Position numbers and translations under genes: made by a program | Notes under the pieces: generated by a model | The model's input: the letters and a program-made list of their open reading frames with translations, nothing else | Told to the model about the DNA's origin: nothing | Databases searched by the model: none | Shown: positions 1 to 64,000 of the stretch, one piece after another | Layout of the letters: each line of letters begins with the position of its first letter | Numbering within the stretch: position 1 is the first letter of the stretch | Assembly (NCBI GenBank): GCA_903833215.1 | Contig: CAILEM010000160.1 | Coordinates: 1-64,000, forward strand | DNA: 64,000 nt | From: an uncultured Armatimonadota bacterium | Lineage (GTDB): Bacteria; Armatimonadota; Fimbriimonadia; Fimbriimonadales; Fimbriimonadaceae | Reading direction: 5' to 3'

Positions 1-160
1 AATCTCAACCGTACGAGACTCCTCGTTCAAAACCACCGAAGACACTGACCATGAAGATGTCAGACCCAACAACGAAGAGAAAAGATCTGTGTCACGCACG
101 CAAGAAGATTACGCGAACCCACACGATTCTTCATAGACCCCCAATGTCTCGGATCTCAAT

Positions 161-1009
161 ATGAAGCCAGCCCACACCTTTTTGCCAACCTCTCTCTTTC
201 TCACAGCCCTCTTAACGGGTTGCGGCGGCGGTGCATCGGTCACCCAACCTACGTCAAGTGGACGAGTTCACTTCACCGGGTCTACTACAGTTAGCACGAC
301 ATCGACGAGTCCAGTGACCGTGCCCGCTTCCGGAGGATCTGTTGTTTCAACCGGTGATGCTGGTACAGGTGGGACTGCAGTTATCCCTTCTGGAGCCGTT
401 TCCGGTAACACAACTTTGCCGCTCGGAACTCAACTCGCCATCATTCCGATGGGAAGTGGATTTGCGGGATCATTCAGCCCGGGTTCAGCACTACGGGTTA
501 ATGGTGTTTCTGACAGTGGCGTAGGCGTATCTGATTCTGGATTCACCACCGTGAATACCGCACTGCCTGTCACCGACGGCACAAACGGGACTCCAGATGG
601 CACCAGCTATACACTGGTCTACCCGAACGGCACTATCAACACCACTCCAAAGAGCGGAACCGCGCTCCACAAGTTCAGCCTGACGATCCAAAACATTGTC
701 TTCACGGGTAAGTTCTACATTCGAACCAACCCACTTCGTGTGATCTCACCCACGGCCATCAACATCACCGGTCGACTTCCAAACAATGGACAGAATGCCG
801 CCGGCTCGGTTGTAACTGCGTTCTTCGGACCTGGCAATAACGGCAGGAGTGCGACTCTGACTGTTGACTACGGCAACGGCTTTAGCCTTTACCAGACCAA
901 GACGATTACGAATAATCTCGCCGGATTCAACAACCTTCAGCAGGATTCGAGCAATGTGCCCGGTACGGGCGTACAAACGGTGAGCTTCGCTATCGGCGAT
1001 TTGCCGTAA
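161..1009 (+). CDS. Secreted lipoprotein, Gly/Ser/Thr-rich, function unknown
   Basis: The 282-residue product begins with a short basic stretch and a hydrophobic segment ending in a lipobox (Leu-Leu-Thr-Gly-Cys, lipidated Cys21) followed by Gly-Gly-Gly. This is a clear type II signal peptide, so the protein should be anchored in the outer or inner membrane. The mature part is rich in Gly, Ser, Thr, Asn and Val, has almost no charged residues, and reads as a beta-strand-rich extracellular domain. No catalytic motif is visible. It stands alone, and a strong terminator follows at about 1094. No clear Shine-Dalgarno site precedes the ATG. I do not recognise the family. Confidence 0.75.
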   Translation: MKPAHTFLPTSLFLTALLTGCGGGASVTQPTSSGRVHFTGSTTVSTTSTSPVTVPASGGSVVSTGDAGTGGTAVIPSGAVSGNTTLPLGTQLAIIPMGSGFAGSFSPGSALRVNGVSDSGVGVSDSGFTTVNTALPVTDGTNGTPDGTSYTLVYPNGTINTTPKSGTALHKFSLTIQNIVFTGKFYIRTNPLRVISPTAINITGRLPNNGQNAAGSVVTAFFGPGNNGRSATLTVDYGNGFSLYQTKTITNNLAGFNNLQQDSSNVPGTGVQTVSFAIGDLP

Positions 1010-1093
1010 GCGATCGCTGACCGAAAATGCGTCTCCGTCAGTGGAACTGTTGACTTGAGATCTTGATAGAAGTGTCTCAAAATAGAGACTGGA

Positions 1094-1128
1094 TAAAGGC
1101 GTCCGAGATGACTCGGGCGCCTTTTTTG
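1094..1128 (+). terminator. Rho-independent terminator
   Basis: A GC-rich stem (AAAGGCGTCCGAG / CTCGGGCGCCTTT) with a four-base loop is followed by a T run. It lies downstream of the lipoprotein gene and before the malic enzyme gene, so the two are separate units. Confidence 0.85.
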
Positions 1129-1169
1129 TCAGGACGCAGCCCGTATATGAGCTGCTCAAGGAGTTCTAG

Positions 1170-3455
1170 ATGGCTACGCTCAACGCCGACGCACTTGAGT
1201 ATCACGACAACGGCCGGCCAGGGAAGACAGAAGTCGTCCCGACCAAACCATGCCTCACCGCGAGAGACCTCTCGCTTGCCTACTCACCTGGTGTAGCGGC
1301 ACCTTGTCTCGCAATCGAGAAGGACGAACACCTCGCGTACCGCTACACGAATCGCGGAAACCTCGTTGCGGTGGTATCGAACGGCACGGCTGTGCTCGGC
1401 TTAGGTGACATTGGCGCACTTGCTGGCAAGCCGGTTATGGAAGGGAAGGCAGTCCTGTTTAAGAGATTCGCGCAGGTGGACGTATTCGACATCGAACTCA
1501 ACACTCACGATCCTGCCGAGATCATCCGCGCATGCCAACTCCTTGAACCGACCTTTGGTGGCATCAACCTCGAAGATATCAAAGCTCCCGATTGTTTCGT
1601 CGTTGAGGAAGAACTCAAGCGAACGATGGGAATTCCCGTCTTCCATGATGATCAGCACGGAACCGCGATCATCTCCGGCGCTGCACTGTTGAATGCGCTA
1701 CACATTTCCGGCAAGGCAATCGACAAGATTAAGGTCGTCGTCAACGGGGCGGGTGCGTCTGCACTGGCATGCGCTAAGTTCTACGAATCACTTGGCGTAA
1801 CGTCCGAAAACATTATCCTCGTCGACACCAAGGGAGTCGTCTACCTTGGTCGCACGGCAGGCATGAACGAGTACAAGGCGCACTTTGCACGCGAAACATC
1901 GCTCAGGACGCTTGAAGAAGCACTAGTCGGCGCGGACGTCTTCCTTGGTTGCTCCGTCGCGAATGCGCTCACCACCGAGATGCTAAAGGGCATGGCCGCG
2001 AATCCGATTATTTTCGCCTTGGCTAACCCAGATCCAGAAATTCCTTACGACGTCGCTCTCGCTGCTCGACCAGATGCGATTGTTGCCACGGGTCGCAGCG
2101 ACTATCCAAACCAGGTCAACAACGTTCTGGGATTCCCATTCATCTTCCGCGGTGCGCTCGACGTTCGAGCTTCCACGATTAACGAAGAGATGAAGCGAGC
2201 TGCCGCGAAAGCCCTTGCTGAATTGGCTCGCGCTCCTGTGTCCGACGACGTCGCCATGGCGTACGGCGGAACACGATTCGAATTCGGTCCCGAATACATC
2301 ATTCCAAAGCCGTTCGATCAGCGCCTGCTTCGTCAGGTATCAACCGCAGTCGCCAAAGCAGCCTGCGAGACTGGAGTTGCCCGCGAACCGATTACCGATT
2401 GGGACGCCTACGGTGCCCGACTCGACGCAATGACGAGCAAGACCGAAATCGTGATGCAGCGCATCCGAACCGGAGCCCGAAGTCGCTGCCCGAAGATCGT
2501 TTTCGCCGAAGGCGAGAACCCCAAGGTCATCGATGCGTGCCGAATCGTCCTCCAAGAGGGCGCATGCAAGCCAATTCTTCTTGGCCGTGAATCCGTGATA
2601 GAGGGACTTGCTGCGAAGGTTGGACTACCTAAGGGTGAGTTCCAGTCGATTGACATCACGACGTCACCTGAACTCGATAAACTGTGCGATGAATTGGTCC
2701 AGGTTGGCTCTCGAAGCGGAATCAGTGCTCCCAAGGCCAAGTTGCTCATCCAGGATCCGTTGCATTACGGAATGATGATGCTGCGGTTGGAGCAAGCTGA
2801 TGCGATGATCGTCGGGGCGGATGATGCCTACAGCGATACGATGCAGACGCTGCTACCGCTCACCGAACTGGTACCCAACGTGCATCGGGCCGCTGGTTTC
2901 CACGTGATCTTGATTGAAGGTCAAGTCTTCGTCATCGGTGACACAACACTCAACATTGATCCCACAGCAGAGTGTCTCACTGAGATTGCCCTGCTGGGAG
3001 CCGACTTTGCACGTGAGCTTGGTCTTACTCCCAAGGTCGCTTTGCTGTCGTTCTCTGACTTCGGTTCGAGCCATCACCCGAAGGCTAAGAAGGTCCGCAG
3101 AGCGGCAGAGATCCTGCGAAAGGATTATCCAGAACTCATCTGCGACGGCGAAATGCACGGCGATGTCGCCGTAATTCCTGCGATTGCAAAGCAGAACTTC
3201 CCATTCAGTCGCATTCAAGGTGATGCCAATGTCTTGATCTGCCCAGATCTCGACTCGGCATACATCTCCTACAAGCTGCTGGCCTCGATCGGTAGCCGGT
3301 CTGAGTTCATCGGCCCGGTCCTGAAGGGGCTCCGACAGCCCGTCAACATGGTCTCGTTCAACTCAACCGCGCGAGACATTGCCAACCTGGCCGCGTTCTG
3401 CGCCTACGGTGCTACGCCAACCGTAGAGCGAGCATCCAACCTCGTCACGGCTTGA
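1170..3455 (+). CDS. maeB: NADP-type malic enzyme with C-terminal phosphotransacetylase domain
   Basis: The 761-residue protein matches the MaeB layout. A malic enzyme module (about residues 15-430) carries the N-terminal Tyr-Ser-Pro-Gly-Val-Ala-Ala-Pro motif, the Asp-Asp-Gln-His-Gly-Thr-Ala motif of the metal/malate site, and a Gly-x-Gly-Ala-x-x nucleotide-binding turn. It is followed by a phosphate acetyltransferase-like module (about 440-755). Malic enzyme decarboxylates malate to pyruvate with NADP+ or NAD+. In known MaeB proteins the PTA-like domain is regulatory (acetyl-CoA) rather than catalytic. An AAGGAG site lies six bases before the ATG. The length is normal for the family. Confidence 0.95.
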
Positions 3456-3473
3456 CCAGCGCTTGAAGATCGC

Positions 3474-3504
3474 AAGGGCCATAGGCATCTAGCCTATGGC
3501 CCTT
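3474..3504. terminator. Bidirectional terminator between convergent genes
   Basis: A perfect 13-bp inverted repeat (AAGGGCCATAGGC, loop ATCTA) lies between the stop of maeB and the stop of the minus-strand CBM9-like gene. T-rich flanks are short on both sides. Confidence 0.75.
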
Positions 3505-3512
3505 GACCTTTG

Positions 3513-4322
3513 TTAGCCTTGGGGAACGACGAGCTGTTCTTTGAACTCTATCGCCGTGAATTTCTCCGGCATGTGAGTGTCGTAGGTCCCGTGAGAGCTT
3601 AAGCACCATGCGGCTTGGACTTGTTCTTCGCCGACGTCGATTTTTTGGAATCGGCCCAGAAACATCTTCCAGATGTCTCCATCCTTCGGAGGCAGACTTC
3701 GGTTTTCCGCGAGATGCTTCATTCCCGCCCAAGGGAACTTGAGCATCGTTGTCCAGCCTTTACTTGGTTGGGTTGGGTCGTTCAAGGATCCGTTGACGTG
3801 AACGGCCGACTCCATGCCAGGGAAGTCCCAGTCGAGAAACGCCCATCGGATACCCCGCGGGTTTGTTCCACGCCAGAAATTGTCCTCGGTGCGATCGAAG
3901 TTGCCGCCGAAAGTGTAGGCATCGCGCTCTAGCAAGTCGAATTCAGGGATATCGAAACGCCCACCCTTCGTGTAGGCATCTCGCCAAATGAAGAACACCT
4001 CGTAAACGGTGTTGAGTGCGTTGATCTCGAATTCGTAATAGCAATCGCCTCCGTCGATGAAGACCTCGACGTCATTTTCGCGAAAAATCAGCGAGTCTCG
4101 ATCCGTCTGCTTTGCGGTCGGAAAGGGCTCTTCGATCCAAAAGCCAATGTACAGATTCTCGTCATCCCAAAGGATGGAGCACTGAGTGTTCAGCAGCCCC
4201 GGTGCCCCTGTTGCCATGTCGACAAATCGCTTGGACTTCGGTGCCGCTTGCCAAATTGGATCAGACAGAGACCCATCAAGCGTTAGAGGCTGGGACGTTC
4301 GAAGTGCCGTGAATTTTGCCAC
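3513..4322 (-). CDS. CBM9-like (DOMON-fold) carbohydrate-binding protein
   Basis: The 269-residue protein has the family 9 carbohydrate-binding pattern. It opens with 'LTLDGSLSDPIWQAAP', followed by a strand containing 'ILWDDENLYIGFWIEEP', a 'DVEVFIDGGDCYYEFEINALNTV' region and a C-terminal 'GDIWKMFLGRFQ' segment. No signal peptide is seen, so it appears cytosolic, unlike xylanase-attached CBM9 modules. The GTG start sits one base after the stop of the upstream glycosidase (TAA-C-GTG), which indicates translational coupling. Function is inferred as sugar or glycoside binding within the trio with the GH5-like and URO-D-like proteins. Confidence 0.8.
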   Translation of the reverse strand: MAKFTALRTSQPLTLDGSLSDPIWQAAPKSKRFVDMATGAPGLLNTQCSILWDDENLYIGFWIEEPFPTAKQTDRDSLIFRENDVEVFIDGGDCYYEFEINALNTVYEVFFIWRDAYTKGGRFDIPEFDLLERDAYTFGGNFDRTEDNFWRGTNPRGIRWAFLDWDFPGMESAVHVNGSLNDPTQPSKGWTTMLKFPWAGMKHLAENRSLPPKDGDIWKMFLGRFQKIDVGEEQVQAAWCLSSHGTYDTHMPEKFTAIEFKEQLVVPQG

Positions 4323-4323
4323 G

Positions 4324-5343
4324 TTATTTGGCTCCCGTCAGCGAGCGAAATAGTTCGATCTCGTTGGGATCATATGGCGTTCCATCGCCTCGGAAGAGGT
4401 CATGGAACCATGGATCTGGTTCCGGACTGCCTTCCTCAGAACCCCAAGGATAGATCGTTTGGGTCTTTCCGTAGACGAGTCCCCAGATGATGCATCCGAT
4501 TCCAAATTCCTTGAAAACGGGGAGATTGGTCTCGACTCGGCTGCCCCGGCTCCGCGCCATCCATTCCGTGCAGATAATGGGCCGGCCGTACTGCTCGAAT
4601 CCCTTGAGGAACTCGCGAAGGACATCTTCAGGCTCGTAGTTGTGGACGGTGATGATGTCCGATGCTTCCACCTGAAATTGAGCTACCGGTGCGCCTTCTT
4701 CGTCAAGGCGAAAAACACCCGACGAAATCGGTTGGCTCGGCTTGGCACTCCGCGTCCAGCTAAATGCCTCCTTCAAGAGTGGAAGCGCTTTGACAGCCGG
4801 TTCGTTGTAAACGTCCCAAAGTAAGATCCGCTCGTCGTCGCGGAAGGAACCGACGACATCGAGAACGTACTTTTCAAGTTCTGGCCAAGTCGTGGGGTCG
4901 ACTTCAGACTTCGCGCCAGGCGATTGCACCCAACCGCAGTTGTGAATGCTGACCCGAGTTTCCGGTTGCTTACCGATCTTCGGCTCCGGATTCCAGCAGC
5001 TATCAAATAAGACCAATAGCGGTCGGATGTTATGCTTTGCTGCCAGGTCCAGGAACTGAGAAAGGCGCTGTTTGAACCCTTCTGGATCTTGAGACCATGC
5101 GAGATCGTGCAAATATACTCTCACAGTGTTCATACCGATCGACTCGGCCAGACCAAGTTCGCGATCCATCGTCTCAAGGTCGAATGTGTCGGCTTGGAAC
5201 ATCTCAAGCTGATTGATGGCGGTGCTCGGAATGAAGTTGCAGCCGACCAGCCAAGGCTGTTGTCGATACCAATTCCAGGCCGATTCCGGCGACCAGCGTG
5301 ACGATTGAGTGGAGTTTGATTCGGACGTAATTTCGGAGCTCAT
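4324..5343 (-). CDS. GH5-like (beta/alpha)8 glycoside hydrolase, cytosolic
   Basis: The 339-residue protein has the clan GH-A signature: 'GMNTVRVYLHDLAW' near residues 70-83, 'WDVYNEP' with the acid/base Glu near residue 180, and 'PIICTEWMAR' with the candidate nucleophile Glu near residue 260. These fit a cellulase/mannanase-like retaining glycosidase. There is no signal peptide, so the substrate is probably an imported oligosaccharide or glycoside. It is the middle gene of a minus-strand trio, 53 bases after the URO-D-like gene and coupled to the CBM9-like gene. Exact specificity cannot be read from the sequence. Confidence 0.85.
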   Translation of the reverse strand: MSSEITSESNSTQSSRWSPESAWNWYRQQPWLVGCNFIPSTAINQLEMFQADTFDLETMDRELGLAESIGMNTVRVYLHDLAWSQDPEGFKQRLSQFLDLAAKHNIRPLLVLFDSCWNPEPKIGKQPETRVSIHNCGWVQSPGAKSEVDPTTWPELEKYVLDVVGSFRDDERILLWDVYNEPAVKALPLLKEAFSWTRSAKPSQPISSGVFRLDEEGAPVAQFQVEASDIITVHNYEPEDVLREFLKGFEQYGRPIICTEWMARSRGSRVETNLPVFKEFGIGCIIWGLVYGKTQTIYPWGSEEGSPEPDPWFHDLFRGDGTPYDPNEIELFRSLTGAK

Positions 5344-5396
5344 GTCGGTGTTTGACCTTGGCGCTAGCCTACCTTCCAGGTGGTTCTAAGCCCCAA

Positions 5397-6506
5397 TCAG
5401 TTGTAGCGAGTGAACTCTTGGACGGCCCACATAAATCCGCGAATCGATTCCAAGGATGTACCTGCAGAAACCGAGCCGCAGGTTGTGAGGACCAGACCAC
5501 CGTCGGCGCCTACGGAATTGAAGTCCCGCTTCACTTCGTCCACAACGACTTCAAGCGCTTTGTCACGAAGGGTGTTCGGTGCGACACCCCCGTGGATAAC
5601 AGTCGTAGGGAGATGGCTGCGAATCAAGGTGGATGGGATAGTAGGACCCAGGTTCACGATCTTAAAATCGTAGTTAGCAAAGATTGGCAGCAAGTGACGC
5701 ATCTCCGAATCGGAGTGGTGATATCGGTAGTCATTGTTTCCGGGTGCGAGCGCTTTTAGCACCTTCTGGACAAGCGGGTAACAGAACGTTTCGTAGAGAT
5801 CAGGAGAGAACAGCGCGCAGTTGTCGTCAAGCCAGTAGTAGCCTTTATAGGTCACACCCCGTGCCGCTTCGACGATCCGGTGGTAGCGAATGATAACGTC
5901 GGCTAGGACTTCGAAGAACCGCTGCATGTCGTCTTCATAGTCGATCAGCCAATAGAGGCTGTTCATCGTGCCAAGAATCGAGGTCGCCTGGGTTGCCGGT
6001 CCTCGGCTGCCGGTGATCACGACCGGCTTGGAACCGTCGGTAAGTGGTTCTGCCTTCGCGATTTTGCCGCCAGTGCTGAAAATGACGTCAGAGAGATCCT
6101 TGTCGGACCACTTCTCGATTTCGGTGAGCTTTGCTCGGACCTCTTCGATGCTGAAAACAGTCGGTTCGAGCCAGGGCGTGCCGCCCTCGATGATATTACT
6201 TTCACAGCCCATCACCTGCTCGATTCGAAGGATTGCTGGCAGATCCACCGTCTCAGAAAAGAACCTGCGGCCGAGGATTTCCTCGCATCGATCGTTGCAT
6301 TGCCGGTTCACTTCTGCGCGATATTCGGCGTCAGAAAAATATCGCACTGAACTCGGAACTTCCATCTCCTCAAGTAGCCAATGGTCATCAATCGAGATGA
6401 CGATGGGGGTGCGCGGTTTATCCGTACGAAACGGTTTGTCACTGCTGAGTTCGTTTTCCTTCCAAAACTCCGCGAGGTCAAAAGCAGGCGCTTTGGAACC
6501 TATCAT
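5397..6506 (-). CDS. URO-D superfamily protein (not haem biosynthetic HemE)
   Basis: The 369-residue protein looks like the uroporphyrinogen decarboxylase/methyltransferase superfamily seen in sugar gene clusters. It has a TIM-barrel with 'YRHIVEAARGVTYKGYYWLDDNCALFSPDLYETFCYPLVQKVL' (stretch near residues 210-255) and 'YRYHHSDSEMRHLLPIFANYDFKIVNLGPTIP' downstream, including candidate metal-binding His/Asp/Glu residues. Relatives include corrinoid methyltransferases such as MtaA. It is the first gene of the trio with a glycosidase and a CBM9-like protein, which argues against a role in haem synthesis. The reaction is unknown. Confidence 0.75.
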   Translation of the reverse strand: MIGSKAPAFDLAEFWKENELSSDKPFRTDKPRTPIVISIDDHWLLEEMEVPSSVRYFSDAEYRAEVNRQCNDRCEEILGRRFFSETVDLPAILRIEQVMGCESNIIEGGTPWLEPTVFSIEEVRAKLTEIEKWSDKDLSDVIFSTGGKIAKAEPLTDGSKPVVITGSRGPATQATSILGTMNSLYWLIDYEDDMQRFFEVLADVIIRYHRIVEAARGVTYKGYYWLDDNCALFSPDLYETFCYPLVQKVLKALAPGNNDYRYHHSDSEMRHLLPIFANYDFKIVNLGPTIPSTLIRSHLPTTVIHGGVAPNTLRDKALEVVVDEVKRDFNSVGADGGLVLTTCGSVSAGTSLESIRGFMWAVQEFTRYN

Positions 6507-6927
6507 GCTGAATCCAGATTACCTATGATCGGGATGATCAGCGGCGGGCAGCGCTATGCGGAAGCGGTATCTCTCAACCTCTCGATGTCACCGGCTCTTC
6601 CGGTTCGCCAAAGGCGATCGTCTCAAAAAAGCGAAGGGATGGCCCGTCGACGGGCCTTCCCTGGTGATAGGGCAGGCTACGCATCCTATGCCAAGGGTAT
6701 AGCGTCATCGGCTGTTCGGATAATCACGATGTCTGGGAGGCGCAGAACCGCCCGAACACGAGGAACTCAAACGTTTCCAGACGCAACGCCTTCGGCGTAG
6801 GACGTGACTGATTATCCAATACCAGGCAAGGGTCCTCGCGGCCCCATGCCTTCGCTTTTTGGAGAGGAACGGCTTTGCCGTACCGAACAGTGCCTAGGTA
6901 GCGGCGAGCGGACACAATAGATGACAC
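6507..6927. repeat. Hairpin-rich intergenic region between divergent genes
   Basis: No gene is seen. The region holds a perfect palindrome at 6641-6656 (GGCCCGTCGACGGGCC, with partly matching flanks to 6633-6660). It also has two small hairpins with 3-nt loops: ACGCC-TTC-GGCGT at 6786-6798 and ACGGC-TTT-GCCGT at 6869-6881. A GGGTCC-TCGC-GGCCCC-type stem lies near 6830. The style resembles REP-like elements elsewhere in the window. Promoters for the URO-D-like gene (left) and trmO (right) must also lie here. Confidence 0.45.
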
Positions 6928-7758
6928 ATGGAGCCAATCGACCAACCTTCGCTTACCGTCGAACCGATTGGCTATGTTCGTTCGGGTAGTCCGGTGAAGT
7001 TCTCGGCGCCGAGCCAGCCGATTTTGGAGTCTCAGGAGGTCAACCGCATAGAATTGTTGCCGGGCAAACAGTTTGAGTTGGCGCTTCAGGACCTTGAGGG
7101 GTTCGACAAGATTTGGCTGGTTTCTTGGTTCGACCGTAACAAACACTGGCGACCGCGAGTGATGCCGCCGCGAGGGGAGGCCAAGCGAAGAGGGGTGTTC
7201 GCAACACGGTCGCCACACCGGCCCAATCCGATTGGGCTCACTTGCGTGTCTTTGCTCAAGGTCGAGGGATTGATTCTACACGTGGGGCCGATCGACCTCA
7301 TCGATGGCACCCCGATCCTAGATATCAAGCCTTATTTGCGGACCGTTGATTCCTATCCAGAGAGCACCTTGGGCTGGGTCGAGGCGATTGAAGCTGAAGA
7401 GCAGGCAGCACCGGTGTACCAAATTGAAATTTTGCCGGACGCCCAAACCCAGTTGGACTGGCTGAAAGAACAGTGGAATATTGACTTCACCGAGCGGGCA
7501 TTCAAGATCCTCCAACGAGATCCGACGCCGCACCGCACCCGGCGGATTCTGCAAATTGAGCCTAACCGGTTCCGGATCGCTTGTGGAGCGTGGCGAATGT
7601 ACTTCCAAATCCACGGGGATCGGGTTGTCGTGGGCGAAATCGCGAGGGGCTATTCCGACGAGACTCTGTCGAAACCTGGGCGGGAAAAGATCGTTGATCG
7701 CGAGGCACTTTTGGCGTTTCCAGTTTGGAACGCCGAACGACGGACGCTACAGACCTGA
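6928..7758 (+). CDS. trmO: tRNA (N6-threonylcarbamoyladenosine37-N6)-methyltransferase TrmO
   Basis: The 276-residue protein has the TrmO/YaeB N-terminal beta-barrel domain: 'VEPIGYVRS' at 11-19 and the hallmark 'RSPHRPNPIGL' at 94-104, which binds S-adenosylmethionine. A C-terminal extension (about 150-270) resembles the second YaeB domain. In E. coli TrmO methylates t6A37 of tRNA-Thr using SAM. The length is slightly above the usual 235 or so residues. It is monocistronic, and the start lies downstream of a structured intergenic region with no clear Shine-Dalgarno site. Confidence 0.9.
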   Translation: MEPIDQPSLTVEPIGYVRSGSPVKFSAPSQPILESQEVNRIELLPGKQFELALQDLEGFDKIWLVSWFDRNKHWRPRVMPPRGEAKRRGVFATRSPHRPNPIGLTCVSLLKVEGLILHVGPIDLIDGTPILDIKPYLRTVDSYPESTLGWVEAIEAEEQAAPVYQIEILPDAQTQLDWLKEQWNIDFTERAFKILQRDPTPHRTRRILQIEPNRFRIACGAWRMYFQIHGDRVVVGEIARGYSDETLSKPGREKIVDREALLAFPVWNAERRTLQT

Positions 7759-7963
7759 CTCTAACGTCAAAGCCCTTGTTGAAATACTAAAGTTGATCGT
7801 AACCGTAGAATTACGGTGAAACCCCCTACCGGAATATTGCAATTCGCTGTAATATAGCGCGAATATATCGAGGCAGTTAGCTGGGAGAGTTCTCAGGTTT
7901 GAATGTCCAACCTATAGGATCTCCAATTTCTGAAGTTTTGCCAACTGTATCGCGGAGAGTTTT

Positions 7964-8503
7964 ATGAATACACGCCTTCCCCTTCCAAAACCCGGAGACA
8001 TTAACTCTGGCCTTTCCTTTCTCCATCCCGCAACTGCCGAAGACATTTTGGGATTTCCAACAGATGGAGTCCTGGGTGACGACTGTGGCAAAGCTTCTGC
8101 AGCATTGACCGCCAAGCTCGTTACGGCAAATGTCGGTCCGTTTAAGGTGACCGCCCACAAGCAGGCTGTTGCGAGCCTCACAGCGATTTTCTCCGAGATC
8201 AAGGCGGCCAAACCAGCAGTCTATGCGCACCTCGGCACTGAGGGTGTGATGTGCGTTCGCCGTATTCGCGGGACCAAGAACACGCCGAGTAACCACTCCT
8301 GGGGAATTGCGATCGACATCACCGTCGGTGGCGTCCTTGTGCCGCTTGGCGAAGCCTGGGTGACGCAAGGCCTATTGGATATCTATCCCTTCTTCCACGC
8401 CCACGGTTGGTACTGGGGAGCTGGTTTCCATCGCCCCGATCCCATGCACTTCGAAGTCGCCGACGAAACCCTCCGAGACTGGCACGCCAGCCATCTCGCC
8501 TAA
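7964..8503 (+). CDS. M15-family (VanY/endolysin-like) peptidase
   Basis: The 179-residue protein carries the M15 zinc-peptidase pattern: 'NHSWGIAIDI' (first His and Asp ligands) near residues 108-117 and 'DPMHFEVAD' (second His) near residues 165-173, with a Trp-Gly-Ala-Gly context typical of M15C enzymes. Members cut D-Ala-D-Ala or L-Ala-D-Glu bonds in peptidoglycan. I see no signal peptide, so export may be holin-like or signal-independent, or the protein acts on lysis. A GGAG site lies six bases before the ATG, and a strong terminator follows immediately. Confidence 0.85.
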   Translation: MNTRLPLPKPGDINSGLSFLHPATAEDILGFPTDGVLGDDCGKASAALTAKLVTANVGPFKVTAHKQAVASLTAIFSEIKAAKPAVYAHLGTEGVMCVRRIRGTKNTPSNHSWGIAIDITVGGVLVPLGEAWVTQGLLDIYPFFHAHGWYWGAGFHRPDPMHFEVADETLRDWHASHLA

Positions 8504-8510
8504 TTCCAAA

Positions 8511-8541
8511 CTCGCCGGAGCACACCTTTTGCTCCGGCGAG
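8511..8541 (+). terminator. Rho-independent terminator after M15 peptidase
   Basis: A perfect 12-bp stem (CTCGCCGGAGCA / TGCTCCGGCGAG) with loop CACCTTT starts seven bases after the stop codon. No long T run follows. Confidence 0.75.
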
Positions 8542-8660
8542 CCCAATGAATAACTTGGGTTCAAATGAAACCTCTCACTTTGAATCGTTTTGCTCTCAGC
8601 GAATGAGTAGGCTACAGAAAAGAACTGCCTAACATCAGGCTGGGCGGAAGGTGTAGATAA

Positions 8661-9656
8661 GTGATCAGAGCAAAGGCAATCGCGATGACCGGCGTTGGGG
8701 TCGTGGAGTTTTTGGACGTTGAGATTCCGGAGCCGGAAGCAGGGGAGCTTCTGATTCGGACGGAAGTGACAGCGGTGAGCCCCGGCACAGAATTGCGATG
8801 TCTCGCGGGTAAGCAGCCAGACTCGGTTCCATTTCCCTTTGTGTCCGGTTATTCTCTTGCTGGCGTCGTCGAGTCGGCTCCGGAAGGGAGCGAAATCAAG
8901 GTTGGAACCCGTGTTTTTTGCACGGGAACAAATAAGGTTTCGATTCATCGACAGTGGGGCGCGCATGTTTCGCATGCGATTGTGAATCCGGGGCAGGTCG
9001 TTCCGATTCCCGACCACTGCTCCTCCAAGTCTGCGGTGTTCTCCAAGATGGTGGCGATCGCTTTGCGCGGCTCGCGAGTTGCGCAACCACGACTGTGTGA
9101 CTCGGTGGCGGTTATTGGGCTTGGACCGATAGGCATGTTGTCAACGCGCGTCTATAAGGCGGCTGGAGCCAACGTGCTCGGCCTTGATTTGGCCCCAAGC
9201 CGCGTGGAGATCGCTCGAAAGGCGGGCGTCAAGGCAGAGATGCCAATCAACGGTATCAAGCAAATGGTCCATGATTATTTTGGTCACGGTGCCGACATCA
9301 TCGTGGATGCAACAGGTGCACCCCAGGTGTTGCCCCTGTCGATGTCTGCCGCCAAGGAAATGCCTTGGGGAGACAGCTCGGCAACCGGGTCAAAGCTAGT
9401 GATTCAAGGATCTTATCCCGATACCTTCACCCTGCCGTACCAAGAAGCGTTCTTAAAGGAGTTGCACATCCTGCTTCCGCGAGACCACTCGCCGAAGGAT
9501 TTGGTGGATGCCTGTGCGTTGATTGCCGACGGGAAAGTTGAGGTTGAAGACCTCATCTCATGGTTTGGTCAACCGTGTGAAGCATCCCACGCATTTGGCT
9601 TACTCACGAGCGACCCAACAAAGATGACGGTTGCATTTGACTGGAGCCTTACCTGA
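8661..9656 (+). CDS. Zinc-containing medium-chain dehydrogenase
   Basis: The 331-residue protein is an MDR-superfamily member. A GroES-like domain includes 'VTAVSPGTELRCLAGK' and 'VSGYSLAGVVE'. The Rossmann domain carries 'VAVIGLGPIGML' near residues 150-161 and 'VLGLDLAPSRVEIARKAG' as the cofactor-specificity strand. It lacks the usual Cys at the catalytic zinc position (Thr/Glu in 'SPGTELRC'), as in bchC/threonine-dehydrogenase-like relatives, so the substrate is unknown. The start is GTG with GGAAGG nine bases upstream. The stop lies three bases before the receiver-like gene, suggesting one transcript. Confidence 0.85.
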   Translation: MIRAKAIAMTGVGVVEFLDVEIPEPEAGELLIRTEVTAVSPGTELRCLAGKQPDSVPFPFVSGYSLAGVVESAPEGSEIKVGTRVFCTGTNKVSIHRQWGAHVSHAIVNPGQVVPIPDHCSSKSAVFSKMVAIALRGSRVAQPRLCDSVAVIGLGPIGMLSTRVYKAAGANVLGLDLAPSRVEIARKAGVKAEMPINGIKQMVHDYFGHGADIIVDATGAPQVLPLSMSAAKEMPWGDSSATGSKLVIQGSYPDTFTLPYQEAFLKELHILLPRDHSPKDLVDACALIADGKVEVEDLISWFGQPCEASHAFGLLTSDPTKMTVAFDWSLT

Positions 9657-9659
9657 CGA

Positions 9660-10085
9660 ATGAATACCGCTGAAGATGTCCTTGGCATGCTTGAATTATT
9701 GGGCAGGCCGCGATGTGTCCTCGTTGTGGAAGACCAACTTTCATGGCTTTGGGCGCTGACGACCATTCTTGAAGAGCGGGGACATACCGTAGTTCCGATG
9801 ATCGGCGTGCTCACAGTGGATGCAACGGGAATTGAGGGTATCGGGCTTGATGGGAAGGTGATTTCTCCGCGCATACCTGTGGCCGATATTCACGTCGTTT
9901 TCCTTGATTACAATTTCGCCGGTCTCAAGATGAACGGTGCCTCCTTCATGAGAGACTTCAGGCTTCATTCCAACGCACCGGTGATGGGGATGTCATCCGA
10001 CCGCGCATTCAACACTCACATGAAGGAGTCGGGAGCTACGGCTGCGATGCAGAAGTCGCATTTGAAGCAGATATTGCTTGCCTGA
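9660..10085 (+). CDS. Response-regulator receiver-like protein (single domain)
   Basis: The 141-residue protein consists of one CheY-like domain: 'CVLVVEDQLSW' (acidic pair) near residues 19-29, 'VVFLDYNF' with the likely phospho-acceptor Asp near residue 83, 'VMGMSSD' (switch Ser) near residue 115, and a late Lys in 'AMQKSH'. There is no output domain. An insertion between the first and third strands (about residues 45-75) makes it longer than CheY. No histidine kinase is nearby. It sits between a dehydrogenase and a P-loop kinase and overlaps the latter by a few bases if the TTG start is used. Confidence 0.65.
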   Translation: MNTAEDVLGMLELLGRPRCVLVVEDQLSWLWALTTILEERGHTVVPMIGVLTVDATGIEGIGLDGKVISPRIPVADIHVVFLDYNFAGLKMNGASFMRDFRLHSNAPVMGMSSDRAFNTHMKESGATAAMQKSHLKQILLA

Positions 10086-10764
10086 GCGGTACGCTACCGC
10101 CGTGGAATCGCGACTTATCCTGATCGACGGATTGCCTGGCTCAGGCAAATCGACGCTTGCGAGAACGCTGGGCGACCGGATTCCAGAGTCACAGGTTTTC
10201 TATGAAAACTGGGGAGAGAATCCGTTTCACGGTTTCCAGGTTGAGGCGGATGCGGCGGAGTTCGCTGAGATTTATAACTACTCGGCAAAGGAAGTTTCTG
10301 GGAAACTCGTAGCACCGTTTCAGCGATTTGCCGGTGACCCTCTGTTGGGCGTAAGCATCGCCGAGAGTTACCCTTTTCAAAGTACGATTCGACTTCTTCT
10401 CCAGATGGACGCCGATCGAAGTCTGATCGCGTCGTGCATGTCCGATCTTGAGCAAGCCCTTCGGCAGGTGCCGACGTCGCTGATCTATCTGAAGTCGGAG
10501 GACTCTATGAAGAACTTCGCCGAGGTGTCTCAAGTGCGTGGTGACGTCTGGTTTCAGAGAGTTTGCGAGCTGTTCGAGCGGTCACCGTGGGCGAAAAACC
10601 GGGGTCTTACCGGTGGAGAAGCCGTCCTTCCGTTCATGCAGGAGTACGAGTCGATCATCAACGAGTTGCTTGAGAAAACAACGATTCCTACTATCGTATT
10701 GGTGGGTGGCAAGAATTTTGATACGAGCACCGTTGACCAGGCCGTGGTCTGGCTGGGTTTGTAG
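10078..10764 (+). CDS. P-loop NTPase/kinase-like protein
   Basis: The 228-residue protein opens with a Walker A motif, 'LIDGLPGSGKST' near residues 15-26. The rest resembles small-molecule or nucleoside kinases (adenylylsulfate kinase/AAA_33 type), with 'FYENWGENPFHG' after the first helix. The start is uncertain: TTG at 10078 (used here, overlapping the upstream stop) or GTG at 10102, neither with a good Shine-Dalgarno site. The substrate is unknown. The tight spacing suggests co-expression with the receiver-like protein and the dehydrogenase. Confidence 0.65.
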   Translation: MPERYATAVESRLILIDGLPGSGKSTLARTLGDRIPESQVFYENWGENPFHGFQVEADAAEFAEIYNYSAKEVSGKLVAPFQRFAGDPLLGVSIAESYPFQSTIRLLLQMDADRSLIASCMSDLEQALRQVPTSLIYLKSEDSMKNFAEVSQVRGDVWFQRVCELFERSPWAKNRGLTGGEAVLPFMQEYESIINELLEKTTIPTIVLVGGKNFDTSTVDQAVVWLGL

Positions 10765-10836
10765 GTTCTGCTCAGGTCGGATGGCGCTAGGAACGGGAGA
10801 TCCAGAAAGACGGGCGAATTGACACGGATTCGACTC

Positions 10837-11019
10837 TTACGTGGGCGAAGGAGTCTCTCTAGCGACCACATACGGACGCTTGAGCAGGATTAAGTAAGCG
10901 TCACTGTATGAAGTAATTCCGCATGCCTCCCACCCGTCCCGAGATGCATTATTCAGAACATCTTGGATCTTCTTTCCGCTGCCTTCAACGGTTATGACTT
11001 TATGCTCCCACTGGATCAT
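10837..11019 (-). CDS. Small DUF4177-like protein
   Basis: The 60-residue product has the pattern of DUF4177: an N-terminal strand 'WEHKVITV', a helix 'KIQDVLNNASRDGWEACGI', then a final strand 'LILLKRP'. This family is common, compact and of unknown function. The gene is isolated, on the opposite strand from its left neighbour, and lies just before a repeat island. I accept it because the conserved pattern fits along its whole length. Confidence 0.6.
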   Translation of the reverse strand: MIQWEHKVITVEGSGKKIQDVLNNASRDGWEACGITSYSDAYLILLKRPYVVARETPSPT

Positions 11020-11065
11020 GGCTCATTATAGGGTGTCGGCTTCATGTATATTGCCGAAGTGAGGC

Positions 11066-11081
11066 AGACCCTCGCGGGTCT
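11066..11081. repeat. Short hairpin at start of repeat island
   Basis: AGACCC-TCGC-GGGTCT is a perfect 6-bp stem with a 4-nt loop. It lies 35 bases before the two REP-like elements. Confidence 0.5.
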
Positions 11082-11116
11082 ATCGCTTTGGACTTTTGGT
11101 CATCGATGTGGTTGAC

Positions 11117-11158
11117 GGGCGATGCCCACCAACGCGATGGGGCGCGCTTACAGCGCTC
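11117..11158 (+). repeat. REP-like element, copy 1
   Basis: It begins with the palindrome GGGCGATGCCC, followed by CGATGGGGCGC and then a hairpin GCGCT-TAC-AGCGC. Copy 2 repeats the same order 68 bases downstream. The pattern resembles widespread intergenic REP-like repeats of Planctomycetes and related genomes that share a GGGCGNTGCCC core (recalled, not searched). Confidence 0.65.
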
Positions 11159-11181
11159 TGATTTTGGTGGCTGCGCAGTTT

Positions 11182-11230
11182 CCAGGGCGATGCCCTTCGC
11201 TATGATGGGGCGCACCGTTGGTGCTTTCGG
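11182..11230 (+). repeat. REP-like element, copy 2
   Basis: GGGCGATGCCC, CTATGATGGGGCGC, then the hairpin CACC-GTT-GGTG. It has the same architecture as copy 1, but the last hairpin has a different sequence with pairing kept. Confidence 0.65.
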
Positions 11231-11265
11231 ACTGGTTCACATCCAGCAATAACCACCCAGCCTCT

Positions 11266-11506
11266 GATCACCCGCAGGGTTCCGGAAAAGGAAAGTCCAA
11301 CTCGTCTCCCTCCTTCGCAGAGCTACGGCGGACAAGCTCCTCAACGTCCATAACCGTCGCCGTTCGCTCGTCGCTGGGCAGTCAGCACGATCCTGTTTGA
11401 GCGCGAAGGGGCGAGTTGATCGTGCGCCCAGCGATGACGAACGATTAAGCGACGGTTCGGGACGTGGAGGAGAGACAGCACCCAGCGGTGTGAGCGTCCG
11501 AACCAG
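11266..11506 (+). repeat. Large hairpin element, copy A
   Basis: The element shares order and sequence with two copies near 54.5-54.9 kb. It starts GATCACCCGCAGGGT, has long imperfect arms (11337-11379 pairing with 11426-11472), and has an inner stem GCACGATC (11385-11392) pairing with GATCGTGC (11418-11425) around a 25-nt loop. It ends GAGACAGCACCCAGCGGTGTGAGCG-like. Copy A carries an extra block of about 27 bases near 11309-11337. Any ORF across it is an artefact of the repeat. Confidence 0.8.
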
Positions 11507-11616
11507 CCATCGTACAGAACAAAACGTAGGATCCAACCAGAGCCGAAAGGAGGAAGTACGAGGGAAGCAGCCAGAGTGTTGGAAACGATTTACTATTCGC
11601 CTCGTCCAATGGCTGG

Positions 11617-12417
11617 GTGGGTAAGTTGTTTACAGTGAAATCAAAAGACTCGAGAAGCGTGTTTCAAATCGTGACGACGGCTATTGTTAGCGGTGCCATC
11701 ATTACCGGGTGCGGCGGTGGTGGCGGGTCATCCACCCAGAGTTCGCTTCAGCGAGGCTTGATTCACCAATGGAAGTTTGACGGTGACGCAAACGACGCCG
11801 TTGGGAACCTGAGCACTGTTCCGACTGGCCCTGTCGGCTACACGCCGGGGCCAACCGGTCAGGCGATCGTGTTTAACGGCACATCAACCGGAATTAGCCT
11901 TCCGTCCTCGCCGGACATGATGTTTCAGAATTCGTTCACGCTGAGCGCGTGGGCCAATTTGTACTCTTATCCTACCAATTCACAAATTTGGGCGACGATC
12001 ATTTTCTGTGGAGATGACCGGAACGGGCTTGACCCATATGATCTCCAGGTGGCCCCCGATGGCACGCTGCAATTTCTGACGACGAGCGCGACCCAAGCGG
12101 CCGGTGCCAATGGCCCGACCAAGTTCCCGCTTAACCAGTTCGTTCTCGTCACTGGCACTTACGACAAGTCCACGGGCGTCCAAACGCTCTATGTTAACGG
12201 GGCGATGGTTAGCAAGAATATCCACGAAAACAACCTGACTCCGGTCGTGCCGCTTGACCCAACCGCAAACCCTGGAGTTGGTATCGGGACAAACAATGCC
12301 TTCGGCGTTTCGGGTTACAACATGGGTTGGAACGGCGCGATTGGTGATCTGAGGATCTACAACCGAGCTTTGTCTGCATCCGAAGTGAGGGCTTTATACA
12401 ACCAAGTGTCTCACTAG
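11617..12417 (+). CDS. LamG/concanavalin-like lipoprotein
   Basis: The 266-residue product has a signal peptide ending in a lipobox (Ile-Ile-Thr-Gly-Cys) followed by five glycines, so it is a lipoprotein. The mature part is one LamG-type jelly roll: 'GLIHQWKFDGDANDAVG', 'FTLSAWANLY', 'FVLVTGTYDKSTGVQTLYVNG' and the closing 'IGDLRIYNRALSASEVRALYN'. Such domains bind carbohydrate or protein ligands. The start may be GTG at 11617 or GTG at 11635; both leave the signal peptide intact. It lies directly after repeat copy A and before a strong terminator. Confidence 0.85.
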   Translation: MGKLFTVKSKDSRSVFQIVTTAIVSGAIITGCGGGGGSSTQSSLQRGLIHQWKFDGDANDAVGNLSTVPTGPVGYTPGPTGQAIVFNGTSTGISLPSSPDMMFQNSFTLSAWANLYSYPTNSQIWATIIFCGDDRNGLDPYDLQVAPDGTLQFLTTSATQAAGANGPTKFPLNQFVLVTGTYDKSTGVQTLYVNGAMVSKNIHENNLTPVVPLDPTANPGVGIGTNNAFGVSGYNMGWNGAIGDLRIYNRALSASEVRALYNQVSH

Positions 12418-12438
12418 TCCTCGCGAACTCACAAACAA

Positions 12439-12476
12439 CAAGACGGGGGCGATCGGCATGGATCGCCCCCGTCTTG
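12439..12476. terminator. Strong bidirectional terminator
   Basis: A perfect 16-bp stem (CAAGACGGGGGCGATC) with loop GGCATG sits between the convergent LamG and Ig-repeat genes. TGCTGTTT follows on the plus side and TTGTTGTTTG on the minus side. Confidence 0.9.
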
Positions 12477-12483
12477 CTGTTTA

Positions 12484-15114
12484 CTACTTGAGGTTTCGAA
12501 CGATCACGACATTCTGCGTGACGTTGTATCCGAAGATAAAGAACGCCACAGTGTGATTTCCACAAGCGACCATGCTATGACATCCACCAGGGATGTTGCC
12601 CGTGTCGAACCATGGTGCTTCGTTGTAGGTGTTGATGTCGAAACTAAGCAGTCGTTTGTTATGCTGTGAATCCCACGTCACGTAGTAAATGCGCTGGTCG
12701 GCGGTGCTCACAGATACAAGCTTGTCGACAAGGAAGTTGGTCGTTGGGATGGACTGAACGACGTATTTGTTGACAGGATCGACGACCGTCGGAACGGCAG
12801 TGTAGAGCAAGCCATTTGCCCATTGGCAGCCATTGACTGGGATGCCAGTCTGGGACCAAGTCATGGTGGTGACGTTGTCCGTGAAGAACGATGGCTGCCC
12901 GTCGCCGTACATGAGCTGGTTATTTGATCCAGCAAAGTGAACCGCGTACCCTCCCGCCACCTTACCGGGACGGCGAACGCCATCATCCCAGATCGTTGTG
13001 TTCTCGCCGTACACAGGATCTGTTACCACGACGTAGCTGTGAGGCAGGCCTGGAACGGCTTTGACATCGAAGACGCCACCGATTCCATCCGGAAATATGG
13101 CGTCTACCTTGCCCAGGACAAGATCTGCCCTGCGAATGGAGCCGTCAGACGGGAAGTCCATATAGGCGTAGTGCCCGTCATCCGTGACCGAAACATGCCC
13201 CGGCTGAGCACCCATATTGATGGTCTTCACAACGACACCGGTTGAGGGGTTAATCGCTATAAGGTTGTTTGCGTACTGCGATGCAGAACTTTGGACGGTA
13301 GCCCAAATATAACCAGAGACTGGATCAAAGGTGATCTCATTGACGGCTACGTTGACGATCTGAACCGAAGTTGCCGCCTGACTATTGATCGTCAGCGATG
13401 CCGTAATCGGATTTCCGCTCGGGTCCGTAATCGTGATATGAGCAACCGTCTGACCGTTCACCGATTTGGTGACAACGCTAAAGGTTCCGGTCTTCGAGCC
13501 CGACGCGACCGTAACTGTTGTAGGCACTGGAGCGGCCGCCTGATCACTCGTGATTCCAAGCGTTAGCCCAGAACTAGGAGCCGGCCCACTGAGAGTTACC
13601 GTTCCTGTACTTGTTGCACCACCGATCACTGTGGCGGGTGCGAACGTCACTCCCACGAGAGTTGGCGGGTTTATGGTCAACGTGAGTCCAATCGAACTGG
13701 AAGAAAGTGATGCCGTGATCACGGCGTTGGTAATACTCCCGACCGGCTGAGTGGTCACCGTAAAGATGGCCGAGGTCGAACCAGCAGGAACCGTCACGGT
13801 CCCTGGGACAGTTGCCGCTCCCTGGCTACTTGTAACGCCAATCGAGACACCACCATTTGGTGCCGGGGTGCTAAGGGTCACGGTTCCGGTCGAACTCGAC
13901 CCTCCCAAAACGCTTGTAGGACTCAACGTAAACGAAGCGATTGGAGGTGGATTTACCGTGAGAGTGGCACTGAATGTCGCCGACAGAAGGTTCGCGCTGA
14001 TCGTCGCTGACGTTGAGGTCGCAACCTGACTTGTGGTGATTTGGAATGTTGCGGTGGATTCACCCGGAGCGACGGATACGTTGCCAAGAACCTTGGCAAC
14101 TGGTTGATTGCTAGACAAGGAAACACTCAAGCCCTGTGCAGGGGCGGGGGCGTTAAGGGTGACAGTACCGGTTGAGCCAGAACCGCCAATGACACTCGTT
14201 GGGGCAATGGTTAGGCCAGCCAACGCAAGCGGATTGATGGTGAGAGTCTGACTTGACGATGCCGAGCCGATCGAGGCAGTGATCTTGGCCGACGTTGATT
14301 TTGTGACGGACGTCGTCGAAAAACTAAATGTTGCGGTGGATGCGTTTGCAGGAATCGTCACCGTCGAAGGTACGGTGGCCACCTTGCTTGCGGATTTGAG
14401 CGACACCTTAAGGCCACCTGTGGACGCCTTTCCATTCAGCGTTACGGTTCCGGTGCCAGATGCCCCTCCCCCAACGGTCGATGGTTGTAAGACAAGACTT
14501 GCCAACGTCGCTGATTTGATCGAAAGCGTGCCAGTGACTGAAGATCCCGAGATCTTTGCGGTTACGGTGGCAGTGACGTTAGTGGCGACGGTCGCCGTTG
14601 TGCAGTCGAAGCTGACCGTGGACGAGCCACCAGGGACTTTTGCAGATGCAGGCCCGCCCCACGCAGAAGAACTGGATTTCAGGTTGACAACGATTCCGCC
14701 TTGAGGGGCGTTGGAACTAAGTTTTACCGTGCCTTGAGTCGAAGAGCCGCCCGCGACCGTTGATGGTGTGAAGGTGAGCGAACTCAGTTTTGGCGCGTTA
14801 ATGGAGAGTGTTGCCGAAGCGGTACCCGTTCCCAACTTGCCTTTGATGATTGCTGTCGTGCTCGTCAAAACCGCGCTAGTCGAAACTGCAAACGACGTGC
14901 TCGTCGCGCCACCCGGAACAGTCACGGAAGCAGGCACGGTCGCCGCGACATTCGACGAACTCAATGTGACGACGGCTCCGTCGGCACCCGCCTTCGATGA
15001 CAGCTTTACCGTTCCGACAGAGGCGGCACCCCCCGCCACCATAGAGGGTGCAAGTGAGATTTTGGACACCGCCTGACCAAAAGACGCCACTGGTATGGCG
15101 ATCAAAAGGCACAA
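12484..15114 (-). CDS. Large secreted Ig-like-repeat protein with C-terminal beta-propeller
   Basis: The 876-residue protein has an N-terminal hydrophobic signal ending in '...ASFGQA' and then about six modules of 90 residues. Each has the pattern 'GGxxSTGTVTLxxxAPxGG...VxLxS...VPxxVTVPxGxxSATF...T', an Ig-like beta-sandwich. The last 290 residues or so form a YncE/lactonase-like beta-propeller ('INPSTGVVVKTINMGAQPGHVSVTDDGHYAY'). No C-terminal anchor is visible. The start is uncertain: TTG at 15114 fits, but the open frame continues upstream through more of the apparent signal peptide (GFRHIIAAL-). It probably works at the cell surface in adhesion or scaffold. Confidence 0.85.
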   Translation of the reverse strand: MCLLIAIPVASFGQAVSKISLAPSMVAGGAASVGTVKLSSKAGADGAVVTLSSSNVAATVPASVTVPGGATSTSFAVSTSAVLTSTTAIIKGKLGTGTASATLSINAPKLSSLTFTPSTVAGGSSTQGTVKLSSNAPQGGIVVNLKSSSSAWGGPASAKVPGGSSTVSFDCTTATVATNVTATVTAKISGSSVTGTLSIKSATLASLVLQPSTVGGGASGTGTVTLNGKASTGGLKVSLKSASKVATVPSTVTIPANASTATFSFSTTSVTKSTSAKITASIGSASSSQTLTINPLALAGLTIAPTSVIGGSGSTGTVTLNAPAPAQGLSVSLSSNQPVAKVLGNVSVAPGESTATFQITTSQVATSTSATISANLLSATFSATLTVNPPPIASFTLSPTSVLGGSSSTGTVTLSTPAPNGGVSIGVTSSQGAATVPGTVTVPAGSTSAIFTVTTQPVGSITNAVITASLSSSSIGLTLTINPPTLVGVTFAPATVIGGATSTGTVTLSGPAPSSGLTLGITSDQAAAPVPTTVTVASGSKTGTFSVVTKSVNGQTVAHITITDPSGNPITASLTINSQAATSVQIVNVAVNEITFDPVSGYIWATVQSSASQYANNLIAINPSTGVVVKTINMGAQPGHVSVTDDGHYAYMDFPSDGSIRRADLVLGKVDAIFPDGIGGVFDVKAVPGLPHSYVVVTDPVYGENTTIWDDGVRRPGKVAGGYAVHFAGSNNQLMYGDGQPSFFTDNVTTMTWSQTGIPVNGCQWANGLLYTAVPTVVDPVNKYVVQSIPTTNFLVDKLVSVSTADQRIYYVTWDSQHNKRLLSFDINTYNEAPWFDTGNIPGGCHSMVACGNHTVAFFIFGYNVTQNVVIVRNLK

Positions 15115-15347
15115 AGCTGCGATTATATGTCGAAAGCCATTGGCTTGGGGTCCGTGTGGATGACAAAGGCGGTTATTTAGCAGGGGAGGCTCCCGAAATC
15201 GTTCAGGTGGTCAAACCCACTCTGATATGACCAATGTTAACTCTTATCCATGGTGTACGAACAGTGATTTGGTGTTTGCCCACAGAAGTGTTAGCTATTT
15301 GACAGGAATGCAAACGAGAACGCCCTGATGTGTTCGATCCATCAGCG

Positions 15348-15353
15348 TAAAAT
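15348..15353 (+). promoter_or_regulatory. -10-like hexamer, leaderless-type promoter
   Basis: TAAAAT lies six bases before the ATG of the GH16 gene. No Shine-Dalgarno site is present, so the transcript would start at or near the start codon. Confidence 0.45.
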
Positions 15354-15359
15354 CCGGCT

Positions 15360-16121
15360 ATGTTGCTTACTGTCATCGCATCGCTTATGGGCATCCAAGC
15401 TACCAAGTCTGGATGGACATTGGTTTGGAATGATGAATTTAATCGATCCGGATTGCCCGACCCCAAAAAGTGGGGATATGAAGTCGGATTAATTCGAAAT
15501 AAGGAGTTGCAGTACTACACAGAACGTCGAAAGGACAACGCCAGAGTAGAAGGCGGCAAGCTGATTCTCGAAGCCCGGAAAGAGGACTACAAGGGTTCGA
15601 AAATCACCTCAGCAAGCATCAATACGCTTGGAAAATTCACATTTGAATATGGTCGCGTTGAAGTTTGCGCCAAGTTGCCAAAGACGTTAGGATCGTGGCC
15701 AGCTATCTGGATGATGGGGGAAGATCGTCCAATCGTTGGCTGGCCACGGTGCGGTGAGATCGACATCATGGAGCACGTCCAGCATGATCCTGCGACTATT
15801 TATGCAACCGTTCACCAACCGAAGGATGGAGGTGGACATCAAAGCAAGGGCGACAAGACAAAGGTCACCGACTATGCCGATGCATTTCACGTTTATGCGA
15901 TGGAATGGAAAAAGACCGGCCTCGAATTCTTCGTCGATGACCGGTCTTATTTCAAATTTCCCTATGAGGGGCCGTCCAAGTGGGCGTTTGACCGCAAGAT
16001 GTATATCCTGCTGAACCTAGCAATTGGCGGGGCTTGGGGAGGGCAGAAAGGGATCGATGAATCTGGATTCCCCTGCCGAATGGAGGTCGACTATGTACGG
16101 GTGTACAAGCCGACCCCCTAG
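15360..16121 (+). CDS. GH16 endo-beta-1,3-glucanase-like enzyme, secreted
   Basis: The 253-residue protein is a GH16 jelly roll with the catalytic signature Glu-Ile-Asp-Ile-Met-Glu (E133 nucleophile, D135, E138 acid/base). Upstream motifs 'LVWNDEFNRSGLPDPKKWGYE' and downstream 'FHVYAMEWKKTGLEFFVDD' and 'FPCRMEVDYVRVYK' are typical of laminarinases. A short signal peptide covers about residues 1-16. Related enzymes cut beta-1,3- or mixed-linkage glucans; the exact substrate is uncertain. It is convergent with the TlpA-like gene, with only three bases between the stops and no terminator in between. Confidence 0.92.
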   Translation: MLLTVIASLMGIQATKSGWTLVWNDEFNRSGLPDPKKWGYEVGLIRNKELQYYTERRKDNARVEGGKLILEARKEDYKGSKITSASINTLGKFTFEYGRVEVCAKLPKTLGSWPAIWMMGEDRPIVGWPRCGEIDIMEHVQHDPATIYATVHQPKDGGGHQSKGDKTKVTDYADAFHVYAMEWKKTGLEFFVDDRSYFKFPYEGPSKWAFDRKMYILLNLAIGGAWGGQKGIDESGFPCRMEVDYVRVYKPTP

Positions 16122-16124
16122 CGA

Positions 16125-17399
16125 CTACAGCTTGATTCCGAGCTTTTTGAGGGCTTCTTCCAGTCGGGTGTCGCCCTCGTCGTAACCGACGATGGAGTCG
16201 GCGACGTTACCGTTCTTATCAATGATATACGTGGTTGGGATCCCGCTCACGTTATATAGCTTGGCAGCGATGTTAGTCGCCGCTCGACCAGCTGGGTCGA
16301 AGGCGAACTGGAACGAATACTTGTCTTGGTTCTTTGGCACCCATTCCTTGTAAGCGTCTCGCTCATCCCAAACGCAGATACCGAGAACGGCAACGTCTTG
16401 GTCCTTAACCAACTTGTGAACCTTTTCGATATGCGGCATTGACTTCTGGCACGGTCCGCACCATGTTGCCCAGAAGTCGAGAATAACGACCTTGCCCTTG
16501 TAGTCGGCAAGCTTCAACTCACCGCCACCCCATTTCTCAGCCACGAACGTTGGTGCGGTGGCACCTGTCTTGAGGAGTGGGAGAGCTGGAGCGGCTTTCG
16601 GCGCTTCGGCAACCGCCTTCGTAGTTGGACTGAGCGTGATCTTGAAGCCATCTGTGCTGATTTTCGCTTCGTATGCCTTTCCAGCAAGCTTGAAAGGACC
16701 TCGAGCGTCCACGACCTCAGGCTTGCCATCGTCGTTTAGGTCCACGACTAGCCACACAGGTCGGCCAGTTCCAGCAGCATCCTTGGAATACACGCCATCA
16801 GCATCGTTCTCGACAAGCGTGACGTGATGGCTCTTTCCATCGACGCTTATCCGGCCAGCTCTGGATGTTTCTCGGTAGGTGATCAAGCTGGGCAAATCTG
16901 GGAACCGGTAGAGACCAAGCGTGTAGTCCGATGAACCTGTTTCCTCAGTCTTCGATCCGTAGGATGCGCGAAGTTTGACATCCATGACGCCGTACATGAC
17001 GCGACCCTTTGTTCGCTTCGTGTTCCAAGCTCCATCGCCATCGTCAGTTAAGTCGCCATTGCGATTCTTGTCGATGTAAATCTTAAAATCGGCCGTTGCT
17101 GGTTCATCGAGCGCGAAAGCAAAGTCGCTCTTGGGGCCGTTGCCAAGGTGGATCACACCGTATTTGGGCTTTGCGCGATACTCCGGCTCTTTTGTGATTT
17201 CTTTCGGTTTGTCATCCGTTAGCTTGATCTGAACTGGGAAGTAGCCCAGCCTCGCTTTAACCGCGCCGCGCTCGTCGAGCGTCAAATAGCTAGTTTGGGA
17301 CAGCGCAGTTGAAATCACTGCGGGAAGGAGGACGCCGACCGCAACGACTTTCATCGAGGAAATTCGGGTCGTAGAATGCTGAGAACGGGAAAAGACCAT
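16125..17399 (-). CDS. TlpA-like thioredoxin-domain protein, exported
   Basis: I choose ATG at 17399 because a GGAG site lies eight bases upstream; it gives 424 residues with a signal peptide (-VVAVGVLLPAVISTALSQ-). Residues 30-270 or so form a beta-rich region of unknown family with 'DKNRNGDLTDDGDG' and 'DLNDDGKPEVVD', which resemble EF-hand/dockerin-type calcium loops. The C-terminal 150 residues form a TlpA/ResA thioredoxin domain with 'WATWCGPCQKSMP' (redox CxxC) and the cis-Pro loop 'VSGIPTTYII'. It is probably a periplasmic thiol-disulfide reductase. Confidence 0.88.
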   Translation of the reverse strand: MVFSRSQHSTTRISSMKVVAVGVLLPAVISTALSQTSYLTLDERGAVKARLGYFPVQIKLTDDKPKEITKEPEYRAKPKYGVIHLGNGPKSDFAFALDEPATADFKIYIDKNRNGDLTDDGDGAWNTKRTKGRVMYGVMDVKLRASYGSKTEETGSSDYTLGLYRFPDLPSLITYRETSRAGRISVDGKSHHVTLVENDADGVYSKDAAGTGRPVWLVVDLNDDGKPEVVDARGPFKLAGKAYEAKISTDGFKITLSPTTKAVAEAPKAAPALPLLKTGATAPTFVAEKWGGGELKLADYKGKVVILDFWATWCGPCQKSMPHIEKVHKLVKDQDVAVLGICVWDERDAYKEWVPKNQDKYSFQFAFDPAGRAATNIAAKLYNVSGIPTTYIIDKNGNVADSIVGYDEGDTRLEEALKKLGIKL

Positions 17400-17523
17400 G
17401 ATCAAAACTCCAAAACAGCATTCTAGCGCTTTTCGGACTTTGATCCACAGATCCAATAGTAAACCCTTACCCATTGAGCTGACGAACCTTCGTTTGTTCG
17501 TCCGACACTGGCTTCGGCACTAC

Positions 17524-17994
17524 TTAATAAAGCCAGGGAATGAGGCGACGCGTCCGCTTTGCATAGTGCTCGTATGCCGGGTATTGATCTCGTAGCCAAA
17601 GCTCCTCTCGTGCTGCCTTGCGGTCAAAGAACAGCGTAGCCAGCACAACGACGACGAGTTCCAGCATGGATGGCAAAAACAAGCAGTATCCGAAGATGAC
17701 TAGCAGTAATCCCAAGTAGATCGGGTGCCTGACAAACCCATAGATACCGCTGGTACAAAGCTCGGAAGTGGTGGCAGGTTTCGGCAACGGAGTTAGGCTT
17801 TTTCCAAGTGAAGTGGCGGCTAGAGCCAGAAGAACGAGGCCACCTACCGCAAATGCGGAGCCAACAACTTGATGAAATTTGAATGGCCAAGGATATCCTT
17901 CTGGTGCAATAAACGGAGACGCTCCGACAATCCCGAATACGGCAAATTGTCCCAAAACCCAAATTCCGCCGCGAGTCCAAAAAGTGTCGCGCAC
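17524..17994 (-). CDS. Isoprenylcysteine/phospholipid-type membrane methyltransferase
   Basis: The 156-residue integral membrane protein has about four hydrophobic segments and the ICMT/PEMT signature 'GIYGFVRHPIYLGLLL' near residues 88-103, followed by 'AAREELWLRDQYPAYEHYAKRTRRLIP' at the C-terminus. Family members use SAM to methylate lipid or isoprenyl-type substrates; the bacterial substrate is unknown. It lies three bases after the stop of the L,D-transpeptidase gene, so the two form an operon. Confidence 0.85.
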   Translation of the reverse strand: MRDTFWTRGGIWVLGQFAVFGIVGASPFIAPEGYPWPFKFHQVVGSAFAVGGLVLLALAATSLGKSLTPLPKPATTSELCTSGIYGFVRHPIYLGLLLVIFGYCLFLPSMLELVVVVLATLFFDRKAAREELWLRDQYPAYEHYAKRTRRLIPWLY

Positions 17995-17997
17995 TTC

Positions 17998-18642
17998 CTA
18001 TTGTGTCTTCAACTCAGGCCACTGGTAGTGTCCCTCTTTGTCAACGTGAGGTCTCGGCCACCGGTGAGTCCGTTCGAAGGCTTGAAATGCCGGACGAAGG
18101 GTCTCCCAGAATGCAATGAGGCCGGGATTCCCAGCATTATCTGCGTTCATTTTTGACCAATTGGCTCTGTCCATTCGGAAGGGAAAGATCGACACCGGAA
18201 TGGCACGTTGACCTTTCGACTTGGCATAGGTCGCGAGCCGGTAAATCACATCGATGACCGGATCCGTCATCGCCAGGCACCCTGCGCTCACGTGATTTCC
18301 ATGAATGAAGATATCTTTGCCGAGATGATTTTGGTCGCCAAGGATTCGGTCGCTAGAATTCGGGTAGTTGATTCCGAGTGACAGGTGAAATTGGCTATGC
18401 GGGTTGAATCGGTTAATGTAGTAGAACCCCTCTGGTGCCTGCATATCACCGTCTCGGCGTTTTGGGCCAAGTGTTCCCGAGACGGCAGCAATCGGATAGG
18501 TCGCGATAAGGTGAAAGGGTTGCCGGTCGGATTTCGCTCCCCAAATCTCAAGAACGCGCTCAAATTTAAACGCGCGAAGGCCAATTCGAGGCATTTCGGG
18601 GACGCGACTCAAAGCAAGGAAGGGGATGCAGGCGGCAAGCAT
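17998..18642 (-). CDS. L,D-transpeptidase (YkuD domain)
   Basis: The 214-residue protein has the YkuD signature 'IHGNHVSAGCLAM' with His114 and catalytic Cys122. Upstream 'GDMQAPEGFYYINRFNPHSQFHLSLGINYPN' (about residues 64-94) is the typical substrate-proximal region of YafK-like L,D-transpeptidases. The N-terminus (MLAACIPFLALS-) may be a short signal peptide. Such enzymes make 3-3 crosslinks in peptidoglycan, attach lipoproteins, or (YafK) release them. It is followed by a membrane methyltransferase on the same transcript. Confidence 0.88.
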   Translation of the reverse strand: MLAACIPFLALSRVPEMPRIGLRAFKFERVLEIWGAKSDRQPFHLIATYPIAAVSGTLGPKRRDGDMQAPEGFYYINRFNPHSQFHLSLGINYPNSSDRILGDQNHLGKDIFIHGNHVSAGCLAMTDPVIDVIYRLATYAKSKGQRAIPVSIFPFRMDRANWSKMNADNAGNPGLIAFWETLRPAFQAFERTHRWPRPHVDKEGHYQWPELKTQ

Positions 18643-18822
18643 TGGTATCCATTAACATTATCACCACGTTAGTGTGAAGGAACACTCTTTTTGGATCGGG
18701 GTGTCGTCCAGCGGAACTTCAACTGACGATTTCTGTCTAGTAGTTCGGGGCCGATCGCCATAAGATGGCACCGCTATAGGGCGTCGAGTTCTTGGGTCGA
18801 AGAGTGGAAGGTTAGAAAATCA

Positions 18823-21339
18823 ATGAGCGACAGTCAGCCAGTGCAGGGAATTCTGGATCTCGAAGTTGATGCGCTCATCGCGAAGGTGAACTCTACTCGT
18901 GCCGGTCTTTCATCGAGCGATGCATCGACACGATTGGCATCTCAACCTGTATCCAAATCAAACGCTCCTAGCGCGTGGACGAGTCTCCTGCTTCAGTTCA
19001 CTAACCCAATACAGATCCTCCTTATCGTCGCAGCCGTGCTAAGTGGCGCGTTCGGAGAGTTCGCCGATTGCCTAATCATCGTCTTCATTCTTCTCGCGAG
19101 TGGGCTGCTGAGTTTCGTCCAAGAGTTCCGGGCCGGAAACGCGGTTGCTGCGCTGATGAAGCTTGTCGAGACGCAGTGCACGGTATTTCGGGACGGAAAG
19201 TCGAGCCAGATTCCACTCGCGAATGTCGTACCCGGCGATGTCGTCGGACTGACGGCTGGTTCGGTCATTCCCGGCGATGGCTTGGTTTTTGAAGAGGACT
19301 CCCTTTTTGTGGATCAGGCCTCCTTGACTGGCGAGAGTTATCCCGTCGAAAAGTCGATCAAACCCGGTGAGAACAAGGTGTTTGCTGGCACGCATGTCGT
19401 GAGTGGAACGGCGAAGGCGATTGTCGCGCTCACTGGCACGAATACGCAGCTTGGGGGGATCGCTGATGCGCTCAAGGCGAAGCGACCGGAAGGGGATTTT
19501 CAACGGGGTATTCGGCAGCTAGGCGTTTTACTCATCCAACTCACGATCTTTCTCACGCTGCTCGTGCTAATGATCAACTTGCTTGCTCAGCGGCCGATCC
19601 TAGAGTCATTCATGTTTTCCCTGGCCCTTGCGGTGGGATTGACTCCACAACTGCTCCCTGCAATTGTCAGTATTAACCTCTCGCGTGGAGCAATGGCGAT
19701 GGCGCGTGACAGTGTCATCGTCAAGCGATTGTCCTCGATCGAGAACTTCGGCTCGATGAATGTCCTTTGCTCTGACAAAACTGGCACGCTGACACTGGGG
19801 ACGGTCAGCGTTTCAAAAGCACTTGACCCTCAAGGGCAGGATTCAAGTCGCGGACTAGAACTTAGCCAATTGAATGCCGTTTTTGAGTCGGGCTATATCA
19901 ACCCGATCGATCAAGCTCTGCGCGATTGTGCTCCCAAGGGGCTTGCCGACACCGCGACCAAGCTCGGTGAATTGCCCTATGATTTCCAGCGAAAGCGTCT
20001 AAGCGTATTGGTGGATCAAAACGGTGTGAAGACGCTTATTTCAAAAGGCGCGCTCGCCTCTGTCCTAAAGTGCTGCACGATGGCGAGTTCTGCAAAGAGT
20101 CCCATTCCACTGGAACCGTTGAGAGCGCAAATCCAAGCTGACTTTGAAATATTTAGCGAACAGGGTTTTCGGGTTTTGGGAGTCGCCACCCGGGTGATGA
20201 CGAGCAGTAAGCAACTTGTGTTCGATGACGAGAAGGAGATGGTTTTCGAGGGGCTTTTGTTGCTTGAAGACCCGCTCAGGACGGAGAGCGCTGCTACTGT
20301 CAAGCGGCTCGCCAGTATTGGGATCGAACTCAAAATGATCACGGGCGATAACCGCCACGTGTCCGCACATCTAGGCACCATTCTGGGACTGAAACATGGC
20401 CTACTTGCTGGCGAGGAAATTGATAAGCTTTCCGATGACGCACTTCAAGTTCGTGTTAAGCGCACTTCAATTTTCGCAGAGATCGAACCCAGGCAGAAGC
20501 AGAGGATCATTCTCTCCCTAAAGAAATCTGGTTCTGTTGTCGGTTACATCGGTGATGGAATCAACGACGGCCCCGCACTGCATGCCTCCGACGTCAGCAT
20601 TTCTGTGGCCAACGCGGTAGACGTTGCCAAGGAAGCCGCCGACTTCGTAATGCTTAAGCCGGACCTTAGCGTCCTCATCGGTGCGGTGCTGGAAGGTCGG
20701 CGAACCTTTACCAACACCATGAAGTACATCTTCATGGCGACGAGTGCGAATTTTGGGAACATGTTCAGCCTTGCTGGAGCAAGCCTTCTCATTCCGTTCC
20801 TGCCACTCTTGGCAAAGCAAGTCTTGCTCACAAACCTTCTCACCGACCTCCCGGAAATGACGATCGCGGGCGATAACGTCGACGACGAAGTCCTCCAAAA
20901 ACGACAGAAGTGGGATCTGGCATTTCTCCGCCGGTTCATGATGATTTTCGGACTGCTGAGTTCGGTGTTTGATTTCACAACCTTTGGCGTTCTCATCTGG
21001 TTGAAGGCTCCACCCGAGCTGTTTCGAACGGCTTGGTTCACGGAGTCGGTGTTGTCCGCCAGTTTAATCGTGCTCGTCTTTAGGTCTCGGCGATGGTTGG
21101 GGCAGTCTCGTCCGTCTACCGCATTGTTATCGACGACGCTGGCAACGTGTGGCGCGGTGCTTGTCATTCCATTCACACCACTCGCCGGACCGTTAGGATT
21201 CCGAGCACTTTCCTTTGGATTGTTAGGTTTGATCCTCTTGATCGTCGTGCTCTACGTTGCATCCGCTGAGATTGCGAAGCACTGGTTCTTCGGCACGCTC
21301 CACAAGCACGGAAAGCCCAAAGTGGTGGGTCAGCGCTGA
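18823..21339 (+). CDS. mgtA: P-type ATPase, MgtA/P3B class (Mg2+ import)
   Basis: The 838-residue protein has the full P-type ATPase layout: a cation-ATPase N-domain, 'LTGESYPVEK' in the actuator domain, the phosphorylated Asp in 'SDKTGTLT' (about residue 318), 'KGALASVLKCC' in the nucleotide domain, and the hinge 'GDGINDGPAL'. M4 'GLTPQLLPAIVSINLSRGAMAMAR' matches Mg2+ transporters of the MgtA/MgtB class, and the C-terminal bundle is long. MgtA imports Mg2+ down its gradient with ATP. GGAAGG lies 11 bases upstream of the ATG. I saw no Mg2+ riboswitch in the 180-base upstream region. Confidence 0.92.
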   Translation: MSDSQPVQGILDLEVDALIAKVNSTRAGLSSSDASTRLASQPVSKSNAPSAWTSLLLQFTNPIQILLIVAAVLSGAFGEFADCLIIVFILLASGLLSFVQEFRAGNAVAALMKLVETQCTVFRDGKSSQIPLANVVPGDVVGLTAGSVIPGDGLVFEEDSLFVDQASLTGESYPVEKSIKPGENKVFAGTHVVSGTAKAIVALTGTNTQLGGIADALKAKRPEGDFQRGIRQLGVLLIQLTIFLTLLVLMINLLAQRPILESFMFSLALAVGLTPQLLPAIVSINLSRGAMAMARDSVIVKRLSSIENFGSMNVLCSDKTGTLTLGTVSVSKALDPQGQDSSRGLELSQLNAVFESGYINPIDQALRDCAPKGLADTATKLGELPYDFQRKRLSVLVDQNGVKTLISKGALASVLKCCTMASSAKSPIPLEPLRAQIQADFEIFSEQGFRVLGVATRVMTSSKQLVFDDEKEMVFEGLLLLEDPLRTESAATVKRLASIGIELKMITGDNRHVSAHLGTILGLKHGLLAGEEIDKLSDDALQVRVKRTSIFAEIEPRQKQRIILSLKKSGSVVGYIGDGINDGPALHASDVSISVANAVDVAKEAADFVMLKPDLSVLIGAVLEGRRTFTNTMKYIFMATSANFGNMFSLAGASLLIPFLPLLAKQVLLTNLLTDLPEMTIAGDNVDDEVLQKRQKWDLAFLRRFMMIFGLLSSVFDFTTFGVLIWLKAPPELFRTAWFTESVLSASLIVLVFRSRRWLGQSRPSTALLSTTLATCGAVLVIPFTPLAGPLGFRALSFGLLGLILLIVVLYVASAEIAKHWFFGTLHKHGKPKVVGQR

Positions 21340-21451
21340 AACGGCAGGGAGCCTTAGATTGTTAGGCGGTCAATCCATATGAGGGACCGGTTGGGTGGAA
21401 TGCCCAATCAGTCCAGTAAGTAGATATCGTCGCCTCGGACTTTCAGAAATA

Positions 21452-21472
21452 ATCTACAATTGATATGTAGAT
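21452..21472 (+). promoter_or_regulatory. Inverted-repeat operator with -10 box before vapBC
   Basis: ATCTACA-N7-TGTAGAT overlaps a TACAAT -10-like hexamer (21455-21460) and ends 16 bases before the antitoxin ATG. The position is typical of autoregulation by AbrB-type antitoxins. Confidence 0.65.
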
Positions 21473-21488
21473 CATAAGGAGTCAGAAG

Positions 21489-21719
21489 ATGCGAGTTTCG
21501 AAATGGGGGAATAGCTTGGCGGTCCGTATTCCAGCAAGTATCGTTGATGCTCTGAATCTGACCGAAGGTGACTCAATTGAAATCAGGCTTGCTCGGGACG
21601 GGGCGTTTGAAATAGCCGAGAGTTCACATGCAAAGGAAGCATTAGGGCGATTGCGAGCGATCCGAAAGCCTATGCCAACAGATTTCAAGTTTGACCGCAG
21701 CGAAATCAATGAGCGATAG
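21489..21719 (+). CDS. vapB: AbrB/MazE-type antitoxin (VapB-like)
   Basis: The 76-residue protein starts with the SpoVT/AbrB swapped-hairpin pattern 'MRVSKWGNSLAVRIPASIVDALNL', followed by 'GDSIEIR', then a toxin-binding tail ending 'KFDRSEINER'. An AAGGAG site lies seven bases before the ATG, with an inverted repeat just upstream. The last codons overlap the start of the PIN toxin gene (the toxin ATG is inside the antitoxin frame), as usual for TA operons. Confidence 0.88.
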   Translation: MRVSKWGNSLAVRIPASIVDALNLTEGDSIEIRLARDGAFEIAESSHAKEALGRLRAIRKPMPTDFKFDRSEINER

Positions 21720-22110
21720 GGTCTTCTTCGACACGAACATACTCGTGTATTCACTGGCTGAAAGTGAACCCAGGAGTGCGACTGCCGAAGCTCTTCTTTC
21801 CAGAGGAGGTTACATCAGTGTGCAGGTCCTCAATGAATTGACGGCGGTTGGCCGCCGCAAATTCAATATGAGTTGGAGTGATATATCAATAGCCTTGGAG
21901 GCTATTCGTACTTTGTGCCATCCAGCATTGGGAATTTCGCTCGCGACTCACGAGGCTGCGGTCAAGATAGCTGGACGCTACGGTTACACAATTTATGATT
22001 CTTTGATCGTTGCTTCAGCCCTGGAGGCGAAATGCACAGTGCTCTATTCGGAGGATATGGGTTCGGGGCAAGTGATCAATGAATCGCTCACGATTCGAAA
22101 TCCCTTCTAG
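21709..22110 (+). CDS. vapC: PIN-domain ribonuclease toxin (VapC-like)
   Basis: I choose the ATG at 21709 (133 residues, 'MSDRVFFDTNILVYSLAE'), which overlaps the antitoxin stop; a TTG at 21691 is less likely. PIN acidic residues are visible: Asp in 'FFDTNILVY', Glu in 'QVLNELTAVGRRK', Asp in 'IYDSLIVASAL', and Asp in 'YSEDMGSG'. These bind Mg2+/Mn2+ for RNA cleavage. VapC toxins usually cut tRNA or rRNA; the target here is unknown. Confidence 0.88.
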   Translation: MSDRVFFDTNILVYSLAESEPRSATAEALLSRGGYISVQVLNELTAVGRRKFNMSWSDISIALEAIRTLCHPALGISLATHEAAVKIAGRYGYTIYDSLIVASALEAKCTVLYSEDMGSGQVINESLTIRNPF

Positions 22111-22113
22111 CGA

Positions 22114-23106
22114 TCAAGGTTTGATCTTCTGAGGTTTTCCAATCTTCTTCCCGAAGAGTTGGCTTAGCCGCTCGGCAAGTCGCTTCGACTTCTTTGACGA
22201 GAAGCAAGCGGTGATCAGGGTGTCTTCGACGACCATTAATGAGCCTGACACGACCAACTCACCCTTTTGCATCTCGAGCCAGCTCCACGTCTGGTCTGTT
22301 TCGAGCCTGAAGTCCGGGTGTTCGCTCAGGATTACGTCAAATTCGGGTCCGGTTAAGCTCAAGCTAAAGCCGTTCGAAATAACCTCAGCAAGTTCGGCCT
22401 CCATGCTGTTTTGTAATTTCTCAAATGCCTCGTCAGGACCGTTTATCGCAATCCATCCGGTTAGCGCACCGTCAAGAGCATCTTCGATGCCCCACTCGAC
22501 TAGGTCGGCAAGATATTCTGGATCGGCCAATTCCTCTGCAGTACTCTGTTCTTTGTATGCTAAGAAGGCTTCCTTCCTCATGTCCTCCAACTGGCGCATC
22601 GCCTGTGGAGGAACGCCCACCATCCCTTGCGTCATGATGGTCTTTCCCTCCACGAGGATGAACTTCGCTCGAATCAGGTCACCCTTGGTTAGGAATGTTT
22701 TGGCTTCGGGGATTCGAGTCTTGTACGTCGCATTCTTTCGAAACACATCTTTGAATTCGACGTGATCATCGTGAGAGAGTTTTGCGACCTCGAAAACGGA
22801 GCAAACTGCATTTTGCAGAGCGCGCACGAATTCAAGTTGAGACGGTGTTGGAGGCACCTCTGTGTTCTCCGCGTACTCATCCAGGATCTGTTCGTCTTGA
22901 TAAAAAACGAAATCCTCCATTAGGCACAAATTCACCAGTTCTTGGAGGTCCTCGTCCATCCCGTCCATGTATTCGTACATGGGTAGGCCGAATGCCGATT
23001 GAAAGTCCTCGGCGAAATCTTCGCAAAACTCCCCATAGGTCTCGGCCCAGTCCGAGGTCTCGATCCACTCAGCTAAAGCAAAAAGGGCGTCTGCAAATTC
23101 TTCCAT
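22114..23106 (-). CDS. Acidic cytosolic protein of unknown function
   Basis: The 330-residue product is strongly acidic in its N-terminal third (many Asp/Glu in residues 1-90) and ends in a basic tail ('KKSKRLAERLSQLFGKKIGKPQKIKP'). It has no signal peptide, membrane segment or recognisable motif. Codon use and length support a real gene, and the frame is open throughout with an ATG start. A CATAAT hexamer lies 11 bases before the ATG on the minus strand. It sits between two VapBC modules and stops three bases from the first toxin gene. It could be a cargo gene of this TA-rich segment. Confidence 0.65.
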   Translation of the reverse strand: MEEFADALFALAEWIETSDWAETYGEFCEDFAEDFQSAFGLPMYEYMDGMDEDLQELVNLCLMEDFVFYQDEQILDEYAENTEVPPTPSQLEFVRALQNAVCSVFEVAKLSHDDHVEFKDVFRKNATYKTRIPEAKTFLTKGDLIRAKFILVEGKTIMTQGMVGVPPQAMRQLEDMRKEAFLAYKEQSTAEELADPEYLADLVEWGIEDALDGALTGWIAINGPDEAFEKLQNSMEAELAEVISNGFSLSLTGPEFDVILSEHPDFRLETDQTWSWLEMQKGELVVSGSLMVVEDTLITACFSSKKSKRLAERLSQLFGKKIGKPQKIKP

Positions 23107-23154
23107 GACTGTGGCTAATTATGGCCTCTGGACCTTGAGAACGCCTCTTCGGAG

Positions 23155-23541
23155 TTACCACAAGCGCCGGACTTTGTACGCATCCAGTTTTTCATCTATG
23201 CTCAAAAGGGTTAAATTCTCGATCTTAGCCTGAGCTACCAGTAGCCTATCAAATGGATCTCCGTGTACTAAGGGAAGTTGCCTTAGCTGGAGCAGGTGCT
23301 TTCTGGAAATATCGAGAAACTGCAGACCATTACCTTCGATCTCATGATTGAACACAGATTCAAGCGGCGCACCGAAGTCTAGGCGGCCCAACCCATGCTT
23401 GATGGCTATCTCCCAGCAGGAAGCGGCGCTCACATATCTGTCGTTCTGAGAATCTTCAATCTTCTCACGCGCATTTTTCGAAAGCCTAAGGTCCCCAGAG
23501 ATGAACCACAGGAACGCATGAGTGTCAAGCAATACCTGCAT
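23155..23541 (-). CDS. vapC: PIN-domain ribonuclease toxin (VapC-like), second module
   Basis: The product is 128 residues from ATG 23541 (a GTG at 23544 is also possible). It shows the PIN pattern of PIN_Sll0205-type toxins: 'QVLLDTHAFLWFISGD', then 'AASCWEIAIKHGLGRL', 'HGDPFDRLLVAQA' and 'LLSIDEKLDAY', with four conserved acidic residues. The ATG shares a base with the antitoxin stop (TGATG). This subfamily differs from the VapC at 21709, so the two modules are not a recent duplication. Confidence 0.9.
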   Translation of the reverse strand: MQVLLDTHAFLWFISGDLRLSKNAREKIEDSQNDRYVSAASCWEIAIKHGLGRLDFGAPLESVFNHEIEGNGLQFLDISRKHLLQLRQLPLVHGDPFDRLLVAQAKIENLTLLSIDEKLDAYKVRRLW

Positions 23542-23750
23542 CACACAAAGTCTTCAAAGCCGGGAATGGGATCATCGAAGTTGTCGCAGATTTTCACTTT
23601 TCCCTTCAAACGACCAAAAACGCTTTTTTGTCTAGGCTGAGGGGCCTCAGTGACAACACTAACTTGGACGGTTTGCCCAGGAGCTAGTTCTGGAAAGATC
23701 AATTCGATTTTTCCGCCAGTTCCCACCTCAATCGACCTTGTCACTTCCAT
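23541..23750 (-). CDS. vapB: Antitoxin partner of the second VapC
   Basis: The 69-residue protein has an N-terminal beta-strand segment and a C-terminal 'SVFGRLKGKVKICDNFDDPIPGFEDFV' region, which is the usual toxin-wrapping tail of antitoxins paired with Sll0205-type PIN toxins. Spacing to the toxin is translationally coupled. No Shine-Dalgarno site is present; a TATAGT hexamer at 23758-23763 lies seven bases before the ATG. Confidence 0.85.
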   Translation of the reverse strand: MEVTRSIEVGTGGKIELIFPELAPGQTVQVSVVTEAPQPRQKSVFGRLKGKVKICDNFDDPIPGFEDFV

Positions 23751-23757
23751 ACCAATT

Positions 23758-23763
23758 ACTATA
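23758..23763 (-). promoter_or_regulatory. -10-like hexamer before second vapBC
   Basis: TATAGT (minus strand) lies seven bases before the antitoxin ATG without a Shine-Dalgarno site, consistent with a leaderless transcript. Confidence 0.45.
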
Positions 23764-23810
23764 CGCCGAATACGCGGGCTGTCTTACCGAATCGTACAAC
23801 GCGTGCGGAA

Positions 23811-23816
23811 CATAAT
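23811..23816 (+). promoter_or_regulatory. -10-like hexamer before rhamnosidase
   Basis: CATAAT lies six bases before the ATG of the GH78 gene, and no Shine-Dalgarno site is seen. Confidence 0.4.
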
Positions 23817-23822
23817 GAACTC

Positions 23823-26800
23823 ATGTTGCTGGCAGCGTTGCTTGGGTCTGTTTTGCTTTCTGGCTTTGGCACGTCGGCGGGGACGAGTGCTATGAATCCT
23901 TATCATCTCACCTGCGAGTATTCGCAGAACCCACTTGGAATTGACGTTGCCGCACCAGAACTTGGTTGGTGGCTAGAAGCGAATGCACGTGGTCAACTAC
24001 AATCTGCCTACCAGGTGGTGGTTGCAACGAGTTCACAGAATCTGGATTCAGGGCACTATGACCTTTGGGATTCAGGCAAAGTCGCAAGCGGTCAATCCGC
24101 CCATGTTGAGTACAGCGGAAAAGCGCTTGCTGCCGGAACCCAGGCTTTTTGGAAGGTGCGTTGCTGGGACCAACTTGGCCACTTATCGGCGTGGAGCAAA
24201 CCGAATGTATGGAGTATGGGGCTGCTTCAGCCGAGCGACTGGAAAGGGCAATGGATCGCAGCGACGAATCGGCTGAGTGTCACCGGCCAAACCGGCCTAA
24301 CAGGATTTCACGCCCTGGAAGCAACTTCTGGGGATGACACGAAATGGGTTCAAGTGGACTTGGGTTCGGTTCAGCCGATCGACGCGGTGATTCTTCATAA
24401 GCCGTCTCCGTCGGGATTCGACACTCGCACTGGTTTTGGATTTCCACACCAGTTTCGAATCGAAGTTTCTGACAATCCCGCGATGGCGAACCCCAAAGTA
24501 GTCGTTGATCACACAAGAAGTGATTATTCAGCGACCGGCAATGATCCGGAATCGTTTTCGGCGCATGCGGTGCACGGGCGTTATGTCCGGGTCACCGCCA
24601 CTAAATTGTGGAATCGTCAGTCTGGGCCTGCCCCCTACTGCTTTGCCCTTTCCGAACTTGAGGTTATCTCGGGCAAACGGAACGCCGCCCTAGGAGCGAA
24701 AGTCTCGGCGAAGGACAGTGTGGAAAACGGCGAATGGGCAATGAGCCGCCTGACCGACGGCAAATCACTCGAAACGATGGCGTCGTCCGGGCACGGAGAC
24801 CCTGGCAATGCGGCCGTAATGCTTCGAAAGGAGTTTGAAACTCGCGGAAAGATCGTTCGAGCTACGGCATACCTTTGTGGGCTTGGATACTCGGAGCTCA
24901 TGATCAACGGGCGGAAGATAGGTGATCATGTCCTTGATCCTGGGTTCACTGACTTCTCCCGAAGGTCGCTGTATGTGACATATGACGTTACGAAGGAGAT
25001 TGCCGAGGGGCAAAACGCTGTCGGAATCTTGTTGGGAGGCGGATGGTTTAATCTTGGAACTCCTGACCTCTTTGGCTTTGAGAATGCACCTTGGGCTGCT
25101 TCACCAAGAGCAAGGTTGAACCTGACACTCGAGTACCAAGATGGCTCTCAACAGACCATCGCCACCGACCCAACGTGGAAATGGTCGACAGGGGCCATCA
25201 CCTTTAACAGCGTACGCGGAGGAGAAACGATTGACGCGAGAGTTGACCAACCTGGGTGGAGTACGACTGGATTTTCTGCTCGCAACTGGAAACCTGCGGT
25301 ATCCGTAAGTGGCCCGACGGGCAAGCTTGTCGCGCAACAACACCCTCCTATTCGCGCCCATGGTTCCATCCGACCGGTGAAGATCAGTTCTCCCAAACCA
25401 GGGGTGTACCTATTTGACTTCGGTGTGAATATCGCCGGCTGGGCAACCCTTCGCACTCACGGCCCTAAGGGCACGCGTGTCTCCTTTGAGTACAACGAAG
25501 CGCTCAATCCAGACGGGACCGTCAACATGCGGCACACCGCGAGTCACACCTATGGCCGCTTTCAAACCGATGAGTTCATTCTCGCTGGAACCGGAATCGA
25601 GGAGTTTGAACCGAGATTTACCTATCACGGATTCCAATACGTTCAGGTTACTGGCCTTACCGAAAAGCCATCCTTCGATACCGTGACAGCAAAGTGGGTG
25701 ACGACGGACCAGCCAATTGCCGGTCACTTTTCGTGTTCAGACGAGCGCATCAACAAGCTGCAGGAGTTGATTCATCGGACCACTTTGAACAATATGCACG
25801 GAATTCCCACCGACTGCCCTCAAAGAGAAAAGATGGGATGGATGGACGATGGCTGCGTGATGATGGAGACGGCGTTTATGAATTTCGATTCCGCCAACTT
25901 CTATCGAAAGTGGATTCACGACATGCTCGACAGCCAAGACGCCAATGGCCATGTGCCTGACATCGTTCCTACCGATGGTTGGGGTAAATCTCACACCGGT
26001 AACCAACCCGGCGAGATGGCGGACCCGTGGTGGGGAGGCGCGATTGTTTTGGCACCATGGAAGCTTTACCAGCAATTCGGAGACACTCGAATCTTGAGGG
26101 AATCCTATGCCGGGATGAAAGCATACGTTGATTACCTCACTTCGACCGCCGAAGGTAATCTCATTCATTGGGGTCTCGGCGACTGGCTAGATGACAGCGC
26201 GGGTGGTGGAGCCCGCCGTGTTTCTGTACCACAAACATCTACCGCCGCTTACTTCTACACAGCACAGATTGTCAGCCAGGCGGCCTCTGTTCTTGGCATG
26301 GATGCCGATGCCAAGCAATATGCGGCTCTCGCATTCCAGATTGACGAGGCATTCAATGCCAAGTTCCTGCCTGCGAATGGCTTCTACGCTGCCGATAGTC
26401 AGACCGCCCAAGCGATCCCGCTGTTCGGTGGGTTGGTCCCTGAAGACCGGCGTGATTCCGTCTTGGCGGCGCTAGTCCAGAACATTAGTGAGACTCGCAC
26501 GGGCCACATAAGTGCTGGTATTGTCGGCACCCTTTATGTGTTCCACGCTTTGCAGCAAGCCGGGCGAGATGACCTCGCTTGGAAAATGCTTAAGCAGGAG
26601 GATTTTCCGGGTTGGCTGAACATGGTCAACCATGGTGCCACCGCATTTTGGGAGGACTGGAAAGGCGAGAACTCTCTCAACCACCCAACTTTGGGCTGCT
26701 TCGGTTTCTGGCTGTACCAAGGTTTGGGTGGTATTCGACCTGACCCCTCAGCACCTGGCTTCAAGAAGATCATCGTTAAACCGTACATTCCCAAAGACCT

Positions 26801-27065
26801 TCAGTGGGTGAAGTGTTCGTACGATTCTGCGCAGGGTCCGATTGTGGTGAAGTGGACACGCAAAGGTTCGAGTCTCGAACTCGACGTAACCGTCCCTGGA
26901 AATTCGTCTGCGACGATTCACGTGCCGACGTCATCTGTCGGATCTGTTACCGAATCTGGAAAGAAGCCTTCAGCGGGTGTTGGAATACAGCCGCTGGCAG
27001 GTGGTGATGGCTTCGAAGGTTTTGAGGTTGGTTCTGGGCATTATCGATTCAAGTCACGGCTTTGA
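23823..27065 (+). CDS. Secreted GH78 alpha-L-rhamnosidase with inserted discoidin-like domain
   Basis: The 1080-residue protein has an N-terminal signal (-LLAALLGSVLLSGFGTSAG-), a beta-sandwich with 'CEYSQNPLGIDVAAPELGW', then an F5/8 type C-like insertion (about residues 150-290, 'WVQVDLGSVQPIDAVILH...RYVRVTATKL'). The rhamnosidase N-domain follows, then the (alpha/alpha)6 catalytic domain and a C-terminal beta-sandwich. The catalytic motif 'DCPQREKMGWMDD' places the conserved Asp at about 664 and the likely general acid Glu at about 669. GH78 enzymes invert and release alpha-L-rhamnose from pectin or flavonoid glycosides. It heads the carbohydrate island. Confidence 0.93.
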   Translation: MLLAALLGSVLLSGFGTSAGTSAMNPYHLTCEYSQNPLGIDVAAPELGWWLEANARGQLQSAYQVVVATSSQNLDSGHYDLWDSGKVASGQSAHVEYSGKALAAGTQAFWKVRCWDQLGHLSAWSKPNVWSMGLLQPSDWKGQWIAATNRLSVTGQTGLTGFHALEATSGDDTKWVQVDLGSVQPIDAVILHKPSPSGFDTRTGFGFPHQFRIEVSDNPAMANPKVVVDHTRSDYSATGNDPESFSAHAVHGRYVRVTATKLWNRQSGPAPYCFALSELEVISGKRNAALGAKVSAKDSVENGEWAMSRLTDGKSLETMASSGHGDPGNAAVMLRKEFETRGKIVRATAYLCGLGYSELMINGRKIGDHVLDPGFTDFSRRSLYVTYDVTKEIAEGQNAVGILLGGGWFNLGTPDLFGFENAPWAASPRARLNLTLEYQDGSQQTIATDPTWKWSTGAITFNSVRGGETIDARVDQPGWSTTGFSARNWKPAVSVSGPTGKLVAQQHPPIRAHGSIRPVKISSPKPGVYLFDFGVNIAGWATLRTHGPKGTRVSFEYNEALNPDGTVNMRHTASHTYGRFQTDEFILAGTGIEEFEPRFTYHGFQYVQVTGLTEKPSFDTVTAKWVTTDQPIAGHFSCSDERINKLQELIHRTTLNNMHGIPTDCPQREKMGWMDDGCVMMETAFMNFDSANFYRKWIHDMLDSQDANGHVPDIVPTDGWGKSHTGNQPGEMADPWWGGAIVLAPWKLYQQFGDTRILRESYAGMKAYVDYLTSTAEGNLIHWGLGDWLDDSAGGGARRVSVPQTSTAAYFYTAQIVSQAASVLGMDADAKQYAALAFQIDEAFNAKFLPANGFYAADSQTAQAIPLFGGLVPEDRRDSVLAALVQNISETRTGHISAGIVGTLYVFHALQQAGRDDLAWKMLKQEDFPGWLNMVNHGATAFWEDWKGENSLNHPTLGCFGFWLYQGLGGIRPDPSAPGFKKIIVKPYIPKDLQWVKCSYDSAQGPIVVKWTRKGSSLELDVTVPGNSSATIHVPTSSVGSVTESGKKPSAGVGIQPLAGGDGFEGFEVGSGHYRFKSRL

Positions 27066-27087
27066 TCGACCATAAGCACGAGTAAAT

Positions 27088-27106
27088 ATGCTCGTAAAGC
27101 GAGCAT
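27088..27106 (+). promoter_or_regulatory. Hairpin upstream of sugar cassette
   Basis: ATGCTCG-TAAAG-CGAGCAT, a perfect 7-bp stem, lies between the rhamnosidase stop and the cupin start. No T run follows, so an operator or attenuator is as likely as a terminator. Confidence 0.4.
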
Positions 27107-27120
27107 GATGGGAAGAAGAT

Positions 27121-27573
27121 ATGGTCATTGCGGATCTTTCTCAAATCGAGGGCAGGTGTTATCCCGCCCGACGACGCACACAGAATCTGGTCGGTGGCTT
27201 GTCGCCGATTCAGGCAACCAACTTCAGCATGGGTTACGTCACTCTGGAACCCAATGGCGGTCAAGTGCCTTGGCACAACCACGAGCAAGAGGAGATCTAC
27301 TTCATTGCGGAGGGTACAGGTGAAATGTGTGTGGGGGAAGAACGCCTGACTTTGTCAGCCGGACAAGCGGTTTACATTCCGTCAGGGGTGTTTCACCAAC
27401 TTACAAACACTGGCGAAGTGCCGCTTCGCATGATCTACAGCTATGGGCCAGCTGGAGACGTTGCCCACTGGCGGCAAGAACTGGATGGGACCCTTCCAAG
27501 GGCCGGAATCGATGCTCCGTCGTTACCCGAAGGCGCGATTCCACAATTTGGTGGTTTCCTGGAGAGGCCATGA
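27121..27573 (+). CDS. Cupin-fold protein of the sugar cassette
   Basis: The 150-residue product is a single-domain cupin. Motif 1 is 'VPWHNHEQEEIYFIAEGTGEM' with two His and a Glu as metal ligands, and motif 2 is 'AVYIPSGVFHQLTNTG' with the third His. These proteins can be sugar isomerases, epimerases or binding proteins. GGAAGAAG lies before the ATG. Its stop overlaps the next start (ATGA), so it is coupled to the Gfo/Idh oxidoreductase. Its role may be isomerisation or lactone handling in the pathway; that is inference. Confidence 0.82.
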   Translation: MVIADLSQIEGRCYPARRRTQNLVGGLSPIQATNFSMGYVTLEPNGGQVPWHNHEQEEIYFIAEGTGEMCVGEERLTLSAGQAVYIPSGVFHQLTNTGEVPLRMIYSYGPAGDVAHWRQELDGTLPRAGIDAPSLPEGAIPQFGGFLERP

Positions 27574-28757
27574 AGCACGTTGGCATCATCATGAACGGCG
27601 TCACGGGACGCATGGGAACCAACCAACATCTCTTGCGCTCTCTGAAGGCAATTCGTGACCAGGGCGGTCTAAGTGCGGGAGGCGAAGTCATCATGCCCGA
27701 GCCTCTGCTCGTGGGTCGAAATCAGGCAAAGCTCGAAGAATTATCAGCAAGGGCGGGAGGCATTGCTTGGACGACATCGCTTGATGAGGCACTCAGCGAC
27801 CCCAAGAACGAAGTGTATTTCGATGCCCAACTCACCGATCTCCGGTTTGGCGGTGTGGAGCATGCCATTCGAGCTGGCAAACACGTTTATTGCGAAAAGC
27901 CCACGGCGACGACGTTGGGCCCTGCATATGAGCTGTATCGGATGGCAGTTGCCGCCGGGGTGAAGCATGGTGTCGTTCAAGACAAGCTATGGTTGCCAGG
28001 CATCGTGAAGTTGAAGCGGCTGATCGATACTGGATTCTTTGGTGAGATCCTGGCGGTGCGTGGCGAGTTTGGTTATTGGGTGTTTACAGGTGGTGACCCT
28101 GCGGAAGGAGGTGACGGAGCGGTACTCCAACGACCTTCTTGGAACTATCGAAAGGAGGATGGTGGGGGAATTATCGTCGATATGCTTTGTCACTGGCGGT
28201 ACGTCCTCGATAACCTCTTCGGACCAGTTAAAGCAGTTTCCTGCCTCGGGGCGACACATATTCCAAAGCGATGGGATGAGAACGGCAAGCCGTATCCGTC
28301 AACCGCCGATGACGCTGCCTACGCCACGTTCGAACTGGAAGGTGGTGTCGTAGCTCAGTTCAACTCTTCATGGGCAGTTCGAGTAAGGCGCGATGACCTT
28401 CTCACGATACAGGTGGATGGAACGAAGGGTTCGGCAGTCGCGGGATTGCGCGAATGCCGCATCCAATCCGCAGCTAACACGCCCCGAGCCGTTTGGAATC
28501 CAGATGTTCCGAATCCACTCGATTTTTGTGCGGGATGGGAAGAATTTGCACCTGGAGAACCGATCGAAAATGCGTTTAAGGCGCAATGGGAACTGTTCTT
28601 GAAGCACGTGGTTCTGGACACACCTTTTCAGTGGGACCTCCGAGAAGGTGCCAAGGGCGTTCAGTTGGCCGAGCTCGGAATTCAGTCTTGGGCAGAGCGC
28701 CGATGGATCGAGGTTCCAAACCTTCCGATTCTAAATCTCCAAGGTGATACGGCATGA
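27570..28757 (+). CDS. Gfo/Idh/MocA-family oxidoreductase
   Basis: The 395-residue protein starts at the ATG overlapping the cupin stop (an upstream open frame from 27327 lies inside the cupin gene and is not used). It has a Rossmann fold ('IIMNGVTGRMGTNQHLL', residues 5-21) and the family hallmark 'VYCEKPTATTLGPA', with the catalytic-type Lys, near residues 108-121. A C-terminal beta-sheet domain follows. Members oxidise or reduce sugars and inositols with NAD(P). It is coupled on both sides by 4-base overlaps. Confidence 0.9.
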   Translation: MKHVGIIMNGVTGRMGTNQHLLRSLKAIRDQGGLSAGGEVIMPEPLLVGRNQAKLEELSARAGGIAWTTSLDEALSDPKNEVYFDAQLTDLRFGGVEHAIRAGKHVYCEKPTATTLGPAYELYRMAVAAGVKHGVVQDKLWLPGIVKLKRLIDTGFFGEILAVRGEFGYWVFTGGDPAEGGDGAVLQRPSWNYRKEDGGGIIVDMLCHWRYVLDNLFGPVKAVSCLGATHIPKRWDENGKPYPSTADDAAYATFELEGGVVAQFNSSWAVRVRRDDLLTIQVDGTKGSAVAGLRECRIQSAANTPRAVWNPDVPNPLDFCAGWEEFAPGEPIENAFKAQWELFLKHVVLDTPFQWDLREGAKGVQLAELGIQSWAERRWIEVPNLPILNLQGDTA

Positions 28758-29695
28758 CGTTGGGAGATTTGCATTCCAAGCGCACGTTGGGCAGATCCCC
28801 GATTGGAATGGCGGCAATGCTGTTGCCGTTCAACGAAAATGGTTCGATCGCCGCCGAAGCCTATCAGAACTGCTTGCGGGAGACGCTTGAAGCCGGCTTG
28901 ACTCCGGCCGTGAATATGGACACGGGGTACGCAAACCTATTGGATGCCCGCGAAAAGGCGTTTGTACTCCAACTCGCCATGGAAGCGGCAGGGGGCTCTC
29001 CATTCGTGGGAGGAGCGTTCATCGAAGGAGAAGACGGAGATGTTGTTGATCTCTACCGAAGGGAGATCGACAAGGTTGTCGCGGCGGGCGGCACGCCGAT
29101 TCTGTTTCAGACAACGAAAACTCATGGGCTAACCACAAAGGAGAAGGTCGAGACATACGCACGTGCCGCTCGAGGATACGAAACGGTGTACACCTTTGAG
29201 CTAGGCAAGATGTTTGCTCCGAATGGCGAGATATGGGATATCGAAACGATGGAAGGAATCATGCAGATTCCTGAGATCAAAGGCTCCAAGCACTCCAGCC
29301 TGGATCGCGTCCAAGAAATCCAGAGACTAGAATTACGCGACCGGGTTCGTCCCGATTTTTCTGTATTCACTGGAAACGATCTAGGAATCGATATGATTGA
29401 GTACGGTAGCGACTATCTTCTTGGACTCGCCGCGTTCAGCCCCTCGAAGTTCTCCGAAAGAGATCGTTTGTGGGCAAGCGAGAGCGCGAGGTATTTGCCA
29501 TTAGCCGACGCACTGCAGTTTCTTGGGAATGTCGCGTTTCGTCCTCCCGTCCCGGCCTATAAGCACTCTTGCGCGGTGTTTCTTCACCTGCTTGGAAAGA
29601 TTCCGACTTCCAAAACACATCCCGGCTCGGCATCGCGTCCCCCATGGGAAATTGAGATCATGCGAGACTGTGCTCGACGGCTAGAGGTTTTATGA
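28754..29695 (+). CDS. DapA-superfamily (DHDPS-like) aldolase or lyase
   Basis: The 313-residue protein has the TIM-barrel outline of DHDPS/N-acetylneuraminate-lyase family members. Schiff-base Lys candidates lie in 'IPEIKGSKHSSLDR' (Lys176 or Lys179), and 'GAFIEGEDGDVVDLYRREIDKVVAAGGTPILFQT' (81-120 region) matches the substrate-side strands. Typical reactions are cleavage of 2-keto-3-deoxy-sugar acids to pyruvate and an aldehyde. Here it is coupled to a sugar oxidoreductase and a 2-hydroxyacid dehydrogenase, which fits aldol cleavage of an oxidised sugar. It is distant from true DapA, so it could instead act in a different lyase reaction. Confidence 0.72.
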   Translation: MTLGDLHSKRTLGRSPIGMAAMLLPFNENGSIAAEAYQNCLRETLEAGLTPAVNMDTGYANLLDAREKAFVLQLAMEAAGGSPFVGGAFIEGEDGDVVDLYRREIDKVVAAGGTPILFQTTKTHGLTTKEKVETYARAARGYETVYTFELGKMFAPNGEIWDIETMEGIMQIPEIKGSKHSSLDRVQEIQRLELRDRVRPDFSVFTGNDLGIDMIEYGSDYLLGLAAFSPSKFSERDRLWASESARYLPLADALQFLGNVAFRPPVPAYKHSCAVFLHLLGKIPTSKTHPGSASRPPWEIEIMRDCARRLEVL

Positions 29696-30645
29696 GAGTC
29701 GCATTCGTGGGACACAAGTCGCAGATTGCCCGTGTTTTCGGAAGCGGAAGGCGGTCGAGATTGGAGTCGCTTGCTGATGTCATTCCTGGAGTTCTCTCAC
29801 CGGATGACGAACGCTTGGCTCAAGTCGAGGCGATTTTCTCGACATGGGGAATGCCTCTTCTAACGTCGGTGCAATTGGACGCGATGCCGAAACTGAAGGC
29901 GGTGTTTTATGCTGCTGGAGCTGTGGGCTATTTCTCCGAGCCGCTGGTTCAGCGTGGAATCAAGATCTCAAGTGCTTGGCAAGCTAATGCGGTACCCGTC
30001 GCGGAGTTCACAGTGGCTCAGGTGTTGCTCGCATGCAAGGCGTATTTTACGAACATCGAAGGCTATCGACGGGATCCAGCAGGCGGCTTTCGGCAGGGGA
30101 AAGCACCAGGCGTGTACGGCGAGACGGTCGCGTTGCTTGGAGTTGGAGCGATTGGGACCCGCGTCATTGAGTTTCTTCGCCCATTTCGACTCAATGTGAT
30201 CGTGTTTGACCCATTCCTTACCGACGAACGAGCGGAAATTCTGGGCGTTAGGAAAGTGTCGCTGCAATCAGTATTTGCAGAGGGGTATGTCGTGTCAAAC
30301 CACTTGCTAGATGTTCCAGATACCTACGGGTTGGTCGGTCGGGAACAACTCGAATCGATGCGTGAGGGAGCCACCTTCCTGAATACGGGCAGGGGACGTA
30401 CCGTCATTGCGAAGGACCTCATTGCCGTCCTCAAAGAGCGCCCCGATCTGACTGCGATTTTGGATGTGACAGACCCAGAGCCGGTTCCGGCCGATCATGA
30501 TCTGTGGACCCTGCCGAATGCCGTGATTTCATCTCATATTGCTGGCTCAATCGGCGACGAGGTTCTGCGAATGGCAGATTTTGCCATCGAGGACTTCGAG
30601 CGGTTTCTTAAGGGCCAGCCGATTCAATACGAAGTCTTCTGTTGA
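29692..30645 (+). CDS. D-2-hydroxyacid dehydrogenase (NAD-dependent)
   Basis: The 317-residue protein has the D-isomer 2-hydroxyacid dehydrogenase pattern. The NAD-binding motif 'ALLGVGAIGTRV' lies near 147-158, and 'FLNTGRGRTVIAKDLI' carries the catalytic Arg. The Glu of 'DVTDPEPVP' and the His of 'AVISSHIAGS' complete the triad. It probably reduces a 2-ketoacid (or reverses this) from the aldolase step. It is coupled by a 4-base overlap to the DapA-like gene and followed after 14 bases by a mutarotase-like gene. Confidence 0.85.
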   Translation: MRVAFVGHKSQIARVFGSGRRSRLESLADVIPGVLSPDDERLAQVEAIFSTWGMPLLTSVQLDAMPKLKAVFYAAGAVGYFSEPLVQRGIKISSAWQANAVPVAEFTVAQVLLACKAYFTNIEGYRRDPAGGFRQGKAPGVYGETVALLGVGAIGTRVIEFLRPFRLNVIVFDPFLTDERAEILGVRKVSLQSVFAEGYVVSNHLLDVPDTYGLVGREQLESMREGATFLNTGRGRTVIAKDLIAVLKERPDLTAILDVTDPEPVPADHDLWTLPNAVISSHIAGSIGDEVLRMADFAIEDFERFLKGQPIQYEVFC

Positions 30646-30659
30646 GGTAACACCGAGAA

Positions 30660-31532
30660 ATGATCGTCACAAGTCTCCTTGTCGGTTACGTGCTGGGCCA
30701 GGCGTTGGATGGAAATTCCACGATCCGAGGGAAGACCGAGGATTCCGAAATCGTGATTGTGACAACGTCCCGTTGTGCAGGAGCGATTCATTCTCTTATT
30801 TGGCGCGGCCATGAGTTTTTGGACTCATACGATCACAGTCGTCAACTGCAATCGGCAAGCAATTTGGACCTGGGGACGCCGATCACCGGTGAAACCTATA
30901 ACCCTACCGAAGCCGGCTCTCGTGACGATGGGGCTGGTGCCAAAAGTACAAGTCAGTTGCTCAGTATCCGTGCTAAAGGAAACCGTCTTGAGACCAACTC
31001 CAAGATGGCTTTTTGGCTTGCACCTGGTGAGGATTCGGGTGGGAATCCGGCGAAGAATACAACCAAGCTATCCAACCACCTCCTTCATAAAGTGGTGAAG
31101 ATTGGGGCCAGGGGGCGACCACACCTCATTAGCTATGATGTGACGTTCTCACTACCGAAAGATGAAGTTCACACGGCGGCTGTATTTGAGGCACTCACAG
31201 GTTATATGCCCGCCGAGTTCAGCCGGTTTTGGCGATTCGACCCTGACTCCCAGAGTCTGAAGCCGCTGTCCGACGGTCCTGGTGAACAGCCTCAACCCGT
31301 GATCCTTGCGACCGAAGACGGTGCCTATGCGATGGGAATCTATTCGCCAGATCCGCAAACCAAAGGTTACGGTCGATTCCGATTCCCTGTCGAGCAGGTC
31401 GTCAAGTGGAACTGCGTGTTCCGCGTGGCCAACCCCAAGCCGGGTGGCGTCTATCAGTACCACCACCTCGTCGCCGTCGGGACCCTGAACCAAGTGCAAG
31501 AAGAAATGAAACTACTTACCAAATCTCGCTGA
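30660..31532 (+). CDS. Beta-sandwich, mutarotase-like protein, exported
   Basis: The 290-residue protein begins with a possible short signal peptide (-VTSLLVGYVLGQA-). A stretch near residues 40-65 ('AGAIHSLIWRGHEFLDSYDHSRQLQSAS') resembles proteins annotated as aldose-1-epimerase-like in soil bacteria. The remainder is beta-rich ('KWNCVFRVANPKPGGVYQYHH') without a recognised catalytic motif. It lies 14 bases downstream of the dehydrogenase. The assignment rests on recalled family patterns, not on a search. Its stop is one base from the convergent beta-helix gene. Confidence 0.5.
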   Translation: MIVTSLLVGYVLGQALDGNSTIRGKTEDSEIVIVTTSRCAGAIHSLIWRGHEFLDSYDHSRQLQSASNLDLGTPITGETYNPTEAGSRDDGAGAKSTSQLLSIRAKGNRLETNSKMAFWLAPGEDSGGNPAKNTTKLSNHLLHKVVKIGARGRPHLISYDVTFSLPKDEVHTAAVFEALTGYMPAEFSRFWRFDPDSQSLKPLSDGPGEQPQPVILATEDGAYAMGIYSPDPQTKGYGRFRFPVEQVVKWNCVFRVANPKPGGVYQYHHLVAVGTLNQVQEEMKLLTKSR

Positions 31533-31533
31533 C

Positions 31534-33825
31534 CTAGGGAACGTTCAAATGGATAGAGTGCTGTTGCCTCCAAATAGTCAGGCTTTTCGCAGGCAGTTTC
31601 ACCCCTTCCAATTCCTTCACCGACCGGACGGCGATGCCGTTGACTTGCTGAAGGACGTCCAGCGTGCGCAATCCCATAGCCTCAGCTTTTGAACCGGTGC
31701 TGACCTTACTCAGCAATACTCCCAGTCGTTCTCCAAGTCCAACCGCCGAGATCATTGAAGGGTTGACGAGGTCTTCAGCCTGTGCGCCCTGCCAATCGAT
31801 CTTTGCGGCAGAGGCCTCGATTGCGACCTGATTCGTCATCCTCGGTTTTTGCGCCAGTGCTTTGAGGTTCTTTGGACGAACGCCAAACGAATCCATCGCG
31901 AAGTTCTTGAAACCAATGCCAAAGGCAGGAGAGCCTTCGCGTGCGCGGTAATCACCTTCCAACGGATTGACGAACAGTGCATCTCCCATCATTGAGTTCT
32001 TATCTCGTCCGCTTTGCTTGCCCAACTCAACGGCTCGGCTCACGGCTACCTTGGCTTGATGAAGAAAGTTGAAGTCGACATCCTTGCCCCAAGGGTTCGG
32101 AACCTCAATCGGCTGGTAAGGCGTGAAGACGATGTTGCGTCGGAAGACGTCGCCACTGTTGTGGAACCACACATGAGGGTGGAATGAATTGCCCACCATG
32201 ATGTTGTTTTCCACCTTTCGGTTGAATCCTTCTCGGTTCTTGATTCCCCCATTGAGGCATAGGTTGTTAATGATCACGTAGTTAGAGGCTCCGTCATCAA
32301 GGTCGACATCCCAGCCATGGTCACATCGCCATCGGTTGTTGCGCAGGACAATTGGGTCAACGCAATCGAGGGCAGCCAACTCCGGTTTTTCGCCTTTGTT
32401 CATGTCGACATCGGCAAGGCCCCAATATCGGTCTCGCCCCCAAGAATTGAACGACCCGTGGTCTCCCGTTTCGAGGACGGTGTCAAAGACATCACAACCT
32501 TCGATCAGATGACCGCCGAAGCAGCCATCGCCGATATTGATGCCTGCACGCGGTACGTGATAAATCGAACAGTGCCGTACCGTGATGTTCTTAGATATGG
32601 CAATTTGAACGCCGGCTGTCTGCTTTTCGACGGTACCGGTTCGCGTGATGAGGCAGTCTTCGACCGTACAGTGTGAAGGATAGTCATCCGTCTTCGGTCC
32701 GGGCTGCTTGTCCATCGATGCGAACGTTTGACGCTCGTTGTACTCAAAGAGAGGACTGCGAACGGCTTTTGGCGAACCCACAAACGCAACGCCATTTCCT
32801 CCAATATTTTCTATGAGGCACCTGAGGATCGCGATGTTCTCATTTTTTCCATCCACAAAGACGGCATTTCCGCCCAGGTCCTTCAGGACAGAGTCGATGA
32901 TCTGGCAGTCTTTCGACTGAGTGAAATACAGGGCACCGCCGCGATAGGTGGTCCAATCACTGCGTAGCAAAGGCTCGCGGTTGTCCATGAAAGTTCGGGT
33001 CGTCTGTTCAAAGCTGAACCCTTGCATGGTAATTCCCCGTGCACCACGGAATTCAAACAAATGTCGCAAAGTCGGGCCCTCAACGACGCAGTTCTTGAGG
33101 TCGACGCCGGGGCGGGGATAGCAGTAGAGCGTATGCGATTGGCGATCGTGGAACCACTCACCTGGAGCATCCAACTCTTCAAAAATGCCTTCAACAAATC
33201 GGTATTCCGGATGGAGGCCAGATTGGCGATTGTTCTGCCAACCTCCTTCGAGGTTTAGTGCGTTCTTTGCATCTTTACCTAGAATTCGATAATGGAAGTC
33301 ACCCCACAACGATGCATGCATGACGTGCAAGTACCCACCTGCAGGATGAGGCCACCTTGCGGCTCGTTCTGCTGACACAGCGTCCTTGGCGTATCCATGA
33401 AAGATTCGAACGCTTAGGTCTTCGTTCGGATATCGAGCCCAAACCTGCTTTTCACCATTGATGAAGAGTTGGTCTGTATCGAAGTCAGCGGGAGTGGCAC
33501 ATTGAAGAACCTTGCCGTGATAGGGTTTCCACTTCGGTACAAATGATTTGCTACCCAGAAACTCAACGGTCGCGCCTGGATTTGCCTTGTAGGTGACGTC
33601 GCCTGAATCGTCAGGAGAGAACACGACCGGATGATCTAGGCGGTATGTGCCGCTTTCAAATTGGACAACGACCTTCTTCCCATGATGCTTACGGGCGGCA
33701 AGCTTGGCCGCTTCGATTGAGCGTAGGGGTTGGGAAGATGTACCAATATTGGCGTCACTTCCGGCAACGCTGACGTGCAAAGTCACAGTTTGGATGAGCA
33801 TGAGTAAATGCGGAAAGAGCCCCAT
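31534..33825 (-). CDS. Right-handed beta-helix protein with C-terminal PDZ, GH141-like
   Basis: The 763-residue protein has a signal peptide, then an 'LRSIEAAKLAARKHHGKKVVVQFESGTYRL' parallel-beta-helix opener. The helix (about residues 30-620) contains 'RFVEGIFEELDAPGEWFHDRQSHTLYCYP', a segment typical of GH141-like enzymes (fucosidase/xylanase activities reported in that family). The last 80 residues form a PDZ domain ('ERLGVLLSKVSTGSKAEAMGLRTLDVLQQVNGIAV'). A PDZ on a beta-helix enzyme suggests anchoring or protein partnering. GH141 membership is likely but unverified. Confidence 0.75.
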   Translation of the reverse strand: MGLFPHLLMLIQTVTLHVSVAGSDANIGTSSQPLRSIEAAKLAARKHHGKKVVVQFESGTYRLDHPVVFSPDDSGDVTYKANPGATVEFLGSKSFVPKWKPYHGKVLQCATPADFDTDQLFINGEKQVWARYPNEDLSVRIFHGYAKDAVSAERAARWPHPAGGYLHVMHASLWGDFHYRILGKDAKNALNLEGGWQNNRQSGLHPEYRFVEGIFEELDAPGEWFHDRQSHTLYCYPRPGVDLKNCVVEGPTLRHLFEFRGARGITMQGFSFEQTTRTFMDNREPLLRSDWTTYRGGALYFTQSKDCQIIDSVLKDLGGNAVFVDGKNENIAILRCLIENIGGNGVAFVGSPKAVRSPLFEYNERQTFASMDKQPGPKTDDYPSHCTVEDCLITRTGTVEKQTAGVQIAISKNITVRHCSIYHVPRAGINIGDGCFGGHLIEGCDVFDTVLETGDHGSFNSWGRDRYWGLADVDMNKGEKPELAALDCVDPIVLRNNRWRCDHGWDVDLDDGASNYVIINNLCLNGGIKNREGFNRKVENNIMVGNSFHPHVWFHNSGDVFRRNIVFTPYQPIEVPNPWGKDVDFNFLHQAKVAVSRAVELGKQSGRDKNSMMGDALFVNPLEGDYRAREGSPAFGIGFKNFAMDSFGVRPKNLKALAQKPRMTNQVAIEASAAKIDWQGAQAEDLVNPSMISAVGLGERLGVLLSKVSTGSKAEAMGLRTLDVLQQVNGIAVRSVKELEGVKLPAKSLTIWRQQHSIHLNVP

Positions 33826-34017
33826 GGTTTATTGGGTGATTACACCTCACTATTCCTTGGAAATGGCCAGATAAGGCGCAACACAAACGTTTTCGTTTCG
33901 TCTATCAGGTTAGGTTCCCCTATCTGACCTTTGCTTATGCCGTGCTTGCGTTCGCTGGTTCGAAGAACCGCCTGCCCGGGTGACCAAGAGAATTGCGACT
34001 TAAGGAGGATGTCTCGG

Positions 34018-36930
34018 ATGAGGCGATCTTGTGTATCTAGGATTTCATTTCTGCCAATAGTGGTGATGGTGGCAGTTGGGATTGGCTTGCCATCATTGGC
34101 GGTGAGCCAATTGCAGTCTGGTGCGATCTGGCCAAAGTATCACGCCAACTCTGCAAATACTGGCCGCAGCGCCTTTACAGGTTCAAACGGTCTTCTGAAA
34201 TGGGCCGTGTATTCCGGAGACTCCGCGGCTACCGCTATGCCCGGCTCACCAGCAATCGCAGACGACGGAACCATCTATGCTGGCACTTCAAAGGCCCTCA
34301 TGGCCATCAATGAAAGCGGCGGTCAGCGTTGGAAGATTGCTGTAGGCGTCTCTGGCACACCCGCTATTGGCAACGATGGAACGATTTTTGTCAACACGAT
34401 CGATAACTTGGGGCAAATCCGGTTAGCCTCCGTGACTCCCGATGGGGGCACGACGAAGTGGCTAGTTGGTCCGTTCAACTACGTATTCTCCTCCCCTTCC
34501 ATCGGTCCCGACGGTACGGTTTACATCGGCGATGCCATGAACAGCTCTGGTTACCTGTATGGCTATCGGAAAGATAGTACGGTCGTCAAGCTGTCTCCAG
34601 GAAATGGGGTGGTGTCCTCTATCGCTTTTGCCGCGAACGGGACGATCTACTTTGGAACTGGGAATAGCAACGGTCACCCGCATGGTCAATTGATGGCGCT
34701 GAACCCAACGAACGGTACGACGGTGTTTGCGCATGACGCAGACGATTTCATTTTCTCACCAGCGGTTGCCTCGAACGGCAATATCTACATGACGACACAG
34801 AAATCACTGACATGCCTGGCACCTGATGGTACGGTCCTCTTTCATATTGTCGATCCGCATGGAATATTGACTGCCCCGACCATTGCTGCCGATGGCACGG
34901 TCTATTACGGTTCGGGATCGAATGCAAGCAGTCCGATTCTGAATGCACTCAACGCTGATGGGTCCATCAAATGGCTTCTCGCACTCACTGGGGCTAATTG
35001 GATCAATGAAAGCCCAGCAATTGGGTCAGACGGAACTTTGTATGCCCCCGTTACCGTCGGTGGAGTAAACGTCATCGACGCGATTAGCTCCGACGGAGTA
35101 CTGCAATGGACTTCTGGTCCGGCCTCTTTACCTGCCATCGGCCTTTACGGAACGGTTGTATCGATGGGGTTGAATGCGGTCGGAAATACGGTTCTCGCCT
35201 ATGGAATTCCGAGTGCGTCGGTCGCTGTAACCGGGTTGCAGATCTACCCCACCTCGGTTGAAGGTGGAAATCTATCGACCGGCACCGTAACCATCGCCTC
35301 CAAAGCACCGCTGAGTGGGACGACGGTTTATTTGACTACCGACAACCCTGCTGCGTCGGTGCCGCCATATGTTGTGGTTCGTAGCGGATCGAATTCAGCG
35401 TCCTTTCAGATATCCACGATTCCTGTGCAAAACCGGAAAGTTGTAAGTGTCTCGGCAAGCGCTGCTACGCAAACAGCCAGCGCGATGTTGGCGGTTACAT
35501 CCCCCACAATAAGTTCGTTTTCGTTGAATCCCACGACAATCACAGGTGGGCAGCAAACGATTGGATCGCTGACCTTAGGTTCGCCTGCGGCGCCTGGCAC
35601 GGTCGTCGACATCACTTCGGACAATCCGAATCTCGTCAGCGCCACGTCAGTGACATTCACGTCTGGCGCGAATACGGCGACTTTATCTCTGGACACGGCC
35701 GGAGTTTCGGCTCAAACAACGATCCAACTGACCGCTACGCTTGGCGCAAGCAGTCAAGTTGCGAGTTTGAAGTTGATTCCTGCCGTACTTACGGGTCTGC
35801 AACTGACTCCGACTGTGGTTGTCGGCGGGGCACCGGATGTCGTGACTGGCAAGATAACCCTGAATGGTCTCGCTCCAGTTCAGGGAGACACTGTGTCCCT
35901 CATCAGTTCGAACCCTGCGGTGGCTTCGGTGCCACCAACCGTCACCGTTTCTGCGGGAGCGACCTCTGTAAGCTTTGCAGTGAAACATTCGTTAACTTCG
36001 ACAACGCAGCCAGTGGTTATAACCGCGACACTGAATGGAATCTCTCAATCGGTAACGCTGACCGTGAATCCATTTTCGGTGGTAAGCATTTCCGTCACTC
36101 CATCGTCAGTAGCGGGTGGGGCGCTGTGTTCGGGCAAACTGAGCATTTCAGGCACAGCACCTAAAGGGGGGCTGAAAGTCGCCCTGAATTCAAACGCGAA
36201 TTCGGCACAAGTTCCGGCTTCGGTTACGGTTTTGCAGGGGACAACCTTTGCGACTTTCGCAGTCACCACTCGCCCAGTAACAAAATCAACAACGGTCACC
36301 CTTTCAGGAAAGCTTGGCGCAAGTACGCAGTTGGTGTCCGTGATCATCTTCCCGGCAACGCTTCGAGGTGTAGCCGTTTCGCCAACTTCAGTTGTCGGGG
36401 GAAATGGCAGCCAAGGGACGGTCACTTTGACAGCTCCGGCTCCTGACGGAGGGGCGGTGATTACGATTTGCGCTGACAAGTCGATCGCATCGGTGCCGTA
36501 TTCGGTTACTGTTCCCGCTGGCTCTCGATCTATCGGAATCAAAGTTTCAACTTCTGCAGTTGGGGCGTCGACCGTGGTGATCCTCAAGGCGAGTCAGGGA
36601 AATTTGAGCAGAACATGTCGGCTGACTGTACTGCCCGTCACGATTTTGTCGATCACGCTCAAGCCTTCGTCGGTCGTTGGTTCCTCAAGCACTGTCGTAG
36701 TGGGAACCATAACGTTGTCCGCGCCGGCAGGCTCTGCCGGCGCAAAGGTGATGCTGAAGAGTTCTAGTATGGCGACGGCAAGTGTGGCGACCTCAGTAAC
36801 GATCCCTGCCGGAATGACCTCAGGCACTTTTTCTGTCACGCACTCAAAAGTGACTGCCACTCGCAGGGTCACGATATCTGCATTATTCGGAACGTCAACG
36901 AGATCGGCGTTACTCACCGTCACCAAATGA
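34018..36930 (+). CDS. Surface protein: PQQ-type propeller plus six Ig-like modules
   Basis: I choose ATG 34018 because AAGGAGG lies nine bases upstream (34002-34008); the upstream ATG at 34009 is too close. The product is 970 residues. A signal peptide precedes a propeller with 'IWPKYHANSANTGRSAF' (the usual PQQ/BamB opener) and repeats such as 'ADDGTIYAGTSKAL' and 'SDGTLYAPVT' over residues 30-390. Then come about six copies of the Ig-like module shared with the genes at 12484, 50279 and 59989. No anchor is visible. It is a probable surface adhesin or scaffold. Confidence 0.85.
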   Translation: MRRSCVSRISFLPIVVMVAVGIGLPSLAVSQLQSGAIWPKYHANSANTGRSAFTGSNGLLKWAVYSGDSAATAMPGSPAIADDGTIYAGTSKALMAINESGGQRWKIAVGVSGTPAIGNDGTIFVNTIDNLGQIRLASVTPDGGTTKWLVGPFNYVFSSPSIGPDGTVYIGDAMNSSGYLYGYRKDSTVVKLSPGNGVVSSIAFAANGTIYFGTGNSNGHPHGQLMALNPTNGTTVFAHDADDFIFSPAVASNGNIYMTTQKSLTCLAPDGTVLFHIVDPHGILTAPTIAADGTVYYGSGSNASSPILNALNADGSIKWLLALTGANWINESPAIGSDGTLYAPVTVGGVNVIDAISSDGVLQWTSGPASLPAIGLYGTVVSMGLNAVGNTVLAYGIPSASVAVTGLQIYPTSVEGGNLSTGTVTIASKAPLSGTTVYLTTDNPAASVPPYVVVRSGSNSASFQISTIPVQNRKVVSVSASAATQTASAMLAVTSPTISSFSLNPTTITGGQQTIGSLTLGSPAAPGTVVDITSDNPNLVSATSVTFTSGANTATLSLDTAGVSAQTTIQLTATLGASSQVASLKLIPAVLTGLQLTPTVVVGGAPDVVTGKITLNGLAPVQGDTVSLISSNPAVASVPPTVTVSAGATSVSFAVKHSLTSTTQPVVITATLNGISQSVTLTVNPFSVVSISVTPSSVAGGALCSGKLSISGTAPKGGLKVALNSNANSAQVPASVTVLQGTTFATFAVTTRPVTKSTTVTLSGKLGASTQLVSVIIFPATLRGVAVSPTSVVGGNGSQGTVTLTAPAPDGGAVITICADKSIASVPYSVTVPAGSRSIGIKVSTSAVGASTVVILKASQGNLSRTCRLTVLPVTILSITLKPSSVVGSSSTVVVGTITLSAPAGSAGAKVMLKSSSMATASVATSVTIPAGMTSGTFSVTHSKVTATRRVTISALFGTSTRSALLTVTK

Positions 36931-36984
36931 AATAGGCGTCGGGTTCAGATCGAGAAAGCCGATTTGTTCGAAGCCGTAAAAACA

Positions 36985-37015
36985 AGGGGAGCGCGCCGTT
37001 AGCGGTACGCTCTCC
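36985..37015 (+). terminator. Terminator-like hairpin
   Basis: GGAGCG-CGCCG-TTAG-CGGTA-CGCTC-type stem followed by AAGTCTTTG, directly after the Ig-repeat gene. The stem is imperfect and the T run is short. Confidence 0.5.
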
Positions 37016-37041
37016 AAGTCTTTGTCGTTAGGTGAACTTGG

Positions 37042-38919
37042 TTGATTTCCACATTACTTTTCCTTGGTTGCATGGGTCTGAACTCACCTGAATTGAAGAG
37101 CCAGACCCTACATCATCATCCCGTAGAAGCTGAGTTCGCTCCTAGCGAGTTGTATCCCAAGTCGACCGAGTTGGTGAAATCGCTTGGAAATACCACCTAT
37201 TACGTTGATCCTGTTCACGGGAATGATCGGCATTTGGGCACCGATATGTCGACGGCTTGGAAATCACTTGCTCCCGTGAATCGTCTGAGCCTGGCGTCTG
37301 GGGACAGTGTGACAATCCTTCCTGGCCCCCTGAACATGACCCTCATGCCGACTGCAATCGGAAGTAAGGAAAAGCCGGTCACGATCCGCTTTACATCTGG
37401 CAGGCACGTGTTTCACGCTGAGCTCGCGGCAAAGCTTTGCTATTACATCTCTAACTCTGCCGATGCCCCGACGAAACCTCGCCCGATTGGCATTTTGATT
37501 AAGGGCTCTCGTTATCTCAACATTGTGGGTGACCAAAACAGCGAGATAATTTATGCCGATCGAATGACGGAGTTCATCAACGATCACTCACGCAATATTT
37601 CGTATCGCGGGCTTACATTCGATATGGATCGTCCGACGGTATCTGAGTTTCGTGTGGTTGGTGAGACCGAGCGGAACGTTGAGATTCAGATAGCAGAAGG
37701 ATCGACGTATTCCATCGAAGGTAGCCATTTTGCGTGGACCGGCGACCTCGGCCCAGGTTGGAGCATGGCTCAGGAAGCAGAACCCGAGACGGGGAAGTGT
37801 CACCGGCTTGGGCAGTGGAATCCATTTGCGAATGCGAAAGCAGAGGCTGTGAGCCCAAACCTTGTCCGCCTTGAATTCGCAAAGCCTGGACATGGCATGC
37901 ATCTTGGGTGTCAATATCAGTTTCGAAACACTGAGCGTGATACGACCAGCGCCGCCAATATCAGATGCCAAGACATACGTTTTGTCGACTGTAGGTTCCA
38001 CGCACTGCCTGGGATGGGAATTGTCAGTCAATTCACGCAGAACATCACGTTCGAGCGAGTAGAGATCGTCCCTCGTCCAGGGACGATACGCACTTGCCCA
38101 GCATGGGCTGACTGCTTGCATTTCTCAGGCTGCAGAGGCAATGTATTGATTGATCAATGCTCCTTTTCCGGCACTCAGGATGATCCAATCAATGTGCATG
38201 GAACGTTTCTGCAACTCGTTGAGAGGGTCAAAACGAATCAGGTGCTGGTGCGATTTATGCATCCCCAAACGTACGGATTCGACGCTTTTGAATCGGGTGA
38301 CGATATTGCGTTCGTGAGCCACGTAACTCTTCGGCCGTACTCCACAGCGAAGGTCCGTTCTATTGATCGCAAGACCGACAAGGATTGGCTGCTCACGTTT
38401 GAGGGGGAAGTTCCTCATTTCGCAGAGGGAGACGTTATCGACAATGTGACTTGGTATCCCGACCTCACGGTACGTCGCTCCACCTTCACGATGGATTCCT
38501 GTCGTGGCATTCTCGTCACGACCAGAGGCAAGGTCGTCATTGAGAACAACTCATTTGTCCGCACAGAGATGAGCGCCATCGACATTGCCAACGATGCGAA
38601 TTCGTGGTACGAATCTGGGGCAGTGAAGAATGTGACCATCCGAAACAACCGCTTTATACAGTGCGGTGAGCCGACGATTTACATTCATCCCGAAAACCAA
38701 ACCGACGACCCGAAGCTTCCCGTACATGAGAACATAACGATCACGGGCAACCTCTTTGATCAAGGTGCTGGTAACGCGATTTATGCAAAGAGCGTGAAAG
38801 GTCTTGCCGTTGTTCGAAACCGGTTTTCTACGCCGAAACTATCTATTGAGACAAAAGCGTGCACTGATGTGCAGATCAAGGACAACCTACTTGGCGTGAA
38901 GTCAGACAAAGCTCGGTAA
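37042..38919 (+). CDS. Beta-helix glycosidase-like protein (GH110-like), exported
   Basis: The 625-residue protein starts at TTG with a hydrophobic N-terminus and a possible lipobox (-LLFLGC-). The beta-helix contains 'ADCLHFSGCRGNVLIDQCSFSGTQDDPINVHGT' in two adjacent stretches near residues 355-390. The DD-x-x-N-V-H-G-T motif with its neighbouring Asp residues matches the alpha-1,3-galactosidase family GH110 as I recall it. GH110 enzymes remove terminal alpha-galactose. It could also be a related helix enzyme of other specificity. Confidence 0.7.
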   Translation: MISTLLFLGCMGLNSPELKSQTLHHHPVEAEFAPSELYPKSTELVKSLGNTTYYVDPVHGNDRHLGTDMSTAWKSLAPVNRLSLASGDSVTILPGPLNMTLMPTAIGSKEKPVTIRFTSGRHVFHAELAAKLCYYISNSADAPTKPRPIGILIKGSRYLNIVGDQNSEIIYADRMTEFINDHSRNISYRGLTFDMDRPTVSEFRVVGETERNVEIQIAEGSTYSIEGSHFAWTGDLGPGWSMAQEAEPETGKCHRLGQWNPFANAKAEAVSPNLVRLEFAKPGHGMHLGCQYQFRNTERDTTSAANIRCQDIRFVDCRFHALPGMGIVSQFTQNITFERVEIVPRPGTIRTCPAWADCLHFSGCRGNVLIDQCSFSGTQDDPINVHGTFLQLVERVKTNQVLVRFMHPQTYGFDAFESGDDIAFVSHVTLRPYSTAKVRSIDRKTDKDWLLTFEGEVPHFAEGDVIDNVTWYPDLTVRRSTFTMDSCRGILVTTRGKVVIENNSFVRTEMSAIDIANDANSWYESGAVKNVTIRNNRFIQCGEPTIYIHPENQTDDPKLPVHENITITGNLFDQGAGNAIYAKSVKGLAVVRNRFSTPKLSIETKACTDVQIKDNLLGVKSDKAR

Positions 38920-38930
38920 AAAGCAGAACG

Positions 38931-38976
38931 CTCCGTCACCGCCAAGGAGTTCGTTGACAGTGTGTCGGAGCGCTTT
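38931..38976. terminator. Terminator-like hairpin
   Basis: ACGCTCCGTCAC pairs imperfectly with GTGTCGGAGCGC around a loop of about 20 bases, between two convergent genes (38919+ and 38989-). Confidence 0.5.
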
Positions 38977-38988
38977 CGCTTTCACGGG

Positions 38989-39498
38989 CTAATGTGCTTT
39001 CATCGCCGTTTCGTAACCGACAGGATCGGCTTCGGCGAGAACGGAATCGTATGCAAGGTTTAGGAAGGCTGTAGGGACAGTTGTTTTGATAGGCGTGTTC
39101 TTTGCCGTTTCTGCTAGGTGCTCGAGAAGAGCAGTTACCTTTACGAGGTGGGCAATGACTTCGGGTGGGGCGGTGGGTCGTAGTTGCTCAGTTCGCGCTG
39201 AGTTGAACATCGCATAGGCGCTATAGATCAGGTGACCAATCTGTGGCGACACGGTGACCATCTCGTGGTCAGCGCGATCTGGTGGGCCGATAAGGCTCAT
39301 CAAGTTGTGCTCTTCACGCTGAGCCTGAAGCTGGAAATGATTGCTGAATCGCTGGTCGCCAGGTTTAGTGATTTCCATCAAGCTGTTGACGACAGGAACC
39401 ATGTTCAAATGGGCTATTTTGAGGCCCTTGTGATAATTGATAAGTGCGTTGCGTCCGTCTTCTTTAAATCTTTCGACAAAATCTCGCTCAAATGCCAT
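38989..39498 (-). CDS. Helical protein of unknown function
   Basis: I choose ATG 39498 because AAAGGAG lies about six bases upstream; an open frame continues far upstream but has no coding support. The 169-residue product is mainly helical, with no signal peptide, membrane segment or motif I recognise. It starts 'MAFERDFVERFKEDGRNALINYHKGL'. It has several His and Glu residues but no clear metal site. It is convergent with the beta-helix gene and upstream of the regulator's 3' end on the same strand. Confidence 0.6.
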   Translation of the reverse strand: MAFERDFVERFKEDGRNALINYHKGLKIAHLNMVPVVNSLMEITKPGDQRFSNHFQLQAQREEHNLMSLIGPPDRADHEMVTVSPQIGHLIYSAYAMFNSARTEQLRPTAPPEVIAHLVKVTALLEHLAETAKNTPIKTTVPTAFLNLAYDSVLAEADPVGYETAMKAH

Positions 39499-39647
39499 TT
39501 TTGTCTCCTTTGACGATGTAGTGCTTACGTAACTCATCATATCACTCGCACCAAATTTACGGATGTCCTTGCAAATACGGACGTTGAAAACTGGGCACAA
39601 CAAATGCGCGGGCGCATCTCGGGGGCGCATAGCACTCGAAGATTGTT

Positions 39648-42600
39648 CTAGCCTCGGTGTGCCGGGCAGTCCCTGATCAAAGCACGGATAGATGCCACCC
39701 ACTCAGGTTGTGATGCGATAAGGCAGCCCTGACGGATAGCATTTTGGAAATCTGAATATTCGAATTCAGCTTGGATTCTGGTTGAAAGATCACCCCAGAT
39801 TTTTCGATCATGTGGGTGTACCGCTTCACGGCATTCTTCTCGGAGTTTTATAGAAATGCCCAGAAGTACTGCGCTTGACTCGAGATCACCTCGCACTATC
39901 TGGAGCATAGAAAGTGACACAAGGCATGCCGCCAAGTTTTCACGATCCTCGTCCTCAAGGAATCTGTCTGCGGAAACAAGAATCCAATGGACTGCATCAT
40001 TAATGCGATTGAGATGCAGGTAAGCACGGGCGAGCCGAGACGAGACAATGGCAATCCATTGATCGTCTTGCATCTCTTGGCTTAGCGTGAGGGCACGCTC
40101 AAGATAGGGGACGGAACTCGCTAGATGGCCGTGTGCGAGGTGCATTTCACCCAGTTCATAGAGCCCTTCGCGTTCTCCGGGTTTATTGGCGTTCTCAACG
40201 CAAAGGACAATCGACTCTTCATATTGCTCCTCAGCTGGTTGGAAATTTAGCTCTCGGTGATAGGTCCACGCTGCGACGTGTAAGCAAAAAGCGAGTCCCC
40301 AATTGTCGCCAAGACGTTGGTTTAGTTCTTTTGCATGGTCCAGATACTCGCGAGCTTTAGCATAGCGGCCCATTCTCGCATGTGCATTCGCTATATTGGC
40401 AAGCGCGCATGCCTGACGCACCTCGTCTTCGAGTTGAACCGCGAATTCTAAGCTACGGCTGTAGAAGTCAAATGCCGATTCGTAATCTCCCTCAAGGTCA
40501 CAAACCATGCCAAGTCCGTTCAGTCCAAAGTTTGCGAACTCCAAGTCAACGGCGCCCAGGCTGAGTTCAGTAACGCGTTGGAAATGCTCCTTGGCCACGT
40601 CACGGTCGCCACGATAGAACGCCAGCGACGCCGCCGATAAAAGGGCTCTCACCAGGATCTTCTGATTCGTGGTATCAGGTGCCGTTTCAAGTGCCCTTGT
40701 CAAGAACGATAAGCCCTCGAGTGTTGAACCCCTGGCGAACCAAAATGCACGGAGGCATCCCGTCATAGATAAGGCAGATTCGATGTGCGTAGGTTCACTT
40801 AAAGCAAATTCGATAGCCGCGCGGAGGTTGGCGTATTCTTGTTCGAGCCGCTCCATCCATTCCGGTGCCGAGGCACCGCTGAGATGTCGGTAAGCCTGAT
40901 CTGCAAACCTAACATACCAATGAAGATGTCGGGTTTTCAGGTCGTTGACTTCTTCTGACTTTGAAACCAGGTCGGTGACGTAAGCATGGACCGTCTCCAA
41001 GAAGCCGAAGCGTGTGCCAGTGGATTTGTCGTCTTTGGTAACTAGCGACTTATCGACGAGAGAAGCGAGAATGTCCGCGGCGTAGAAGGAAATTGTCCCA
41101 GTCGGTGGGAAGCAAACGCATTGGCATGCTTCCAAGGTCCAACCTCCCTGGAAAACGGCTAACCGAACGAAAATTTCCCTTTCGGGCTCTGCCAACAGGT
41201 CGAAGCTCCAATCCATCAAGGCAGAGAGAGCCCTATGGCGAGGTAGTGCAGAACGACTTCCGACAGACAGCAATTTGAATCGATCTGAGAGATTTTCATA
41301 AATCTCCTCCAATGCCAATGTTCGAAGGCGAGATGCAGCGAGTTCGATTGCCAGAGGCATTGCGTCGAGTTTTCTGAGCAGAGCCACGGTTAGGGATGCA
41401 TTGGATGAACTAATTGAATGATTTGGGCGGGCCTCTTTGGCACGGTCGAGAAACAACCGGATTCCGTCGAACCCTAGAAGTGATTGGAGGTTGTCGCAGG
41501 AGCCACTTGGCAGCGCGAGCGGAGGAGCGCGATATGTCTTCTCTCCGGTAATACCCAACGCTTGACGGCTCGTGGCGAGTACTCGGAGCTCGGCGCAATT
41601 ACGGGTGATGAAGTCAACAATCTGCGCAACCGCGTCAAGGAGATGTTCGCAGTTATCGAAAACGATGAGGGTTCCCGGAGCGCTTAGGACGTTGATGATT
41701 TCGTCGCGTCGAGCCCATCCCGAAGCCTTACCGACACCGATATACCGAGCGGTTTCTTGTTCGACGGCTGCCTCCTCGGTAAGTGCGGAAAGGTCAACCC
41801 ACCAACACTGGTTTAATTCGGCCGTAATGTGAAGTTCGGCGACTTGCATTGCGAGCCGAGTCTTCCCAGCACCACCTGACCCGGTGATCGTTACCAAACG
41901 ATTTTCGGTCAAAAGTGATCGGATCTCGGAGATTTCATCGACCCTTCCGACAAAAGCCGTTAGGGGACGAGGAATTCTTTGCCGAGTCGCCCATGGATTA
42001 GAAGCTGAACTGTTTCGATTTGTTGAACGGGAATGCGAGGTGAGCGATTCGAACAAAGCCCTGGTCTCAGGTTCGGGGGAGACGTGAAGCTCGTGAAAAA
42101 GGAGTTCGTCTAGCGACCTGAAGATCTTATTCGCCTCCGCGAGATTTCCCATACCAATATGGGCTTCCATTAAATGGCGATGGGCGCTTTCGCGATACGG
42201 CTCGATCCTGATGAGCCGTTGCAGGAGTCGAATCGCTGCCTCAAATTTCCCTTCAGCAATATCTTGCCTTGCGAGCTTTTCGGAATTCGCAGCCCACGCA
42301 AATGAACGCAAGTCTCGGGCGGTTTGGGCCCACTCTTCATCGCACCCGTCAAGAAGCGGCCCGCCATAGAGTTCTACGGCCTTTCGTAAATCGGAGTCGG
42401 TGCCCGCCACGAGAAGGGAATCGAAGGCGAGCACGTCGGCTTCCGTCGGCTGAAGCAGAATCGATATTGATCTCGGCGACGAGGATGCAAGCCGCGTTTG
42501 ATATCTTCCAAGTGCTCGCCTGAGGTCATGAAGGCAATCTCGAAGATTATACAAAGCTTGCTTGTCGTCGCTGGAAGGCCAGAAAATCTGTGCGAGCCAG

Positions 42601-42749
42601 CGGCGATCTACGTCTTGATTTGCATGAAGAGTCAGGAATGACAGAAGCCAAAGGCACTTGCGTGATCGCAAGCGTCCGATCGGCTGACCGTCAAGAAGAA
42701 CGGTAGGTGAGCCAAAAAGAGTAATGGATAGCTCGGTAATTCGGTTCAT
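39648..42749 (-). CDS. BTAD-STAND-TPR transcriptional regulator (AfsR/SARP-like)
   Basis: I choose ATG 42749 (1033 residues); the open frame extends upstream but would overlap the divergent lipoprotein gene. Order: an OmpR-type winged-helix domain ('ITLFGSPTVLLDGQPIGRLRSRK', about 8-95), a BTAD helical domain (about 105-235), an NB-ARC/STAND ATPase with Walker A 'GSGGAGKT' at 290-297, a winged-helix segment (about 480-620), then TPR-type repeats to the C-terminus ('ALANIANAHARMGRYAKAREYLDHA'). Such proteins sense a ligand and activate genes. The divergent neighbour is the natural target. Few such large regulators are expected outside actinobacteria. Confidence 0.88.
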   Translation of the reverse strand: MNRITELSITLFGSPTVLLDGQPIGRLRSRKCLWLLSFLTLHANQDVDRRWLAQIFWPSSDDKQALYNLRDCLHDLRRALGRYQTRLASSSPRSISILLQPTEADVLAFDSLLVAGTDSDLRKAVELYGGPLLDGCDEEWAQTARDLRSFAWAANSEKLARQDIAEGKFEAAIRLLQRLIRIEPYRESAHRHLMEAHIGMGNLAEANKIFRSLDELLFHELHVSPEPETRALFESLTSHSRSTNRNSSASNPWATRQRIPRPLTAFVGRVDEISEIRSLLTENRLVTITGSGGAGKTRLAMQVAELHITAELNQCWWVDLSALTEEAAVEQETARYIGVGKASGWARRDEIINVLSAPGTLIVFDNCEHLLDAVAQIVDFITRNCAELRVLATSRQALGITGEKTYRAPPLALPSGSCDNLQSLLGFDGIRLFLDRAKEARPNHSISSSNASLTVALLRKLDAMPLAIELAASRLRTLALEEIYENLSDRFKLLSVGSRSALPRHRALSALMDWSFDLLAEPEREIFVRLAVFQGGWTLEACQCVCFPPTGTISFYAADILASLVDKSLVTKDDKSTGTRFGFLETVHAYVTDLVSKSEEVNDLKTRHLHWYVRFADQAYRHLSGASAPEWMERLEQEYANLRAAIEFALSEPTHIESALSMTGCLRAFWFARGSTLEGLSFLTRALETAPDTTNQKILVRALLSAASLAFYRGDRDVAKEHFQRVTELSLGAVDLEFANFGLNGLGMVCDLEGDYESAFDFYSRSLEFAVQLEDEVRQACALANIANAHARMGRYAKAREYLDHAKELNQRLGDNWGLAFCLHVAAWTYHRELNFQPAEEQYEESIVLCVENANKPGEREGLYELGEMHLAHGHLASSVPYLERALTLSQEMQDDQWIAIVSSRLARAYLHLNRINDAVHWILVSADRFLEDEDRENLAACLVSLSMLQIVRGDLESSAVLLGISIKLREECREAVHPHDRKIWGDLSTRIQAEFEYSDFQNAIRQGCLIASQPEWVASIRALIRDCPAHRG

Positions 42750-42821
42750 TTCGTATTGAATTTCACAATTCGGGCCGAACCGCCCACGATCTTGCCCACG
42801 CTCCGTGCTTGTAATAAGCCT

Positions 42822-42842
42822 ACAACCAGTCCCACTGGTTGT
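42822..42842. promoter_or_regulatory. Perfect inverted repeat in divergent regulator/lipoprotein region
   Basis: ACAACCAGT-CCC-ACTGGTTGT, 9-bp arms with 3-bp spacer, 73 bases from the regulator start and 16 bases before the lipoprotein ATG. It has no T run, so an operator is more likely than a terminator. Confidence 0.6.
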
Positions 42843-42858
42843 CAAATGAGGCGTGAAG

Positions 42859-44319
42859 ATGCTAACTAAGTTCATATATGCAGCGATTCTGGTCATGAGC
42901 GGATTTGTGGTCACCTCTTGCGGTGGTTCCGGCGGAACGTCGGGAAGCTCGGGAACTGGAGGTGGTCCAACTCAAAAAGCCATACAGCAGCAATCAGCAT
43001 CAAAAGCGATTTCGTCTGCCGCCTCAAAGCTATTTAATCCGTCAAACGTCGCCGCATCCATGAATAGCATTGCAGCGGCTGCAAAGCTTCAGGCGAATGT
43101 TTCGACAGCGGTTGCTAACGCGAACTCAGTACTCGTCACATACAAGAGCGGCGAGAAGGAAATCTGGTGCGCACAGGAGAATTTTGACGTGCCAGCGATG
43201 GCCAAGCCAGGCGCGCACCCCACTTTCGTCACGAGGCGGCAATCCAAACATGCATCAACTTGGACGCCCGGTCGTTCGCGGTTTGGAAGACCAGTGTCTC
43301 CTATAGCCCCCAAGACGGCGCTGACGATCAACTTTGCAACCAACGATACTCTGCATGGCGACGTTGCGACCCCTCTCAAGCAAGTGCGAGATTGTCTGGC
43401 CACAGCCGGATACAGAGGTAAGGCGGCTGCGGCACCTGACTCATGGGGGCACGACGACTTTACTCTGGGATCCGTTGCCAAGTTAAGTGGCTATGGTGTC
43501 GTTATCTTGATTACTCACGGGTATCAAGATGCGACGACAGCGACTCAAATCCTAACAGGTGAAGTCGTCACTGCAGCGAATCGCACGAAGTACGCCAAGT
43601 GGTGGGCGAAAGGATATGTCATGCCCGGCACAGTTTTGACCAAGTCACCAGGCGACTCCAACGTTAATTTGGAAACCGATTGGTGCTTCAATAAAGACTT
43701 CTTGACGTCTGACTTCTTTGACGTTAACGGTCTACCGCATCCGTTGGATTTCTCCGGAATGGTGATGTTTGATGGCGCTTGTGACCAGATGGTCACGATG
43801 GACTTGGCCCAACAGTTCCTAGACCTTGGGGCATCTGCCTTTTACGGCTACGACGGCGAAGATACGTTTTCTCCGTGGTCGTTCGAGGCGTTAGCTGAGG
43901 CACTTGAAGGTGGTGGTGACACGCAGACTGTCCTCACCCAGCCATGGGCACCTGTGATTATCGAAGACCCTGTCACGGGCAGCATTATCCACGGGTTGGG
44001 GCACCCGGTGCAACTGAGTCATTTGGCTCACGCACCGACGATAACCATCACCAGTCCTTCTCAAGGCGCGTTTATCCCTCCAAATAGTAATCTGCAGGTG
44101 ACCGGGCACATTAGTGGCTATACCATCGTAAATCAGGGGCCGATGTTCCCGTGGGCGTGGCTGTATTTCGCTGGTTCAAAGATGACGGTTAGCTCCACGG
44201 GTGACTATCTCATTTCGATTCCGGTTGGACCTACACCCGGCCCGACGACGCTTGTTACCATGATCATGGGTAACCAAGGCTTTGCTGCGACTGCAATCGA
44301 TGTAGGGAACGGGAACTAA
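42859..44319 (+). CDS. Lipoprotein with caspase-like (clan CD) His/Cys motifs
   Basis: The product is 486 residues from ATG 42859 (GTG 42853 also possible). The signal ends in a lipobox (Val-Val-Thr-Ser-Cys, lipid Cys21), followed by a Gly/Ser linker. The mid-domain shows 'YGVVILITHGYQ' with His220 and 'GMVMFDGACDQM' with Cys308, each after a hydrophobic strand, then 'GASAFYGYDGED'. This is the clan CD layout of gingipain, clostripain and caspases (His-Gly, then Cys after the next strand). The C-terminal part (about 395-486) is a beta-sandwich. It would be an exported cysteine peptidase or an inactive relative. Confidence 0.7.
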   Translation: MLTKFIYAAILVMSGFVVTSCGGSGGTSGSSGTGGGPTQKAIQQQSASKAISSAASKLFNPSNVAASMNSIAAAAKLQANVSTAVANANSVLVTYKSGEKEIWCAQENFDVPAMAKPGAHPTFVTRRQSKHASTWTPGRSRFGRPVSPIAPKTALTINFATNDTLHGDVATPLKQVRDCLATAGYRGKAAAAPDSWGHDDFTLGSVAKLSGYGVVILITHGYQDATTATQILTGEVVTAANRTKYAKWWAKGYVMPGTVLTKSPGDSNVNLETDWCFNKDFLTSDFFDVNGLPHPLDFSGMVMFDGACDQMVTMDLAQQFLDLGASAFYGYDGEDTFSPWSFEALAEALEGGGDTQTVLTQPWAPVIIEDPVTGSIIHGLGHPVQLSHLAHAPTITITSPSQGAFIPPNSNLQVTGHISGYTIVNQGPMFPWAWLYFAGSKMTVSSTGDYLISIPVGPTPGPTTLVTMIMGNQGFAATAIDVGNGN

Positions 44320-44344
44320 GGGGTTCGACGATCAAAACTTGATG

Positions 44345-44350
44345 TAGACT
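44345..44350 (+). promoter_or_regulatory. -10-like hexamer, leaderless-type
   Basis: TAGACT lies six bases before the ATG of the thioredoxin-fold gene, with no Shine-Dalgarno site. Confidence 0.35.
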
Positions 44351-44356
44351 CCGATC

Positions 44357-45316
44357 ATGCTCCGCTTCTTCGGATCGATGTTTGCATTGGCAACGCTAGC
44401 CGTGGCCGCGTCTGCTCAAAGTTGGACGAACTCTTACTCGGAAGCAATCGCAGCCGCACGAAGCTCGGACAAGCCAGTTTTCGCCTACTTCACGGGAAGC
44501 GACTGGTGTTCTTGGTGCCACAAACTCGATCAAGAAGTGTTGAACACGCCTGCCTTTCGGCAGTGGGCGTCGCAGTATGTCGTGCTGCTTGAACTGGATT
44601 ACCCAAAGAAAAGCCCTCAGACCCCAGAACTGAAACGCCAGAATTCGGACTTGGGAGGCAAGTACAAGATTGCTGGCTATCCGACGGTGTTGGTGCTTTC
44701 TGCAAAGGGTGAGGTGATGGCGAGCCAGGGCTATATGTCAGGCGGCCCTGCCAAATGGATTGGTAGCCTTGGCCAGAAGGTAGATACCTGGATGGCGGCC
44801 CACCCCCGAAAGCCTGTTAACTTGTCGGCATACCCAGACGTGCCTTATCGGGCGAAAACACTCTTTGCAAAAAAGAACTTGCGTGGTGACTTCTGGCCGT
44901 ACTTCGAGCCAGATCGATGGTTGACGGACGGCGTACCCGACATGTCTGAGAAGACGGTTTTGATCGAGTTGTTTGACACAACATCAAAAGCCTCCGTTGA
45001 AATGGTTGGAAAGCTGAACGATTGGACCCGGAAGTTTGCAAAGGATCTCGTCGTCGTCGGAATCAGCAACGAATCTGCTGCCAAGGTCACCGCCTTTGCC
45101 AAGCTGAACCCTATCGCGTTCAACGTTGCTCTTGACCGAAAAGGTGAGCTCATCAAGAAGCTCGGCATCGCCGCGCTTCCCAATATCTTCATCGTATCGT
45201 CCGATGGCGTGGTACGTTGGCAGGGCGACCCTGGACACGACATCGACCCTTTGACCGAAGACAAGCTAGCTGCAATCGTCGCGGCCGACAAGAAAGCCCG
45301 CGACGAAGATAAGTAG
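44357..45316 (+). CDS. Exported two-domain thioredoxin-fold protein
   Basis: The 319-residue product has a signal peptide ending near 'AASAQS'. The first domain carries 'YFTGSDWCSWCHKLDQEV', a CxxC with the Thioredoxin_7/DUF255-like 'F-x-G-x-D-W-C' context. A second thioredoxin-like domain (about 190-310) ('LIELFDTTSKASVEMVGKLN...IAALPNIFIVSSDG') keeps the cis-Pro but lacks the CxxC. It probably reduces or relays disulfides in the periplasm. A TAGACT hexamer lies six bases before the ATG. Confidence 0.85.
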   Translation: MLRFFGSMFALATLAVAASAQSWTNSYSEAIAAARSSDKPVFAYFTGSDWCSWCHKLDQEVLNTPAFRQWASQYVVLLELDYPKKSPQTPELKRQNSDLGGKYKIAGYPTVLVLSAKGEVMASQGYMSGGPAKWIGSLGQKVDTWMAAHPRKPVNLSAYPDVPYRAKTLFAKKNLRGDFWPYFEPDRWLTDGVPDMSEKTVLIELFDTTSKASVEMVGKLNDWTRKFAKDLVVVGISNESAAKVTAFAKLNPIAFNVALDRKGELIKKLGIAALPNIFIVSSDGVVRWQGDPGHDIDPLTEDKLAAIVAADKKARDEDK

Positions 45317-45689
45317 CCAAATAACTACACGCATTTGTGATTGCGACCTCGCGTCAGCCAACCATTGCACAAAACTGTGCAAATGAGTCAGGTCCTGCCA
45401 CAAGGCCCGCTCGAGCACTAATCCAAGCTGGTGCCGACTAGACAGGCACCTCTCCTTCCATAAAATGTACACTCGCGGATGGAGAGGGAAGGGTGAGGAT
45501 GGGTTTCAGTCCACAGTGGAGTGCCCCTGGCAACGTTGTTTTCGAAACTCTCAAATCTCAACCTACGAAAGAGAACATCGTCTCCACTAGGACTTCGAAA
45601 TTAGTTGCAATGAATCTGGCATATTGAAGTAAGTAAATTGTATTGATCCGCCGACAGCATAGAAGGACTCCGTAATGTCAGAAGAGTCC
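45317..45689. other. Non-coding gap with one short hairpin
   Basis: No credible gene is seen; a minus-strand open frame at 45266-45472 overlaps the preceding gene's end and lacks coding support. The only feature is a perfect 7-bp hairpin TTGCACA-AAAC-TGTGCAA at 45365-45382, without a T run. It may be the place where a VapC partner of the orphan antitoxin once lay. Confidence 0.4.
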
Positions 45690-45917
45690 CTAGTCACGCG
45701 AATGTGCTTCTTCCCGAGCCATCGGCCCATCGACAGAGTTCTTGTTCAATCGGTCCGCAAGATCGAACATGACCCAGGTTCGAGATGTGGTACCGAGTTT
45801 CAGTTCGTGTTCCATAAGGTCGCTTAGGAGTTGGTCGAATGTGATTCCTCGCTTCACTGCATGCGCACGAGCTCGGGTCAAAAAACGCCCTTCTATCCTG
45901 ATTGTGACGTTCTGCAT
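45690..45917 (-). CDS. Orphan ribbon-helix-helix antitoxin (VapB-type)
   Basis: The 75-residue protein from ATG 45917 starts 'MQNVTIRIEGRFLTRARAHAVKRGITFDQLL', an RHH fold as in VapB antitoxins. It ends 'GPMAREEAHSRD', which aligns by eye with the usual 'G-x-W-T-R-E-E-L-Y-x-R' tail. The partner PIN toxin that should start at its stop codon is absent: the next 370 bases contain no PIN frame. The TTG start nine bases upstream is less likely. It is divergent from padR. Confidence 0.7.
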   Translation of the reverse strand: MQNVTIRIEGRFLTRARAHAVKRGITFDQLLSDLMEHELKLGTTSRTWVMFDLADRLNKNSVDGPMAREEAHSRD

Positions 45918-45962
45918 GATGCGCAATCTTAATCAGAATAGGAAGTACCTCAGGAATTTATG

Positions 45963-45968
45963 TATACT
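45963..45968 (+). promoter_or_regulatory. -10-like hexamer before padR
   Basis: TATACT lies eight bases before the padR ATG with no Shine-Dalgarno site. It is the best -10 match among the leaderless-type candidates. Confidence 0.45.
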
Positions 45969-45976
45969 GATTTCAG

Positions 45977-46321
45977 ATGAAATTCAAAGAGGACATCGAT
46001 GCCTTGATCCTTGGCTGCCTGATCTCGGGACCAGCGCATGGGTACGAGATTTCAAAACGGATCCGTCAGTTGAGCAATGAGGTGTTGACTGTGGCTGAGG
46101 GAAAGCTCTATCCGGCACTTCATCTGCTTGAGGCGGCCGAAGATATTACAGCATCGTGGATCCCGCAAGGTAATCGTCCTCCGCGGAAAGTATATGAGAT
46201 TACTGAGCAGGGAAAGATGTCGCTCGAAAGCAAGCGTCGTCAATGGCGATCATTTGTTGAAGGCGTTGGAACGGTAATAGGAGGCACGGCTGACCAGAGC
46301 CGATGCTGGAGCAGAAGATGA
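45977..46321 (+). CDS. PadR-family transcriptional regulator
   Basis: The 114-residue protein is a PadR winged helix: 'DIDALILGCLISGPAHGYEISKRI', then 'LSNEVLTVAEGKLYPALHLLEAAEDI' and 'PPRKVYEITEQGK'. Such regulators usually repress a neighbouring gene and bind drugs or metabolites. The stop overlaps the start of the HAAS membrane protein gene (ATGA), a common PadR-HAAS operon. Confidence 0.92.
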   Translation: MKFKEDIDALILGCLISGPAHGYEISKRIRQLSNEVLTVAEGKLYPALHLLEAAEDITASWIPQGNRPPRKVYEITEQGKMSLESKRRQWRSFVEGVGTVIGGTADQSRCWSRR

Positions 46322-46977
46322 CTATTCCTGAATATGTCGGTGACTTGAAGCAAACACTCGCCCTCACTCTCGCTCAGGAAGATGTGGAGGAGGCCATTGC
46401 TGAGGTGCAAGTTCACCTTGAAGATCGCCGAGACGAGTTGGCAGCGGCCGATGTCGCGGTCAGTGAAGCTGAGCAACGGGCTGTTCAGGAATTTGGTGCT
46501 CTGCCGGTTATCATCAAGGCATTTAAGCAGACCTATCCACCCAAACCACCGTTGGATCCCAAAAAGGTTGCCTGGGTGCCTGAAGCTTTTATGATGATAT
46601 GGCTCGGAATTGCAGCCTATGTGCTCACCTCAACTGGTGGGTTCCAAGGAGTGGTTGCCGTCGCCTCAATGGCAGTAACCAACTCCACTATGTTGGTCAT
46701 TCCCGGCTTATTTGGTGGGCTGGGTCGCCTTAAATATCGCAAACTGCGAATTGTCAAGCTTCAAGTGAGGATGGCGAACTATGGAATTGGGATGGCCCTT
46801 TTGGGCGGTGTGATTCTGGTGGGAGTGACGCTCGCGGGAAAGAACACCCTGGCGGGTCTGTTGCCATTCCACTTGTGCTTCGTGGTGACATCCAGCTTGG
46901 GATACCTCGTCATGCGTATGTCTCTGTCCAACGGCAAAGGTCCAACAATCCTTCGTGGGCTATTGCGAATGCGTTAG
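46318..46977 (+). CDS. HAAS-domain membrane protein paired with PadR
   Basis: I choose ATG 46318 (219 residues), where a GGAG site lies six bases upstream and the start overlaps the padR stop; ATG 46303 is possible. The N-terminal 80 residues form a HAAS signalling domain ('DLKQTLALTLAQEDVEEAIAEVQVHLEDRRDEL', with 'EAEQRAVQEFGALPVIIKAFK'). The rest holds about four transmembrane segments. HAAS-TM proteins commonly pair with PadR regulators and probably transmit a membrane signal. Confidence 0.85.
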   Translation: MTIPEYVGDLKQTLALTLAQEDVEEAIAEVQVHLEDRRDELAAADVAVSEAEQRAVQEFGALPVIIKAFKQTYPPKPPLDPKKVAWVPEAFMMIWLGIAAYVLTSTGGFQGVVAVASMAVTNSTMLVIPGLFGGLGRLKYRKLRIVKLQVRMANYGIGMALLGGVILVGVTLAGKNTLAGLLPFHLCFVVTSSLGYLVMRMSLSNGKGPTILRGLLRMR

Positions 46978-47071
46978 GGACAGCTCTTCCTCAGCATTTC
47001 TTGAGAATGGGACTTTAGACCCTTGGTAGACATGACATTGCGTTAGTGGTAGCTGCGGGTTGAATGTGTGA

Positions 47072-47077
47072 TACGAT
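47072..47077 (+). promoter_or_regulatory. -10-like hexamer, leaderless-type
   Basis: TACGAT lies six bases before the ATG at 47084, with no Shine-Dalgarno site. Confidence 0.4.
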
Positions 47078-47083
47078 GTGAAC

Positions 47084-47893
47084 ATGGTGGTACCGCTCCT
47101 ATTTGCACTCATAGGCCATTCTTTTTTGACCCCACTTCAAAGGGTCTCAGGAAGTTTGGAATGGGAGGAGCAGGCGATCATTCAGAAGTTGCCTGGCTAT
47201 CATCCGATGCTGCGATTTGAGGCACCATTCGAGATGCTGGGATTCAACCAAACCTCGCGTTTCATGTTTGCCACCCCCAATTTCGTAGCCGAGGGGCACT
47301 ACTCGGTTCGGGACGGCCACTATTACTTCCATCCAGTGGCAGCAATGCTCATCGGTAATCGCGAAGTCAACATGTTGCTCGCCGACAAGGACCCGGGGAC
47401 TCAACGAAAGCTCCACAAAGCGTACGCCGACAGTTTGGATGACTTCGAAGCCGATTACAATCAGCGGACTGGCATATTGTTTCTCACATACCGGGTTGAC
47501 GGATTGATGAAGACATTCCAGCTTCTCAAGTACAGCGAACCAGACAACTACGTCTCACGCTTCGCCACGGATTCTGAGAGGTCGTTGATCGGTTTGTGGG
47601 GCGCTCCCGAGCCATTTCCCGAGAAGCTAGACTGCCAAACTCGGTACAAAATCGGCGGACTCGAAGGGCTTGAGCAGTTCACAAAAGAAGCAAGTGCAAG
47701 CGAAGCAGCTGTCTTTGCGCTCCTTGATTTGCGTGGGGACAAATCCTTTCGCCTTCACGGCAAAATTGGCACGTGGTCTCGAAATGGTTCAACTTTGACC
47801 CTTCGGGAAGGTAAAGACGAAACGAGATTTACGATCTCATCGGACAACAGCAAGCTTCAGTTGGGTGGTAAGACCGCTTTTGCGCGCAACTGA
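47084..47893 (+). CDS. Exported protein of unknown function
   Basis: The 269-residue product (ATG 47084; GTG 47078 less likely) has an N-terminal hydrophobic segment (-VVPLLFALIGHSFL-) consistent with a signal peptide. The mature part mixes charged and aromatic residues, with a C-terminal beta-stranded region ('GKIGTWSRNGSTLTLREGKDETRFTISSDNSKLQLGGK') resembling a lipocalin-like terminal sheet. I recognise no family. It is convergent with the DUF4239-like gene, 15 bases apart. Confidence 0.6.
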   Translation: MVVPLLFALIGHSFLTPLQRVSGSLEWEEQAIIQKLPGYHPMLRFEAPFEMLGFNQTSRFMFATPNFVAEGHYSVRDGHYYFHPVAAMLIGNREVNMLLADKDPGTQRKLHKAYADSLDDFEADYNQRTGILFLTYRVDGLMKTFQLLKYSEPDNYVSRFATDSERSLIGLWGAPEPFPEKLDCQTRYKIGGLEGLEQFTKEASASEAAVFALLDLRGDKSFRLHGKIGTWSRNGSTLTLREGKDETRFTISSDNSKLQLGGKTAFARN

Positions 47894-47908
47894 AGCCTGA
47901 CGGATACG

Positions 47909-48679
47909 TCATTGCATGCTCGAACGGACATCCTTCAATATTTGATCCGCCGTGTCTACACGAATATAGCCTTGGCGTGGGGAGTCAAGGTCGGCAATCA
48001 CGAACATGACGGCGGCAAGGACGCCAGAAAACAAAATGCGTTGCCCCCATTCGCGCGTGGGACGTGCGGCAAGGTTTCGTCCGGCCATGAGGGCGCTTGC
48101 CAACGACACCCCACCAAGCAGAAGGTAAATCACGAGAGGAACACGAGTCTTGACGGATTCGTCCCGCGTCGCAGCAACGTCAAACATAGCGTTGATCGCT
48201 GGCGTCAATTGAATGCGGGTTGAGTCGCGCGGGTCTCGTTGGTATTCCGCCATCAACATGGTCCAGATCAACTTTTGCTGGGAAGCAGTGGCCTTCGTGA
48301 ACTCTTCGGTATCAAGCCCGTTATCGAGTGCCTTTGTGTAGTCGAGTCTCGTGTCTGCATAACGTCGGAATTCTTTCCGAAAGGGTGGCTGTTCGACGGT
48401 TGGGAGTAAGTCCAAGCGAAGATAGGCAGTACCGACTGCATTGCCTTCGTCAACAACGATCCGCCTTCTGGCATCAAATCGCTGCATCGCGATGGCGAAG
48501 GAGAACGATAGAAGCAGACTCAGGAGGCCGTAAACGATCCCCGATAGCAAGTTTGGACTCTTGCCCTCGTCAGTCTCATGCGTTGCAATATGCCCCTTAC
48601 CGACTCGATATCCAAGCTCCAGGCACACCAAAAGTGCCAAAAATAGCCCCAACGAGAGCCAAAGCCAGAGCGACGTCAT
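47909..48679 (-). CDS. DUF4239-like (bestrophin-like) membrane protein
   Basis: The 256-residue protein has transmembrane segments near residues 3-25, 45-65, 180-205 and 215-235, with a cytosolic 'RFDARRRIVVDEGNAVGTAYLRLDLLP' after the second. This is the hallmark of DUF4239/bestrophin-like proteins, whose function is not established. A GGAGG site lies seven bases before the ATG. The esterase gene ends 100 bases upstream on the same strand, so an operon is possible but not certain. Confidence 0.8.
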   Translation of the reverse strand: MTSLWLWLSLGLFLALLVCLELGYRVGKGHIATHETDEGKSPNLLSGIVYGLLSLLLSFSFAIAMQRFDARRRIVVDEGNAVGTAYLRLDLLPTVEQPPFRKEFRRYADTRLDYTKALDNGLDTEEFTKATASQQKLIWTMLMAEYQRDPRDSTRIQLTPAINAMFDVAATRDESVKTRVPLVIYLLLGGVSLASALMAGRNLAARPTREWGQRILFSGVLAAVMFVIADLDSPRQGYIRVDTADQILKDVRSSMQ

Positions 48680-48780
48680 TCATCAACCTCCGAACGCATG
48701 CGGAAAGATGATGAACGAAAATCGCATTATGTCTATTCCTGTTCAGCAGGCGAAATTGAGAAAATTCGCCGGTTCTCGTG

Positions 48781-50124
48781 TCAAGGTACGGCCAACTCAA
48801 ACGCGACGCAGTAATTGGGGAGCTTTTGCTTGGACGTTACTCCGACAGAAGCGTCGGAATCACGCAGCAATCCCCATCGCGTGGTGCCTGGGGAAGGGCT
48901 CTTTCGCGCTGCCTTTTCAGCGACCATCGCGTAGCTAATCTTTGCGTTGGGACCAGGATCGGAGGCACATGTGACGACGACCTGATCGCCTCCTCGTGAT
49001 ATTTCGACCGACTCGATTTTCACGTTGTCACCGTTGCTTGTGACGACCTCGAAGCCCTTTCCGTTCTTCCACTCCGGCGTTGCCGCGTGAGGTGTCTCGA
49101 AGGATGTGTCCCACGTTAGAGCCTTGTTTGGAACGTGGAATTTGACCACAATGACCTGCCCCGTCCGGTTGATACCGATTGGTTGAAGCGGTTGCCAGTT
49201 GTGCCCCAGTACAAATCTCTCGTAGAAAACTTCACCATATTTTTCTCCAAGCAGTTGATATCCTTCCGCGTTTAGGTGGACAGCGTCGGCCACGTACGGA
49301 TACTGATATTTGGGGCCCGAGCAAACAATTTCGGTGGGGTGATCGGTTCCTGCTCGCCATTGAGCGAGGGTGGATGGCGCATGGTCCATGATCGAGTTTT
49401 GTTGGCTCACGATCATGAGGATCGGCCGCATTTGTCCGGTAATGGCACGCAAATCGGTGTTGTAGTCGTTCCACAGTTGGTACAACTCTTTGCCGTAGTT
49501 GACATTGCCGCAGTCCGTTTCGCCGTGCGTGACGAAGATCGCGCCAACGCCGTACGACTTGTTTGCCGCTTTGGCTAGTCGAGTGATTGCTTTGGTTTCA
49601 ATCAGGGCAGCTTCGTAGGATCGACCATTCAGCCCCTTCTTTTCGGGATTCTTCTTGAGGTAGATCATCCCCTGCCCATCTTCGCCGACGGCGCTATGTA
49701 CGGTGACAAAGGCATGCTTGTCGTTCGCTTGGCTCAAGGCACTGATCTGAATTGAGGCGGCAGTGTGAGGGGTTTCACCATCAATGTTCTCGGGCCAAGA
49801 ACTCGGATAATTGGGAGCGATCCTGCCGATTGGCTCGATCAAAGGTTCGAGGTGAAGTGAAGGCGCATCGGGATCCACTGGCCACGGCAAGTTCCCGGTG
49901 GATAGTTTCATGTTGCCGTAGGGTTGACCTGTTGATTTCACAGGCATCGCCCTTGCCCCGACAGACAGGCTCTGACCGGTCCCAATGATTCCTGTCCAAT
50001 CCCATTGCTTCGCAGGCACTGATCCACGCTCCATATTGTTTGTGTGCTTCGGCAACGCTGCTACGGTCAGGCAGGCAACACCGGCCAATGAGAGGATCCA
50101 ATAGGACACCGGTATGTTTCTCAA
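48781..50124 (-). CDS. SGNH-type sialate O-acetylesterase-like protein, exported
   Basis: The 447-residue protein has a signal peptide (-SYWILSLAGVACLTVAALP-). The SGNH/SASA pattern is 'IIGTGQSLSVGARAMP' with the Ser nucleophile near residue 53, 'SAVGEDGQGM' as the oxyanion region, 'VTHGETDCGNVNYGKELYQLWNDYN', and a late 'PYVADAVHLNAEGYQLLGEKYG' with the catalytic Asp-x-x-His. It probably deacetylates O-acetylated sugars. The start is TTG with GGAGGA 11 bases upstream. Confidence 0.85.
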   Translation of the reverse strand: MRNIPVSYWILSLAGVACLTVAALPKHTNNMERGSVPAKQWDWTGIIGTGQSLSVGARAMPVKSTGQPYGNMKLSTGNLPWPVDPDAPSLHLEPLIEPIGRIAPNYPSSWPENIDGETPHTAASIQISALSQANDKHAFVTVHSAVGEDGQGMIYLKKNPEKKGLNGRSYEAALIETKAITRLAKAANKSYGVGAIFVTHGETDCGNVNYGKELYQLWNDYNTDLRAITGQMRPILMIVSQQNSIMDHAPSTLAQWRAGTDHPTEIVCSGPKYQYPYVADAVHLNAEGYQLLGEKYGEVFYERFVLGHNWQPLQPIGINRTGQVIVVKFHVPNKALTWDTSFETPHAATPEWKNGKGFEVVTSNGDNVKIESVEISRGGDQVVVTCASDPGPNAKISYAMVAEKAARKSPSPGTTRWGLLRDSDASVGVTSKQKLPNYCVAFELAVP

Positions 50125-50220
50125 CGTTGATCAATTCCTCCGAATACGAACCAATCTGTGTTTACCTCTTTGATTCGGCGCTGTCCCATGCGGCATGGTG
50201 GGCGACTGCTCAAAAATAGA

Positions 50221-50263
50221 AAAAGCCCCGATCCCACCCGTTGTCGGAGGGACCGGGGCTTTT
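50221..50263 (-). terminator. Rho-independent terminator of the Ig-repeat pseudogene
   Basis: AAAAGCCCCG and CGGGGCTTTT arms extend inward through (A)TCCCACCCG / CGGAGGGA around loop TTGT. On the minus strand it is followed by TTTTCTATTTTT, so it fits the minus-strand gene ending at 50279. Confidence 0.9.
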
Positions 50264-50278
50264 CAGGAGATCGCCTCG

Positions 50279-51848
50279 CTAGGCTCGTTTGAGGGTAATG
50301 ACCGTCGGGGACTGATCGGAAGTGTTCATGATAATCAGGACAAGGTTCCCATTCGGATCGAGTCCAGCTCCTCCAGCAGAGAACTTGGTTGTGTTGTCTG
50401 GATTGGTGGCAGTCACTGTGACGTATCCCACCGAAGAGAGGGTTCCTACCAGCGTAACCGTCTTTCCGCTCGTGATGTTATTCGCCGAACCGGATGTAGA
50501 CCCGTCTGCCGATACCGTCAACGTGACCGTTCCGTGCGAGTCAGCATTTCGCAAAGGTGCCCGAATACTGACCCACAAACATGAGTGGGTTTCCGATTCT
50601 GTTGAGGGTTATGTGAGCCGGGCTACCGTCTGAAACCGTGATATCTCCGCTCAGGATTCCGGCTCCCGTAATTGACACAGTTCCTGTTCCGGTAGTGGTT
50701 TGGCCATTCTCTGTGAACGTCAACGATACCGTGCCTTCAGTGGATACCGTCCCGCCGATGGTGTCGTTGAAAGCATCTTGCCAGTTCGACGAGGTCCCTG
50801 TGACGGCACCAGCCGAGCTAATGTTCATATAGACCCTGCCCACGCTTGGGAGATTAGAACCTGGCGAAGTGTTGAAGTACACGCCCTCGAAGCTCCCCGC
50901 GAATTTGCTCCCCTTATTCACAAGAATGGTGAGTTTCGATGTGAACTTGGCAGTGCCAGATTTCGCTGTAATGGTTGCGATGATCTGTTTCGTAATGGGT
51001 CTCGTGGACAGGTCGAAAGTTGCAGACTTGGCTCCCTTCTTGATCTTCACGGTCGCGGGCACTGTGACGGAGGGATCGCTGCTCGTCAGGTTCACTTTGA
51101 CTTCGCTTATGGGGGCTGGCCCCGTGATTGTCAGCGTCCCGACCGAAGAAAAGCCCGCGGTGACACTAGTGGGCTTCAAAGTGAACCCTGAGAGAACTGG
51201 CGGGTTTATCGACAGGGGAACACTGATCGAAGTAGTCGCAAACGTCACTTTTATCTTGGCTGTGGTGACTATCGGAACAGCAAGCGTGGTGATCGCAAAA
51301 GTGGTTGACTTGGTTCCTCCAGGAATCGTCAACGCTGCGATGACGGTGGCGTTGGGGGAGTCGCTGGTAACGTACAAGCCGAGCCCGTTTGGCGGAGCTA
51401 TGGAACTGATGGTTACTGTGCCGGTTGCGGCTGTACCTCCGTAAACCGATTTGGGCGCAATGGTGAATGCCGTCAAAGTCGGTGGCTTGATAGTAAGCAC
51501 ATCTGTCGCGTTACTGTTGCCCAGTGATGCCGAAATTGTTGCCCGACAAAGCCCCCCAACGGCGACAGTTGTGAGGTTGAAGGACGCGCTTGTCGCGCCT
51601 GCTGCGAGATGTACACTGTGAAGGACATAGGCAAATCCGGAAGAGGACGTGAGCATGATGTCTGCCCCTTCCTTTCCAACCTTCGAGGAAAGCGTCACCT
51701 TACCTACAGAAGGTGAGCCTCCAACAACCGTGTTGGGGGTCAACGTCACTTTTGTGATCGATTGAGCCGTAGCTACAGCAACCGTGGCAATGAGCATGAC
51801 GAAGGCTGTAATCAGCCTGTTAGCGCCTTGATTTAACCGAATAATCAT
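50279..51848 (-). pseudogene. Ig-repeat surface protein broken by a one-base frameshift
   Basis: The gene starts at ATG 51848 (GGAG seven bases upstream) with a signal peptide and three Ig-like modules of the shared family. A C-terminal domain follows ('KFAGSFEGVYFNTSPGSN...'). The frame ends early at 50541 ('VGQYSGTFAKC'). The next frame carries on directly with 'NADSHGTVTLTVSADGSTSGSANNIT' to a stop at 50279, so the two ends are the same kind of domain. Total length is 1570 bases, one more than a multiple of three. Removing one A from GCGAAATGC near 50550 would join GTFA-NADSHG. It is either a sequencing error or a real, possibly phase-variable, mutation. Confidence 0.85.
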
Positions 51849-52037
51849 TTTAGTTCTCCGTCGTTAGAGAAGTTATGGATGCCTCACTATACAAAAACTT
51901 TCACGTTCTTACAAATCTAGGTTCGCCGCGAGTTGTCCTAGAAGGTGTTCAGAGTTTTTGGATAGGTGGGTCAGGGAAATGGACGGTGCTTCAGAATAGT
52001 TCGCAAAAAACCATATCTACCCAAGAGAGGAGGACGA

Positions 52038-52577
52038 CTAACTTAAAGGTATCACTGCGACAGTGACGGCCAAGCGATCTCCTTCGGGGGAGCTATTTTG
52101 ATCGATCCACTCCGAGAGTTCAGTGATCTTCCTTTTCAACTCTGCTTGCTTCTCGGCCGTCAGGCGTGTTGCGACGCGTGAAATGTGAGAGCGTTTATGG
52201 ATTTCATTGCCGAGGGCATCCGCCGCCGCCCGATATTCATGGGTCATTCGCTTGGCGATAGCCTCGACGAATTTGCCCATTGCCTTCATCGTAATTTCTT
52301 CGGTTACATCAAGGTTGTCTATGCTCATGCGCGATGTGGCTGAGAACACCGAAGTGTTTCGGGTAACTCCGCTCACAGACGTCTTCTCAAGCAGTCCTGC
52401 TGCCACCATCTGGCGCAGATGGTAGTACGTGAGCAGGTCATCGGTGCCAAGGCGAGACGCGATTTCAAGTGCTGTCCCAGGCCCGTCTGTCCAAAGATTT
52501 GTGTAGATGTCGAGCCGCGTGGGATTTGACAAAATCCTAAGCTGTCGAAACTGCTTTTGAGAAGACTCTGGTGTCAT
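52038..52577 (-). CDS. ArsR-like winged-helix transcriptional regulator
   Basis: The 179-residue protein has an N-terminal winged helix ('RQLRILSNPTRLDIYTNLWTDGPGTALEIASRLG', then 'TYYHLRQMVAAGLLEKTSVSG'). The rest is a helical coiled region ending 'LKRKITELSEWIDQNSSPEGDR'. No metal-binding Cys cluster is seen, so the ligand is unknown. It is divergent from the retropepsin-like gene and shares an AT-rich inverted repeat with it. On the minus strand, TACAAT lies 10 bases before the ATG. Confidence 0.85.
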   Translation of the reverse strand: MTPESSQKQFRQLRILSNPTRLDIYTNLWTDGPGTALEIASRLGTDDLLTYYHLRQMVAAGLLEKTSVSGVTRNTSVFSATSRMSIDNLDVTEEITMKAMGKFVEAIAKRMTHEYRAAADALGNEIHKRSHISRVATRLTAEKQAELKRKITELSEWIDQNSSPEGDRLAVTVAVIPLS

Positions 52578-52588
52578 TGTTTTTAATA

Positions 52589-52613
52589 TTGTAAATTACC
52601 GACCAAATTACAA
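52589..52613. promoter_or_regulatory. Imperfect inverted repeat, candidate ArsR-like operator
   Basis: TTGTAAATT-ACCGACC-AAATTACAA, arms matching at seven of nine positions, between the divergent regulator and retropepsin-like genes. Confidence 0.5.
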
Positions 52614-52638
52614 AATTAGTTCCGTAGTTTGACATGTT

Positions 52639-53487
52639 ATGAATTCTGCGATCTACTCACTCGTCCTAGCGCTGGCTGTGGGGCATGCTGGTGCCCAGCC
52701 GAAAGGATCACCTGATCAGTTGGACCTCCTCCCTTCAAAGTCGCCAACTCCCATTTTCAGTGCCACTATTCGTGGGAAGCAATATCGTTTTGTCCTTGAC
52801 ACGGCTCCCTCAGCCGGAATGGTCAGTAGCCGCCTCGTGAAAGCGCTTTCTCTTCGGCCAATGGGTGATGCCGACGCGAATGACTCGTCTCACAATCCGA
52901 ACGTCAAAGTCCGCTTGTATCGCCTTGATGGACTTCAGGCGGGACACTCGATTTACAACAATATTCTCGTCTCTGCCGATCCATCGGGGCAAGATTCTGG
53001 GCCGTTATCGGATGTTGACGGGATTCTTCCTCTGAGCACTTTTGGCGAAAGGGAAGTCACGATCGATCTTCCCGGACGCCATTTGGTGATTGGTGCGGAT
53101 GCCCACTTGAAGTCAAAATTGGCAAAGTCACCTACTTACGATGACAACCACGGCTGCCCCGTACTGCAAATGCGCTTAGGAGGTGTCAGGAGCGCAGTGC
53201 GACTCGACTCCGGATCGGAAATGGGGCTATCCATTCCGAGCTCGATGCTGTCAAAGCTTCATGTGATCGGAACTCCGAAATTCGTCGGGAAAGCGCGGAC
53301 AATGTTTCGAACCTTCGATATCAATCAAGTCAAAGTGTCCGACGAGGTTAGGATTGGCGGAGTCGCGTTCCCCAACGATGGGATTCTAATCAACGACATC
53401 TTCCCCGAACCCAACCTCGGAAGCCGCGCAATGCTGTCCCACCGCTTCACGTTCGATCAAAGAAACCATCGAATTTTGATAGAGTAG
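52639..53487 (+). CDS. Exported retropepsin-like aspartyl protease
   Basis: The 282-residue product has a signal peptide (-SLVLALAVGHAGA-) and two retropepsin-like lobes. The first lobe has 'RFVLDTAPSAGMVSS' (Asp near residue 54, with Ala in place of the usual Gly after Thr). The second has 'AVRLDSGSEMGLSIPSSML' (Asp near residue 192). Two active-site loops in one chain fit a pepsin-like or fused-retropepsin arrangement. The unusual first loop may reduce activity. It is controlled, by inference, by the divergent ArsR-like regulator. Confidence 0.75.
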   Translation: MNSAIYSLVLALAVGHAGAQPKGSPDQLDLLPSKSPTPIFSATIRGKQYRFVLDTAPSAGMVSSRLVKALSLRPMGDADANDSSHNPNVKVRLYRLDGLQAGHSIYNNILVSADPSGQDSGPLSDVDGILPLSTFGEREVTIDLPGRHLVIGADAHLKSKLAKSPTYDDNHGCPVLQMRLGGVRSAVRLDSGSEMGLSIPSSMLSKLHVIGTPKFVGKARTMFRTFDINQVKVSDEVRIGGVAFPNDGILINDIFPEPNLGSRAMLSHRFTFDQRNHRILIE

Positions 53488-53695
53488 TTCGCGCATGTCA
53501 GATTCCTCAGCTGCTTGGAGTTCTTGTCAATGAAGTCAAGAATTTCTCGCCCGAATACGAACGGAACAGCGCTTGCTAGATGATCTTCAAGTACGACCTT
53601 AGACTCCAAGTTGCGGGCACTGGGGCGTTGCTGCCTTTGTCTAAATCGCTAAAGCAGTGATAACGTCAATACGGACCCGGCTAGCAAGAATTCGA

Positions 53696-53977
53696 TCAAG
53701 AGGCCATAGGGAGGCTTTTAACGATCTTGTCGATCGGAACTCCCAAGGCGTTAGCGTACGAGATCATGCGACCAAACGACACCGATAGGGGGCGACTTTC
53801 AAGCTCTGCGACGCGTGGTCGAGCTACACCCATCCTGCGCGCAACTTCATCCTGGGTCAAATTTGCCTCCTTTCGAAGAAGAGCAATCGAAACGCGGGCC
53901 TCCTCAGCATTCCATTTTTGAGCGAACTCAGGATCTTTACAGCTTTCTTCAATCAGTTCATCCAAATAGTCTTTCAT
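53696..53977 (-). CDS. higA: HigA-type XRE antitoxin
   Basis: The 93-residue protein has an HTH_3 motif 'NLTQDEVARRMGVARPRVAELES' near residues 38-60. Its ATG overlaps the toxin stop (ATGA). The toxin gene comes first, the usual HigBA order. The helical N-terminus probably wraps the toxin. It binds the operator, likely the inverted repeat just before higB. Confidence 0.88.
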   Translation of the reverse strand: MKDYLDELIEESCKDPEFAQKWNAEEARVSIALLRKEANLTQDEVARRMGVARPRVAELESRPLSVSFGRMISYANALGVPIDKIVKSLPMAS

Positions 53978-54309
53978 TTCTGGTTTTCCATATATCGCTT
54001 AATGCGCTCTTGTGCCAGTTTGCGGACCCGCTCCGGCAGCTTTTGTCCTTCCTTCTTGTAAGCCAGAATTGCAACGAGCGTCTGCCTTTCGCTGTTTTCG
54101 ATTACTGTAAAGAACAAACACCGCCCTTGAGATTCCTTGGGCTTGATCATCATTAACCCGTCGCCGTAGCTTTTCACGATGTATCCGACGCCTGCATCGT
54201 TGGCATACAGCTTCATTGCCCCAAAAAGACGGATGCAGTCATCCATTGGCAGGCTGCGGAACTCTTTGTCCGTGACACTTTTGTCAAAGCTTGTCCAGTG
54301 GCGTTCCAC
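53974..54309 (-). CDS. higB: HigB/RelE-type toxin
   Basis: The 111-residue protein resembles HigB-type mRNA interferases: 'GVGYIVKSYGDGLMMIKPKESQGRCLFFTVIE' (beta-sheet core) and 'RQTLVAILAYKKEGQKLPERVRKLAQERIKRYM' (basic C-terminal helix). The start is GTG, with no Shine-Dalgarno site; a TACAAT hexamer six bases upstream suggests a leaderless transcript. The order toxin-antitoxin and the ATGA overlap support a HigBA module. Confidence 0.85.
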   Translation of the reverse strand: MERHWTSFDKSVTDKEFRSLPMDDCIRLFGAMKLYANDAGVGYIVKSYGDGLMMIKPKESQGRCLFFTVIENSERQTLVAILAYKKEGQKLPERVRKLAQERIKRYMENQK

Positions 54310-54315
54310 TAATTA

Positions 54316-54334
54316 ATTGTACGCCATAGCGTAC
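54316..54334 (-). promoter_or_regulatory. higBA promoter with overlapping operator
   Basis: A perfect GTACGC-CATA-GCGTAC inverted repeat (54319-54334) overlaps the TACAAT -10-like hexamer (minus strand, 54316-54321), which is six bases from the GTG. An antitoxin bound here would block polymerase. Confidence 0.6.
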
Positions 54335-54461
54335 GCGCATGATGTTGATTTATGGACGCTGTTGGGCTCGAAGTCCAAGATTCCAGAGCATTTTCTGGGA
54401 CTTGGGGCCACCAGACCGAAATCACCTGGCCAAAGAAGATGGTATCGGCCTAGCCCCAAAT

Positions 54462-54615
54462 CACCCGCAGGGTCCGGGAAGGGAAAGTTCAACTCGTCTC
54501 CCCCCGACGTCCATAATCGTCGCCGGTCGCGCGTCCATCGATGACGAACGATAAAGCGACGGTTCGGGACGTCGGGGGGAGACAGCACCCAGCGGTGTGA
54601 GCGTCCGAACCAGAC
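54462..54615 (+). repeat. Large hairpin element, copy B (short form)
   Basis: It starts TCACCCGCAGGGT and shares the GACGTCC-ATAATCGTCGCC... / GCGACGGTTCGGGACGTC arms and the GAGACAGCACCCAGCGGTGTGAGCG end with copies A and C. It lacks the inner variable stem-loop. Its outer stem (TCTCCCCCCGACGTCC / GGGACGTCGGGGGGAGA) is GC-richer than in A and C. Confidence 0.75.
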
Positions 54616-54654
54616 GTAAACCAGAGCAGCCGATTGAACAAGCGAACCAGACCC

Positions 54655-54875
54655 CGATCACCGGCAGGGTCCGGAAAGGGGAAGTCAAGCTCGTCTCTCC
54701 TCAACGTCCATAACCGTCGCCGTTCGCTCGTCGCTGGGCAGGCAGCGCGCCACTGTTTGAGGCCGTAGGGCCGAGTTTGGCGCGCGCCCAGCGATGACGA
54801 ACGATGGAGCGATGGTTCGGGACGTGGAGGAGAGACAGCACCTAGCGGTGTGAGCGTCTGTACCAGCCTTCGTCG
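54655..54875 (+). repeat. Large hairpin element, copy C
   Basis: It matches copy A through the long arms. The inner stem is GCGCGCCA (54745-54752) with TGGCGCGC (54778-54785) around a 25-nt loop of the same length as in copy A. It lies 40 bases after copy B in the same orientation. Confidence 0.8.
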
Positions 54876-54956
54876 AGAAGAAAAGAGAGTCAGGCCAGAG
54901 CCGTTCGGAGGACTGGAATCGATGATTCCTCAGCCGCCCGGAATAGCAAATTACAA

Positions 54957-54991
54957 AAGGCATGCTCCAGCCCGATGCTGGAGCATGCCTT
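54957..54991. terminator. Strong terminator after katG
   Basis: A perfect 15-bp stem (AAGGCATGCTCCAGC / GCTGGAGCATGCCTT) with a short loop lies just beyond the katG stop on the minus strand, at the edge of the repeat island. Confidence 0.85.
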
Positions 54992-54998
54992 CGAGCCT

Positions 54999-57543
<2,545 letters not shown>

Positions 57544-59616
57544 CTAGTGGCCTCGATCGAGGTCGACTCCCATGGCTTCAAATTCTGAGGCGGCGGTCAG
57601 GAAGTGGGCGGTGATCCAGAAGACGGTCCAGGTTTCGCTGTAGCCGCCGCGTAGGCGGAAGACGTTGGACATGTCGCCTTGCTGAGCGAAATTCGTATGT
57701 TGTATCTGCTCGCCTTGGCTACCAAACGGGTCGACCATCTGTCCGCAAGACCGGAACATCGCGGTGGCGAGACGTTTGAGGTCGGGACGGTGCAGATATT
57801 CGCCCATTCTCCAGATTTCGGGGGTGAATACGACCCCGAAGACGTCGAGATGTTGGTTCTGGGCGGAGACGATGGTCCAGCCTCTTGTCTTTAGGCCGTG
57901 GTCTCGAAGCCTGCCCGCCGGCAAGTCGATGTCCCAAAGGACGGTGTAGGACAGAGTCGCATCCATGGCATGACTGGCCCAAGCGAGGTATTTCGGATCT
58001 TTGTGAAGTTCGTAGATGGCTAGAAAAGCTTGGAACGCAGCCCACGCGCCTTCTTTATCTTCGCAGCTTGCATCCAGAGTGCCACCCCAATACGGCTCCT
58101 CCATGGTTAGGTGCCGGTGGGCATAGTATTCGGCCGCCTTGATTGCGGCATGCTCAAACTCAGGGTTGTGGAAGAGTTGAGACGCTTTGCTCAGCGGGGA
58201 AATAAGGAACGCCTCAGCGGTGTTGTATGGCTTCCAGTTCGGACTCAGAATCCGCTTCGCATGAATGGCACACGCTTTTTTCAGGAATGCTTCCCAAAGC
58301 GCAGTATTGACACCCTTCGTCTTTCTGCCAACCGAAATGGCTCGTGCGAAGACTTCCATCGCTTGTCCTTGCGATACTGGGTCTTGGTCGCTCCACTCGC
58401 GCTTGTCGAGGTTGTAGTTCACGAGGAAACCTTCGGCGTTGAATGGAGAGTGAGTAAGCCAGTCGAGCGAACGCTGGGCCCGATCTAGCATCTTGGGATC
58501 CCCGATTCGCTTGGCGAGGCTCAACATTGCGTTGCCGCCTCCCTCCGCTTGTCCACACCAACCCATCACATAGTGGGTGCCCTTCACGTATTCCGGATAC
58601 ATCTCGAATCCAGTCTCGGTCCCGTGATCACGGAACCTCGAAAGGGCATATTTGTATTTGGCGTCGATCGTGTCTTTGTAACTCGGCAGGCCCTCGATGG
58701 TGAAGGGATGAAGCCGCATCGCGGTCGCTAGCGCTGTTCGAAACCCGCCACCTTGGTCCGTCTTCGGGATCGCCTCCAAATAGAAAGACTTTTCGACGAT
58801 TGCGCCAGGGGCAAGGTTTATCCAAGTGTCTGGGTACTCGAGGAATTTGTCTTGGAGCGCTTTAACGACACTTGTTCGGCCATTGGCTGCGGTCGGGCCT
58901 GAAAGGCATGCAAGTTCGGTTGAGTTCTCGTGCGAGGTCAGGCCAAGCGTCCACCACTGGTCATTCTGATTGGCACCAAATGCCGCGCATGGCACCGTGT
59001 GCAACGCGGCACCTCGAAAGATTTCTCCTGATTTCCACTCAATAAAGGCGTAAGGGGCGGCAAAGCGATGCTCCTCAAAGTAGGACCGTTCACCGGGGGC
59101 ACCTGAATGAACGGCGACGGCATGGTTGCCCGTCTTTGCTCCAGCTGGATTCCCGTAGATGAGGATGCCGGGCAGCAGCGGTTTAGCATGAGTAGCACCG
59201 GGTACTGACCAACGAACCGAGAGCGTGCACTTCTTTAACGGCCGCTTACCCGTCCAAGTCCATCGGCGAATCCCGTGGACAAGTCCCTCTTCAATGCGAT
59301 ACGAATCACGAATTTTGAGGTCGCCACTGGGCAAATTGAGCGTTCCCGAGATGATGAGCCAGTCACCCGATCGCTCTTGCGTGTCAAATTTCCCGTGCAC
59401 CCATGCTGCTGGCCAGCCATCAGCCCAGTCGGTTGCCACGGACCATAACCCTTCTTTGGGTGATACGAACATCTGTTGCCCATCGGCAACGATTGAGACG
59501 GCGCCTTCGGTTGAGATGACATTTACTGAGTGCCCAAGGGAGCCTGAAGCGGCGTCGGCAGAAGCGATTCCAAGGCATCCAGCAACAAAAGAAAGGGTCC
59601 CAAAGGCACCAACCAT
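57544..59616 (-). CDS. Exported protein with beta-sandwich and (alpha/alpha) barrel
   Basis: The likely start is ATG 59616 (690 residues), which gives a clean signal peptide (-VGAFGTLSFVAGCLGIASA-); the open frame goes 31 codons further. The N-terminal 330 residues or so are beta-rich ('TLNLPSGDLKIRDSYRIEEGLVHGIRRWTWTG'). The C-terminal part is helical with an (alpha/alpha)6-like pattern ('VKGTHYVMGWCGQAEGGGNAMLSLAKRIGD', 'EEPYWGGTLDASCEDKEGAWAAFQAFLAIYEL'), as in glycoside hydrolases and polysaccharide lyases of this fold. I cannot assign a family. It probably acts on an extracellular sugar polymer. Confidence 0.7.
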   Translation of the reverse strand: MVGAFGTLSFVAGCLGIASADAASGSLGHSVNVISTEGAVSIVADGQQMFVSPKEGLWSVATDWADGWPAAWVHGKFDTQERSGDWLIISGTLNLPSGDLKIRDSYRIEEGLVHGIRRWTWTGKRPLKKCTLSVRWSVPGATHAKPLLPGILIYGNPAGAKTGNHAVAVHSGAPGERSYFEEHRFAAPYAFIEWKSGEIFRGAALHTVPCAAFGANQNDQWWTLGLTSHENSTELACLSGPTAANGRTSVVKALQDKFLEYPDTWINLAPGAIVEKSFYLEAIPKTDQGGGFRTALATAMRLHPFTIEGLPSYKDTIDAKYKYALSRFRDHGTETGFEMYPEYVKGTHYVMGWCGQAEGGGNAMLSLAKRIGDPKMLDRAQRSLDWLTHSPFNAEGFLVNYNLDKREWSDQDPVSQGQAMEVFARAISVGRKTKGVNTALWEAFLKKACAIHAKRILSPNWKPYNTAEAFLISPLSKASQLFHNPEFEHAAIKAAEYYAHRHLTMEEPYWGGTLDASCEDKEGAWAAFQAFLAIYELHKDPKYLAWASHAMDATLSYTVLWDIDLPAGRLRDHGLKTRGWTIVSAQNQHLDVFGVVFTPEIWRMGEYLHRPDLKRLATAMFRSCGQMVDPFGSQGEQIQHTNFAQQGDMSNVFRLRGGYSETWTVFWITAHFLTAASEFEAMGVDLDRGH

Positions 59617-59725
59617 GGAGCAACGATACCTGTCGCCCACCTTAACTGGCTTCTGGCGCGTATCGACTCGGCAATCCGGAGTAGATGCAAGGCGTGCCTT
59701 GCAACCCAAATCTGAATTCTCGCAT

Positions 59726-59758
59726 CACTATAGAGACTTATCGGCCTTATCTATAGTG
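59726..59758. promoter_or_regulatory. Perfect inverted repeat in divergent region
   Basis: CACTATAGA-N15-TCTATAGTG, 9-bp perfect arms with a 15-base spacer, between divergent genes. Each arm holds a TATAG sequence that could also be a -10 element for the gene on its side. Confidence 0.5.
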
Positions 59759-59988
59759 TTGCAGGACTGGCAAGGTGTATCGTGTCTGATGCTGACCCAA
59801 ATCGGCTCAGGGATTTCGTTAGCATCTTCGCGAATTAGGTTCTTTCCCAAGATTTCTCGTTCCGATTGGCTTTTCGAATCTGTCCAAATTGCGTCAATTA
59901 CCACCCAGTTTGGGTAGCGAGGCACGCATCGCCCCTACTGGTATTTACTCATGTAGAATGGGTTCTGCCCCGTGTTGACGAAAACAAA

Positions 59989-62900
59989 ATGAATTGCCGA
60001 TGGCCCAGCCTGAGTTCCAGTCGGTTGCGAACTTTTCTCGTCTTGTTCGCGATCCTGTGCTTCGGTTGGGTTCCAAGCAGCTCGTTCGGGCAAAACGCGT
60101 TACCCCTCCAATGGTTTCAGGGACAGATCCGGGTGTCTCAGTGTCTTGCCTATTCGCCCGATGGCAAGTTATTCGCGGTGGGAGGTGACGGCGGAGTTAT
60201 CCAGATCATGGACGCCAATTCCGGGTTGGTCCTGCGATGTATTCCTTCGTCCGCGAGTCAGCAGGTGAACTCGCTAGCTATTTCTCCAGACAGCAAGACC
60301 CTAGCCCTAGGTGGGTTGGCTCACAATCCGTCGACCAACACGGACGTTGGAGTGGTTGAAATCTGGACGGTTTCCGATGCGCAGTTGGTCAAGACGATCA
60401 AGAAAGCGTCGAACCAATCGGTTGCCGGTGTTGCATTTTCGCCGGATGGGAAGAGCCTAGCCGATACGGGCACCATCACGACTGGTGGAATCAGCAGTTC
60501 ATTTCTGGAGATCTGGGATGTTGCGAGTGGTAGCCAAAGCGCGAGTTTAGCTTCGACGTCGGTGAAATCTCTGGCTGTTGCCTATTCCCCAGACGGGTCG
60601 ATGCTTGCTGATGGCGGTCAGGGGTTCAACTCCTCAACCAACCAATATGTGGGGGTTCTTGAAATCTGGAATATCTCCACGCGTAAGTTGGTAACGAGTT
60701 TCGGGACCCAAGCCAATCGAGGGGTTTACTCGCTGGCATTCACTCCAAATGGAAAATCAATCGCCTCGGGCGGAAATCAGTACAACCCCTCCAATGGCGT
60801 CCTTGACGGCATCGTCGAGGTTTGGAATATCGCGAATGCGAGCTTGAAGATGTCCATCAGTACTGGACTCAATCAGGGTGTTTGGTCGGTGGCAATTTCT
60901 CCCGATGGAAATACCCTGGCCGACGCCGGCAACAACCTGAATAACCTTCCAGGCGAATCGCAGTACACCGGTGAGGTCCAAACTTGGAATATCTCGACAC
61001 CGATTGAGACCGGGTTGATTTCGAGCGCTGCAAACTTTTTCGTGAATGCTGTCGCCTTTTCACCCGATGGCTCGACGCTTGCTAGCTGCGGACAAAGCCA
61101 AAGTAATTCTCAGGGGTATGGGGCGGTTATCGAACGGTGGACAGTTCCGGGGTACACCCAAATTTCCTCCACCAACAAATTCTCCCAGGATCAATACAGC
61201 GCCGTTACTTTCGCTTCTGATGGCAAGACCCTTGGCGCAGTTGGAGGAAAGTGGTTAAGCGGCTCCAGCGGTGGCGGCTATATCGGAGGAATTCTGAGTC
61301 TGTGGGACGTCCAAACCGGGGCACCTAAGGCATCACTCCCGACCTCGGCTACGAACCTCTATTCGTTATCATTTTCGCCGACGGGGGGCACCCTCGCATG
61401 TGGCGGCCAAGTCACCGACAAGAATTCAAACACGACCCACGGCGTGGTTGAGATTTGGGATTTGACCACAAAGACAGTGACGGCGAACCTCAAGACTTTC
61501 GCCGTTTACGTTTATGCCGTGGCATATTCCCCCGACGGCAAGATCCTTGCTGTTGGCGGTGGGAATCCCGGCCATCGGCAGGGAGTCTTAGAGCTTTGGA
61601 ATGTTCAAACCAAGGCCCTGATCTATTCGCTGGGGACGGCCAACAACATCAGCATCAACGCCGTGGCGTTCGCCCCGGATGGGAAGTCGATTGCTGTCGG
61701 TGGCTCCGGATACAACACAGGAACCGGTCTCCCGACTCAGGCGCTCGAGCGATGGGATGTCGCCGCGGGCAAGTTATTAGGCACGTTTAGCACGAGTGCA
61801 ATCACCCTCTGTTCACTGGCCATTTCGGCTGACGGGCACACACTGGGGGTCGGAGGAAACGGGTCCTCCAATTCCAACTTTGGAGTCTTGGAGCTTTGGG
61901 ATATTACAAACAGTTTGAAGCTTCAGAGCACCGGTGGGGGAATACCGGTCAACACAGTCTCGATCTCCTCTCAGGGGAATGTGGTCTTCAAAGGAACCGA
62001 TACTGCTCTCACCGCCTTGGATCCAACGAGTGCGGCAACCCTCGGAACATATGCGTGGCCGGTTAAATCGCTCGTCGTATCTCCCGATAGCAGCATGGTC
62101 GGTTTTACTACGGTTAATGCCCTCGTTGTGGGTGCAAATCCACTCTTCTTGGATCCGGTGCTGACTCTGGATATGACTCCAGCCACGGTTCAGGGCGGAG
62201 GAACTTCGACGGGAACGATCACGTTGAAGCAAGCCGCGCCTCCGGGTGGTGAAGTCGTAAACCTATCGACAGATAACCGGGCAGCTACGGTACCCGCAAC
62301 GGTTACGGTGGCAGCACACGCAACCACGGCAACCTTTCCAATTTCGACGAATCCGGTTTCGTCGGATACAGCGGTCAACGTGACGGCTACCGATCTTGCC
62401 GGGCCTAAATCGTCGACTCTGACGGTGAAAGCGGCAACCATTGCGTCTATCTCGCTGAACCCGAACTCGGTTGGTGGTGGAACCTCACTTATCGGGACAG
62501 TTACGCTCACTGGCTCTGCCGGACCAAATGGAGCCACCGTTACCTTGGTGAGCAGCACCAAACTCGCGTCGGTGCCGCCTGCCGTAACCATCTCAGCAGG
62601 AACCACGACGCAGACGTTTCAAGTCGACACTTTGCCAACCGCAGTCAGTTTGTCCGCGGTCATCACTGCAAGTTTAGGAAAGTCATCGCAGAGCGCGACG
62701 CTAGCGATTACGCCGCCCGATCTCGCATCCGTGACGGCCGGACCGATTCTCAGCGATGGAAGCGCGACAGGGACCGTCACGCTCAATGGAGTCGCGCCGG
62801 CTGGGGGATTGGTCGTGAAATTGGCAAGCGGCAATACCGCTGTCAAAGTCCCCGCTTCAGTAAGCGTCACTGCTGGTCAATCCTCGAATACCTTCAAGGT

Positions 62901-63555
62901 AACGACATCACCGGTTCCGAAAGCAGTGGTGGTCAGCATCACGGCAACTGCTGGAAAAACGGTCAAGTCAACGACGGTCTCGTTGGTTCCGCCAAGCCTA
63001 GTCTCGTTGGCTATCAATCCAAACTCGGTGACGGGGACAATGAGTTCCGTCGGCACAGTAAAGCTCTCGGGACTGGCTCCCACCGGGGGCATGTCGGTAA
63101 GCCTGACGAGCCATTTGAGTTTTGCCAAAGTGCCAGGGAGTGTGAAGGTGGCGGCTGGGAAGAATTCGGCAACCTTTTCGATTTCAACTCTCGCCGTCTC
63201 CAATCAAGCCACGGTGAAAATTGACTCGACGTTGAATGGGCTCGCAGAGGCGGCGACATTGACGATTTTGCCCCCCTCGCTGAAGGGTCTCACGCTAAAC
63301 CCAACATCCGTCAAAGGTGGGAAGTCGAGTACGGCGACGGTGAGCATTTCGACACCAGCACCCTCCGGAGGGTTGGTCTTGACTTTAACAAGCAGCTCGA
63401 AGGCGGCAACAGTTCCCCAATCGGTGACGATACCGGCAGGGAAAACCGCTATGACCTTCACTGTGAAAACCAACACGGTTGGCGTCAAGACGCAGGCAAC
63501 GATCGGGTTGTCGTACGGCGGGGCTTCGAAGTCGGCTGTCCTGACCATTTCGTGA
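59989..63555 (+). CDS. Surface protein: WD40-type propeller plus Ig-like modules
   Basis: I choose ATG 59989 (1188 residues) because it gives a signal peptide (-RTFLVLFAILCFGWVPSSSFG-); the frame opens at 59866 but without coding support. Residues 40-720 or so hold about a dozen WD40-type repeats ('SPDGKLFAVGGDGG', 'SPDGSMLADGGQG', 'APDGKSIAVGGSG'), enough for two propellers. About five Ig-like modules of the shared family follow to the C-terminus. No anchor is visible. The same module is joined to a PQQ propeller at 34018 and a YncE-like propeller at 12484. Confidence 0.88.
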   Translation: MNCRWPSLSSSRLRTFLVLFAILCFGWVPSSSFGQNALPLQWFQGQIRVSQCLAYSPDGKLFAVGGDGGVIQIMDANSGLVLRCIPSSASQQVNSLAISPDSKTLALGGLAHNPSTNTDVGVVEIWTVSDAQLVKTIKKASNQSVAGVAFSPDGKSLADTGTITTGGISSSFLEIWDVASGSQSASLASTSVKSLAVAYSPDGSMLADGGQGFNSSTNQYVGVLEIWNISTRKLVTSFGTQANRGVYSLAFTPNGKSIASGGNQYNPSNGVLDGIVEVWNIANASLKMSISTGLNQGVWSVAISPDGNTLADAGNNLNNLPGESQYTGEVQTWNISTPIETGLISSAANFFVNAVAFSPDGSTLASCGQSQSNSQGYGAVIERWTVPGYTQISSTNKFSQDQYSAVTFASDGKTLGAVGGKWLSGSSGGGYIGGILSLWDVQTGAPKASLPTSATNLYSLSFSPTGGTLACGGQVTDKNSNTTHGVVEIWDLTTKTVTANLKTFAVYVYAVAYSPDGKILAVGGGNPGHRQGVLELWNVQTKALIYSLGTANNISINAVAFAPDGKSIAVGGSGYNTGTGLPTQALERWDVAAGKLLGTFSTSAITLCSLAISADGHTLGVGGNGSSNSNFGVLELWDITNSLKLQSTGGGIPVNTVSISSQGNVVFKGTDTALTALDPTSAATLGTYAWPVKSLVVSPDSSMVGFTTVNALVVGANPLFLDPVLTLDMTPATVQGGGTSTGTITLKQAAPPGGEVVNLSTDNRAATVPATVTVAAHATTATFPISTNPVSSDTAVNVTATDLAGPKSSTLTVKAATIASISLNPNSVGGGTSLIGTVTLTGSAGPNGATVTLVSSTKLASVPPAVTISAGTTTQTFQVDTLPTAVSLSAVITASLGKSSQSATLAITPPDLASVTAGPILSDGSATGTVTLNGVAPAGGLVVKLASGNTAVKVPASVSVTAGQSSNTFKVTTSPVPKAVVVSITATAGKTVKSTTVSLVPPSLVSLAINPNSVTGTMSSVGTVKLSGLAPTGGMSVSLTSHLSFAKVPGSVKVAAGKNSATFSISTLAVSNQATVKIDSTLNGLAEAATLTILPPSLKGLTLNPTSVKGGKSSTATVSISTPAPSGGLVLTLTSSSKAATVPQSVTIPAGKTAMTFTVKTNTVGVKTQATIGLSYGGASKSAVLTIS

Positions 63556-63570
63556 CGTTGGTCGAGTGAC

Positions 63571-63613
63571 AACGTTCTCCACCTCGCCCTGCAATGGCAA
63601 GGTGGAGAACGTT
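63571..63613. terminator. Bidirectional terminator
   Basis: A perfect 14-bp stem (AACGTTCTCCACCT / AGGTGGAGAACGTT) with an inner GCC/GGC pair lies between the convergent surface-protein and oleate hydratase genes. Confidence 0.85.
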
Positions 63614-63629
63614 TGAGGCACCGCGGACT

Positions 63630-64000
63630 TTATCTGTGGAGCGTTTTGAATGCATCCCACAAGACGCCCAACTCGTGTTGGCCCTTGTAGAACGGTGAAG
63701 GATCCTTGTCGAGGCCAAGCAGGGTGTATACGGCGATCTGAGCAGATCGCACGGAGTACTCCACGGTGAATACGACGTCATCTGGCATTTCCGCGTATTG
63801 ACCGATGAACGCCAGATTCTTCGATTTCGGTGGAACAACCTGAGGACGGTCACCCTGCTTTCTAACCAAGAATTGGCTTGTGATGTAGGGCATCATGCAT
63901 GGAATGCAGATGGAGGAAGCGAGGATGGCTTCTTTGTCCTTTTCGAACCGAAGATGCCCAAGAACTTCCTCTAGGATCTCTTTGCCGGAGCATTCCTTCA
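63630..64000 (-). CDS. ohyA: Oleate hydratase (C-terminal part, cut by window edge)
   Basis: The frame is open to the right edge, so the gene continues beyond the window; only about the last 123 residues are seen. 'MPYITSQFLVRKQGDRPQVVP' and 'NLAFIGQYAEMPDDVVFTVEYSVRSAQIAVYTLLGLDKDPSPFYKG' are signature stretches of oleate hydratase (MCRA family), an FAD enzyme that adds water to the double bond of oleate to give 10-hydroxystearate. The C-terminal ending is normal. Confidence 0.92.
   Translation of the reverse strand, partial: KECSGKEILEEVLGHLRFEKDKEAILASSICIPCMMPYITSQFLVRKQGDRPQVVPPKSKNLAFIGQYAEMPDDVVFTVEYSVRSAQIAVYTLLGLDKDPSPFYKGQHELGVLWDAFKTLHR

Follow-up and report, generated by a model that had tools for sequence, protein, structure and literature searches.

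The window, the whole 64,000-nucleotide stretch of Armatimonadota DNA that was analysed, carries three copies of a long hairpin repeat, here called R1. R1 is a large relative of the REP/BIME kind of repeat, newly found in Armatimonadota, and not a new system. It is probably one module, the long hairpin, of a mosaic repeat of BIME-like kind that Y1 transposases would have spread in trans. With it, Armatimonadota gain a REP/BIME-like mosaic, and one whose module is several times as large as a REP.

The R1 element and its copies

All sequences quoted in the first-pass annotation were present at the three sites, but its description of a three-copy element was outnumbered: a BLAST search with copy C against the own genome (6.22 Mb in 168 contigs; copy counts are lower bounds) returned 55 pieces in at least 44 dispersed places, most of them with 82-92 % identity. 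The closest other copy was 92 % identical (E 3e-85). The covariance model search that had been proposed there was also run, and further copies are abundant. About 40 copies are near full length; further partial ones were obtained in separate searches with the 5' module and the 3' module, and in these the two modules surround differing or absent middles. At some loci the 5' and 3' modules occur without the hairpin between them, or with the 29-nt block alone. Several contigs terminate in an R1 copy, as expected, since repeats break assemblies.

R1 is about 205 nt long and forms an imperfect hairpin of about 60 pairs (64 counted in all in the consensus fold) with a 25-nt apical motif, followed by a purine-rich tail. 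The order of parts from the outside inward is ATCACCCGCAGGG, a mostly unpaired stretch, the invariant GTCT, the long stem and the 25-nt apex, which reads CTGTTTGAG-GCC-GAAG-GGCC-GAGTT. The 3' side terminates in GAGACAGCACCCAGCGGTGTGAGCGTCC; the purine-rich tail that comes next is about 80 nt long and moderately conserved. The ends of the element are not sharp. The consensus fold has an energy of -124.5 kcal/mol in comparison to -84.4 kcal/mol for shuffled sequences (z = -8.1), far beyond chance. The apex has the potential for tandem G-A pairs, hence a kink-turn was considered. A long-range stem between an upstream motif, TTCGGACGG, and a tail motif, CCGTTCGG, looked plausible by eye and was rejected, as pairs within a copy matched no better than those between copies (p 0.95); the same motif was also discarded as a target duplication, since its 5' and 3' versions mismatch within copies.

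The extra block of copy A, from which it had been concluded that the element tolerates inserts, is indeed there; it is 29 nt long, palindromic and common to several other copies. Mini-palindromes of 25-30 nt (e.g. CCGCCTTCGCCAAGGCTATGGCGGAC) are nested at differing positions of R1 (11308-11336 in the window, L034, L040, L042), and a similar one occurs elsewhere in either arm in L034, L040, L041 and L042, as if a separate small repeat had been inserting into R1. Block variants and module-only loci together present R1 as a framework in which nested palindromes come and go.

Head-to-tail pairs of R1 with a shortened tail between them were observed in the window (54460-54859) and at C147:84768/85018, C143:7438/7679 and C162:20195/20410. 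At another locus (L027, C162:12300-12650) a complete R1 is preceded by a 112-bp tandem array made of repeats of the REP-like palindrome R2b plus the first 25 nt of R1.

Table 1. Positions of R1 copies, their parts and upstream palindromes in the window, and of Y1 transposase genes in the own genome (contig:positions)
Feature	Position	Strand	Basis or remark
REP-like palindrome R2a upstream of copy A	11110..11160 (-157..-107 from R1)	+	R2 alignment
REP-like palindrome R2b upstream of copy A	11182..11231	+	Y1 transposase genes elsewhere are flanked by this family
R1 copy A, long hairpin element including 29-nt block	11267..11499	+	Sequence match, fold
29-nt palindromic block CCCTCCTTCGCAGAGCTACGGCGGACAAG, 5' arm of copy A	11308..11336	+	Alignment of copies
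Copy A inner stem GCACGATC/GATCGTGC and 25-nt apical motif	11385..11425	+	
Copy A inner stem arms; apex	11385-11392 / 11418-11425; 11393-11417	+	
Copy A purine-rich tail, semi-conserved	11500..11580, right end approximate	+	3' module match, flanks
R1 copy B, without inner stem and apex	54460..54606	+	Sequence match, fold
R1 copy C	54657..54859	+	Tandem with B, starts 197 bases past B start
Copy C 25-nt apical motif	54753..54777	+	Inner stem GCGCGCCA/TGGCGCGC
Copy C purine-rich tail	54860..54912, right end approximate	+	3' module match 54829-54912
Y1 transposase genes (L151-L157), part 1	C25:8516-8857, C50:492-833, C50:84293-84634, C122:12752-13093		
Y1 transposase genes (L151-L157), part 2	C99:31642-31920, C59:8205-8468, C109:51253-51528		

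Covariation and the strand that folds

The 8-bp inner stems around 25-nt loops in copies A and C were confirmed, as was the statement that four of the eight pairs differ between them with every change compensated; the outer stem of copy B is likewise altered on both sides (CCCCCCGACGTC/GACGTCGGGGGG versus CTCCTCAACGTC/GACGTGGAGGAG). The difference between GCACGATC/GATCGTGC and GCGCGCCA/TGGCGCGC lies on one branch of the copy tree, leading to seven copies. The four compensations therefore represent one block event and not four independent ones, and the A/C comparison does not hold as a stand-alone proof of folding constraint.

The covariation across 40 copies, a set of about 40 natural variants of a single hairpin now at hand, is real. 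When the 40 aligned copies were scored at 64 pairs, 94.8 % of the cells were standard pairs and 18 pairs were changed on both sides, and 0 of 500 shuffles reached any of five covariation measures. In the control with the partner slid by 1-3 columns, pairing fell to 28-44 %. Two-sided changes on the same branch of the copy tree numbered 22 in comparison to 5.2 expected (maximum 11 in 500). Compensated changes are spread over about 14 branches, several of them being single pairs each on its own branch, and the tree also holds 90 pair-breaking events. The clear covariation that the structural interpretation in the first-pass annotation called for is thus present in the larger set. Some copies are chimaeras whose two arms do not match (L039, L036, L040), which suggests that R1 copies exchange arms.

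One-sided departures from Watson-Crick pairing, read on the + strand, comprised 47 G-U and 18 A-C (p 4e-4), counts that rest on a tree of recombining copies; a cruder tally of distinct pair types gave 27 versus 14 (p 0.06). The corresponding transitions in unpaired columns numbered 60 and 61, and owing to this balance no mutational bias lies behind the G-U excess. G-U and A-C counts swap when read on the opposite strand. The G-U excess together with the unbiased unpaired sites therefore indicates that one strand, the + strand, folds, either as RNA or as single-stranded DNA, and the + strand fold of R1 is thus tolerated or selected. The contrast of G-U with A-C, with unpaired sites as the control, makes a simple test of the constrained strand in palindromic repeats that could serve REPs and ERICs generally.

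Genomic setting, proposed spread and alternative readings

At the 35 loci examined R1 was intergenic in all, save for one doubtful gene model. The flanking genes were oriented ++ at 10 loci, -- at 8, convergently at 11 and divergently at 2, a gene call being missing on one side at four; at eight loci R1 was reversed relative to both adjacent genes. The functions of the adjacent genes are unrelated. The siting of R1 avoids promoters and has no preferred direction, unlike that of a cis-acting mRNA element.

A REP-like palindrome is located at about -88..-35 from R1 in 24 of 38 copies, leaving a gap of 35-40 nt. It belongs to the R2b, R3 or R2a family, and in 13 of the 24 copies R2a is also present at about -157; the family varies while the position is constant. 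All upstream REPs in the 38 copies are direct relative to R1, and no inverted REP was found downstream of it. The fullest unit, in one orientation throughout, comprises R2a, a second REP (R2b or R3), 35-40 nt, the R1 hairpin and the purine-rich tail. Elsewhere in the genome R2 palindromes occur without R1.

The own genome encodes seven Y1_Tnp genes of the IS200/RAYT type. Most have inverted repeats on both sides, and these repeats belong to different families, so that several REP-like systems coexist within a single genome. Inverted R2b flanks the Y1 genes on C25 and C50 (two genes) and R3 flanks the one on C122. The inverted repeat pair at the C99 gene is 104 bp long and 91 % identical. Among three transposases typed, one scored over the cut-off as a REP-associated tyrosine transposase, one over the cut-off as IS200 and one just below it as IS200. 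R1 flanks 0 of the 7 genes, and the mobiliser is therefore inferred from adjacency. The proposal of a REP/BIME-like element moved by a transposase in trans is accordingly borne out as regards a dispersed structured repeat in a genome with Y1 genes, whereas the movement itself is deduced.

In the mechanism favoured here, Y1 HUH enzymes, whose substrates are hairpins of one DNA strand, would have placed copies of the mosaic unit between genes in trans. R1 would either be carried along by the REPs or supply the second hairpin end. The + strand fold would be kept through G-U intermediates, and swapping of arm segments may account for the chimaeric pattern observed among the copies. As copies age they would degrade, nested mini-palindromes would be lost or acquired, and the copies would be tolerated between genes, mostly away from promoters. 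Several observations speak against this mechanism: R1 is absent from the flanks of all seven Y1 genes and lacks sharp ends; R2b and R3 have no evident GTAG tag; the unit consists solely of palindromes in one orientation, unlike classic BIMEs; and two of the three typed transposases match the IS200 model best, one of them just below its cut-off.

The main rival to the BIME-like reading, unlikely though not negligible, sees in R1 a structured RNA with a function of its own, acting as a multi-copy small RNA or as an element at mRNA 3' ends. Its + strand fold and apical motif would bind a protein, and a mobile carrier would have spread copies that are then retained for the sake of the RNA. Strand-specific G-U tolerance, the strong fold (z -8.1) and the 25-nt apex CTGTTTGAGGCCGAAGGGCCGAGTT, identical in a congener with different stems, are in favour of such an RNA, but the same strand signature would be expected if Y1 transposases read the hairpins as single-stranded DNA. 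R1 has no Rfam match under strict or permissive settings, and the lack of an Rfam match also applies to a derivative of IS110 bridge RNA or IscB omega-RNA, considered for the REP-adjacent position. No convincing promoter was found (one 9/12 match by copy A and none by B or C), no orientation bias exists among co-directional genes (++ 10 versus -- 8), the neighbouring genes are unrelated, and many pairs are broken (90 break events) in a family that includes truncated copies. Rather improbable, too, is a mobile structured RNA: a + strand transcript whose conserved 25-nt apex, shared by species with diverged stems, would be bound by a protein, and which would be required either for the spread of the element or for the control of host genes, the Y1 palindromes being its carrier. 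A role in transcription termination or RNA processing is very improbable: R1 is extragenic and often near gene 3' ends, with 11 convergent sites, yet no T-run follows the hairpin on the + strand, and the eight loci reversed to both neighbours also argue against it. R2a, the flanking hairpins and the 3' end of the peroxidase gene do hold terminator-like matches, whereas the sole one inside R1 is a weak minus-strand site in copy B; the termination site once suggested is not supported. Nothing was found in favour of R1 copies being remains of a protein-coding gene, an extremely improbable origin: no frame is open in every copy (best 19/34), copy lengths differ modulo 3, and the variation tracks pairing, not codons.

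The compensations could also be mutational, arising by polymerase template switching between the arms of quasi-palindromes and by recombination between copies, without selection, which we regard as fairly improbable. Template switching has been reported to create and maintain hairpins (PMC8794818), and it agrees with the single branch that bears the four A/C compensations, with the occurrence of changes as linked blocks and with the chimaeras (e.g. L039, L036, L040). Several single-pair compensations on separate branches speak against it. The process is strand-blind and does not predict 47 G-U versus 18 A-C with a balanced unpaired control, and this strand-specific excess is the sole argument for not accepting it as the full account. 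The earlier statement that selection acts on folding is likely, with the reservation that template-switch repair of quasi-palindromes also yields compensated blocks.

Relation to known repeats and distribution

RAYT genes flanked by inverted REPs, hybrid BIMEs and REP variants that preserve pairing have been described; BIME units may mix palindromes of different transposases, and complementary mutations are known (PMC2817692). Similarly to BIMEs (PMC2817692), the R1 unit is dispersed, extragenic, mosaic and palindromic with complementary changes, and it too mixes palindromes of different transposases. R2b and R3 flank Y1 genes as inverted repeats, as REPs do, but R1 does not. Classic BIMEs alternate REP orientation, whereas the R1 unit is unidirectional; alternating orientation was tested for and was absent, and because of this the label "BIME-like" and not "BIME" is used. 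REPs measure 20-40 bp, in contrast to R1, whose single hairpin has about 60 pairs and spans 205 nt, and, unlike in GTAG-class REPs, no GTAG was seen by eye beside the stems of R1, R2b or R3. REPINs (PMC3116915), non-autonomous repeats that form hairpins and are presumably mobilised by a Y1 enzyme, resemble R1 in these respects. A REPIN consists of two inverted REPs and a spacer, whereas R1 has no inverted REP after it and differs in sequence from R2b and R3. CGTC-tagged REPs form a class without its own transposase (PMC3733652); R1 likewise has no dedicated flanking transposase and carries an invariant TCGTCT ahead of its stem, but the GTC of this motif is paired in the fold and R1 is several times larger. 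ERIC/RU-1, the 127-bp intergenic repeats of enterobacteria (PMC2229807, PMC2759123), are like R1 long imperfect palindromes between genes. Unlike ERIC/RU-1, R1 is longer, tied to REP-like palindromes and without a sequence match in E. coli. Both ERIC/RU-1 and R1 tolerate internal inserts.

Nothing similar to R1 was found in plasmids or phages, and 5,426 ERIC-bearing E. coli genomes gave no R1 match. Pattern scans of 84,980 genomes yielded no match in one scan and the congener alone in another, and the backward-pattern control gave 0 matches in 101 genomes. Three pattern matches in another family differ in the middle and look like chance or coding. At the single locus tried for an empty site or target duplication the relatives fail to align, being too diverged. 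The covariance model applied to 120 related genomes detected R1 in the own genome only, plus a weak match in one congener (G004), which has a small diverged family with stems that differ from those of R1. The apex of this family, CTGTTTGAGGCCGAAGGGCCGAGTT, is identical over all 25 nt in one copy; a second copy has two more bases. At one congener locus (L179, C47:12324-12636) the apical motif is exact and the stems are unrelated, and just upstream lies an inverted copy of the locus's own 3' part.
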